A stretch of DNA of 64,000 nucleotides from Arbacia lixula (lineage: Eukaryota > Echinodermata > Echinoidea > Arbacioida > Arbaciidae): assembly GCA_963669155.1 (NCBI GenBank), contig OZ022576.1:11232738-11296737 (forward strand), in the 5' to 3' direction. The notes under the pieces were generated by a model, which ran no database searches, had not been told where the DNA came from, and saw nothing but the letters and a program-made list of their open reading frames with translations. Of the stretch, positions 1-64,000 are shown piece after piece. A program made the translations under genes and the position numbers. Position 1 is the first letter of the stretch, and each line of letters begins with the position of its first letter.

Positions 1-350
1 TTGTATTTACTTGCTTGTTGGACAAAAGATACCAATGATAACCTAAACGCCTGACAAAAAACAACCAATTCATATGAACCGCTTCTTTTGTCTTTCAGCT
101 CAGGGTTAGATGGGACTGATGATATATATTTTCGAGAACCGATAGATATTATGCCGTTTTATTAGATCGCTATGTGTAAATATGAACTTATAGATGGACA
201 TGTTTAGACCTTAGAGCTGTGTTCCGATAGTTTCTCGGAGTTTAACTGCTCCAAGCGCCCGTATGTATACATATAAATAAAGTTTAGACCGCAACGGAAC
301 TATCGCTGACACCTTTTATATCCCTTTCATGTTCTTTCCATGTGACGTAG
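1..350. other. Left edge, no confident gene
   Basis: No coding exon is clear. A pyrimidine-rich acceptor-like site ends near 98 (tttgtctttcag) and is followed by a 22-codon open stretch that stops near 165. Another acceptor-like tgacgtag ends at 350, just before the short ORF at 351-528. The stretch may be the last intron of a plus-strand gene whose body lies outside the window. Confidence 0.25.
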
Positions 351-528
351 GCCGAAATCATTTCGTACCATGATGACCGAGAGGCATGAGCTTGAGTTAC
401 GTAACAATGACGTCACTGCTATCTCTGAAAAGTACCTTCAGCGCCAAGATGTCGAAGAAAACGGGCTGGAGAACTACGGCGTCTCAGCGGATGATGATCC
501 ACAAGACGAAGCCAATCTTAAGGAATGA
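351..528 (+). CDS. Possible 3'-terminal exon of an upstream gene (acidic C-terminal tail)
   Basis: An open frame runs to a TGA at 526-528. Its first Met is at 370 and gives 52 residues. The peptide is hydrophilic and acidic (ELELRNNDVTAISEKY, then a DDDPQDE cluster), and its codon use looks coding rather than random. A pyrimidine-rich tract and AG (349-350) directly upstream would act as a splice acceptor, which suits the last exon of a plus-strand gene entering from the left. The composition would suit a cytoplasmic tail of a membrane protein, but I do not recognise the family. AATAAA-type signals downstream (about 772 and 1566) would fit its 3'UTR. A chance ORF cannot be excluded. Confidence 0.35.
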
Positions 529-1765
529 TACCCATCACAAATGGAACTAACAAAACACAACTTTCTCCCTAACTGCGTAGTAACACGTTATGCCATTCTC
601 CTATATCTAGTAATTCATTTTCAATTGGTGATATACACTCTGAATATAGGAGCTGATGCAACTCAGACAAACCTCGGACAAGCTTTGGGGTTACCAATAG
701 TAACGTATTGTTTGAACGGCGTGCATAAAATCTGCATAAATAACGAAAATGATCTATTGCTCTGGTCGTTTAATAAATACAAACATTACAAATGAGAGTG
801 ATCACTAAGCATAAACAAACATCTATTGGTAGTGTAGAAATATAAATCATTGATAATAGCAAGGATTATAAAAGATAAAAGTTAAGTTTTTAGTTCGAAA
901 TGCATTTGTAGATTATGTACTTATATTTGATTGTTTGAACAGAAGAATGATATGGTCATGGTCCTGTGATTGTTTGCTGTGTATATCGTGTGAACTTGAG
1001 GACCATTTCATATCCTGTATGCCTTATGTTTTTTAATTGTTTTGGTTAAAAAAATGACGTTTTTTTATTTTAAAATAATTTCAGATTCGTTTCTAAATGA
1101 GCACAGAATTGTGATATGTGAATTCTAGTAAAATCGTAATAACCATTGTAAGATTCACGATATTAGTTAGTAGCTGTATAGGAACTTGCTGTAGGTAAGT
1201 ACACCGAACCAGAGGTGAATACCAGGTACATGACCATTGCTCAGATATGCCTGGTTTGTAATCTGCCATTGTATGGTATTCCCCTTTTGACTGAACACGT
1301 GACATAATCCTGAATGTCTCAGATATATCGTTAATTTAGTTTTATTAATGTGCCTAGGGATATGAATAGGTAAGAAAGGGTGGCCATGGATATGAAAGAG
1401 AGTAGTGATATATTCGGGAAGAACAGCTTAGTATCTGGTCGGGTACAGACTCTTGATTCTGATGGTATAAAGGCAATGTACAGTCTAACACCTACACTAT
1501 CTGTCAAATGTTATACATGTACTGTGAAGCAGAGTTTTGAAACTTCGAAATAATTCTCTTGAAAGAATAAAGTATAATGTATAATCGCATTACATATTAT
1601 GAGTTGAAGGAAATTGATACATGTATTTGTATATTTTTTTTTTATAATGGTTAAATAAATGAAATGAAATATTTGGGTAGCACGCCTATACTATGCGTTG
1701 TCTGCAAAGCAAACATACCGAGATGTTTCAGTTACTTCACTCCTCTCTCTCTCTCTGTCTCTCTC

Positions 1766-1767
<2 letters not shown>
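529..1767. other. Non-coding stretch, possible 3'UTR of the left-edge gene
   Basis: It is AT-rich, with no ORF that looks coding. It contains several polyadenylation-like AATAAA motifs (near 772, 1566 and 1654) on the plus strand. Nothing else is recognised. Confidence 0.4.
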
Positions 1768-1831
<64 letters not shown>

Positions 1832-1933
1832 TTTGGTTATATCTCATGTCTTTTGGTCCATTCTCTAAATCAATTTTCTCTCCGTTATCCAATACCCGAT
1901 CTCAACCAAACCTGTCACACGCACACACACACA

Positions 1934-1973
<40 letters not shown>
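1768..1973. repeat. (CA)n microsatellites
   Basis: Two long CA dinucleotide tracts (1768-1830 and about 1917-1973) are separated by about 85 bp of unique sequence and preceded by a short (CT)n tract. The 104-residue ORF across them is only HTHTHT low complexity and is not a gene. Confidence 0.95.
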
Positions 1974-1976
<3 letters not shown>

Positions 1977-3888
1977 GAACAAACACATAGACATTCACAC
2001 ACAATGACACATATTATCAAAGACATTCACACACACATGTAAAAAAAAACAAAAAAAAATCAAACAATCAAAGTATTTTCAATGACATTCATGATCTTTA
2101 TTTCAATTTGCATAAAAAACTCAATTTACAGAAACAGTGTTGTACATGTACGTGCATAACACTTAATATTTCACATATCTTTTCACATTTATCTCACTTA
2201 GTATTTGGAAAAAGCATGGAAAGTAAAATACATCCCATCCTTTGAAACACACACAAATGCACCACTAACCCATAGGTGAAAAAATGAAGATGACATTAAC
2301 TGACAGAGAAAAAAAAAGTAAGTCTGAAAGAACAGGAAACAAATGAAATAACACCCAATACACTGTAACACATCCTACATAACCTTTCCTATCAAGAACA
2401 TAACAAAAATCCACCCTCAGAAACAAGACATTGAACATGTTAGAAAAATGGAAGTGAATTGTCACGTTACAGACAAGAAAAACAATAATGATAATCATAC
2501 GTTCCATTGCTATTATTGGGTAAATAGTACAATGAATGGGGGCAAGAACTCATCTCCTAGTATTGATATCTACATGGTACACATGCTGTTTAGTTGTTTA
2601 GAAGTTCTCTGAAATGCAGGTTGCAAGTGGAAGGAGGTGAATGAATAAATATTTTAAAGGCACAATGAAAAGTGCATTCAGGTGATGTATGGAAAACATA
2701 TATCATCTTCACACATTAAACCTTCTAAAACTGACTTTCTCCTCATGCATGATTGTCCCAAATAAGAGAGTACAATCAATGTATACTGAGCAGCATGTAT
2801 GGCCAAGAAGAGTAAATGAATATTCAATTCCCTGGCCTCCACGGAGCATACAAGTTCTTTTTGATATGATTCAATAAAATACACGAATGATGGTAAGTCA
2901 ACATTAGCATGCATCCTCACATGGATATTAATTTATTTATCACATCTTTTTAAAAACTATGTGGGGCTTCATCATGGGTCAGGATAAATAATGCCTTTCA
3001 TTCTTGAGAGTCCTTCATGAGAATGAGGGCCTCAAGTGAGAGCTCAGCAACAGAAAACAGGTGGTTGGTTGATGCAGTAATCGCAGACAGGTGCTTAGTG
3101 ACATAGCATAAATTTCATGTTTTCTATAGCTGACAGAAAAAAATCTTTCCACCATCCCACTTCATCACAGATATTGCATTGTTTTGTTTTTTGCATTACA
3201 TTATTGATTCCTTATGAAATTCAAGTTAGGAAGGACGTGAAACATTAAATACAACATATTTACAATATTTAGAGTTTAAAAGTTCTAAAAGGAACACCGA
3301 GTTCCATGTCACAGCGACAACCCTTTAAAGAAGGGAACTAGCGAGGGTTTGTGTCATACCTTGTGCAAATCCATATAGGCAAAGAGCAGTAGTCCTCACT
3401 AATAAATACACTGTAGTACAAAAGCATAGAATGTTTGCATTTACCGTTCACCTTTGCCTGGGCTTGCTTTCAGCGCTTATAAGCAAATCCAATTATTCTC
3501 CACACCCATATCGCTGTCGTGATAGTCGTACAGTTCATATGGAGTAGAGGTAGCAAATAACAGTTATCTGTTCTCCTCTCGACTCTGGACTATTGTGTCT
3601 TTAACTCCTCCTGTACACAGACAAGAAGCTCATCTACGTGACAGATATATGCTACTGGTACAAAAAAAAGCACCTAGGATATCTAAGAAGTTAATGTGAC
3701 TGTTCAAGCTCTGTCCACAATCACTGCAGAGTACAGGTATGTGAGATCCGTTTAAATAACATGAAGAATTGTGCAATATTCAAGGGCGGGATCGTACTTA
3801 AAAAGCAATGCTCTGCTTTTCTAAGCTCTTAATAGTAGGGGGCATCTCGTTTTTGTATAGCAGATGGAGATGGAGAGGTAGGTTGCGT
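1974..3888 (-). other. 3' flank / probable 3'UTR of the cathepsin L gene
   Basis: No coding ORF is seen. On the minus strand, downstream of the cathepsin stop, there are AATAAA signals at about 2932 and 2097-2102 (read as tttatt on the plus strand). One of these could end a long 3'UTR. Which one is used cannot be told from sequence. Confidence 0.4.
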
Positions 3889-10030
<6,142 letters not shown>

Positions 10031-10855
10031 GATGATGATTTCAGATTTCTGTGAGAGAAGAAGAGAGCATTTAAAATCCTCAACAATTGTAACCAAGAAA
10101 AATAGCGAATTGAGACTGTGAGAGCCCTGGAAATAGGAGGAAAGAAAGGATCAACGAACAACACATTGTACCACATTTTGTTTCTTTATATGAATGTTGG
10201 CTGTTTAGAAACAAAGTCCTGTAAAATAAAAAAAAAATATTAGAACTCATTAAAAAAATGTCAACTACAGAATCTGAAATTGAACCTTTCCTTTAAAGTT
10301 TAAGACTTAAGTCACACCAAACATGCCAAACCATCACAACGTTGGGGCATCACTGCCTTGGGCCGGGCTTAACCTGACCAAGGCAAGATAAGCGACACCT
10401 ACCCTGCCAAAATTCTAACTTAATACATGTATGGTCAAATTTGACATTAAATTTCAATCAAATTTTGATATCATTGACGAGATACAAAATAATAAGCGAA
10501 CAGATTTCTCACGCAAAGTTTTGACTTTGAGAACCAAAGAACCCGCTATCAATCATTTGCTAATTTTGTGCTAGTGCACTTTTGCTATTTTCTTTAGGAT
10601 GTTTAGGCTTTACTTTCATAAGCTTTAGGCTTTACCTTCATAACCTTTAGTGGAGAAAAGTTACATTCATGCCATTTTTAGTCGGGTTGCAAAATAAAGA
10701 GTCACCCTGACATGTGGCAGAAGTTCAAGCATCAACTCAGACTCACTGACATTGTCACAACTCCACCACACAGACCAAGTCCAACTCTGAACCGAAAAAT
10801 AAACTTGATAAATTTAAAAAGAGGAAATAAGAAGCAAAGACAAGTAACACTTACC
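10031..10855 (-). other. Cathepsin L 5'UTR: exon pieces and intron
   Basis: On the minus strand a good acceptor (cttctctcacag) ends at 10049, 18 nt before the start codon, so the first coding exon begins at 10048. A matching consensus donor (AGTCTG/GTAAGTG) lies at 10855/10854. This implies a non-coding first exon upstream of 10855 and a 5'UTR intron of about 0.8 kb. Confidence 0.6.
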
Positions 10856-10907
10856 AGACTTTATACAGGACAGACAATTCTATCTCTTCGTCCAAAGAGC
10901 TAAATGA

Positions 10908-10943
10908 ATACTGATCAACTAGGTGGATGTGCAACTATTATAT
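10908..10943 (-). promoter_or_regulatory. Candidate core promoter of cathepsin L (TATA box plus initiator)
   Basis: On the minus strand a TATA-like element (GATATAATAG, TATAATA starting at 10942) lies 30 bp upstream of an initiator-like TCAGTA whose A is at 10912. That is the classic TATA-to-start spacing. The predicted start lies about 57 bp before the 5'UTR donor at 10855, so the first exon would be short. Confidence 0.5.
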
Positions 10944-12063
10944 CTGGTCAGAGCCGATGTATTTCGCGTTATCTCTGTCTCGTGATTTCTCTGTATAATG
11001 ATGCTTGTGTGTTTTGCACACGTTTCCGCGCATACATAACACATACAATAAACCGAGCTGAGGCGAGGTCTCGTGACTGTTCATCAGCATGTGACCAAAG
11101 CGTGACGTCATCTATCCAATACAATGGATGTACCAGGTGATGCAATTTGCCCTAGTCTACCATTTCTAGCCAATTTGGATACTTACGCTTTGTCAATGCT
11201 TTATTTTAGACATGAAGGAAGAGATTTTTTGACAGAAAAATGTAAGTATATTTTGATGATAATGAATTACATGAATAAAAGGAAGTTTAAGTAGTGCAAC
11301 GAATCTATGATACCCTGAATACAAAAAAAAAAATCATGTTGAAAATTACACACTGACTGAAAAAAAGAATAAGAGCTCATGACAAGAGTCTGTTGAGGAA
11401 ACACTGTTGTAAAACCAAGTAATTTCACATGTGATACAAAGGGACAATAGAGCAAAAGAAAAGACAGACACAGAAATACGATGTACAGGTTAACAGTCCT
11501 TTTCTGTCATTATTAGTGATAGGCCTGATCAATATCAACGATCATTATCAGTGTAAGGCGAAGGCCTAATGAAATCAACGACCATTATCAATGTTAGACC
11601 TATAATAACATCAATAGTCTTGGCAAAAATATAGTGGAACATTAAAGATATGCATCATGTATAATATGTTCATTTAACAGTAGGCCTTTATGAAAGAGAT
11701 GCCGTGAAAGACGCAGAAAATTGAGAACAGAGGGAAGAAGAGGGATAGATAGATGTGTGGAGAAAGACCACCGGGAAAGAGAGATAGGGGGGGGGGGGGG
11801 GGTGGAGGAGACAAAACGAGAGACCCAGTGAGATAGACAGACAGACAGACAGGGATGAGGCGAGAAGGGTAAATTCTGTATGACATATAACGATCATGCC
11901 ATGACTCTGCATTTCCTCTAGTTCCACTTCTATTGTTTGACTTTTATTACCCAAAACTGGTCACGGGATGATAGCAGGTAGCCCACACAAAATCAGTAGA
12001 ACATGGGGGTCCAAATTCCATATTCGGCCATTATTGGAACCCTTGTTGCGTGTTATGGTTTAA

Positions 12064-12141
12064 TCACGAGTCTCTCAATGCAGGTTGGTCTAAAATGCAA
12101 CAATGGGCCCTTTAGACCAATTTGCATTGAGAGACTCGTGA
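12064..12141. repeat. Long hairpin (31-bp arms, 2 mismatches, 16-nt loop)
   Basis: The left arm 12064-12094 and right arm 12111-12141 are reverse complements except for two adjacent positions. The left arm begins TCACGAGTCTCTCAATG. The folded size (78 nt) is in the range of a microRNA precursor, but no conserved miRNA seed is recognised. It may equally be a MITE remnant. Confidence 0.7.
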
Positions 12142-12610
12142 CGTACCGAGAAGGCCCTAGGCCTGATGGGAAAAATCCACATTATGTTGTTCTTATTTTA
12201 TAACAATGTAAAATCAATAATGGTTTTTTGGTTGAATAGAAACTACCTTGCTTGGTCATGTATGCATGAAAAAAAAGTATGTGAGAATATTGGAATCAGC
12301 GGGATTTGAATGAACATGCAATCGACAAAGCTATATAATGCGTGAGCACAGGGTGTGAGCTTCCTGGTTTGAGAATAAGGGTCTCATGGGTGCTCAGTAT
12401 AGTCTGAAAGTAGAAAGATGAAATTCCAATTAAAACCTATTAAGACACTGATTGGTTTCAATGTGGTTTTACATCCCTTCAATACGGAAGGCTGATATTC
12501 AACTTGTTTCATGTTTACTTTAAGTCGTTGGATAGGACATCGTCCTCATTGGTATCCCCGTAAGAGGAAGACACTCAATAAAATCGTATTCAGGAAGTGT
12601 ACGGTGTTTA

Positions 12611-12634
12611 AATCATCGCTTCGAAGCGATGATT
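12611..12634. repeat. Perfect 24-bp palindrome
   Basis: A perfectly self-complementary sequence is centred on TTCGAA (core ATCGCTTCGAAGCGAT), with no spacer. No function is assigned. Confidence 0.7.
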
Positions 12635-13911
12635 CGAAAGGCACATGACCGAAATGTACGGCATAAATCAAACCAATGCTTTGGTTCCATTCTAGCTCTT
12701 GAACAATGGTCATTGGAAACCTCAATCAATGCGCTGGAAACAGAATCTGAACTTTAACAACCATTCTTCGCGCCCAAACTGGCCCGGATTTCCCCCTTAC
12801 ATCATTAATCATATCGAAACTCGGTCCATTATGCCAACTGGCACTCGAACAAGTTACAATAGCGAACACGTGCCATTTTTTTTTTAATTCTTTAATCGTA
12901 ATCGGCCAAGCTTAGGTTACAAGTGTAGGCTACACCGGTATCCTTTAATTCCAAGGATAAACCGCTTATATAGGCTATTATTGCCTATAGAAGAGAATAC
13001 TGGTCAACAATAAAATTTATTTTTATTAGATTTAAAGTAATATTTATTATGGTATCAATCTTGGTTGGATCGTCTAGCAATAGGTTATGTACCGGTGAAA
13101 AAATGTACAAGGGGGGGGGGGGGAGGGGGGGATTAAGCCCCCGCAGTCCTAAAAAAGTGCCAGTGATACTATAGAAGAGAATGAACTATTGAATTTCATT
13201 GGCATGATGGTAGCCCCCGCAAATAAATGCCATTTCCTCCCCTCTTAGACCAACATGAATGCAGAGCCTCGAAAACATATAGGCTACAGAATTATCTGGG
13301 TCATTTATTGTCAATCCTGTTGTGAGATGATGAAAATAACTAGTTTTGAAGATGATATTGATAGCCTAACATTTAAAAATTAGCCGAGTCGCAGGCATAA
13401 CAATTTATTATAAAAGTATAATTTGCAAACTGTTTTGAGTACGTCATACAAACTAAATTCATAATGCTGCGTTTGTGGTTCAGTGGTAACGTATTAGTTT
13501 GTCATCAAAAGGGATAAACTACCTTTAAGGTAATAATCAAAGCCATGGAATAATGTCTGAGTACATAAAATGAGAGGTCTATAATGGAGCCGATCAGGCT
13601 GTGAAGTTCAAAATTTCATTTTAAATGCAAGGATCCGAACGTACGGAGATACAAAACGACGCGACTACAAGGAAGGTATAGGCCTAATGGTTGATAATAC
13701 CCCTGGCCCCATGCATGAAAAAATACTCTTCAATTCCTTCATCCTGGGGTATTTTATTATATACACATTATACATAGGGCCTATACTATTAGGATTTGTG
13801 AAAAAGGGGGGGGGGGGGGCGGAGACCAGCTTCCCTTCTAGTGTTGAGAAACGTGGTTATGTTCTGGGCGTCAACACTTGAGAGGGGTCCCAACCAACCG
13901 CACAAGAGCTG

Positions 13912-14076
13912 GAGGGCGTTTCATGAACCTTGTCAGCACTGACCAAATGGTCTGTGCTGACAGCTTCAGTGAAATCCTCGGTTTTCATTGGCTGACAGGC
14001 ACTAGCCTCTGACTGTTACTATGGTAACTGTCGGAAAAAGACAGCTTGTCAGACGAAAAATGTTCATGAAACTCCC
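13912..14076. mobile_element. MITE-like element with terminal inverted repeats, about 165 bp
   Basis: The left end (GAGGGCGTTTCATGAAC) and right end (GTTCATGAAACTCCCTC) are imperfect inverted repeats. Internal GTCAG/CTGAC motifs are also arranged head to head. There is no coding capacity. The element carries a GTTACTATGGTAAC palindrome (14015-14028). The superfamily is not determined. Confidence 0.55.
14015..14028. promoter_or_regulatory. X-box-like palindrome (possible RFX site)
   Basis: The sequence is GTTACTATGGTAAC. It resembles the RFX X-box (GTTGCC-AT-GGCAAC type), with one substitution per half-site. It lies 1.43 kb upstream of the IFT54 start codon, inside a MITE-like element. RFX factors are known regulators of ciliary genes. 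The role here is inference. Confidence 0.3.
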
Positions 14077-14776
14077 TCAACTCGAAACGTTATGCATTAA
14101 CATGATTAATATGAGATTTCTTCTTGCCGACCCCCCCCCCCCCCCCCCCCCTAGATCCGCCCCTGATTGTGGTATCTGGCCAGAAAAGGTGATACCACAG
14201 TCGATATTAATGTAAGATTTATGTAACAAAAACAAACATTTCAACGCTTCACGATATCATTGTGCGTGTCCTTGGCACACTTTTCTGTATAATGTTACAA
14301 CTTTGATATGCGTACCCAATAGACGACGTAAGTTATGACATCTTTGAACTCAATTTTTTGTATCACCCTCCCTTGATGACGTGGCGTTTAGACAATATTA
14401 TTCACTGTTAAAGTAATATTATTCACGTGAGAGACTTATATTCTACGCAGCCAATTGAGGCTTCTTCGGAACTATTTTGTTGTGGCTGTTGCTGTTGATG
14501 TTTTACTTGTGATATCGTAGTAAGTAATCCTAATTTGATTAATGCAAACTCTCATCTGACGAAGAAAGGCTACTTGAATAAGCACAACAATATGCAGCTC
14601 ATAATAATTACGCCATACTAGTTCCTTTGTGAAAGTTGCTAAATCCACTTTGTAAAAAAAAAAAAAAATCACTTCGTACGGGCGCCTGAATTTATAGGCC
14701 TATATGGGAAATGAAACGCCTGAGTAATTTGCAAATTGGGTAGACATAAATATAAGCATACACTAAGAATGTGCTA

Positions 14777-14777
<1 letters not shown>

Positions 14778-14845
<68 letters not shown>
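14778..14845. repeat. (GA)n microsatellite
   Basis: About 66 bp of uninterrupted GA dinucleotide repeats. Confidence 0.95.
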
Positions 14846-14847
<2 letters not shown>

Positions 14848-15459
14848 TTTTGAGAGACTCGCCAGGAAGAAATCAACATACGTATGTGTTCACTAATACT
14901 AGTTAAACCAGCGTTACACATCATTTAAAAGGGAAAAAAAATATTATGTAACTAGTAGTTATAGGCGAAATATTTGAATGACAAATCTTTTTATTGTATC
15001 AGACGAGTTCTGAGTACACAGTCAAATAGATATAACGTTTTATTGAAGACATTCAGTCAGACTTGTGCTCTCCTCTGACAATTTTTCTTACAGTACGATT
15101 ACATGCATCAATATATTTTTATTAATGGTTTTCATGTAATGGGAAAAAGAGAGTGGAAACGTGAAAGTGTGAGCATTTACGGAAATTGATTTTTATTTTT
15201 AAAGACGTGTTTTTTTCTTTTCGAACAACCTCTTCTTTTTGTTTCGCAGGAAAATTATCTATCGCGCGTCCTAGGCCCTCTATAGTCAAAATGAGAAAAT
15301 GCATTGTGGGAACAAATTCTCGATCAGAGAAATTCAGCGTCTGGTTTCTATGAAAAGGCTCGTTACCAACAAGGATTTACCGCATTATTAGACCGGCTTC
15401 ATGGCATTATCATGGTAAAGTTATGAATTCGCGATGAGGTGACACATAAGTAAATCATC

Positions 15460-18400
15460 ATGGGTGACGAATATATCAAGAAAACCCAGGATTCTCTGGG
15501 TAAAATCATAAAGAAACCGCCGATGACAGAAAAGTTACTGAGGAAGCCACCGTTCAGATTTCTGCACGACGTTTTCACAGAGGTAAACAATTTGATGTTG
15601 CACACATTCCATGTTGTCCATTCAGAGATTCAGTATTCAGGCTGGTGCATTGATAAAGTCAGATATGTGTGGGTTCTCTATAGACTATACTTGCCATAAC
15701 TATGACATTGTTAGTTGTTATTGGTCACGAAATTGTACAATGGAGACAAGCTTGAATTGTTTTTTTTTTTTTAGAACTAAATAGCAGAATACTGTTGGTA
15801 GAATCAACAGACAACAAAACAAGTTTCAACAAATTCACGAAATTCAGCCATTCTCATTCTATTCTAACTTGGTTGCGACTCTATTCTAACTTGGTTGCGA
15901 TCTATTTCAATATTGGCCGGGTCCATAAAATAACTATTGACATGTCCACAAAACATACAATTCAATGAAATTTAAATTAATGACTGATGCGGATGCCTTA
16001 TACTGGCCCTCATTTAGTTAAATTAATTTAAGGGGGGATTTAAACGTCATACGATCGAGAGTCGCATTTCAAAGCAGTTGAAACCTGTGGGTGACTGAAG
16101 TTATTAGCTGAAAATTATTCTGCATGTTTGATAATGTGATAATGGTGCTTGTGACAATTGGCTTACAAAATAAATCATTTTCTTCACTAAACCCTACCAT
16201 ACCCTGTGATCCTATTAACCTTTTCTAATACGGAACCTAATGGCTAGTAATGTGTTGGTCCAACATCTTGATTTGAAGTTGATTATGCTGATGATTTTGT
16301 GGAAACCCTCAAAGTGAGGAAAAATACTGTCTGATATAGCATAAACAAATCTAATTTTAGTACTGGTAGTAGAGTGGTATCAAGACAAGCTGTTAAATCA
16401 TGTTTCCGTGTACACATATGTCAAGAAAATCTTGATTACTCTAGCTATCTGGGGTTTGAAGATTTTGGAGAAATCATGTGTCTAACTTAAGTGGTTATTA
16501 ACTTGATGGAGCTAACCCAGCCCCTCTCAATCAATTGTGTGTATTCTGTCTGTCTAGCTGAAGAGTGCACACTGCAGTGACAAATGTTCCCATTAATAAT
16601 GGAATTATGAAATTGGATTTAAAGCCTTGAACCAACCAATGTTGTATGAAAATGTGTGTTTTCAAAATATTTACACATTTTCTCTTCCAGATATTGACAC
16701 AAGAAATTTGTATTTTGCATTGAGCCTTGGAAGTGCAAACTGACACTTCATTCCACAGTCGAATGTGGAAGTTAGAAAAACTTATGTCTTGGATGACATG
16801 TCCACGTCCACGCCCACGCCACAACGCCTAATTAGAATTGTACCTTTCCCATATTATTTTCCTTTTTACTGTTTACCATAACTTGCAGGTTATCAGAACA
16901 ACAGGCTTCATGAAGGGACTCTTCACAGAGGCTGAGATGGACTCACAAAATGTCAAGGTAAATACGCATTGAAATAAGGCTTCGCTTCTTCTTGGAACCT
17001 GACTGTTCAGCTTTATTTGTAACCTTCAATTTGTTTTAGACAGTCTGCATTATTTTCCATCACCAGTGTCCATGGTGATTTTTCCTCCTGACTTTCTCTG
17101 CATTCATAGTTGTTTCAACTCCTTTTCGATTGCTCAGATATATCCATATTATTGTGTTAATTATATGCTTTTGATGTTATGAAATATCTGGAAAGAATGA
17201 ATGAATTACTGATTTTAGTAATCCTTTGCTTTTATGATAAAATATGTATAATGTATATAATGACAAAATGTATCATTTCTTACCTTTTTTTTTTCACAGG
17301 ACAAAGATGCCAAAATCGCTTTTCTGCAGAAGGTTGTTGATGTTGTAGGTATGTAAGAATGAAACTGTGTTTAACTTTTATATCTTTAAGTCTGCAAAGA
17401 ATAATACTATCATTTTCTAAAATACATTTTACAATGTAGAAGTTACCTAGTGGAAAGCATTATTCTTGTTTTAAATCTGTATTGTTAATATTGGTATCAA
17501 ATTTCTTTTTGTTAATTCATGGACAGTGTAGATGAGAGTGAGGTACATTGTTAATTATGCTATTGAAATCAGTTAATTGCTCTTATTGAAGTAAATTGCA
17601 TTGCACTTCTGCAAAGTCATGTTGCCCCATGATATTAAGCTACATTTGTAGCACAGATACATTGTTGAGTTTCAGTCTCAAATACTTAAATGCAAAATCT
17701 GGTCGATATGTTCTTTTATAACATTTATGTTATTCAAAATCCTTAGAACATGTATCTCCATTGTATTCTTGGATGGAATATTCATTACATTGATGTATAT
17801 TGTTTTCTGCACAGGCATGGTGACGGGTAAATCCCTATCGGTAAGACCGTCTAAAATTGTGGCTGGCCACGAACCAGAGAAGACAAATGAGCTCTTGCAG
17901 GCATTAGGGATGGCCTTGTCCAAAAAGGTGAGAATTACGACTACCAGTAGCATTTATTTCAATGTGCATAAAAAAGTGATACAAGAGGTTCTTCCCATGC
18001 ACAGGAATACAAGAAGAGAAAGACAAATGAACAAATGTGTGTGAGTAGTGAATGTGGATATGTTTTGGGGATGTTAGAAGAAAAAAGAACACAAAAGGTA
18101 TGAAACTGAAACATGATTTATAAGATTTATAAGGCAGAATGGTAGTGCTTGATGGAGTGCTTCTTGTATGTACTGCTGGTAGTAAATTAACTGTTTTGTT
18201 ATGATTTGTCTTCTTTGCACCTCCAGATGGACAGCTCGGACTCGGTCAAGAAAATAGTGAATGGGGAGAAAGATGGCGGTTCAGGGAAGCCGCCTCGGCC
18301 AAAGAAAGAAGATGACAAGAAGAGCAGAGACTCAAGCGCAGATAAAAGGAATAAAGAAAATAAAGACAAGGTAAGCATGTATTTTCTACGAAGATAAGGA

Positions 18401-21400
18401 CAGATGAAGAATTTAAATTGACTTACCTGTGAAATGTGATGGATAAAAATTAAGTCAGCAGATCAGTTAAAAGATGCATTTAAGGATGAAGATTGGGAAG
18501 TAGAAAATGCACATACATACACGCAGACAAACAGAGAAATGCACATAAACATAGCTAGATATAGTTATGTGACATAAGGAATGATGGACTTTAGCTATTG
18601 AGTTGTATTGTTTACTAGTTGCTTAAAACTTGTTAAATTCTTATTTGAAAATCCATAAAAACAGGAAAGGAAAAGCAGCTCAGACAACAGGGAGAGGAGT
18701 GGAAGCAGAGACCGGCTGAAAGAAGACAAGAAGAGCAGAGATCGGAGTAAAGACAGGAGCAGCAAGGACCGGGAGAGAAGCAAGGACAGAGATAAGAGCA
18801 AGGAGAGGGAGAAGGATAGGTCGAAGGACAAGGAGGAGAAGAGCAGATCCAAAGATAAAGAGCGGAGCAGAGAAAAGGACAAAGAGCGGAGCCGGGATAA
18901 GGATAAGGAGAAGGAGAAGGAGGAGAGTAAGGAGAAGGAGAGGGAGGAGAGAGATAGAGAAAGGAGAGAAAGAAGGGTAAGTCAATGTAGTGTATTGATT
19001 AACCACCACACTGTAAATTAACAATAGTGTTATCTCTTGGTCTTTCTTCATTTTTTAGTCTCTATTCTTTTTGATTTGTGGTTTGTGTATAAATATTCCA
19101 TCTCATATCAGTGTGTTGTCATGCTCTTTGTACAATGTGCATAAACGTACAGTTGAGGCCACAAGTTTACATATATCTTCAGAAATATGAATCCTACCAT
19201 GATGAATTTGATATCAAATGAAAGAAGGCATTAAGCTCTTTCACATGATTTGAATGCCATTGGGATTAAATGATATTTCAGGTGGAATTTTCTTTGAAGA
19301 AAAAAATGGTGATATTCTGCTAAGTGTATTCTATTGTTGGTTATTATATTTTTAAACATTGTTTCATAGAAATATATAAATGTCAAATCTATGATTTATA
19401 TTACATTTTCTATCATATGTCACCAGTGAACAAAAAAGTGTAATCTGAAATGGTTGTGTTGAGAGGTAACCAGCACAAATATGAAATGGTTCTGTCAAGT
19501 TTTTATTTTTAAAATGTCTAAAACATGAAGAATTTCTGGCGAAAATGACACCTAAATATTTTTCAGCTCCTGATGACAAAGCAATGTGAAGAAGGTGCAT
19601 GACATACTAATTTGTTTGATATCAAATTCATCATGATAGCACAAATATTTTATAAGATACAGTAGATTGTATAATGTTTGGCAAGGGTCAACTTTTCTTT
19701 GGATTTCATGGGTGTATGTAAACTTCTGGCCTCAGTCAACTGTATAATGAGTTGATATAGCTCGAGTATAACAATGCGTAGTGCTGTTTGTCTCACTTTC
19801 TGTTAAACTGGTCCTTTAACTGCTCAAAGAAATGTTAAAATTGTGGTGTTTTGCACAGTTATACTATTCGGTCTTCCTGCTTTTTTTCTCTTATTCTATC
19901 TTTGATAAAAATATGTTAAAATATATTTTCTTTCTTTCATGGTTTCTCATTGTGCAGAGAAAAAAGGATGAAGAAGCTTCTAAACAACAAGCTCAAAATG
20001 AAGAAGAAGAGGTAAGTAAATAAATGCATTGAGCAGTGAATAACCCTGTGTGTACATCTGCATGACTTATAAATGGTATACATTTAAAAATACTTTCTCA
20101 AGTAGATACTTTCATGCATGCTGTAGTGAATCTCACATAGTACTTTATGTAAGTTTATCTGTGTACTGCATACTATAGTTTGTCAACTCAGACTTGTATC
20201 ATTATTTCTTAATTTCAGCACAGTATTTTTTTTAAATTCGTATACAGGTGTGTATTCATGCACACACATAGTCAAAATGTTAATAGTGGTGTTTTGCTAG
20301 AATTTCCAATTATATTTCTAAGTAAGAGTTGTATTGCTCTTAATAATGTGGAGAAATAAGCTTTGCATCTCCAAAATAGTCATCAAGCACTACTTACAGA
20401 TATTAAAGCTAGTGTATTCATTCTCTTATATTACTGTATATCAAGAGTATATTGCTCATCGTTGATCTGTACTTCTAACCTGCATGATTAGTAATAATGT
20501 TTTCCTCCTCCCCTCTTAATTTTCCTATCCTTGTTTGCATGATAGAGTGATGAGTCTGAGGTAAAATTGTGATCCGTTTCTTATGTTTTCCCCACCTCAC
20601 TAATGTGTGAACTCATCAGGCTTTTTACCTTCCTGTGACAGTTAGTGCTGAGTCAAAACAAAAACTGATATCAGATGATGTTTGAAGTTTGCATGGTGGT
20701 ACATGTATGAGCAATCGCGGAAGAGGTTTACGGTACAGATGGTGTACCGTAAACCTCTTCCGTGAAATACAGATATCCGTCTGATATCCGAGTGCGACTA
20801 CTAATATCCATTTTGAAATTCATATAATGATATCCATTTCTTTTGGTATTTTGTGACTGATTTGCATCCTCGATCTTGTCAATTTTGTTATTATTATATC
20901 ATTCAACATACTTGTTACAGTTAAACTTTGATAAGAAATAGTGAGCATTTGGCTTTTTCTTTGACTTGTGCAAACTGAACAAACAAGGTTTGTTTTGACT
21001 CAGCTCTTTTCCCCCACATGCCCCACTATATCAATAACTATACTGTATATCACTAGTAGGTGAAGACATTTTAAGACATTCCTACAGGTAGATACATTGG
21101 TCAGCATATTCCTCTCCATTAGCCTTAACTCTACTTGCTAACAGTAGCTGTGTATGAGGATGTTAAAGTAACAAAATATTTTTTATTGATCATTGATTTT
21201 GATTACGTTTGTCATCATATGTGAATCAGATATTACAAAATGAGGAATGGGAGTTGTTTCCAGGCTGTACAGTCTCCCACATGGATATGAAAATGTGTGC
21301 CAAAATTCAAGTATGGCCTCAACAATTCCCAGGACATACGTGCTAGGCTAATGGGCTCATTAACCTTGTTTTTGTGTTTTTCTTGAGGATGCTTTGGAAT

Positions 21401-24400
21401 GCTTCTTCATTGTGTGAAGCTTGCAGGCTTCCTGAATCTCGACTTAAAGTCTTCCTGTGTTACACTTAAATGGTTTTTGCTGTATTGTTTTTGTCTAGCA
21501 CACACAATTCTGTCTGTGTCAATGGATTTATGATTTAATGGGCTCTGATTCCCATGCATAACATGGTACTAACCCCCTTCTAAGACAACTTTGATGCTAC
21601 ATTCATAGAGCTGCATCAAAAGAATCTGCTTTTTTAGAATTTTGAGAGAAACATCTTTTATTTGGGACTAAAATATAGGTCATGTCATGTAAATGGGGTT
21701 GCTTTAAAAAGAAATTGACATACAGTAACTCTATAATCACCTTTCTAAGAGTCTGTTCCCATATCCTCGTATCAATAGTTCAACATAGGAGTAGTAGAAA
21801 GCAGTATGAGCCACACTTATACAAGTAGATTACCAATGAATAGGAACCGTGGGGTCCCTTTAATAAACATACCTTTTGTACACCGTAGTTCATTCCAGAA
21901 TCATGTTTGCAGTGCATTTTATCTTCTATGTGTATTTAGCCTCCTTTTTTTCACTATTCACAGACTGTTTGCAATTAACGTACAATTATTCATCATCCTC
22001 TTTGTTTACTCATTTGATGTGGCATCAATTTTGATGTGACATCAACTATGATGTATAAGTTTATGTACATGTATAAGCATACCAATACATGTATGTGTGG
22101 CTACAGTACATCATATTCAAATATTTCATTTGCAGGGAGAGTTTCTTACATGTACCGTCAATCACAACCTATCATTGTGTGTAATTTGTACTAGTGCTGT
22201 GACCAGCTCATTCAAATTCTTGAGGTTAGCATTACAATATTTTGTAATCTAAAACAGTATGGGGTATGAATGTGTACTGTTTGTAGTGTGTGTGTATATT
22301 GGGGGGGGGGGGGAGGGCTATGTGTATAATGATTATCATGTGCTCTCAATGTATTATCTTGATATATTGATATTGATACATTTAGTTCAATCTTTTATTA
22401 AAGGAATTATGAATTCTTACATGAATGCATGATACCACATTTTAGAGAACAGTATTATTTCTGCTGTTTTTGTTGGCATGTAAACTTAACATCTTATCTC
22501 TTCTGCCTTTTCACTCAAAATTCTCTCTTTTCACTCAAAATTCTGTTTCCCAATTTCTAGCAGGACTTACGCCCAGCTGCTCCCGAGGTATCAGGATTGT
22601 TCACAACTTTTTGACACACACATAAAAAAAGCTATGCACTTTTTAAGTTGTTTATCTTCAATACTAATATGGCATTTATAAAATTAACGTTTTTTGCAGG
22701 CACTGTTTGGATGCACTAATCATACAGTGTTCACTTCACAATGTTCTGAATTGGTTATTGTCTGGCTTTGTCTTTTGGGGAAATTCTGTTGTTACTAACT
22801 GATCAGGATTCAGGCTATTGCATAGCTGGTTGAATCCTTAAGCTCATGACACATTTTAAAGGATTGCATATTGAGCTGACTTGCACAGAATGGTCATTCT
22901 GCTTCTGGTTTAATCTGCGTGCCATAACCATAGCTCATACTTCATGTATGATCATGTTTTGAGTTGTCAATTCCCACTAATCGCAACACCTGTTATACTC
23001 AGAAAGTCTTTCAAATGTTGCATGGATATTCTCCGACACTCCCATCTCACACCCTCCCCCCACTCGGTAAGCTCTGCTCTATTTCCGGAACTCCTAACAC
23101 CAATTATATCCTCCCATCGTCACAAGAAATCAATACCTACATGTAGGCACTTTATAAAACAGTCATATCTCTTGACTGGTATCCACTTCATTTGTATACC
23201 GGTTGATAGAAACAAGAGCAAGGGTGAAGTCACGACACACCTTCATATAATTGGCTTTTTATATTAATTTTTTTATTAATCCAAGGCCATTAAATGCTAG
23301 ACCTTGAGTTCCCCGAGAGATGGAGTTCCCCGAGAGATCGACTTCAAGTAATAACAAATTCAAGACCAAACTATGAATGCCCTGTTCTCATTTGGCCTTG
23401 GTGGCCAAAGTGGATAAGCCCCTTGCCATTTTGAATATCTGTTCTCCTTTAAAGTCTTAATGTGAGAGGCCTAAATAGAAATTACACATACATTTTACTG
23501 GATGGTACGCTTGTGCAGAGTTGCCAAGTCACCCTGATGTCACAGGAGACTCCCTGAAAATAGATCACTATTACTGCAATGGATTTCATCACATCAACCA
23601 ATGTCCCTGATTTTTGATAGATTATTGTCATTGGGTTGTATGCATTTGATAGACATCTCCCTGATTTCTCATGAAATTCCCCCAAATCTTCCTGATTGTT
23701 GAAGTTCAATGTTGGGAGCTCTGCTTGTGTTTTGAATGCATCAGTTTTCTGCTCCCATTCAGTCTTTGGTGTGAGTTTTTTACGACAGCACATGTTTACT
23801 TTGAAATCTTACCTCATGATGACACATCGATCCTAATGTCATGAAGGGTACCATAGTCCTGCACATCCTTCCCTGTTTGTGAAGGTAGTTTGAGATTTGT
23901 AGATCAAAGGAACGACATTTGATTCCGGCAGAAGCCGCCTTAAGCAAGTAAGCAAAGGAATGACATGGCAAAACTTATGAGGAAAGCAATGATATTGACA
24001 ACCATTATTAGAGAATAATCATGAATTATCAATGTTTGTTTCAGCACATGCAGAGCAAATAATACAATCAATAATAAGATCTATAGTCATATTTATTGCA
24101 TGCCATTGTCCATGCATGAAAAACGCTTCATTACATCTGTGCATAATGACTACAAATATAAGATGTTTTGATAATGTAGGGTTTCCACTAGATACACTTT
24201 GATTGCTGTTAGTGAAAAATCACTTTTGAAGTGGATCTACCCATCTTTCTATCAATTTTTGTTAGGAAAAACCAGTTATCACTGGAAAGAAAAAAAGTCA
24301 ATAAATATAAGAGAAGCAAATTAATATAACATGTAGTTCTAGAGAAATTTGACAAATTATCAGAATTTTGAGAATTGCACGCAATGTGTGACATCTTATT

Positions 24401-27237
24401 ACATCTTGTCACTATCCTTGTTTGCAATGCATGGGCAGCAAAGGACATTTACTTTTTCTCCGGACTTGGCAATTAATCAATTCATAACTGAAACTGTCCT
24501 ATCATTTGTTTGATATTCCTAAAATTTCACCGGTGTAATTCTCTGATTGTATAACGATCAGCTCCTCATTAGGGTCTTGTCCCCTGTGACCACATGCTTG
24601 ATTTCATGTGGTGTGAAGTAGATTGAGCAATAGGCTGCTTTTGTTGGTATCCACTGCTATGCACAAAGTTATCACATACCAGCACCAGATTTGCTTTTAA
24701 AAGTATTACGAATTCATGAGCAAGTGTGATCGACAGTGTACATGCATTGCCAGTTCATAACTTGCATGCTGTCATTGCTCTAATGTTTACACTATTTCTT
24801 CAATATTTTTCATGAATATTATGATGATTTGGAAGAGCTTTCAACTCAACATATTAACACACTCTGATTTGATGTATTCACTCAAGAAATCACAAATATC
24901 TTCCAATGCTTGATGTTGATATTAATAACTTTTGCATTTTATTTCATCACAATTGTTTTCATTGTTGCTGTTGATATGGGAATTTATCAGTTTGGAGTTT
25001 ATTTCATCTTCAGTTCCCCCCCCCCCCCCCAAAAAAAAAAAAAGGAAAAGAAGAGGGGGAAAGAAAAACTCAAAAGAAAAACTATGGAGGTGACAGTTAA
25101 CCTTTAGAGTAGGTCAATCATTGGACAGTTTTTGACATGTTACACGTAAGTTCAAAACTTCAAATCTCTTAACCACCTTGTTATAAATAGAGCGTATGTT
25201 TAGCATTTGTGGTACATGCAACCTGTGCGCTGCTCTAAGTTGTTACATTTTAAATAAAGTTGGCCTGATGAAACACAACATTCATTGGCCGGCTGATCCT
25301 GGAGTAAAAACGTTCTTCTAAATCTCCATTAAAACAACCTGTTATGCTCCCTTTGATTTTGCTAAATGATGCAGTGATTTTATTGTTTTGCCACACAGGA
25401 AAATACTGATTGAGGCAAACTGCGATTAGTAGCAAACCACTTCAGTATTTAACACTGACTGCTTTCATTTACATTTTGAAGTGTGGGTGTGCAGGTGTTT
25501 GTAACCATGGTTATGGGAGTGTTGCTTACATTTGTGATATTTTATTGAAATAGGATTTGGGACGAATGTTTCCCCAATAAAGTACAAATAAATATGTAAT
25601 TTGAATATTCGTATTCATCAATTTCTATTTTCCTTGTTGAAATTTATTGTAGAATGAGGACGGGGTAGGTGGGAACCGCATTCCCCGGCCATCTTCAGCA
25701 AAAGGAAGCAGAAGAAGACCAACGAAAGACAGTGAAGGTAAGTCTTGTATTGGTTTGGTCATAAATGTGTATTTCTGATCTACAATTATTTTTACAAGTC
25801 CATGCAAGTTGATTATAATTAATGTGTTACCCATCGTTGTGAGTTTAACCAATTTAAATTTTAATGAACAAAAACAAATGGAAAAAAAAACACAAAATTA
25901 ACAAATTTAAATGAACAAAAACATATTGACAGATTTTGACATGGGGGATGGGGGAATAAGTTAATGTCCATCACTTTTTTTTTTTTTTTAAAAATGAAAG
26001 ATTTATATCAGCAGAGTGTATGTTTGTGGATTGATTGATTTTTATGATGTTCATGCTGAACGGTAAGGGGATTGTTACACATTTTCTGTTTTCTCTCTCA
26101 AAAAGTTTGAAGTGTTAGAATGTTATCCCGATTTCAGTTGTGATTTGGGCACTGGCCTTCAACATACTTGCTTGGTGTGTGTGTGTGACAGTATTTAAGA
26201 GTTTGGATCCTTCCGTGCAATACTGTGGGGTCGTGGTTGTGAGAGATTAAAAGAAACATAAAAGAAACATATTGAAACATAATCTAAATCCAATCGCAAA
26301 AAGAAACAAACGTAAGTAAGGTGTAACATTTGTAAGTACACACACTGAATTGAGCAATGTTTTAAGTGCTATCCTATCCGTCAAATTTGATGATGTTGTC
26401 GTATAATTGCAAAATAACACTGCACTTTGATCACATGTATTAAGTTCATAGTCAAACTGTACTTCCTACATTATACATGTTTATTATTTGCATGAAATAT
26501 TGCACATTGCATGTCAGATACAGTGTTCACAATGTACATGGAGGAATATATGGAAACTCACAAAACAATAAATGATAACAATAACCAGCAGTTGAATCAG
26601 TAGCTAGAAAATACCAAGTGCAAGAACTTTGACAGTTTTGACAGTTAAAATGCAAATTTGAAAGTTGTGAAAATTTCTTCTAGTATGAAGAAATGTAATG
26701 CATATTTACTTGCAAATAGTTACATCTCAGTCTTATGATATCCCTCAATGCATTTTAGTGAATGATACGCAGTAACTGTGATGAGGGTACAGAGTCATTT
26801 CCAATGCTGGTCTCGATACATTTTTAGAAACCAACAACTATCTAATTTGACATTTTTGGCTGTATCTCTGTTACACATTTGCATTGTTTGCAAGCAGATT
26901 CTGATGGAGAGGGAGGTATGAAGGTTTTCACTAAAGGCATATTTCATCTCCTTTTGTTGTTTTTGTTGACTTCTTTCATTCACAGAGTTGTTTTTCTCTG
27001 CTGACTCATGAAATTAGCAGTTCAAATAATCTTTGCAATCTTTGGCAGGAGTGTGATTCTCTGTACACCACTAAAGTTGATGATTTTTTTTCCATTCCTT
27101 TTGAGTGGTTTAGTTTAGAAATACATTTCTTTGTGAGTAGTTATAATACATAGACTTGTACTTACATTTCTTTAAAACTGTCAATCTTACATTTTCTAAA
27201 GATTCTTTTCTGTATTTCATTGTTTTTTAATGTTGTT

Positions 27238-27289
<52 letters not shown>

Positions 27290-30200
27290 CCCCTCTCTGC
27301 TTCTCTCTCTCCCTCTCTCTCTCCCTCTAGCTCTGTTTTCTTCTCACTTTCTCTCTTCGCACACCCACTCATTTTTGGCCTTTTTTCTGTTTATTATATT
27401 TTCTCTCATGATTTCATCCATCCTTCTCTTTGTATGTGTTGTCCCCCCCCCCCCTTTTAATCTTGAATTATTATTTGCTGCAAATTCAGCATTCTCTTAA
27501 TGTCATGTTTTGAGTTGATTAATTTGTGCAATTTGTTTATGAAATAAAACATTTGTGAATGATTTCCACCTTGTCAAGTATCATGTAGGTACCTGTATGT
27601 CTTTCACTCTTTCAGTCTTCCTTTGCTTTGTTGAATTTTTTCTTTAATCAACTGTGGTTCCAATTGAATCACTTCATTAAATCTGTTGTTACTTTAAATT
27701 TTTCCTGTACTGTAGTACAAGTTATCTACATCCATTTGAACACAGTTGTTCTTTACTTCACTGTAGACTTAGATATTCTTAATGATTACAAAGAAAAATA
27801 ACAGAGGAGAGAAAGCATTTTCCTTCACCACCTCTTCCCTTGCCCTAACTCCGTCTCCACTTACACCTTTTTCCTAGAATTAGAGGAAGACATTTCACCA
27901 TTGTGGTTTGCCGTGTATAGAATCTACTAGACTTGTGGTTTTTCCATGAAAGATAGATTTTTCTTTTATTTCAGTATGTTCGTGTTGTATTTTCAGAACC
28001 CCTAAATCGACACAAAGTTGCAATTTGAGTCATGAGATACTGGTGATGTTATTCTCCTTAAATCATTCTCATGAATGTGTTGGATATGGTACATATTGTC
28101 TGAGGATTCATACACTACAGCTCAAAGGAATTGGCATAGGGAAAGGGAAAGGGAAGAAAGGGAAGGAGCCGCAGTTTTAAACCGCAGTATATTTTGTTCA
28201 GTTCAGCATGGAACATGATACTTTTGAGGCTAATGCATCGTGTTTCATGCTGAACTGGACAAAACATACCATGGTTTAAAACTGCAGCTCCTTCCCTTTC
28301 TTCCCTTTTCCTTTCCCTATGCCAATTCCTTTGAGCTGTAGTGTATGTTCAAATCACTAGTTGTGCACTGGTGTCACATCAAAGTACCCACTGCGAATTG
28401 CTGACTGATAGCATATCCGTTGTTCAATTATTACTTATTCACTTAAATGTACTTTGCCTGCTTTAGACAAGAAGTATGTAGTTGAGTTTTACAGTAGTGC
28501 ATTGTAGTACAAGTGAGAATTGTTTGAGCAATCAGCATTTTGCCTTCGCTTTTCACTATCACATGTTACAAGTACATGAGCTACGTGTGCATGTACATGT
28601 GTCCGACTTTTCATTTGGGACCAATTATTGTACATCAGAGCCGCATCTGTGCAGTTACATGTAGATCGTTATATAATTATACTTCAAATGTATATCTTTT
28701 CCTCTCTCTATCTCTCTCTCTAGATATCTATCTCTCTCTCTGTATCTCTCTTTCTCTCTCTCTCGCTCTCTCTCTATCTATCTCTCTCTCCTCTCACTCT
28801 TTGTTTCCCTCCTCTTTCTTCTTCATTTCCCTCCCTCCTCCTCCTCCTCTTTTCTCACACCATTTCTTTCATCCCAATTCTCCTCCATTCTTGCTGTTTC
28901 TTCTCAGTCATTCAATTTTGCATTTTCTCTCATCTTAAGTTGCTTTCATCACATGCAATTTAGCTTAGTTTTCTCTCTCTCCTCCTAAATATCTCGTTGG
29001 AACTAATTTGCCTGTTGTTTGCAAGCACATTGCACTGGTGCATCACCTGTAAATTGATTTCATATTTACTTTAAATTCAAAACGGATGCAATAAATTTAA
29101 AACTAAGGGTGGTAATCTTGTCACAATTTACATTTTTATCAATAGGATATTTTATTAGTTCTAAGTACAGTATGAGGAAATAGTGTCTAATAGCAAACAA
29201 AGGTTGGTAACAATAAAAATATTGAATTTTTGGGACGGGTACATGTATCTCAGTCCTAATTACAATTATCATATGTTCATGCAAAAGTTATTTTGTATGA
29301 GGATTCCTGAGTGATGGTATTTCCTGAGGGTTAGATTATAGCAGCCATGGTGGTCTTCCAGTAAGTTTCTCTCGTCACATCACATGAATCCATGATGACG
29401 TCAGCAACTCAGGCACATGTTGGTACTTTCAATCATGCCAGTGTTATCCATGAATCTATTTAGATATACACCTATGTGATTGTATATGTGACTCTTACGA
29501 TTCCTTGCTACTATTTTGCTTTTCTTTCTGATAGATGAACATATGGGAAGACAAGAGAGTGCTAAACAGCGCTCCAGGGGTCAGAAGAATGACGGGGACG
29601 GGGGTCTGACCGCAGATGATGCCCTCCCTCCTCAAGTGGCTGCCAGGTTAGTATCCAGTCAGTCAGGGTCTTTAACCATTTGAGTGCTGGACAAAATGCT
29701 ACTGTATGGGATTTGTGTGTCAAAATAGACCAATGCAACATATATTCTGTCTTTCTTTTTCAATTATCTCTTCTAATAATCAATTGATGCATGCAAAGCT
29801 TCTCACATTTTTTCAAGAAATTGAAAATAGATAGATGAAAGTATCTCCTAGGTGGAAACTGTCATTAACTATGCCAGTACATGATGGCCTAATCCTGATT
29901 GTGAACTGAAATCTAACTTGAGTTTGTACACAAATTTCTTTTTCCTTGTTGGAAATTATATGAAATGCCTCTTCAGCAGAGATACATGTACAATATATTG
30001 TATAATTTATAAAAACAAGTCTGAATTGCTAAAACTTGATGATAAAGATTGATGGCAAAAATTAGAGGACGCATAATCCTGCCAGAATCGTGCTTTTTTT
30101 ATTTCAAGATCACACAAAGGAATCATCTCAAAGTGATATACACATTGAACTCAAATGAGACCAGGATCTGAAATGACGGCAGAACAGTTCCACCTTGAAA

Positions 30201-33013
30201 AGAGATCCCTTCATCTCAATCTCAAATAAAAGGATAAACAATAAAAAAGGAAAAAGATTTTGAAAAGCTTTATATTTTTTTAAAAGGTCCCTTAATCCTA
30301 AGCTTAATCCACTACTTTCCATTACCTGTAATATTAACATATAATTGCTGCATTTGACTAAATGTTATTCCTGATGATGATGTTCAAAAGTGTTCAAAGT
30401 TCAAAGAAGTTCAAAGTGTAAGTATGCATTCCATCTAGACTAACTCTATTTTGCAATCCCTCTCTCATCTTTGTCTTAAATCAGCCGGCGGATGGCCCGA
30501 CCTAGCAGCGCCAGACCTGCTCCTCCTCGACTCAAGAAGCAGGAATCCCTGGAAGATAACTCAAGGTTGGTTACCATAGTTAGTCTCTGATTTGTTGTGT
30601 TTGCTTTGATATGGTATTTTGTGCCCCAATTCATTCCAAAGAAGGATCATGGTATACCTTATAGACGGACAATTTCAAAAAGATTTGTCTGAACATCGCA
30701 TAATGAAAGGTAGGTTTGCTTCCAATTGCAAATTGAAGAATCAATGTTCAGCTCCCATGTGGACATCTTATAAATGGACGAGTAGCAAGAATGAATTGAA
30801 GTGAAGCTCGATGAGCTTAAAGGGCTCACATCAAGTGCTTTCTGGCTCTCAAATTCAGCGCTACTTCTTTATAGAATATTCATTTTAGTTCTAAACCCAT
30901 TGGTCTATGAGAAACCACAGAATATTTTGTATTTGCTGATTTTATGATGATCATTTCATTTGAATGACTTTTTTTCTCATGACTCATTTTCATGACCTTT
31001 TATAATTTCTTACCCTCTCTCCCCTTCCCGTTCAGAATTGGCAGTGGGAAGCAGGCCTCTAACGTGATCGTTGACAACGCCCATTCGGACGATGAGGACG
31101 ACATCTTTGTGGTGGAGGACACCCATCCCCCCATTGAGGATGAACCCAGGGTGAGGAGAAAAGTGTTTGTCAAGTCAATTTAATTGTATCCCCCGAACAG
31201 AGTTCAAAGGATACTATGGATTTGGTCTCGTCGCGCCGCCGCCACCACGACGATTGGCCACATTTCTTGTCAGATTTTATGCAAACTTGCTTTCGAGGTT
31301 TATTGGAGGGGGGAGGGTGTCATTCTACGTAACAATGGTAGCTTATAGAAGTAAGATTAGAAATGTTAGGGTACACTTAATTATGACATTGCATATGCAC
31401 TCCAGCTTTGCCAGGGTATGTATCAATAATGTACACTGAGTTGTATAAATGCAGTAAATCCTGTTGAGTAGCATTTTGTTTGGCATGGAAAAAGTTAATA
31501 GTAACTTTGCTAGCAATGGCAACTTCTATGGAAACCTCAAATTTGCTTGGCTGTTGAGTGGTGTTCTGGTAGTTACCACTAATGGCACAGATACCATTGA
31601 TATTATGTTGTGTGCAATAGGGCCCTATTGATTTTGTATTCTTCCATATGGCTCCAGCCACAGGCGAGTGATGCGTTGGAGGATGATGGAGAGCATGGAG
31701 GCCTGGTGAAGAAGATCCTAGAGACCAAGAAGGAGCTGGAAGGATCCCAGAGCAAGCAAGATGTAAGTCTATTAGCCCAATTGTGCCAGATATCTTAACT
31801 GGGAAACAGGAGTGTAAAAGATCTTTCCTATTGATGGAGCAGTCCCATGTATTTGATGCAAGCATAAGAATAAAACATTTTGGTGCTAATCATATCTGCT
31901 TGCTTTGTTCAACCTGTTCAAGACTGTTTTTATGAGTATCACGTAGCTAGGCCCTGGTAGGACCAAACAATGAAAAAAAGGAGCACAGTACAGGCTAGCC
32001 TGGTTTCCAGGCTGTTGAACATTTCTTATCAAAACATAAAACTAGAGTCTAATATTTTCTACTGCTAGTCTAAGTCTTATCAATTTATCATTCCCATGTC
32101 TGAGTGGGGGAGCTGAAGAAGATAATTCAGAATCATTTATCTACTGCAGCCAAACCCCTTTATTGAATAGTTTGGTTTAGAAATGCCCCAAGACGTAGAA
32201 GCCAGGCGATGTTCAGCCATGTGATATGCTCTTGCTTGTGTCTAGGACAAGCCTGTAGCCCTGGACCCTGCGAGACGCAAGGAGCGAGAGCTGGTGCAGC
32301 GGGAGGTGGAGAAGCTCCGGGGAGCGATCCAGACGCTGACCAGGAGCGCCAACCCCCTGGGCAAGATCATGGACTACCTCCAGGAGGATGTGGACAGCAT
32401 GCAGAAGGAGCTGGAGATGTGGCAGAGGGAGAACAAGGAGCACGCCCTCGCCATCAAGAGAGAACAAGGGTATGAGGCACAAAAATACTAACCATCAACA
32501 ATTTCTTTTGTTTGTGGTTTTGACCTTATGAAAAGATGTGGTAAATTGGGCTTTGAGTGGGATGCATAATTTACTTGCAGCAAATTGATTGTGGGGCAAT
32601 TTCCTTCCCTCCCTAGTACTTAAAACTATTTATGCATACCTATTACTTTCCCCTTCAATGAGACAGTAACCCTCCTGAAGGTCAAACAAATAATGTTTTG
32701 TAAAAAACAAGGAAAATGATAAGATATAATGTATAAGAACTCTCCTCCCCAGAGACCACAAGCAGCACATATTCCCAGTCAAGAATTTGGATTGAATAGA
32801 AACATCTAGAAGAAGCACAACTCATCCTCTATATTTTGTTATCCCAAATATAGGATCACAGACTCCGAGTTAGAACCACTCAAGGCGCAGCTAGCCCAGC
32901 TAGACCAAGGCATCGAGGACCAAGTGGACACCATTGCAGCAGTCAAGGCCAGTATCCTCCGCAATGAGGAGAAGATTGGCAAGATGGTCAACAGTATCGC
33001 TTTCACAAGATGA
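15460..33013 (+). CDS. TRAF3IP1: IFT54 / TRAF3-interacting protein 1 (MIP-T3), 16 coding exons
   Basis: A subunit of the intraflagellar transport B complex that binds microtubules/tubulin in cilia. Coding exons are 15460-15582, 16889-16957, 17300-17348, 17815-17927, 18227-18370, 18665-18976, 19958-20011, 20546-20560, 22561-22587, 25653-25737, 29535-29646, 30485-30565, 31036-31150, 31664-31762, 32246-32469 and 32854-33013. They give 593 aa in phase (vertebrate proteins are ~690). The N-terminal calponin-homology-like tubulin-binding domain (about 1-125) includes [20 protein letters not shown] Lys/Arg/Asp/Glu-rich disordered middle follows ([18 protein letters not shown]). Then come [31 protein letters not shown] and a C-terminal coiled coil with [20 protein letters not shown]. 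The order and motifs match the family throughout. The charged middle is shorter than in vertebrates. Introns hold several MITEs and microsatellites. Confidence 0.95.
19150..19742. mobile_element. Tc1-type non-autonomous element (MITE), 593 bp, TA target duplication
   Basis: The left end is TA-CAGTTGAGGCCACAAGTT and the right end AACTTCTGGCCTCAGTCAACTG-TA. These are inverted termini flanked by the TA duplication of Tc1/mariner elements. The start and the ..AAGTTTACAT.. segment are typical of Tc1-like termini. Subterminal inverted segments (ATGATGAATTTGATATCAAA and its complement) extend the inverted repeats. No transposase ORF is present. It sits in the IFT54 intron between exons 6 and 7. Confidence 0.85.
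20546..20560 (+). other. TRAF3IP1: 15-nt microexon of IFT54 (SDESE)
   Basis: AGTGATGAGTCTGAG is flanked by gatag and GTAAAA. It keeps phase 0 between exons 7 and 9 and adds five acidic or serine residues in the disordered region. It could be skipped without breaking the frame. Confidence 0.65.
20718..20762. repeat. Perfect 20-bp inverted repeat with 5-nt loop
   Basis: Arms 20718-20737 and 20743-20762 are exact reverse complements (CGGAAGAGGTTTACGGTACA), with a GATGG loop. It lies in an IFT54 intron, so it would be transcribed as a tight stem-loop. No function is assigned. Confidence 0.8.
22561..22587 (+). other. TRAF3IP1: IFT54 exon 9 with tandem NAGNAG acceptor
   Basis: The acceptor reads ctagcag. 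Splicing after either AG keeps the frame and includes or omits one Gln (QDLRPAAPE or DLRPAAPE). The polypyrimidine tract before it contains a duplicated tttcactcaaaattct motif (about 22508-22544). Confidence 0.6.
26898..26915 (+). other. TRAF3IP1: Candidate 18-nt cassette microexon of IFT54 (DSDGEG)
   Basis: ATTCTGATGGAGAGGGAG lies between an acceptor (gcaagcag) and a donor (GTATGA), in the intron between exons 10 and 11. Exon 10 ends in phase 1. This segment takes up that phase and restores it, adding six residues (DSDGEG) without a frameshift. Its acidic/serine character is like the 15-nt microexon. It is not needed for the base model, so it may be alternatively used. Confidence 0.4.
27239..27333. 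repeat. (CT)n microsatellite
   Basis: A long CT tract in an IFT54 intron. A second interrupted CT-rich tract lies at about 28705-28800. The ORFs over them are low-complexity SLSLSL. Confidence 0.95.
28113..28343. mobile_element. Foldback / MITE-type element, 231 bp, TA-flanked
   Basis: Nearly the whole element is one long inverted repeat. The left arm begins CACTACAGCTCAAAGGAATT and the right arm ends with its exact complement, each flanked by TA. The arms (about 100 bp) include purine-rich GGGAAAGGGAAAGG runs matched by pyrimidine runs on the other side, and a GTTCAGTTCAGCATG segment that pairs with CATGCTGAACTGGAC. There is no coding capacity. It is probably a Tc1/mariner-derived MITE in an IFT54 intron. 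Confidence 0.8.
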
Positions 33014-36000
33014 AAAGATCATCTTTCCTCCCATCATTTCCTTAAGCTTTCTGTTAAGATGCTAAGAATTGAAATTCTCAGCCAGGTAAAGTAACATTCC
33101 TCTGGATTATTGTTGCTTCAGAAGCGCATGAATTTTAATTTGATGAATTCATTTAGAATCAATTCAAGATGGTAAACTGCATATGATTTCTTATCAGAAA
33201 TTAAAACATGTGTATACTTGTGAAAGTGCGATAGAAAGGGGCTATGATCGAATCTATCAAGTATTCATAGACAAGTTCTCTATTTTGTTGATTTGTCATT
33301 GACCTAGGGGAAGAGCTGGCTTGATCAGAAAGGCATAGCTAGTCTAAACCCCTCAATTTCCTGTCCCTTCAGTGAATCAGTTTTGACTTCCTAAGAATTT
33401 AACATTTAGGAAACATTCACTCTCAACTAAAATTAAAGTTGGGGTGTTATTGATACTTCTGTAGTAGCATATGATGCTTTAAATAGGGTTATTCGGAGTT
33501 GTGTGGATGACTCTACTCCCTTCTATATATTAGATTTTACTGATTCTTTAGAGTTGGAGAATCAATTAATGTACAGAAAACATAGCACCCTAAGGCTATG
33601 TCTTACCATTCTCGGACAATAGAATGCCTTTTTGAAATCCTGTTAGATAGACTCTTAAATTGCCCCATTAATATAGCTTCCCCTCAAAAGCTCTGTTCTT
33701 TTCCTAATCTGTCTGTCATGTACACATCAATCATTGCTAGGACAACGAAGCCCATATTAGGAGCGTTCTGTCTCCCCCAGCTCATATAGATGGTAGTGCT
33801 GAAAATGACCAGCTGCCTATGCAGCTCCAAATCAAAGAGCAATTGTAAAGGCATCCTGCATGCACGCCCATGACAAATGAAGTATCTCCATTTTGGCCAC
33901 TGCTGAACTCCAGAATGAATTTCAATAATGCTTTCACTCAAAAGAGTTAAAACCCCCAAATCAATTGTTTTATTACATATTACCCTGTAGCAGTAATGTT
34001 GTGATATTCAATAGAAATATCCCCCCCCCCCCCCTTTGATTCTGAGATTCTGAGAAATAAAGATTTTATTGTCCTCACTGGCAAATATAAGCGCATTAAA
34101 CCCATGTGGCATTGCAGGGGAGAAAAAATTTCAATGTTATATCATAAGTTTATATTTTTTCTTTAAAAATGTGTGAAAATAGCACATCTTTACATGGTGA
34201 GCTGTTGTGCATTTTGTCCAGGTATGATTCACATGTGCTTGACTCAACCAAAGATTACTTTTAACTTTGAAGATATTAGAGTAAATTTGGCATTACAATT
34301 GACACTTTCAATGAACTGTACTGCGGAGCTGATGATCAAGTTCCCAATCTGAATGTAATCAATTGCAGTCACATACACTTAGCTTTATGCATTGGTACAG
34401 TGATGGACTGCACTAAACCCCAGTCAGGTCGGAAGTTCATCTCAGGTTCCAATGTACTAGTATCTCTTTGTGAGTGTACTCTTTTGTGTCAACTTGGTTA
34501 TTAATGCCTGCTGGTAGTCGTCATGTTTGATAATTTGACATTTTCTGCCTTACGTGAACGGTAATCATGTGCCTCTTTACATTTTTGTCAATTTTTGCGA
34601 CATAAAGCAACACTCACGACTTACATTTTCACAAGTTATTTGAGGCCTTCTGGAAAGTAGCAATTATATTTGAATGGGAACTGTGGATGTACACAAAATC
34701 TTGAGGACAAATGCAGTAACATTTACTCTTTATTTCATATCTGCATAATTCCCCATCCTGCTAAACTTGGCCTGAATGTGTAAGGTGTCATGATTGATTG
34801 TACTGTATTAAAATATAAATCAAAAATTGATTTTCTCTTATTTTGTTCAAGTTAATTCATCATTTGGCAGTGCTGCTTGAGGCAAACTGCTAACATGATT
34901 GCTTTGCCTGGATAATTAGTTTGAAGAGAACTATGTAAAAGGAATGGACTTCATTCCCCTTTTCATGGGCAGTCCTCTGTCTAAATAAGAACTTGAGATA
35001 TCAATCTGTTATATTCTAGAAAGAGAGACTTATATCTATTTTTTTGAGTGTGATTGTAAGTATAGAATATTTCCAAGGCATATGCATAGGCATATGTTAT
35101 ATGCATTTTTATATTTGCAAATGAAGAATTTTACAATTGTTGTTTAGTTAGTTTAAGAAAATATGGACAGCTTATTAATTTGGCAATTTGAAAGTGCACA
35201 TTGGTATATATGGGTGAAGATTGTGCAAACATGATGAAGATATATTGCTAACTTGAACTATATTGAAGTTAGTAGTAGCCCGAGTATTCATCTCATATCA
35301 GTTTGATATTTTTGCACCTTATAAATAGGATATTGCCAATATTATATGTCATTATGTCATATTATCTGTGTACTTTTATGTTCACTTACAGTTGCTACTG
35401 TTCGATGTCATCCCACATTACATCAGTATCTGCGAATGAGTGTTGTGACACAGTAATGATCTAAGCTCACTGTCAGTTGCCACCATGAAATGTGACTCTC
35501 AGATCGCAACAGTCTCTGTGAATATTAAACTATTAGTGTGACCAGGTACTGTGATGCATTAGTGATCTAAGTTCACTGTCTGTTGTCACTTTGTAATGAA
35601 ATCACATTCACATTGCAACAGTCTCTGTGATGATCAGGTATTCTGACACCTTGATGATGTATGTATATAAATTACTCTGTAAATTGGAAGTTATTTCTAA
35701 ACAATTTTTCTATGGAGTATGCCATTGATTTTAAGGATATTTGCTGACACATCTGTGTAGTTTGTTCATAATCATAAGAGCTAACAAATCTTAGAGATGA
35801 AGGTAAAATATATCAATCATATTTGATATCTCATCAAGCTTCTGTACTTACATCAATGTTTGATATTCTGTTCTTCACCTTGTAATTACAACATAGTACT
35901 ATGTGTATATATATTTATCTTGTTCCATCCATTTTCAAAGTTTAAACCATTTTAAAAGAAATATGTTCAGTTCATTACAGTAACATAAATCAATTTACTC

Positions 36001-37853
36001 CCCAAGGCAATTCCAGTAGGAAATATATTCAATTTAACTGTTACCAATCAGAATAACAAGATCAATGATGTAAAGTTACATTTATCTTTATATACTACCT
36101 TTAATATGATAATAACAATGATTTGAAGAAAGAACATAAGGTTGTGTTAAGTTGTTAACCATAGCAAAGCAACAAAACCTGGTAGCTCAGGAATGCTGAG
36201 AAAGAAGGCAAAATCAACATAGTTGTGCTTATACATGTATAAAGAGATTGTTCGCCAAAAATTGTATGAAATTATAATTTGCACGAATTGATTTAATAGT
36301 TATGTAGTGTAGATGATGAATTATTTTGAAATTTGGTGAGCGGTCAAACAATCTTAATGACTTAAATAATTGACTTATGTTACTGTCGCTGATAGCAATT
36401 CAATCGTATTTCATTCAAACCTGGTTTTAAAACTCTTGATTATACCTTTATAAAAAATCAAACAGGCATATACTTTTCTATTTTTATTGATATAATTTAC
36501 AGATTTGTTAGAACATAATGAATGCCAAGAATCTTCTTCAAAATCCTTTTGTGACAATAACTCGCTATGTGTCCTAGATTGTCTGAATGGCTTTACCCCG
36601 GGTGTAAATACTGTCCATATACATATTCACAAATATGTAGATAAACTTGAATATAGAGTCAATAAAGTGGATTGTGTCTTGTGTGAAATCTTGACTGAGC
36701 CTCTGTCTTGTTGTATTTGTTTGTTTATTCTGTCAGGTAACTGGTTATTGGTTGATAGCTTGAAGTGCCTGAAATACATGTTTAGTTAAATGTATTTAAT
36801 ATGCATACATGCAGCTTCATGACTCGTGTACGATGTATCTCACAATAAAAGTAAAAGATAAAATAATACAATTAATAAAAAAATCAAAAGTAAAAAATTA
36901 AGTCTTGCTTTAATTCCACAGCACTTTTCAATTAAAAAAAACCCTGCTATATTTCTCTTAAAAGCCACGTGAAGGGTGCTCAAATCTTTCTCATTAGCCC
37001 TTTAATTATTCCTATTTTTTAATGATTTGTCAATTCTTCTTTACAATGCAACATAAACATATAATTTTCTCTAAGTTGCAAACAGTTTATATGAAACGTC
37101 TTGAGTTTTGAATCTTAAACATGATATAATTTATCTCATTTTAATACACTGGTTTGGAAGTCAAAGAAGTAAGAGGTTAAAAGTCAATAAACATTGCCAA
37201 ACTTGGCTAAACATGGAAGACAGAATATGATATTTTCATTTCACATGGGAATTCAATGGTACATTGCCCACCATGAAACACATTTTCTGAGAATAAATCT
37301 AAAAATAGCTAGCAAAGAGGCGGAGGCATATTTATCAACTGCATGGCAGTCGAATTGCTGATATATTTTTTTTAATTCGTTACTCTGCTATATATTAGTT
37401 TTGCACAATCACAGAAAGCATCCAGCTTTCCTTCCTGAGAGTGTTGGTTTATAATTGAAATTAAATATAAATAAGTATGCTTTCTTATGTACTGAGAGTA
37501 CTCCCAGCACAATGATGAGAGAGATACAATTATTATCAAACTGAAGTTTCCGAACTTTATTTAGATATCGAGGCCTGCATGGCCCTGTGAGAAATGTCTC
37601 TCCCGTCAACTACAGATAGTGCAGACGTTATACTAGTAGTCGTCGTAGAGGGTGACATACGCAAATAGTGGAGCTGAGCAGCGTTTGTAAAACACCACCT
37701 GACAGTGCAGTACACGCGCGCTAACTTCGCATTGCATTTGTGTGTACATTTGTGTAGGGCTCGGAAAGCTGGTTGAGCATGCATGTCTAGCGCATGGCCT
37801 AACGTAAACGTAACCAGTTCCAATTCAATTTATAGCATTGTATCGACCACAAA
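33014..37853 (+). other. IFT54 3'UTR and IFT54-GATAD1 intergenic region
   Basis: No ORF here looks coding. AATAAA polyadenylation-type signals on the plus strand lie at 34056-34061, near 36661 and near 36844. A diverged tandem repeat lies at about 35390-35660. The last 250 bp before 37854 are less AT-rich and should hold the GATAD1 promoter and 5'UTR, but no TATA box is evident. Confidence 0.5.
35390..35660. repeat. Diverged tandem repeat, three units of roughly 85-110 bp
   Basis: Each unit shares a core of the type GTGATCTAAGTTCACTGTC, a GTTG(C/T)CAC segment and TCGCAACAGTCTCTGTGA, with indels and about 20-30% difference judged by eye. Units start near 35390, 35450 and 35560. Confidence 0.55.
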
Positions 37854-40683
37854 ATGTCGCCGCAACCTTACTGCTCTTCTTGTAAAACAAACGTTTCTTG
37901 CATTTGGAGGAATAAGAAACCGAACACATACGTTTGCAACAGCTGTTTTATCAAGAATAATAACGATGATTCTTCGCAGACTCAGTCTCAGACCAGTTCC
38001 AATGGAAATGGAAAATCGGGTGGTCAAGCCAGTAACGCCAATGGATCCGTCTCGGGGAAGAATCAAGGACCAAGAAGACCAGGGAGACCTGTCAAAAAGA
38101 TGCGGTATAAACAAATAGTCAATGCTGCGAAAGTTCAAGCAACGAAAGGAAAGAACAGGCGTGTCATATTCAAGAAGAATGTAAGTTGCAAACACAATTC
38201 AATCATGACAATTGTGTAAAATTAGATACAGTCTGGGTCCACAAAATTTAGAAAGCTCTTAATTTGTCATAAAAAAAGCACATAGTCTATCATAGAGGTG
38301 TACAAATAATCTTCAAGTCCTAGAACATAATGAAAATTACTTTAAACTTACAGAAATTCTCTAAAACATCTGAAAAAGTAGCAAAATAGATTGTGTTTAT
38401 GTGCCAAAAAATACGTACCTTTACGGTCATTTGACGGTTCTTGTATCGCAATGCATGATAAGACGGAATTCTAGTACGCTCGCATTCAACGATCACTGCG
38501 GTCATTGTTTACAACACTCATGACGCTAGCCATTTCTTTTTTTGCACTTACGTGCGTGGCGCCATCTACATGTAGTGACACATGGGCGTCCCTACCAGCA
38601 GTGATAGCGCTAGCGCAGGCTGCAATAATTATTTTCCAAACGTGTAGCCTCTGACTTCAGCCTTCACGTCACTTTCAGACGTTCTCGGACACATTCGGAG
38701 ATTGCTGGACTAGTACGACGGACACGCATGACATACATTTATGAGGTTTGTGTACGATTGAATGGGGCTTACGGAATCGTGCATGTTACAGTACATGTAT
38801 CTCCCAGTTGCCTGTGCCGTTAAAATTCTGATCATCGGTATTGATTGGGAGAAGAGGTGCGTTAAGGCTTTGCGAAAGGCCCTCTGAGTTGGACACATCC
38901 ACGAAGATGACGGAAGCTACTTGAAGGTTTGGTCAGATTGCTATGCAAACACTATATTGTGTGTACATGCGCAGCAGAGCATGAAAGATTGCTGCTGAGA
39001 GTGCGACTGCCAATGTTAACCTATTAAGGGTGGGGCTGAGGTAGTACAGGACAGCCGTCAAATGCAGTTCCCTCTATATTAAACAATATCTGTGCATAAG
39101 AGATCGGTTGTATGGCGCGCTAACTTAACCATGTTAGTATTATTACCTCTTTTTTTTTGGGGGGGGGGGTAGATACATGTACATTAAAGAGATCTAATGT
39201 TAGTTTTGATTCACACCCTATCTTTATATTTAACATTGAATTTAAACCTTACATCAAAGCCTTGAACTTGTGAAGCCTGTGCATGTACTGCCGATCGGAC
39301 TTCAGAGGAAGTCTGGTCAGCAACTCACTGCTGGCTTCACCCCAGCCCAGGCTGTATAATATCGCTTAATGTCATTCCCCTCTTTGTCTTTCTTTTCATT
39401 TTACAGCCCCTAAAGAGTCCCGAGTCAGTTGCCACTGTTGTCACGTCAGGGAGTGTGTTTCATCAGGTAAGAAGGATCATGATTTTTACTATCGAAAAAT
39501 ACAACAAAAACAAATTTTTGTGTGTTTTAAAATAGCTTCAACTCAAAGAAGTTCTCATGACTCATGTAGCATGTACAAATGTACAGGTGTGAGTATCCGG
39601 TTAAGCTGGTCTTTGTATGTGGGAAGTAACATTTTAGAATTATTTACATGTACATTGTCATATATCTCAAATAATACCATCATTCTAGGCAGTGCTATAT
39701 TCAAATGTTTTCTTGCAATATGATAAACAAAAGTCATATGAATATATGGGCTCACTATGATGTTCCAGTTCCTCATTTTTCTGTATTTTCTTGCGTGTCA
39801 CTCCCGTTTGTCTTTCATTCCTCTCTTTTTGTATTCTTTTTCATTTCAATCTCTTCTCATTATTATTGCTCTAATTTTTGTAATGCCTTTTGTATCCTGG
39901 AGCAGGGTACGTACTTCCAAGTGGGCGACATTGTGTCTCTACTGGACGTAGATGGTGGGATCTACTATGCCCAACTCCAAGGCTTCATGCAAGACCAGTA
40001 TGCGCAGAAGAGCGCCATCATCACCTGGTTACTACCCACACAAGCCACTAACAAGGACAAGTTCGATCCTGCAACGTATATTCTTGGTAAGGAGCAGTGT
40101 CATTTACCGGTATACAAAATGAGTGGTAGTGGTGTACATTATTCTGTATGCTGTACACGGCTTGACACTATCAGGGGCCTGGTACATACGGGTGCCCAAA
40201 TTAAAATTCTGTGCCCATAAGGTTTAGAAAATGTTTAAAAAGGATTTTGGGATCCCCTTTAGTTAGTTGCGTCCTACAAGGAATTTGAAGTTTATTCAGA
40301 GCCTGTTGTCTGTTGTCTGTACAGCAGATTATGCGGAAGCTGTGCTGCCCGGTATCTGTAGAGAAAAGCGAGCCGGCAAAGAGATGGGCTCAGTAAAGAA
40401 CGAGTTAAAAAACGTGTTGAACTTCGTTTCTGTCGCGGTCTTCAATGAAATAGTGAATTAATAGTCATTGTGTAATGTTTTGTGTATTGCAGGTCCGTCA
40501 GAGGAGTTCCCACGGTTACTGGAGTTCATGGAGTTTGTTTGCCACGCGCCATCGGACTACTTCCGGCTCGTCAAGAGCCCTTACCCTGTGGTCCCGGTCC
40601 GGGAGGAGCCGGGCTTCATGTGGTCTAGCGTCCTTCGGAACGGACATCCATCCACCGCACAGATCTTTGGTGGGGAATCATGA
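37854..40683 (+). CDS. GATAD1: GATA zinc finger domain-containing protein 1, 4 exons
   Basis: A nuclear chromatin-associated protein; family members occur in histone-mark reader complexes at H3K4me3 promoters. Exons are 37854-38180, 39407-39466, 39906-40086 and 40493-40683, all GT-AG, giving 252 aa (vertebrate ~269). The N-terminal GATA-type zinc finger is C7-x2-C10-x17-C28-x2-C31. A Ser/Gln/Asn/Gly-rich linker follows, then a basic KGKNRRVIFKKN segment like the family KGKGRRHIFK. The conserved C-terminal domain has YFQVGDIVSLLDVDGGIYYA, GFMQDQYAQKSAIITWLLPT, FDPATYILG and LEFMEFVCHAPSDYF. The Met at 37854 matches the family N terminus. Intron 1 (1.2 kb) and the others contain nothing coding. 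Confidence 0.95.
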
Positions 40684-41007
40684 CGATGTCTTCACCGGTA
40701 TATCACTTCTTGAGAACAATTTGAGTTCCTGATATGCAGTTCAAGTAAGCTGTGTTGACATCTAGATGCAGCCATCAAGTAACAAGTGATGCAATGACTT
40801 ATTTGTGTGAAAAATTACACAATATGGTGTAAATGTTATTGAAAGTGAATGATTGTGTTGGTATGATTTGACTTTTAGAAAGAATTACACCGTAACAACA
40901 TCAATTAGTTGCGTGGTGAATGCTTACAATGTGGAATATATCTTGTATGGGGGAGGTTGGGGTGGGGGTATGGGGTTTTGGGTTGGGTTAACGTTACTGA
41001 ATGCGTA

Positions 41008-41044
<37 letters not shown>

Positions 41045-41899
41045 CATTTGTTTTCACAGCGTTGAAATACCATACATGTTCTGCTGCTCTGAATCAATGC
41101 TATGTCATTGAAAGGAAGGTCCATTTTGACATTACATACACTGGTGATTGAAAAAGAAGTGATGAATTTTACCTACTTTACATCGATGGATTGTCTGTTT
41201 TTCCTACAGTTGTGAATTGGCTGGGAACTGTGGCATTTGTCACCTTTCTAGCTTGTGTTATTGACGAAAGAATGAAGCTGAATTTTTCTAGACTATTTCC
41301 AATTCATATTTACAAAGGAGTTTGCTGTCCCTTACCCTCCACCCTGAACTACCTCCCTTGAAGTTCAGATATCATTTCTTCTCAGGCATAATAAGATTGC
41401 AGACTTCCCATTCCCATTAAACCAGTGGTAGTGAGCCCTGTCCATCGTTGTGTTTGCAGTAGAGGCAGATGGCACACTGTCCTTTATCAAAAATCAATTT
41501 ACTGCTCTGCTAACACCTATGACATTGCCAACCTTTGTAGTTGGAACATTATTCTCCCCCCATATAGCTCCATTGCATATTTTCCCACAGACTTTTTTAA
41601 TACGCTGTAGGTGCACTGTTGTTACCTTCATTCCTTCCATCCACCCTATCAGACTTCCGGGTCCAGTTTGTCGTCCTCCAACATAATAGATCTGTCGTCA
41701 ATTTCATTCAAATCATGCATTCAATTTCTCTTTAAATCACGATTTTTAATTGATTCCATACCTAGCTACAGTATCTGCTTGCTGATGTTCTCTCTTAATT
41801 CCCTAATTTTGTTTTCATTTTCTTATCTTTTGTTCAGTTAATCTGAGCTGTTTTTCTTGTTTGAGCTATTAAGCTAATGTTAATAATGAAAGCCACCAG
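40684..41899. other. GATAD1 3' flank
   Basis: No gene is seen. It contains the (GT)n tract at 41011-41041 and mixed CT-rich sequence. The ORFs on both strands have no coding character. Confidence 0.5.
41011..41041. repeat. (GT)n microsatellite
   Basis: About 31 bp of GT repeats downstream of GATAD1. Confidence 0.9.
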
Positions 41900-42200
41900 C
41901 CATCAAACGTCCATGTATATTTCTTGGACCTGCTTTAGAGTTGTGCATATTGAACCCAGTAAAGCAATGGCAGAAGACACTCTGTACAGCTCCACTCTCT
42001 TTCGTGATAGTAATCCACAGGCTCCAAGGGATATCGCGAATCCTGAGATGGCATACCTGTGGTTCGAAGGAAGCAGAATCTGCTCTCTTGAGCAATGTTA
42101 TGGTATTCCACCTTCTTCATCCACCCAGATGCAAAGTAGCTGTAAGCCTTCAGGTCCTTGTAATCTGATATTAGTCCTTTTCTAAGCGAAATGTCACCTA
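41900..42200 (-). pseudogene. Fragment of a SWIM-type protein related to the 51-53 kb copies
   Basis: The minus-strand reading contains LKAYSYFASGWMKKVEYHN followed by an FLRTTGMPSQ segment. These parallel TAYSYFASTWLKEIFF and FLKAKCTPSQN in the SAP/SWIM gene fragment at 51.5-52.1 kb. The similarity is in order and spacing. The segment is short, has no clear boundaries and is surrounded by other transposon debris, so it is read as a broken relative. Confidence 0.45.
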
Positions 42201-42495
42201 GTGCGTATGTGCCTAAAAATTAATACTGAGCTCATGCAACATAGTACATGTACTCATGTGCTTACTACATTTGTTTTATATGAGTGTAGTAATACACACA
42301 CAAACAAAATAACCATAAAAAACTACTGACACTAGCGAATTCCAGCCATGTAAGTGTAAAACACAACTTGTGTACCCATATATTGAACAAATTTAATGGT
42401 TCTTTCCATGATAAGCTCATTGATATTCATAAATCACGTTTTTTGCGATGTCGGGCACTTAATTTCCAATATTGTATCATGGTCTATGCCACCAT

Positions 42496-43402
42496 TAAGG
42501 CTGGCACCCAACCAACTCCCTTCTGGTCTAACAATTAGACCTGCTAGCTCAACATGGCAACTAGAATCCTGCTCAAATTATTCTCTTGCTGTTGTTCATG
42601 CTTGTGTGTCCATGTGTCTGGGCAGCATTCCCTGTGAAGCAGGGATCCAAGTGGTTCTCAATCCACCTTGTGGGGTCAGTGTCTTGCCGTTGCGGCACAG
42701 CTACTTGTGATGGACAACTTCCGTTGAGATGTCCAAAGAGCAGATATCTGATTCACCATCTTTGTTGCATGACTGTGTGCCCGAGTCTCGTCACCAGAAT
42801 ATACTCACAAAATTCCTTGCACGGAGCATACTGGTGATACGTTTCAAGAATAATCGGTTGAGTCATCAACATTTCATCTGTTGAACAGTCGTCAGTCATG
42901 AAAACTGCTGGACCTTGGTGGCCTCTGCTTCCAAAGCTCTTGTCCAAAAGCAGGGTGGTGTAGAGCTGAAGAGCTGACTTGATGACTGCTTCAGACTCTG
43001 AAGTTGTTGTCACCAATGGGTAAACCACCAACGCAACTGTGGTTCAACATCAAAAAGACGCTACTGCCATGACGATCCATATTTGATGAGGAATCCATAA
43101 AAACTAGTTCCCCAGAGTGCTTCAGTTCCTCGCCGATATTTTGACCCCCTACCTTGCAGACCCCCTTGCGCTCGATCTAGCTTTTCATCTTTCATAGAAG
43201 TAAAGAACATGAGGCGATGTCTCCTCCACCATCCATTTGCATGGACCCTCATTTCTGTTTTCTGCATAACCTCTCGGCTGTGTTCCATGGAATCGAGCAT
43301 TGCCGTACCACATGCCACATTGTTCTCATCTGCGATAGCTTCCAAAATAGGCGGAGCTACCTCAACTGAATTTGGGTTGTCGGGTTCGGAGACCACTTTC
43401 CT
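42496..43402 (-). repeat. Duplicated block, copy A (paired with 45757-46650)
   Basis: The sequence from aaggctggcacccaacc to the RAG1-like segment near 43400 recurs almost base for base at 45757-46650, in the same orientation, with small indels such as a 2-bp TG difference near 42603. Each copy carries, on the minus strand, a RAG1-like piece followed by a MULE-like transposase piece. The two blocks flank the Mutator-type transposase gene. Confidence 0.85.
42753..43090 (-). pseudogene. MULE-type transposase domain fragment (copy A)
   Basis: The minus strand encodes PLVTTTSESEAVIKSALQLY and GPAVFMTDDCSTDEM. The second is the MULE-type catalytic-Asp region (family pattern: ..FMTDD.. followed by an alanine- or glutamate-rich helix). 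The upstream part, equivalent to LLFMDSSSNMDRHGSNVFLM in copy B, is out of frame here and interrupted. Compared with copy B it has several small indels. No N- or C-terminal part of a complete MULE protein is present, so it is a dead fragment. Confidence 0.55.
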
Positions 43403-43924
43403 TTTGTAGCAGCGAAACAATGATGACAGGGTATGAGCACTCATTTTGAGATTCAGGGCTTGAAATAGTCTGTTGCGACTTTGCTCTGCGCCACAGTTGA
43501 ACGCCAGAACAGAAAGATTTGTTGCTATGCGAACAACACGTGGACTTCTCCACAGGTGTTTGGGACACCTTTTCCAGATGAGAGAATTTAAACTCTCATT
43601 CTGGTTTTGGGTGTACCTTGGGAGGCACCTCTCTATGAGGTCAGGAGCACTAAGTCGCTTGAATGTAGGCAAGAGTAGATCAAGAAACACCACATCAAGG
43701 TGATGGTCTTTGTCTACCATACTGCCTTTATTTTTATACTCACACCATTCGCCGTCTGGGCAGTACTGATGACGCACCTCATTATCAGGAAGTTTGACTT
43801 CATGATAAAGAACTGCCAACACTGCCCTTTGTATTTTCTCAACTGCCTTATTCTTGACCTTATCATCCTTGATCACTAAGTCGCTTGAATGTAGGCAAGA
43901 GTAGATCAAGAAACACCACATCAA
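43061..43924 (-). pseudogene. Chimeric ORF: Mutator-type transposase C-terminus fused to a RAG1-like segment
   Basis: This is an open frame of 287 residues. Residues ~17-175 are the C-terminal half of the Mutator-type transposase encoded at 43863-45739, including QNQNESLNSLIWKRCPK with the likely catalytic Glu110. At about 43402 the sequence switches, in frame, to a RAG1-like segment (residues ~177-258): EPDNPNSVEVAPPILEAIAD, then SREVMQKTEMRVHANGWW and KDEKLDRAQGGL. This matches RAG1 core blocks [31 protein letters not shown] and DEKLVREVEGL in order and spacing. After ~258 the frame leaves the RAG1-like sequence and MULE-like sequence follows in another frame. The N terminus is an artefact of the 226-bp duplication. 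Confidence 0.7.
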
Positions 43925-44099
43925 GGTGATGGTCTTTGTCTACCATACTGCCTTTATTTTTATACTCACACCATTCGCCGTCTGGGCAGTACTGATGACG
44001 CACCTCATTATCAGGAAGTTTGACTTCATGATAAAGAACTGCCAACACTGCCCTTTGTATTTTCTCAACTGCCTTATTCTTGACCTTATCATCCTTGAT
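43648..44099. repeat. 226-bp exact-looking tandem duplication inside the transposase
   Basis: Bases 43648-43873 and 43874-44099 are near-identical direct repeats; both begin CACTAAGTCGCTTGAATG or its equivalent after CTTGAT. The unit is not a multiple of three, so it shifts the reading frame of the transposase. The first copy in coding order ends at a stop (KRLSDQG) at 43863. The rest of the protein continues in the other frame. Confidence 0.9.
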
Positions 44100-45739
44100 C
44101 ACTACTTTACTATTACGACGAACTGCATTCCTATAAAACTTACTTAACCTACCTATTGCCCCTGTATCTTTAGTCCCTGTTAGCCTACCCTTACCTCCCC
44201 CCACTGACTTCCCATCTGACAATTTCTCACCTTTCTTTACATCTTTACGAACTTTGTCTAATGCATTAGACATCCTTTTCCCCACATGACCTACACAATC
44301 TAACTTTTCTACCAATTTATTTTCACACGTACCATATGTTTCCCTAACTTTATTGAATGATTTACTATCCCTATCACTTAACCTAAGATTATGTTTATCT
44401 ACAGACCTACCCCACATTCTAGCTGCTGCTTCAACCTCCATCATCCCACTACTTCCCTCATGATTAGCTAAACATTCTTCTTCATGACCCTCCCACCATT
44501 CCCTGTACTCATCCCCTTCCCTATCCCAATCCTTCCTAACATCACACTCTTTACATATCTTAAACAAAACTTCAAAATCTAATACCTCCCCAGTATCCAT
44601 AGAAATTACTAATGCCACCCCATGATTGGAACGATGGCCACGCCTATGCCATGTCCCATCAAATGACACTGCCACTTCCACCACATCCCCCTCCTTGATG
44701 CTCCTGTCTTCCTTCATTGCAGCCCTCCGGAGGTGTTGGGCGGCTTCAGACATTTGTTGCTCACAAACCTACATGTAGAAAGCAAAAGGAGAAAAAAAAG
44801 CCTTGTATAAATACTAGCATGTATGATGTCCCAAAGTAATATAGAAATGAATAAAAATGTTTGTAAGTTAAAGTATTATGAATATGAAAATATAATCACC
44901 TCTGTAGACGTTGAAGAGAGAAGAGCCAAATGGGTCTGAAAACTGTGGTCGGCCACAGGAGGAGGCAGCCCGAGGATGGCACAAAAATCTGAGAGGGCCT
45001 CTCGTCCCAAACCATTCTCAGAAGCCGCCAAGACAGATCTTCGGTTGGCCTCTGCAGACTGTCCAGGACCCTCTGCTACGTTGCTACTGGTGCGAAAAGC
45101 TTGTTCCTGATGGCAGATAGAACAGCTCAGCACCAGTGTACTGCAGAGCCCAACCCGCTTGGTCTGGTCTTCATGGATAATCAGCCTCCCTAAGCCCAAA
45201 AATCAGACATGTAACTGTAAGCTTCATGTTTGAGATTGCATGACTTCACACTTTACTTCTTTACTTACCTCTGGCTCCCAAGATCTACTGATTAATTAAG
45301 ATCCCATATGAAATGTATGTAAAAAATACAGGTATAATGTTATTTATGCTTTTAAAAATGACAAAGCCAAGTCTGATTTTGTATGCATTTCAATTCAATC
45401 AAAATTCGAATTCATTCATTCATTTCACCCATATTTCAATAAATCAAGATAAAACAGCAAGAAAATTGGTAAATCATACTAAAAAGAGTATAATGAATAG
45501 ATGAAAACTCCATAAAACTTACCTCCTGGACATAAATGAGCATTGCCAAGAGCAGCTGCCAGCAGTCCACCATCAATGAGAAAGCTGCCCTCCAAAGCTG
45601 CACATGGATTGGCACATGTGGGACTGGGATCGGAAATTCCAGCCTGGAGCTTCCTTACCGACACTGGATCAGTTATTGCCTCTTCTTCTGTCTCCTGTCC
45701 CATTTTTTGCCTTTTAACCACATGATGTGGTACCCCCAT
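43863..45739 (-). pseudogene. Mutator-type (PF20700-like) transposase, three exons, frameshifted by the tandem duplication
   Basis: A DNA transposase of the Mutator-like family common in invertebrates. Exons on the minus strand are about 45739-45523 (first Met MGVPHHVVK), 45189-44900 and 44768-43863, with GT-AG boundaries and consistent phases (1, then 0). The DDE core follows: SFDGTWHRRGHRSNHG (Asp32 of the last exon counted from MSEAAQH), HEGSSGMMEVEAAARMW, SDRDSKSFN (second Asp) and DCVGHVGKRM with SDGKSVGGGKGRLT. The catalytic Glu lies beyond the duplication, in the 43061-43924 ORF (QNESLNS). Without the 226-bp duplication the protein would be continuous. It is therefore a recently broken copy or an assembly duplication. 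Confidence 0.75.
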
Positions 45740-45756
45740 GAACCCCTTCCTTTTCT

Positions 45757-46650
45757 TAAGGCTGGTACCCAACCAACTCCCTTCTGGTCTAACAATTAGA
45801 CCTGCTAGCTCAACATGGCAACTAGAATCCTGCTCAAATTATTCTCTTGCTGTTGTTCATGCTTGTGTCCATGTGTCTGGGCAGCATTCCCTGTGAAGCA
45901 GGGATCCAAGTGGTTCTCAATCCACCTTGTGGGGTCAGTGTCTTGCCGTTGCGGCACAGCTACTTGTGATGGACAACTTCCGTTGAGATGTCCAAAGAGA
46001 AGATATCTGATTCACCATGTTTGTTGCATGACTGTGTGCCTGAGTATCGTCACCAGAATATACTCCTCACAAAATTCCTTGCACGGAGCATACTGGCAAG
46101 ACGTTCCAAGAATAATCTGTTGAGTCATCAACATTTCATCTTTTGAACAGTCGTCAGTCATGAAAACAGCTGGACCTTGGCGGCCTCTGCTTCCAAAGCT
46201 CTTGCCCGAGAGCAGGATGGTGTAGAGCTGAAGAGCTGACTTGATGACTGCTTCAGACTCTGAAGTTGTCACCAATGGGTAAACGACCAACGCAACTGTG
46301 GTTCAACATCAAAAAGACGTTACTGCCATGACGATCCATATTTGATGAGGAATCCATAAATAGTAGTTCCCCATAGTGCTTCAGTTCCTCGCTGCTCACT
46401 ACCTTGTAGACCCCCTTGTGCTTGATCCAGCTTTTCATCTTTCATAGAAGTAAAGAACATGATGCGATGTCTCCACCATCCATTTGCATGGACCCTCATT
46501 TCTGTTTTCTGCATAACCTCTCGGCTGTGTTCCATGGAATCGAGCATTGCCATACCACATGCCATATTGTTCTCATCTGCGATGGCTTCCAAAATAGGCC
46601 GAGCTACCTCAACTGAATTTGGGTTGTCGGGTTCGTAGACCACTTTCCTT
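45757..46650 (-). repeat. Duplicated block, copy B (paired with 42496-43402)
   Basis: Direct repeat of copy A, about 3.26 kb away. It also has the Mutator-to-RAG1-like junction: it keeps about eight codons of the Mutator part (LFRCYRRK) before diverging at about 46668. Both copies therefore descend from one chimera rather than two independent fusions. Confidence 0.85.
46012..46438 (-). pseudogene. MULE-type transposase domain fragment (copy B)
   Basis: The minus strand encodes SSEELKHYGELLFMDSSSNM and then DRHGSNVFLMLNHSCVG, the first MULE-type Asp block (family: MD.. plus a VFLLLTHSS..G.PLG segment). After a small frameshift near 46270 it gives PLVTTSESEAVIKSALQLY and GPAVFMTDDCSKDEM. No intact termini exist. 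The fragment joins directly to the RAG1-like segment at about 46390, but in a different frame. Confidence 0.6.
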
Positions 46651-46667
46651 CTGTAGCAGCGAAACAA
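46385..46667 (-). pseudogene. RAG1-like segment (copy B of the Mutator fusion)
   Basis: Open frame with KVVYEPDNPNSVEVARPILE, SREVMQKTEMRVHANGWW and KDEKLDQAQGGLQG. These are the same RAG1-like blocks as in the chimera at 43061-43924 and in the last tandem unit at 47386-47883. It lacks the upstream catalytic-Asp block because the junction removed it. Downstream it meets MULE-like sequence. Confidence 0.65.
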
Positions 46668-46669
46668 AT

Positions 46670-47385
46670 CGGGTGGGGGAGGACCTTGGACCGTGTTATA
46701 TATTTACATATATTTCTCAACAGCCCAGTTTACAGAGTTTTAAAACAAAATGCAGCGGAAGACTTATTAATTATGTAATATGAAAATAATTGTTAAAGTA
46801 TCATATCACATCTTCCCCACCATATCGATGTACAAGAATAAGAGCGACAATCACATCAGATTACTCAATCAATTCATTCATCATCAATCATCCACATTCA
46901 ACACATGCCTATTACTACTTAATACAAGTAAAGCATACAGGATACTAAATGTAGATAAGATATTTAAAGGAGTTATATATTGTTTCTTTTAATTTCATGA
47001 ATGAATAAAGAGAATATAAAAGTATTTACGATATTTACAAAGAACTGTTAAATTATGCTAATAGCATATTTACTAATTAGTGGCACGCATGTGCACACTT
47101 ATGTAACACCTTTAACTTAAAGGACTTTCAAGGACAATAAACTTAAATCAACTGATCTTCATTCTTAATACGAGGTTCTCAGATTTAATTGGGATTGTGA
47201 AGTTTCTGACACGTCATTGTATGTTCTCTTCTCGATGAAGAACTTGAAAGTGTAATATCGTGCAGGTCTGGTTAGGAAATCTTGGACATGTCTGTCTCTT
47301 TCAAGATTCAGCAGCAAAGAGCTGTTGAGAATGGCACTTAGGACACACAGCTACTCCACTTGTCAATCAACTAAACAATGTTCTC
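46670..47385. other. AT-rich spacer without genes
   Basis: No ORF looks coding and no repeat is evident. It separates duplicated block B from the RAG1-like tandem units. Confidence 0.5.
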
Positions 47386-47883
47386 TTATCCATAAATACT
47401 AGTTCCTTGCTGATATTTTTCCCCCCTACCTTGTAGACCCCCTTGCGCTCCATCCAGCTTTTCATCTTTCATAGAAGTAAAGACCATGAGGCGATGGCTC
47501 CTCCACCATCCATTTGCATGGATCCTCATTTCTGTTTTCTGCATAACCTCTCGGCTGTGTTCCATGGAATCGAGCATTGCCATACCACACGCCACATTGT
47601 TCTCATCTGCGATGGCTTTCAAAATAGGCCGAGCTACCTCCACAGAATTTGGGTTGTCGGGCTCGTATACAACTTTCCTGTCATCCCCGACGTACACTTC
47701 ACATTTGACTACAGCAAATGCCGCACGGAAAGCTTTGTCTGGCAGCAGTCTGTCACTGGCCTCCTTCGTGACACTGATGTCCCCCATCCCATCAGCACCA
47801 TCCTTGACCGTGGTGTAGATTAGATGGTCATCTGTAGGGTCTAGCCTACACTTCAAGAGCCCATTCTCTATGTCACTGTCCAA
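47386..47883 (-). pseudogene. RAG1-like core fragment, tandem unit 1 (longest copy)
   Basis: This 165-codon frame matches the RAG1 recombinase core from the pre-RNase H region into the RNase H fold. DSDIENGLLKCRLDPTDDH parallels RAG1 MEEDILEGMR..DLDDY. VKDGADGMGDISV parallels VKESCDGMGDVSE, so Asp31 is equivalent to the first catalytic Asp (D600 in mouse RAG1). LLPDKAFRAAFAVVKCEV parallels VPEKAVRFSFTIMK, and EPDNPNSVEVARPIL plus IADENN parallel [20 protein letters not shown]. It continues to MQKTEMRIHANGWW and DEKLDGAQGGLQ, then breaks at a donor-like CAAG/GTAGGG. The second and third catalytic acids are absent. The frame upstream of 47883 stays open through WPYPHALAKILKEL. A RAG1-like origin is inferred from remembered family motifs. 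Confidence 0.75.
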
Positions 47884-48015
47884 TTCTTTGAGGATCTTGG
47901 CGAGTGCATGGGGATATGGCCATTCTACACCCCTAAGTTTGGAACAGGGAGCTCCAGTTGCTCCTTCACTCCTCCCCTCCCAATGACGGTTGGCTCGAAC
48001 GATATGTTCCCATAT

Positions 48016-48316
48016 TCAACGTGGGCTGCGCCAGCCTTCACAGGAGTGGTGAATGAGCTTAGCCCCTCCATCTAATTGAAACCGGATGCTGCCAGGCATG
48101 TATGACTTCTCCAATTCATCCAATATATGGGGCGGCTTCAGTGAGTTATCTGCTTTGGTCTTGAGAAGGCGATACTGTTCTTTGTATTTTTTCTTTGATG
48201 TTAGTGTTGAGATGCGCATTGCAAGGCAATCATCTGCAGTTACGTGTACAGTCAACTCGTCTCTCCATGAAGACAATACATATACAGAGACAGAGAAATT
48301 CCTGTTGCTTGATGAT
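48016..48316 (-). pseudogene. RAG1-like exon (nonamer-binding-region side), tandem unit 1
   Basis: An acceptor (tcctgggcag) ends at 48317. The exon then reads SSWRDELTVHVTADDCLAMR, ISTLTSKKKYKEQYRLLK, and KPPHILDELEKSYMPGSIRF. This parallels RAG1 [20 protein letters not shown] and HALRNAEKVLLPGYHPFEW in order and spacing. A 2-nt loss at the LIHH codons, relative to unit 2, shifts the frame to a stop (SCEGWRSPR). Confidence 0.65.
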
Positions 48317-48522
48317 CTGCCCAGGATATAGGGAATAATAAGGATGAATCATATTTACTTTATGTTACCTTTATATATGCATTAAATGAACTAATTTTGC
48401 TATCGATCTGAAAGATTCTGCAAAAGAATTTACACAAAGAAATTTACAATATCACAAATCCATGGAGATGGATACGTCGGCTTCTTTAGTCCTGCTTCGA
48501 GCATATTTACGCCCCACATCTT

Positions 48523-48852
48523 TCAAGCTGGCTTTTGCGCTCCACACAGGCACACACACTGTGCATTGTTTTCATCCGCGATAGCTTCCAAAATAGGCGG
48601 AGCTACCTCAACTGAATTTGGGTTGTCGGGTTCGTAGACCACTTTCCTGTCATCCCCGACGTACACTTCACATTTCACTTCAGCAAATGCTGCACGGAAA
48701 GCTTTGTCTGGCAGCAGTCTGTCACTGGCCTCCTTCATGACACTGATGTCCCCCATTCCATCAGCACCATCCTTGACCATAGTGTAGATTAGATGGTCAT
48801 CTTTAGGGTCTAGCCCACACTTCACTAGCCCATTCTCTATGTCATTCTCCAA
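48523..48852 (-). pseudogene. RAG1-like core fragment, tandem unit 2
   Basis: Same block as unit 1: ENDIENGLVKCGLDPKDDH, VKDGADGMGDISVMKEAS with the first catalytic Asp, RLLPDKAFRAAFAEVKCEV, and EPDNPNSVEVAPPILEAIAD. The RAG1-like sequence stops at ADENN, where the next tandem unit begins with AQCVCLCGAQKPA and a stop. It therefore lacks the later blocks present in unit 1. Confidence 0.7.
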
Positions 48853-48893
48853 TTCTTTGAGGATCTTGGCGAGTGCATGGGGATATGGCCATT

Positions 48894-49287
48894 CTACACC
48901 CCTAAGTTTGGAACAGGGAGCTCCAGTTGCTCCTTCACTCCTCCCCTCCCAATGACGGTTGGCTCGAACGATATGTTCCCATATTCAACGTGGGCTGCGC
49001 CAGCCTTCACGGGAGTGTGGTGAATGAGCTTAGCCCCTCCATCTAATTGAAACCGGATGCTGCCAAGCATGTATGACTTCTCCAATTCATCCAATATATG
49101 GGGCGGCTTTAGTGAGTTATCTGCTTTGGTCTTGAGAAGGTGATACTGTTCTTTGTATTTTTTCTTTGATGTTTGTGTGGAGATGCGCATTGCGAGGCAA
49201 TCATCTGCAGTTACGTGTACAGTCAACTCGTCTCTCCATGAAGACAATACATGTACAGAGACAGAGAAATTCCTGTTGTGTGATGAT
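48894..49287 (-). pseudogene. RAG1-like exon (nonamer-binding-region side), tandem unit 2
   Basis: The best preserved of the three. An acceptor ends at 49288. It reads through CLAMRISTQTSKKKYKEQYH, SYMLGSIRFQLDGGAKLIHH and on to HVEYGNISFEPTVIGRGG and EQLELPVPNLGV before a stop. The stop arises from a 2-nt (GT) excess at GGGGTGTAG. Without that excess the frame would run straight into the core block at 48852 (VEWPYPHALAKILKEL). Confidence 0.65.
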
Positions 49288-49500
49288 CTGCCCAGGATAT
49301 AGGGAATAATAAGGCTGAATCATATTTACTTTATGTTGCCTTTATATATGCATTAAATGAACACTGAATTAATGTTGCTATCGATCTGAAAGTTTCTGCA
49401 AAAGAATTTACACAAAGAAATTTACAATATCACAAATCCATGGAGATGGATACGTCGGCTTCTTTAGTCCTGCTTCGAGCATATTCACGCCCCACATCTT

Positions 49501-49830
49501 TCAAGCTGGCTTTTTCGCTCCACACGGGCACACACACTGTGCATTGTTTTCATCTGCGATGGCTTCCAAAATAGGCCGAGTTACCTCCACAGAATTCGGG
49601 TTGTCGGGCTCGTATACAACTTTCCTGTCATCCCTGACGTACACTTCACATTTGACTACCGTAAATGCAGCACGGAAAGCTTTGTCTGGCAGCAGCCTGT
49701 CACTGGCCTCCTTCATGACACTGATATCCCCCATCCCATCAGCACCATCCTTGACCGTGGTGTAGATTAGATGGTCATCTCTAGGGTCTAGCCCACACTT
49801 CACGAGCCCATTCTCTATGTCACTGTCCAA
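49501..49830 (-). pseudogene. RAG1-like core fragment, tandem unit 3
   Basis: DSDIENGLVKCGLDPRDDH, VKDGADGMGDISVMKEAS with the first catalytic Asp, LLPDKAFRAAFTVVKCEV and EPDNPNSVEVTRPILEAIAD. It is interrupted at ADENN by the boundary with unit 2, in the same way as unit 2. Confidence 0.7.
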
Positions 49831-49962
49831 TTCTTTGAGGGTCTTGGCGAGTGCATGGGGATATGGCCATTCTACACCCCTAAGTTTGGAACAGGGAGCT
49901 CCAGTTGCTCCTTCACTCCTCCCCTCCCAATGACGGTTGGCTCGAACGATATGTTCCCATAT

Positions 49963-50287
49963 TCAACGTGGGCTGCGCCAGCCTTCACAGGAGTGGTGAA
50001 TGAGCTTAGCCCCTCCATCTAATTGAAACCGGATGCTGCCAGGCATGTATGACTTCTCCAGTTCATCCAATATATGGGGCGGCTTCAGTGAGTTATCTGC
50101 TTTGGTCTTGAGTAGGCGATACTGTTCTTTGTATTTTTTCTTTGAAGTTAGTGTTGAGATGCGCATTGCAAGGCAATCATCTGCAGTTATGTGTACAGTC
50201 AACTCGTCTCTCCATGAAGACAATACATGTACAGAGACAGAGAAATTCCTGTTACAATATTCCTGTTGCTTGATGACCTGCCTAGGA
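49963..50287 (-). pseudogene. RAG1-like exon (nonamer-binding-region side), tandem unit 3
   Basis: Reads SSWRDELTVHITADDCLAMR, TSKKKYKEQYRLLKTKADNS and EKSYMPGSIRFQLDGGAKL, then the same frameshift to SCEGWRSPR as in unit 1. The acceptor differs from the other units (cctaggcag/gtcatca), and a short insertion (about 12 nt) follows it. Confidence 0.65.
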
Positions 50288-50429
50288 TATAGGGAATAAT
50301 AAGGATGAATCATATTTACTTTATGTTGCCTTTATATATGCATGAAATTAACACTAAATTAATTTTGCTGAAACTTTCTGCAAAAGAATTTACACAAAGA
50401 AATTTACAATTAACAAATCCATGGAGATG

Positions 50430-50535
50430 GATACGTCGGCTTCCTTAGTCCTGCTTTGAGCATATTCACGCCCCACATCTTTCAAGCTGGCTTTTGCGCT
50501 CCACACGAGCACACTTATTTCCGTCCATGTGTTCG
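50430..50535 (-). pseudogene. Short exon-like segment upstream of the RAG1-like exons (repeated in units 1 and 2)
   Basis: On the minus strand an acceptor-like aatgaaacag ends at about 50534 and is followed by sequence open in two frames. One reads EISVLVWSAKASLKDVGRKY and ends in SISMDL. The other reads HEHMDGNKCARVERKSQLER and ends at a GTAAAT donor-like site. Partial copies recur at about 48460-48550 and 49440-49530. It may be the preceding RAG1-like exon, but the correct frame is unclear. Confidence 0.3.
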
Positions 50536-50983
50536 TGTCCCTGTTTCATTATTTTTTAAAAGAATTTGAAAATGGGTAAAAATGATGGGCCATTTCACCA
50601 CTTTCAAGATATATCTTTTAACATCAAATATAAAGTAAAGTGGTAAACCTTGCAATAAATAATCACGTAGAAAAGAGTGTTCTGAAGAAAATTTTCATGA
50701 ATAGATATGCTGAGAACGTCATAACCTATCTTGTTATATTGATCTTCTCACAAGCATAAATGATAAATAACAAATACAAACATATAAAATAGATAGAAGT
50801 TCATGTATACAGGTTATGCATCTATTGTTCATACTGAAGAATGTCCACTTGATTTGGGAAATCAACCCCGATCTTTGTGTGGTTGTACAAATGTACAACA
50901 TGGGGAATACACTGATCAGTTTTGTCCACTGTCGCAACATGTTCGCCACTTTTCTTCTATAGGTTACTTGTATTATTCACAAA
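50536..50983. other. No recognised gene
   Basis: AT-rich spacer between the RAG1-like units and the SWIM-type gene fragments. The ORFs on both strands lack coding character. Confidence 0.4.
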
Positions 50984-51041
50984 TCACTGAATGAACATGA
51001 TTATAGTGAAGACATATTTCAAATAAAAGGTATCATACACA

Positions 51042-51205
51042 CCTTTGCCATAGTGGTGTCTCTCCCAGCTGACGTCATTCACCCTGCGAGGGAGTACTAT
51101 CACTCCCGTGGAAGCAGCGATCCAGCTGTTTGCCACTGATGCGCATGATGGGTTGATGAGTCCACTCTTGAAGGTATGGTCCATTTTAAAGAGCATGACA
51201 GCCAT
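51042..51205 (-). pseudogene. Exon of the SWIM-type gene downstream of the zinc-binding motif
   Basis: Reads NHMAVMLFKMDHTFKSG, then INPSCASVANSWIAASTG, and ends HHYGK at a donor (GTGTGT). The NHMAVMLFKMD start resembles the C-x-H plus hydrophobic helix that completes a SWIM finger (family: C.HV.ALLF), but the expected Cys is not seen. The start is displaced by an inverted repeat (CCATATGATTTG / CAAATCATATGG, 51202-51228). Related invertebrate proteins carry a YqaJ-type nuclease domain after this point; none is seen here. Confidence 0.45.
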
Positions 51206-51495
51206 ATGATTTGGGACAAATCATATGGGAGGGAAATGTAGAAATAAATGTATGTTAAACTGTAATCAGGCTTTTACTGTTATTTTCAATGATGTATTTA
51301 ATCATGTGAAAAAATGTCATGTTCAGGTTTGTGTTATTGCACACATAAGCTTCATAAAAAGTAGAAAGCATTATTTAAAATTTATGTTTTATTTGTTGCC
51401 TGAACTGTTTTATAAAGCAATCCTGAAAAAAAACACATTTAGGTATAAAAATCAATCTGAAAGAAAAAAAAAGAGAAGGGGGCGGGGGGAACTAC

Positions 51496-52106
51496 TTAAC
51501 CACCAACACAGGTGCAGTAAGCTGAACAGATAGCTCCATCATCTTTACGGCACATGACCCATGCATCGTGGGGCTCTCCTTGGATGTTTTGTGATGGCGT
51601 ACACTTTGCTTTTAAAAAGCAATATAGGCTGTCTCCCATAGGGTGAAAGAATATCTCTTTCAACCAGGTACTTGCAAAGTAGCTGTAAGCTGTGCCCTCC
51701 TTGTAGTCCTGCATGATCCTCCCTTGCAAGGACACAGTGTCATTTTCCAAAAGGTATAAACAAATGTCTCTGTACATTGCAGGTGGCCAATTCTTCATCC
51801 CCTCCTGCTCCCCTATCCATCCATCCTCCAGCTCACTGATAGGGTCAGGCAAGTTCTCACCATTATACTGCAGAAGCTCCCTATAAGTTCTGGCCGTGCT
51901 CTCTGACTTTCAACTTCTGATTGCAGAATGGGTATGCCCAGTGTCACTGCTGCAAAAACCAAAGCAATCATGTCCCCCCTGTTGCCAAGTTTGAGCCCTC
52001 TTTTGCGTAGAAAGTCCCTGAGGGCTTCTGTAGTCCACTGCGATATCTTCTCTCTTGATAAACCACAGTCCACATCTAGGTCATCAGCCATGCTCTTGAG
52101 CCTCAA
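51496..52106 (-). pseudogene. SAP + SWIM-type protein fragment (unit 1)
   Basis: The start (MRLKSMADDLDVDCGLS) is followed by a SAP-like motif, WTTEALRDFLRKRGLKLGNR with GDMIALVFAA, as in DNA-binding SAP domains. After one frameshift near 51885 the frame continues with NLPDPISELEDGWIGEQEG, TAYSYFASTWLKEIFFH, FLKAKCTPSQNIQGEPHDAW, and AICSAYCTCVGG, the C-x-C half of a SWIM finger. This layout matches a family abundant in cnidarians and echinoderms that often carries a YqaJ nuclease domain. The frameshift makes this copy probably dead. Confidence 0.55.
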
Positions 52107-52659
52107 ATAAAATGAGAAATATTAAGGGAAATTTCTTTGTAAAATGATAATTAATTACAATGTTAATTACAATGTTTTACAATTACTTTTGTAATGTCTT
52201 GTGGAGTAAACACAACAGAAAGTAAGCCATGCCAAAAGAATACCATACCACTCATAAATCCTACCATTTGCTTTAGAAATATACATCCATTTTCTTTGTT
52301 ACACATGTAGATCTGCATGTTTACATTATTAATGGTGTAATACTGATATTGCAGAGTGAAAAATGCTTATTTACATTTAAGAGGCATTTCACACTTGAAA
52401 AAATAAAATCCAAGTAACAGAAGAGTTTTTTTTTTCTTGAAAATAATATCATAGACTTTGTATTGAAGAAGTTTCAGCACCTCCTCACATTGTTTTGGCA
52501 TAGAATTTGCATAATTCATAAAAAGTAGGAAGCATTATTTCAAATTAATGTTTTATTTGTTGCCCGAACTGTTTTAGAGAGCAATCCTGAAAAAAAAAAC
52601 ATGTAGTTATCAAAATCAATTTGAAAGAAAAAAAGAGAAGGGGGGGGGGGGGGGGACTA

Positions 52660-53216
52660 CTTACCCAGCAACACAGGTGCAGTAAGCTGAACTGATAGCT
52701 CCATCATCTTTACGGCACATGACCCATGCAGGCTCTCCTTGGATGTTTTGCGACGGCGTACACTTTGCTTTTAAAAAGCAATATAGGCTGTCTCCCATAG
52801 GGTGGAAGAATATCTCTTTCAACCAGGTACTTGCAAAGTAGCTGTAAGCTTTTCCCTACCTGTAGTCCTGCATGATCCTCCCTTGCAAGGACACACTGTC
52901 ATTTTCCAGAAGGTATAAACAAATGTCTCTGTACATTGGAGGTGGCCAATTCTTCATCCCCTCCTGCTCCCCTATCCATCCATCCTTCTGGCTCGTGCTC
53001 TCTGACTTTCAACTTCTGATTGCAGAATAGGTATGCCCAGTGTCACTGCTGCAAAAACCAAAGCAATCATGCCCCCCCCCCCCCCCCCCCCCTGTTGCCA
53101 AGTTTGAGTCCTCTTTTGCGCAGAAAGTCCCTGAGGGCTTCTGTAGTCCACTGCGATATCATCTCTCTTGATAAACCACAGTCCACATCTAGGTCATCAG
53201 CCATGCTCTTGAGCCT
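52660..53216 (-). pseudogene. SAP + SWIM-type protein fragment (unit 2)
   Basis: A second copy of the same coding region. SAP-like LRDFLRKRGLKLGN is broken by the poly-C tract. The segment between the SAP part and ISELEDGW is deleted, and the SWIM half-motif remains. It is more degraded than unit 1. Confidence 0.55.
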
Positions 53217-53614
53217 AAAATGAAATGAGAAATATTAAGGGAAATTTCTTTGTAAAATGATAATTAATTACAATGTTTTGCAATTACTTTTGTAATGTCT
53301 TGTGGAGTAAACACAACAGAAAATAAGCCATGCCAAAAGAATACCATACCACTCATAAATCCTACCATTTGCTTTAGAAATTTACATCCATTTTCTTTGT
53401 TACACATGTAGATCTGCATGTTTAGATTATTAAGGGTGTCATACTGGTATGGCAGAGTGAAAAATGCTTATTTACATTTAAGAGGCATTTCACACTTGAA
53501 AAAATAAAATCCAAGTAACAGAAGAGTTTTTTTTCTTGAAAATAATATCATAGACTTTGTATTGAAGAAGTTTCAGCACTTCCTCACTTTGTTTTATGCA
53601 TATAATTTGCATAA

Positions 53615-54992
53615 TTACATGAATATTTAAAAAACACAGAAAAACAAAGAATAAACTTCAAATTCTATCTACTCTGCTATCATTCTTTTTCCATGAAATT
53701 TGGCATACATATGACACCAGACACTCACACAAACATCACACACACAATTCCACTGCACATGCACTGCACTAACAACGCAGTATAGATCTGCAATTTACCC
53801 CGAGTGCCCATACACACAACGCAACCTTATGCACACACATTCCACGATTATCGTTTAATTTAAATGTTGTTCTAGTTTTACTTTGTCATTCCAACACACA
53901 GTGCATGCTTTCCCCCCACCCGGTGGCCCAAACACCACAAGCAACATGTGGCCATGCTGCGCGATCACCTACCCGCGTACAATGATTGATATATGTGGAT
54001 GCATCAACGCTCACACTTGATCACCGAATTCACCCATACACTGCATGCATAAGTCGAGCGACGCTCATTTGGATTGCCACAGTTTCCTGCAGTTAAACCA
54101 TTGTCTACCTAATTTCAAATGTACACATACAGCACAGTCATACAAAAACACACACACACAAACATGCATCCATACATAAAGAACATTATTCATGTACAAG
54201 GGCTGAATGCTACTCTTCGTTCTTTTCCTATTTTGTTGCTTGCTTTCTCTCTTTCCAACACACTTTCTCTTCTTTTTCCCACTACTCTTCCTCTCTTTTC
54301 CCTGTATTTTCCTTTTTTCTTTCAGTATTTCCTGTTTTATCCCTTTCTCTAGTTTACCTCTGAGACATTAAAGCATCATCACCATAAAGAATTTGGAAAG
54401 ATCCTGTAAAAGTATAAATTTAAAGAGAAAAAAAAAAATCATGACAATATTTAACTAACCATTCTATTTTTTCTACATCAACAGGTGGCGATGATTTAGC
54501 AGAACTTCATAATTCACTGTAAATTGTGTTAGCATTAATTCCGGACTAGAAATATACTTTTTTTACTCCATTTAGCCAGTAGTCCATGGTAGTCAGAGTG
54601 CCGAGACGAAAGTGAGACTTTGTCTGAGAGAGATAGAGGAAGGGGACCCAAATGTAATTCCATAATAAGACCCAGAATCAAATAACAGAACATTACAGAA
54701 GTCAAGACGATGGGCAGACTTTCTCACAGATAAGAAATTAACGAATAGCAATATCAATGACAATGTCAATCAGTGAATGACAACATTTTAATTGTCAATT
54801 CAATGGGCTGACGTTGAAAACATAAATTGCATAGTTTGGGACTAGTCTGTAATGACTGTGTGGTTGTCATGAATCTAAAATAAGACTAAAAAGGGAGCAT
54901 TGTGGGTAGTTTGAGAGTTTCATTATTTATATACAAAAAAACGGAGATTAAGACACATATATCAGAGACAATCGACAATGTTTCAAACTCAC
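53615..54992. other. No recognised gene
   Basis: AT-rich, with CA-rich and CT-rich patches (about 53720-54170 and 54240-54350). If the HARBI1-like gene at 54993-55245 were intact, its later exons should lie here on the minus strand. None is visible. Confidence 0.45.
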
Positions 54993-55245
54993 CCACAGCG
55001 TAAAATCTCAAGGCAGTTCGAACCTGTAAATGGACAGGCAGTGCATTCGTAGGGCTCAGAATGCCAATCAACTCCACCGTTGTCTGCTTTGAAAAGCGGT
55101 ACCGGTATCTAAACTCAGCTTCATTGTACACTTGGAATGGATCTTTCCTGTTTAAGGGTCTCTCTACTTGCTGCTGGTGCTGGTTCAAAATAAACAGAAA
55201 ATTCTCATAATGCTCGAGGTCATGGAGCAAGCCCACCGCTGCCAT
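54993..55245 (-). CDS. HARBI1-like (Harbinger-derived nuclease) first exon, rest missing
   Basis: The Met at 55243-55245 opens a frame of 84 codons that ends at a consensus donor (TGTGG/GTGAGT). It contains PFQVYNEAEFRYRYRFSKQT and VRTALRFYAVG, the N-terminal helical region of Harbinger transposases and HARBI1 (family: FR.RFR.SK..V..L and LR.FATG.F). The donor falls exactly after the FYAVG motif. The catalytic DDE exons are not found downstream, so this is an orphan exon, a truncated copy, or a gene with distant exons outside what I can see. Confidence 0.6.
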
Positions 55246-56850
55246 GTTGATTGACGCGTAGCTATAGCTACAGTAGCTGCTAGCTAGGCATAATGCCTAG
55301 GGGGGCCCCGGGGCGGCGGCTCGGAAGATCCAGAAAAGAAACTTCTCCAAGGCCAACAGAATGGATAGTTTAGTATAGATTATGGAATTTCCAAGACGTC
55401 ACCATTAGATAAGAATAGCTAATATTATCGAGAAAAAAAATCGGGCTACACGAGAAAAAATCCTGCAAAACGTATTTGAAATTTTAGAGGATGCACGTAC
55501 CATCGTTCTCCCCCGCAAGTTCGGGGTCAGCAAGTAGAGTGTACCGTATACGTTGAAAAGCAGCAGAATCGCACTCTTAAACAGGACTTAAACAACCCCT
55601 CGCAGTCGTCTAAAGTTAAACAGGACTTAGACAGGACTTCGCGTTTAACTTGACATAATCACGACTTCAGAATACGAAAAAGTTAGTCACGACCTCGTGA
55701 CTAAAGTTAGACGGGACTTAGACAGGACTTTAGACAACTGTTTAGTTAAACACAACTTAGACACGACTTCAGAATACCGGCCATTGTGTTTAACTTAAAC
55801 TAAAGTTACGTGTATGTGAAAGTGTCTGTGATTTAATTTAGTTTTACTTTTAGTTGCTCATTCTTCCTCCCGTCTCTTTATGGTGAGGAAGCTGCTGTTG
55901 AAAAAAAAAGTCAACCTAGAGTTGAAAATGAAGATTATCAGTAAGGAGAGCAATTTTTCCTCATGTAAGCTGAGAATCCTCTCCATCCATTATTACTCAA
56001 GAAAGTTGCTCCAAAATAGCGATATTTTAGCAAAAATGGCGATATAAAAAGTATGATTCACGGCAGACCGAAATTCGAAACGCGAAGCATATACGCAGTG
56101 CAGGCGTAGTTACGGGCGACGGGTTTTGTTTATCTTCAATGACCCTTGACATATTCCCACAATGCAATGCGCGCAGAGATCGCGAAAAGGCTACATTGTT
56201 TGTATACGTATGTATTCATAGAACTACAGAATCCGAAACTACACTGACGCACTTTCATCCACGTATCTCATTTCAATGATAACTTGCCGAAATTTCAATA
56301 TCGTTACAATATCGTTGATGTTATGCTGATTCCGGTAATCCTTCAAAAATTTGTAAAACAAAGAAAGAGCAATTCTTGGGTGAGTTTGGTAGCATATGAA
56401 AACGATTCTCAAGATCTTCAAGATGAATAGTGAAAGAGAAAACATGGAGACTGGAATGTTTTTTTGCGAGTTTTCTCTGGGGTATATGCAAGGTTACTTA
56501 ATTTTTGGGAAAATTTTTGCCTACAAGCATTACATATACAATCATTATCTTTCAAATCAGGATGTTTTGGCTTCATTAGTGACACAAGGTCTTGAGATTT
56601 AATGGACATTAATTGAGTATATCGAAAGCTACTTGCATGACAAATAGAACATGGCCCACATGATTGTTTTCTGCACAGATGCTTGGCCTATGATTTCTTT
56701 GTGGGCATCTCTTTTTTTACCCCAACAACTTTCCTTTGTAATTAAGCATTATTTTTGAACAACTTGTACGAGATACATGTATATATACAATCTGGTGGGT
56801 GGCCTGGCAGATCCATGACTGGATCATCATGAGAACCTCTTGGCAGTGGA
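55246..56850. other. No gene; local degenerate repeats
   Basis: Contains a GC-rich patch (about 55301-55322) and repeated ..TTAGACAGGACTT.. motifs at 55570-55770. At about 56154 there is a TTCCCACAATGCAATGCG promoter-type motif. No coding ORF is convincing. Confidence 0.45.
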
Positions 56851-56854
56851 TCGC

Positions 56855-57563
56855 ATTCACGACATGTTGACGGTGGAGGTTCGCATGTTGACATTAGAGG
56901 TTCGCATGTTGACATTAGAGGTTCGCATGCTGACAGTAGAGGTTCGCGTGGAGGAGCTGGCTCGCCTTCACGGCATGTTGACAGTAGAGGTTAGCATGTT
57001 GACAGTAGAGGTTCGCATGTTGACGGTGGAGGTTCGCATGTTGACAGTAGAGGTTCGCATGTTGATGGTGGAGGTTCGCATGTTGACAGTAGAGGTTCGC
57101 GTGAAGGAGCTGGCTCGCCTTCATGGCATGTTGACGTTGGAGGTTCGCATGTTGCCAGTAGAGGTTCGCATGTTGACGGTGGAGGTTCGCATGTTGACAG
57201 TAGAGGTTTGTATGGAGGAGCTGGCTCGCCTTCACGGCATGTTGACGGTGGAGGTTCGCATGTTGACAGTAGAGGTTCGCATGTTGACGGTGGAGGTTCG
57301 CATGTTGACAGTAGAGGTTTGTGTGGAGGAGCTGGCTCGCCTTCACGGCATGTTGACGGTGGAGGTTCGCATGTTGACAGTAGAGGTTCGCATGTTGACG
57401 GTGGAGGTTCGCATGTTGACAGTAGAGGTTCGCATGTTGACGGTGGAGGTTCGCATGTTGACAGTAGAGGTTCGCGTGAAGGAGCTGGCTCGCCTTCATG
57501 GCATGTTGACAGAAGAGGCTCGCGTGGAGGAGCTGGATCGCCTTCACGTGGGGGGTCAGGAGG
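56855..57563. repeat. 21-bp minisatellite with higher-order structure
   Basis: The array is about 0.7 kb and made of 21-bp units of two alternating types (GTTGACGGTGGAGGTTCGCA and GTTGACAGTAGAGGTTCGCA, each plus T). It is interrupted at roughly regular intervals by a ~30-bp spacer (GGAGGAGCTGGCTCGCCTTC type). Because 21 and 30 are multiples of three, several frames stay open on both strands. Confidence 0.95.
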
Positions 57564-57623
57564 AGGTTGATTCAAGTTGAAACCTTGTGCATGTAGATGT
57601 GTCTCCTGTGAACCCTGTTTCAT
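56991..57623 (-). CDS. Possible repeat-encoded C-terminal exon (LLSTCEP/PPSTCEP repeats)
   Basis: A strong branch-point-like and acceptor sequence (CTAAATTTTTTTTCAG) ends at 57624. The frame then begins MKQGSQETHLHAQGFNLNQP and runs 210 residues through the minisatellite as 7-residue repeats (EPLLSTC, EPPPSTC) with PPREGDPAPP-type spacers. It directly follows the THAP/DDE transposase exon on the same strand, so it could be its last exon. However, no strong donor is seen before it (57690-57640), and the competing frames over the array are equally open. Its coding status is uncertain. Confidence 0.3.
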   Translation of the reverse strand: MKQGSQETHLHAQGFNLNQPPPDPPREGDPAPPREPLLSTCHEGEPAPSREPLLSTCEPPPSTCEPLLSTCEPPPSTCEPLLSTCEPPPSTCREGEPAPPHKPLLSTCEPPPSTCEPLLSTCEPPPSTCREGEPAPPYKPLLSTCEPPPSTCEPLLATCEPPTSTCHEGEPAPSREPLLSTCEPPPSTCEPLLSTCEPPPSTCEPLLSTC

Positions 57624-58639
57624 CTGAAAAAAAATTTAGTGTAAAAATAATAAATATATATAAAGTACAGAAGTGTACATATTTGACTCTCATTCAATGC
57701 AAAGCGGCTCTGATGCTTGACTACAAGCTCTTCCGTTTGTTGTGGCCTCTTCATCGAGATGGTGGGATGGACACGTCTAGGATCATCTTCCGCCATAGAA
57801 ACGTGCTGGGAAATATGACCAGGTGTTGTTGCTCGCTTTGAGTAGATGGCAGTGATGAGATCAGGCATGTAGGCATACGATTTGGGCTCTGGAACCGGAA
57901 CAACCACATACTTCTTGGAGCGTTTGTTGTACTTCCTTCTCCACTTTAACTTGCCATCCTTGGTTGTGGCTTGCTTCTTGTTCGCATGAAAGTTAGTGTC
58001 AAGGACAGCAAGCTTCACTCTGCTGATGTAGCCTACCATTGTGAAGAAACTTAGCTTTGTAGCGTACATGAGGAGTGTCGAATGGAAAGCTTCCAAGCTA
58101 CCAGTATGCCTGAAATCAGTATAGTACTTTAGTGTCTTCATGAACCGCTTGTCATGAAGTATGTCATACAGTTTGACGTGAGGGGTACTCCCTGGTTTCA
58201 ACCAAGCCGTTTCCCTCTCTTCCATGAGCTCTCCATGCTGACACATTCCCGGTCTGTCATCAGTAGTGAAAAGCCAGTCATGCTCATCAACTATATGATG
58301 CAGCATCCCATTCAGGTTCCCAGCAAGTTTTGCCGCATCTCTGTCGCATGTTTTGGAAGAGTACCAAAAGTGGTTCGATATCTTTGGTACCCATGGCTGA
58401 AGATCTTCGCATGCCTTCTGCTGTGCCACATTGCTCACTTTTTTCATCAAGTTCTTGCACCCGTGCCATATATCCCATTTATGTTGGATTGACTAATATT
58501 TTTTTGTTCCTTTCATTAGTGCGGCTATCTGTGGGTGGGCATCCGTGACAACACAGGTGACATTAATCTTGCTCTTCACATAGTCTAGGCCCCGCTCAAA
58601 GCCTATTCGCTCCATGTTTGGCGATTTATCCCCTGCCTC
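57620..58639 (-). pseudogene. DDE transposase exon of a THAP-type transposase, one in-frame stop
   Basis: An acceptor (gttgtgcag) ends at 58640. The frame reads EAGDKSPNMERIGFERGLDY, NVTCVVTDAHPQIAALMKGT and then a TAG at 58493-58495. It continues in the same frame as SIQHKWDIWHGCKNLMKKVS, HFWYSSKTCDRDA, CQHGELMEERETAWLK, HTGSLEAFHSTLLMYATK, to a stop at 57620. VVTDAHPQI and SLEAFHS are the Asp and Glu catalytic regions of a THAP-associated transposase family found in fish and marine invertebrates (possibly Kolobok-like). The first catalytic Asp block is missing between this exon and the upstream ones. The TAG looks like a single recent substitution. Confidence 0.6.
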
Positions 58640-58679
58640 CTGCACAACAAGTACACACATTATAGCTCTCATGATTTAT

Positions 58680-59711
58680 ATGCATTTTTTTTATCCTTTG
58701 TAATTTGCAAGTATATGTAACTCAACTCCCTTGTCTGCAGAATGTCTGCTGTTTCAAGTTCAAATTGAAGTTTATTTTAAAATGACAAGAGTCACAACTT
58801 CAAAAGTCGGTCGAAAAATCGTAAAAAAGCAGTGCTCTTGTAAAAGATTTTCTTTAACCCTATTCCTACAGTGTATTTCTATGTGTTATTGCAGTGTGAA
58901 CGTACCAGTATAGTTTATGACATATAAAAATAGTATTGAGAAGGCTACTGAGTAATATGATATACCAAACTAAAGCTAAGAAACTGGGGAATAATATGAC
59001 ACCAGAAAACATGGATAAAAAGAAACTATAATTATGCAAATGAGCTTATGAATATTTATTAAGTCCGAAAAATAACAATAAAATACATTAAAATTACATA
59101 GAACGTTATTAAAAAGTACATTTCCTGGTACAAACAAGCATTTTTTTTTTGGTGATATCCATTACTACGGATTATTTACTACATATTAATGTTCTAATAT
59201 TGAATTTTAATCCTTTATTTCAATCCAAAAAATAATTTCTAAGAATTTATTGATTTTGACATAGGAAAAATGCACTTCGTATGGAAAGCATGCTTGTTTA
59301 CAATCCAATTAATCAATTACCCCTGCCACATAAATTAATTGTTCTGTATCAACCTACTAGCTACTACTAGCCCATGATAGAGTCCAGTTATAATTATTAA
59401 CTTGATAATTTCTTCAGGAAATAAAAATAGTCTGTGTGAAGGGGGGGGGGGGGTGCGCATTTCTGCACATCTAAAAAATGAACTGTAGATTTAACATAAA
59501 TTTTCCAGAGAAGATGCTCCCATTATTCTTGCAAAGATTAGTGTGCTAAAACTCTCATAAAATTGTTTACAAAATAAATCTCTAGAGCATGATTTTGCAC
59601 TGCACGCACTTGGGGCATGTTACTACACACAAGAATGGATGAATTAATAAATATCTTATTTTTTTAGATCTTTAGTTGGGAATCGGGATAACAACATACC
59701 AGTTCACTTAC
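58680..59711. other. Intronic or spacer DNA, no exon recognised
   Basis: AT-rich. The exon that should carry the first part of the DDE core of the transposase is not visible here. It contains a poly-G tract near 59441-59453. Confidence 0.4.
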
Positions 59712-59867
59712 ATCATCTGAGGGTTCAGGCCCAGGTTCAGGTTGACCACTGACATCTGGCCATGTACTGCATCCGGGCTCATCCGATGGATGTGTTGATG
59801 GCACTCTGGAATCATCGACTTGGGCTTGTGGATTCTGGGGACACTCCGCCAATAAGCTTTCAAGTAT
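59712..59867 (-). CDS. Linker exon of the THAP-type gene
   Basis: An acceptor ends at 59868 (tatatcacag) and a consensus donor (GATGAT/GTAAGTG) closes it. It holds 52 codons in phase 0, reading ILESLLAECPQNPQAQVDDS, SDEPGCSTWPDVSG and QPEPGPEPSDD. It is Pro/Ser/Asp-rich and probably disordered. It joins in phase with the THAP exon at 60379-60711. Confidence 0.5.
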
Positions 59868-60378
59868 CTGTGATATAATAATTAAAAATGAAATGTATTA
59901 ACATTACATGGAACATGTTGAGGTAAAATAGAGTAGAAGAGGCCGAACTTAGACCCCGCCTTCAAAATTAGAAAGTGTAACTCGAGAGCTGATTCCTCCT
60001 GAGTCTGATTCTGAGACATTGTTCAAATCCAAAGCCAACTAACATAGAATTTAGAAATCTAAAATTTTAAGCCAGATTGAAAAGTTTGAGATTCTCAATT
60101 GGGAATACGTTAGAAATGAATATAAAATAGTTTCACACGACTAACAATTATAGTAGACCTATTACTAGATTATATATCTAAATGTTGATCTAACAGTCAA
60201 TTAGCAAGCTTGCTGCACAGGCTCTTTTCTCCCAACAAACAACAGCCAACACAGTGCAAGTGCAACAGACACAAAATCACACACACACCGAAACAGACGG
60301 AAGGACTGCATCATGCATGCCCTGAGGCTGAGCCGCACCGGCCAGCCAGTAGAGTTCGACTTGGATAGATCTACTTAC

Positions 60379-60711
60379 CCTCGTCCTCTCTCTTTTCTCG
60401 GCCACCGATTGTCTCTTTGCTTTTTTCTCCTCCTTCCAGCTTCTGCTTCTGATCTTCGGAAATGCATCCGGCTTCAATTTTCTCACGCGCTTCATATTAA
60501 ACAGTGAATGTAGCCCTTCATCAAAATCATCGTCGTCAAAATGTGCACTGCACACTACACTGCTCTCACTGGGGCCATGCCAGTTTGCCCGAGTAAGACG
60601 GACTTTTGCAATCCACAATTTCTTTTGATTTGGGTCTCTTGGGAAAAGATGCAGGCTAACACCATCCTCTTTAGTGTTGCTGCATCCTCCTACGATGCAT
60701 CTTGATGGCAT
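60379..60711 (-). CDS. THAP zinc-finger domain exon
   Basis: The Met at 60709-60711 starts MPSRCIVGGCSNTKEDGVSL. The C2CH THAP finger is C5, C10, C54, H57 (VVCSAHF), with the conserved HLFPRDP, Trp33 and Trp44, and an LKPDAFPKI block equivalent to the AVPTIF motif. A basic tail (WKEEKKAKRQSVAEKRERTR) ends at a consensus donor (GTAAGT). THAP domains bind DNA and occur at the N terminus of several transposase families and of host regulators. Joined to the next two exons it forms a THAP-linker-DDE gene. By itself the exon is intact. Confidence 0.8.
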
Positions 60712-61599
60712 TCTTGCGAAAAATCAATAAAACACCCGCTGAAGTTGACAAAACAAAACAAGAACAAACAACGAGAACGCGGCTCCACGCAATGATACGT
60801 AAACACAATGGCAAGAAACTTTCGCGCACTCGGATTCGCGATACCGACGTTCTGGAGATGACGTCAGGTCACGTGATTTGCAAGTCGAGCTTCGTTTGAC
60901 AAATTTTAAGGGGCGGGGCTTAATAGCGAGGGAAATCCCTTAATTAATGAAGGAAAATCATTGTAACTCATTAACCATTCATTTAAAAAAAATAGGAAAA
61001 ACGGGAAAAGTGTTCTTTTAATAATTTCTACACGATGGGAAGCATACATATTTTGATTGCATGGAACCTTTAATATACATGTACGTTTCACAAAAACTGG
61101 GTATTTTTAACATTATTAGACAAGAACTTCAATTTCACATGTATTATAGTAAAACATGCTGATCATGTGAAATTATAACAGAGTTTATTGTGTGTATAAA
61201 TTGTGGAATACAATAATATAAGAACATGCAATTCACTAATAAACATACTATACAAATAATGTACTAAACACAGTATAAACAACTATATTCTATAAGATGT
61301 AGAGTTTTGTTTGGTCGTTAGCCCGATATTTTCAGTGTCATATAGAAATGGGGAAAAAGTACATGAATTGAACAGAACTGACAGAAGTAAATGTAAAGTA
61401 TAGATACAACATGCTTTGAATAGTAATCACACAAGAGATATAATTCCCATTTTAGCTTTCCAAAAGTCTAATATCTACATGTACATAATTATATCTGTGC
61501 CATGTAACATAGTCATATACAGTCATGATTACCATATTACGGCTCAAAATGTTTTGCAAGTTCAGCATTTTTATGAACTTTGTTCATGCAGTCCCTTTC
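60712..61599. other. No recognised gene
   Basis: AT-rich spacer between the THAP gene and the piggyBac-like fragment. A TCACGTGATTTG motif lies at about 60870. Confidence 0.45.
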
Positions 61600-62472
61600 T
61601 CATTTGAAACAAAAATGGTGTTTACAAAAAGTCTGGACTTTGTACACCTTCTTGCTTTCATAATAACACAGAGCACAGTTGCCCCTTTTTTCAGTCCAGA
61701 CTATGCTATAGCTATGACAATCAGCTGGAAAAAAGGGGTTTGTATGCTGATCGGTCTCCTTCTTTTTTGTTTTGGTTTGTTTTGTTTTTTTCACAGTGCT
61801 TGTTTCAGTTCCATTTGTTTGACCAAATTTTTCAATAAGATTTTGAACCAATTCTTCCCTGAACTCAAGTTGGCCATATTTCTTCTTGCGTTTCAGGCCG
61901 GGTATTCTTGGGTGATCTTTTCTCCATTCTTGAAATAAAATAAAACTGTTCACCACAGCTAAGTCAACTATATGATAAAACAAGGTCATCCACCATCTAT
62001 TTACTTTCTTTAGTATATTGAACTTGGCAATGAACTGATCAGAAAGATCTACTCCTCCCATATTTTTATTATACTCTGCTATAGCAATTGGCCGATCTAT
62101 CTCAACTTCGTCCCATTTTCCTTCCTTATTTTTAACTTTTCTTTTCACTTGATCAATCACATCAGCTCTGTGTATTGTAGACATGATTGTAACTATTTTC
62201 TTATCCTTCCATTGTCGGTACAATGTGCCGTTTACATCTCTGTACCATCTCCCATTGCCCCTCTGGGTTTTTTTGAAGCCCTTCAGGTCTTTCTTCAATT
62301 GCTTGGGGTATTCCTTCCTGTTTGGCGCTGCTGTGCCACAAGCAAAAGTTTTTTTCTGAAGAAGGAGTTGGAGCAACGTTGGACTTGTATAAAAATTGTC
62401 AATGTAGATATGGTATCCTTGGTTCAACAGAGTTTCACAGAGCTCCATGACAACATCATAGCCAATACCATG
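61600..62472 (-). pseudogene. piggyBac transposase (PGBD-like), C-terminal half
   Basis: The open frame runs from an in-frame TAA (62473-62475) to a stop at 61600. Counting from MELCETLLN (62448), the DDE core shows Asp17 in YHIYIDNFYTSP, then CGTAAPNRKEYPKQL, QWKDKKIVTIMST, and YNKNMGGVDLSDQ with Asp134 and Asp137. A C-terminal Cys/His-rich finger follows (CALCYYESKKVYK, CKHHFCF). The N-terminal half, including the first catalytic Asp, is missing because the upstream sequence switches at about 62475. The remaining 282+ codons have no stop or frameshift, so the truncation may be fairly recent or due to 5' rearrangement. Confidence 0.85.
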
Positions 62473-62836
62473 TTATTCAGCCTACTTGCATTCAAACTAA
62501 AACCGAACTATATTGAATAAAGCTAAAACCAAAACTCTCATGGCTTACAGCTAAAACTTAAACTCTTTGACTTAAAGCCAGAACTAGACTCCCCGACTTA
62601 AAACTAAAAGTCCACTCCCGTAAACTCGAGATTGCTGGTGAATTTATACCCTATCTCTATCATCGTGTGACCTTGGGTCAGCGTCAGTGAGTTGGAGGCA
62701 CGTGACCGAACTCCTTTGTCCGCACAACGCATGGCCTTGGAATTACATAATCAAGGACGGTCGATGGTGAGGTCTCATGGGCCGGGCTTGGGTTATGTAA
62801 ATGAAGGCCAGCGTATGCAAGGTCTAAAAATAACTA
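62473..62836. other. Short spacer with CTAAAACT-type repeats
   Basis: Contains loosely repeated (C/T)TAAA(A/G)C(T/C)AAAA(C/G)T motifs (about 62500-62610). No gene. Confidence 0.4.
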
Positions 62837-63944
62837 AGACCCTGTTTACGCTGAGCAATAGGCCGGCCCGAGGCCGGCCCAAATTTAGATGTAAACGCAC
62901 GAAAGTCCAAATGCGAGCCCAAATGCGGGTCCGATGCGGACTCGCATTTGGACCACCTCAGGAGGATGTCTCGGGCCGGCCCGAGGCCGGCCTAATTTTG
63001 GTGTAAACCCACGCTGACCCAAATGCGGTACCAAATGCGGGTCCGCTTTTCACAGCGATCGTTACGTCAGATGATGTGTGATGTGAGAGTGTTTTTCCTT
63101 ATCGAATTCGGAGCGTTTTTCATCAATCACTTTGCGAAATTTACAAATAGTGAAGATAATCATCAAAAAACTGGATAAACATCAATTTCTTCAAACCCTG
63201 CTATGGTTTCCCTAAGTCTATCTCCTCGCGGGAAAGAGATATAACGACCAAGCAATCCATCCTCGATGGCACTGCAAGTTTCATTTACAACAATGCAGAC
63301 CGTGGATCTTGCCACTCCAAATAGGTGGCCAATGGTTCGATAGTCGCAGTTGGTTGATAACCTCCACAGGGTAATGGCGACACGCTTCCTAAGCGAAACA
63401 CACAACCTGAAGTTTCTTTCTTTCCTATGACAGGCTCAAGTTCAGCACATAGGAAGTCAAATGTTGATTTGTTCACTCGAAAGTTCTCTCGAAAATCTTG
63501 GGGCGTAAACTCCTTGCTCACAACGCGATGCCAAAAATGTCCCGACCGGTATTTGCACCAAATCCCTCGATCCACGGTGCATGCCAGGGCGATTGCATAC
63601 ACCAACATCACTGCACTTCGTCGCCGACGCTCCTCTTCGTAGCGCTCCCTCCTACATCTTCTCATCCGGTGATACTCCTGCACTCTTCGCTTAAAACTTT
63701 CCTTATCCATCCTTCGATTCGCACAACTTAAATTTGCAAGAAAATGACAAAATGACTAGCGTAAAAATGAACTCGATCGACGAAGCTACGAAGAAAAATA
63801 ATTGCCGCGCAGTCAGCAGTGCAGTACAAATAACCCGCGTGCGCGCGCACCCCTCATTTAATCGTTGTTTACATGCAGAGCGCCACGACCGGCGAAACAT
63901 TTACATAAATAGGCCGGCCCGGGTAGGCAGTGTAAACGGGCTCT
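62837..63944. mobile_element. Harbinger-type DNA transposon, ~1.1 kb, with terminal inverted repeats
   Basis: The left end AGACCCTGTTTACGCTG and right end CAGTGTAAACGGGCTCT are inverted repeats with three mismatches in 17. Both are flanked by TA and both are followed inward by GGCCGGCCCG-rich sequence. The inner left end holds a second, inverted GGCCGGCC/GTAAAC block (about 62970-63015) and repeated AAATGCG(G/A)G motifs. A Harbinger-like transposase remnant lies inside on the minus strand. Confidence 0.65.
63163..63710 (-). pseudogene. HARBI1/Harbinger-like transposase N-terminal part with 2-bp frameshift
   Basis: Met at 63710. The first frame reads HRMRRCRRERYEEERRRRSA, then HRVVSKEFTPQDFRENFRVN and FLCAELEPVIGKKETSGC. 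Near 63400 a TGTGTG tract has two extra bases relative to the expected frame. The family continues in the other frame as VSLRKRVAITLWRLSTNCDY, RTIGHLFGVARSTVCIVVNE, and LRETIAGFEE. This is the helical N-terminal region of Harbinger transposases (family: KRVA..LWRLA...YR.I..LFGVS.STVC). The frame stops at 63163 before the DDE catalytic core. The copy is both frameshifted and truncated. Confidence 0.7.
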
Positions 63945-64000
63945 TATAGGACGGCAAACAACTTTGAGGCCGAACGGATTAACTCTAATAAACAACTTCG
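63945..64000. other. Right edge, nothing recognised
   Basis: Fifty-six bases after the Harbinger-like terminal repeat. No feature. Confidence 0.4.

Follow-up and report, generated by a model that had tools for sequence, protein, structure and literature searches.

The window analysed here, a stretch of 64,000 nucleotides from the sea urchin Arbacia lixula, carries minus-strand copies of a partial RAG1-like (RAG1L) gene, which raises the question of whether this species keeps a RAG1L gene in use or the remains of one. RAG1L sequences are known in echinoderms, amphioxus, hemichordates, molluscs, nemerteans and cnidarians (PMC7204232), and a larger survey reported 786 of them, mostly partial sequences, in 173 species (PMC9435367). 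A sequence-only reading of the window had drawn its interest from the rarity of RAG1-like transposons; this argument is weak, as the host belongs to the sea urchins, and in four species studied earlier 3-7 RAG1L matches were counted per genome, with about 60% of the matches treated as potential pseudogenes (PMC9885083). As described in the same study, RAG1L was paired with RAG2L at one or more loci in every one of the four species (at two loci in H. pulcherrimus), the unpaired RAG1L gene of P. lividus was expressed, RAGL loci were almost never found at the same place between urchins, and the transcriptome of Arbacia punctulata was among those screened (PMC9885083). Since clustered urchin RAG1L pseudogenes are already known, the A. 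lixula array represents a further case of that kind. Very probably, it is the decayed remnant of RAG1L transposase/recombinase genes, locally duplicated and rearranged.

Judged by profile and structure matches, the copies are firmly supported as RAG1-like homologues. The catalytic blocks of copies A, B and C (Table 1) matched the Pfam RAG1 profile PF12940 above its curated cut-off of 25 bits (E-values of 8.8e-16, 1.8e-10 and 5.7e-12, respectively), and the short copies D and E matched it below the cut-off (0.059 and 8.4e-5). Among solved structures, the top match of copy A was 6b40_A (E=1.6e-47, 165 bits), which we take to be amphioxus RAG1L, a label backed by PMC7204232. Vertebrate RAG1 structures followed with 58-64 bits (E of 1.9e-16 to 1.4e-14), and no Transib chain appeared among the structure matches to copy A up to E = 10. 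Identical residues amounted to 90 of 181 (50%, counted from the alignment) with amphioxus RAG1L, and to 52 of 169 with the RAG1 of 6xnx, presumably a mammalian one. In a residue-by-residue alignment, the positions of copy A facing RAG1 D600 and D708 were both Asp (numbering transferred from the 1040-residue chain of 6oem, presumably mouse RAG1), and the DEKLD motif of the D708 region was also kept in copies D and E. The sequence-only reading, which had recognised RAG1 by eye and had the first catalytic Asp kept, was borne out on both counts, and the equivalent of D708 can be added; the peptides it quoted are all present in the translations.

The tandem array (47401-50514, minus strand) is made of three units of about 975 bp each, starting 969-990 bases apart and 93.6-94.0% alike across long matches. 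Copies D and E hold 83-84 codons of the RAG1L tail each, D708 motif included, and their protein identity to copy A reaches 88% and 86%, respectively. The five RAG1L copies are found within a 7.4-kb stretch (43.1-50.5 kb) of this echinoid genome. Three tandem minus-strand copies of about 980 bp had been described at first; the units stand, with a length of about 975 bp, while the count has to be raised to five to accommodate D and E.

Table 1. Features of the RAG1L locus and of its immediate surroundings (positions in the window)
Feature	Position	Strand	Match or measure
Copy C, tandem RAG1L unit, frameshifted	49533-50514	minus	PF12940 5.7e-12 for ORF 49501-49962
Copy B, tandem RAG1L unit; 3' part assigned to the second RAG1L variant	48555-49532	minus	
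Copy B, ORF crossing the supposed intron	48894-49319	minus	
Copy A, longest copy: unit and tail extending beyond the residue equivalent to RAG1 D708	47401-48554	minus	
Copy A, stop-to-stop frame of 209 aa, corresponding to RAG1 residues ~557-725	47386-48015	minus	6b40_A E=1.6e-47
Copy D, short RAG1L tail	46399-46649	minus	PF12940 only 0.059
Module with copy D and a transposase-like piece	45756-46667	minus	929 bp (alignment length)
Inner part of a Mutator transposon, both ends missing	43418-45759	minus	PF20700 6e-38
Near-exact tandem duplication breaking the Mutator frame	43645-44104	minus	period 226 bp, 99.6% over 234 bp
Copy E, short RAG1L tail, in frame behind the truncated Mutator transposase	43149-43402	minus	
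Module with copy E and the same transposase-like piece	42495-43420	minus	94% like the D module

The homology falls into two blocks, covering amphioxus RAG1L residues 61-167 and 179-361. The upstream block (CLAMRISTLTSKKK...) aligned with residues 56-139 of amphioxus RAG1L (4.7e-12 for copy C) and with residues ~466-519 of vertebrate RAG1; alone against PF12940, it scored 11.6 bits in B (0.075) and 22.7 bits in C (3.2e-5), both below 25. It had been assigned to the nonamer-binding side of RAG1, but it aligns instead with residues ~466-519, whose domain limits we take to be those of the dimerisation/DNA-binding region and slightly beyond. The two blocks had also been read as two exons with an intron between them. 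They rather form a single exon, since the open reading frame of copy B runs continuously across the supposed intron and the stretch between the blocks has the same number of residues as in amphioxus RAG1L (counted by eye). The reading frame is not intact: all three long copies share a frameshift that puts the two blocks in different frames, A and C have a further 2-base deletion in common, and a stop closes the RAG1L frame of both B and C 13 residues beyond the unit junction. Further upstream, each unit contains a stretch that looks like an intron by eye, and the presumed upstream exon (50390-50545) gave no RAG1 match, whether taken singly or together with the following exon. Open frames remain in copy A (209 aa) and copy E (292 aa), from which a short peptide could still be produced.

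Silent and replacement changes were counted between copy pairs, which are not independent of each other in these tests. In the catalytic block, 13 silent and 10 replacement changes separate A from B (dS 0.192, dN 0.040, Fisher p 3e-4), 16 and 10 separate B from C (dS 0.245, dN 0.040, p 1e-5), and 6 and 9 separate A from C (dS 0.081, dN 0.036, p 0.11). The tail showed 9 silent and 8 replacement changes for A-E (p 0.003), 7 and 8 for A-D (p 0.017), and 4 and 6 for D-E (p 0.13), and the upstream block 3 and 4 for A-B (p 0.20), 3 and 2 for A-C (p 0.09), and 6 and 4 for B-C (p 0.01). When changes were placed at random with an equal number of transitions, keeping stop-free runs only (5000 runs per pair), the observed silent count was reached in 3 runs for A-B, in none for B-C, in 1356 for A-C and in 26 for A-E. 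As the differences between the two copy types (A/C against the 3' part of B, D and E) are mostly silent (dS about 0.2, dN 0.04), the source genes would once have been constrained, and this purifying signal may long predate the locus.

The intron-like stretches differ by 3-6% only (4 of 139 positions for A-B, 7 of 130 for A-C and 8 of 137 for B-C), which argues that the 3' part of B has another origin than the remainder of that unit. Five silent sites set B, D and E apart from A and C; the 3' part of B, together with D and E, derives from a second RAG1L variant, as opposed to the A/C type. A block of 146 bp including the frameshift shows 0-1 differences among A, B and C, and this near identity suggests gene conversion. 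The earlier description of the locus as a degenerate fragment of a formerly active element fits both the silent excess between copy types and the broken frames.

Neither the third catalytic acid of RAG1 (E962) nor its C-terminal domain was found, as no match extended beyond position 349 of the 653 profile positions, on the scanned window strands or genome-wide. The window scan covered positions 33001-60000 of the minus strand and 38001-47000 of the plus strand, in three frames each with stops read as X, and selected ORFs elsewhere. Within these two stretches no further RAG1 match and no RAG2 or kelch match was obtained at E <= 0.1, and the plus-strand stretch yielded no Pfam match. RAG2L was not found genome-wide with PF03089, a result that says little, as the control was likewise silent. 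In S. purpuratus, the RAG pair has Rhpn1 as a neighbour. No RAGL TIRs were recognised in the window by pattern search or among inverted pairs: the protostome TIR pattern matched once (at 4772) for 2.27 matches expected by chance, and out of 22 inverted pairs only the weak pairs I2 and I4 (78-83%) bracket the array, neither of them starting with CAC. Echinoid RAGL were reported as lacking TIRs in PMC9885083. As both the third catalytic acid and a whole core are missing, recombinase function is most likely absent today.

The search for RAG1L was extended to the A. lixula assembly (606,990,701 bases in 590 contigs, the window being C1:11232738-11296737), for which the genome paper reports 98.01% BUSCO (PMC11310861). 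Contig C590 (15,740 bp) carries COX1, in which 2 AAA codons stand at sites that usually have Asn in animal COX1, and ATA codons at sites that usually have Ile, consistent with the echinoderm code. Among the best-scoring candidates, the RAG1 profile matched 4 of 5, all in the window, copy D being missed; the protein of copy A matched 5 of 5 and the upstream-block protein 5 of 8, again all in the window, with two of the latter being small flanking pieces. The DNA of copy A gave 5 matches, all in the window. RAG1 was found in 0 of 14 control genomes, so these copies alone serve as positive control. Because the profile search scored copy E, with its 88 profile positions, a whole RAG1L should have appeared; since matches were drawn from the best candidates only, the controls were devoid of RAG1 and copy D was missed, a copy at another place in the genome could escape if it is very short or divergent. 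From these searches, RAG1L is apparently confined to the window locus, with no intact copy. Viral contigs showed 8 pattern matches and zero relatives. No report of RAG1L in A. lixula was present in the literature searched, and 'rag1' is absent from the main text of the genome paper (PMC11310861). The finding of no intact RAG1L in this species may be new.

The DNA of the modules carrying copies D and E had no match outside the window in the genome DNA search. For their transposase-like part, distant relatives were found at the protein level at five places elsewhere (5 of 7 matches). This piece may be MULE/ZSWIM-like; Pfam gave an E-value of 0.12 only, and the two relatives that were scanned had no supporting match. 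The inner part of a Mutator transposon meets module E at 43418, where the two share 3 bases, and module D at 45756-45759, where they share 4. Full 4.26-kb copies of it are found on C15, C7 and C6, alike mutually at more than 99%, and the window pieces are 96-99% like them. One ORF (43061-43939) encodes the Mutator transposase in frame with the RAG1L tail of copy E. As the window Mutator is devoid of both ends and its joints share 3-4 bases, this ORF is best read as a breakage joint.

Other repeats were observed around the locus. The duplication of 226-bp period in the Mutator gene is either very recent or an assembly error. The 4.26-kb Mutator of L030 (2599-6875; also in L031 and L032), which has similar ends (..TTAAGGGGGCAC..) and is >99% identical on three chromosomes, appears recently active. 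Upstream of the array, two adjoining copies of ~1.1-1.2 kb (51344-53616), 92% alike, gave a SAP-domain match slightly below cut-off, and the flank at 50515-51340 had no close copy, with three weak matches of 72-74% over ~100 bases. An array of 29 copies of a 21-bp repeat (56863-57475) has several frames open on both strands. Two minus-strand ORFs encode a DDE_Tnp_1_7 transposase (61600-62472), presumably piggyBac-type, and a THAP domain (60277-60723).

Explanations other than decay were weighed against these results. The array could be a still-used, repurposed short RAG1L gene with repeated exons, comparable to the unpaired type II RAG1L known from other urchins, and the expression of the unpaired RAG1L of P. 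lividus (PMC9885083) gives this idea a precedent. The silent excess between variants, the near identity of the 146-bp block in A, B and C and the presence of open frames of 141-292 aa would agree with it. However, gene conversion explains the 146-bp block equally well, A, B and C share the frameshift in their mid-region, the RAG1L frames of B and C meet a stop shortly after the unit junction, and D and E are cut from their context, E being joined to a foreign transposase. Continued use as a gene is thus considered unlikely. A Transib or another DDE transposase in place of RAG1L is the least credible of all readings: although RAG1 and Transib have a common core (PMC4411706), the best matches were to RAG1L and then to RAG1, with no Transib chain among them up to E = 10, and Pfam yielded RAG1 alone for these copies.

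Hardly more credible is the capture of a RAG1L fragment by a Mutator-type transposon, resulting in a chimeric transposase that would have spread it, as might be read from copy E lying in frame behind the Mutator transposase. The C15 copy has its own C-terminus at the joint, and it aligns over 4.26 kb with the copies on C7 and C6. RAG1L DNA of the window was matched in none of the 9.5-kb stretches from C15, C7 and C6, the RAG1L tail has no match outside the window, and the window Mutator lacks both ends, its joints showing matches of 3-4 bases. Capture is largely refuted on the basis of these three close copies; other Mutator relatives are more distant (68-76% alike).

The preferred reading, decay of RAG1L genes at this locus, would involve several steps. 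At least two RAG1L variants, whether working genes or mobile elements, would once have evolved under purifying selection. RAG1L fragments would then have been left at one locus and multiplied by local tandem duplication, the variants being partly mixed through recombination or gene conversion, and fragments would have been joined at 3-4-base matches to Mutator and to another transposase-like repeat.

Whether A. lixula lost every intact RAG1L and kept only these fragments appears evenly balanced. If it did, the species would be a natural knock-out for asking what RAGL do in urchins, and RAGL genes would be dispensable. A true absence of intact RAG1L would mean that urchins can lose their domesticated RAGL genes, and such a loss would bear on how frequent and how firm the recruitment of RAG transposons has been outside vertebrate V(D)J recombination. 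The locus adds an urchin of the Arbacioida to the RAG1-like record, with at least two RAG1L variants that were presumably constrained in the past.

Compared with known systems, the A. lixula locus resembles the type II (unpaired) RAG1L of S. purpuratus, P. lividus, H. pulcherrimus and L. variegatus (PMC9885083) in its core homology, its small cluster and its partial or pseudogenised state, as well as in its unrecognised TIRs and in the lack of a RAG2L detected beside the array (a weak test). Unlike these, A. lixula showed no intact RAG1L in genome searches, and its copies are mixed with Mutator and transposase-like pieces in 7.4 kb. With the RAG1L of amphioxus ProtoRAG (6b40), the locus shares half of the aligned catalytic-core residues (90 of 181) and the equivalents of D600 and D708, whereas ProtoRAG has a complete core and its proteins make up an active transposase together with RAG2L (PMC7204232); A. 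lixula displays a middle piece only. TransibSU of sea urchin, starfish and oyster (PMC4411706) offers a parallel in echinoderm RAG1L elements described as fossilised insertions, although the elements described there have RAG2L and longer coding regions (PMC4411706). Vertebrate RAG1 is a complete host gene for V(D)J recombination, in contrast to the broken fragment of A. lixula, which still has 52 of 169 residues and the same two acids in common with it.
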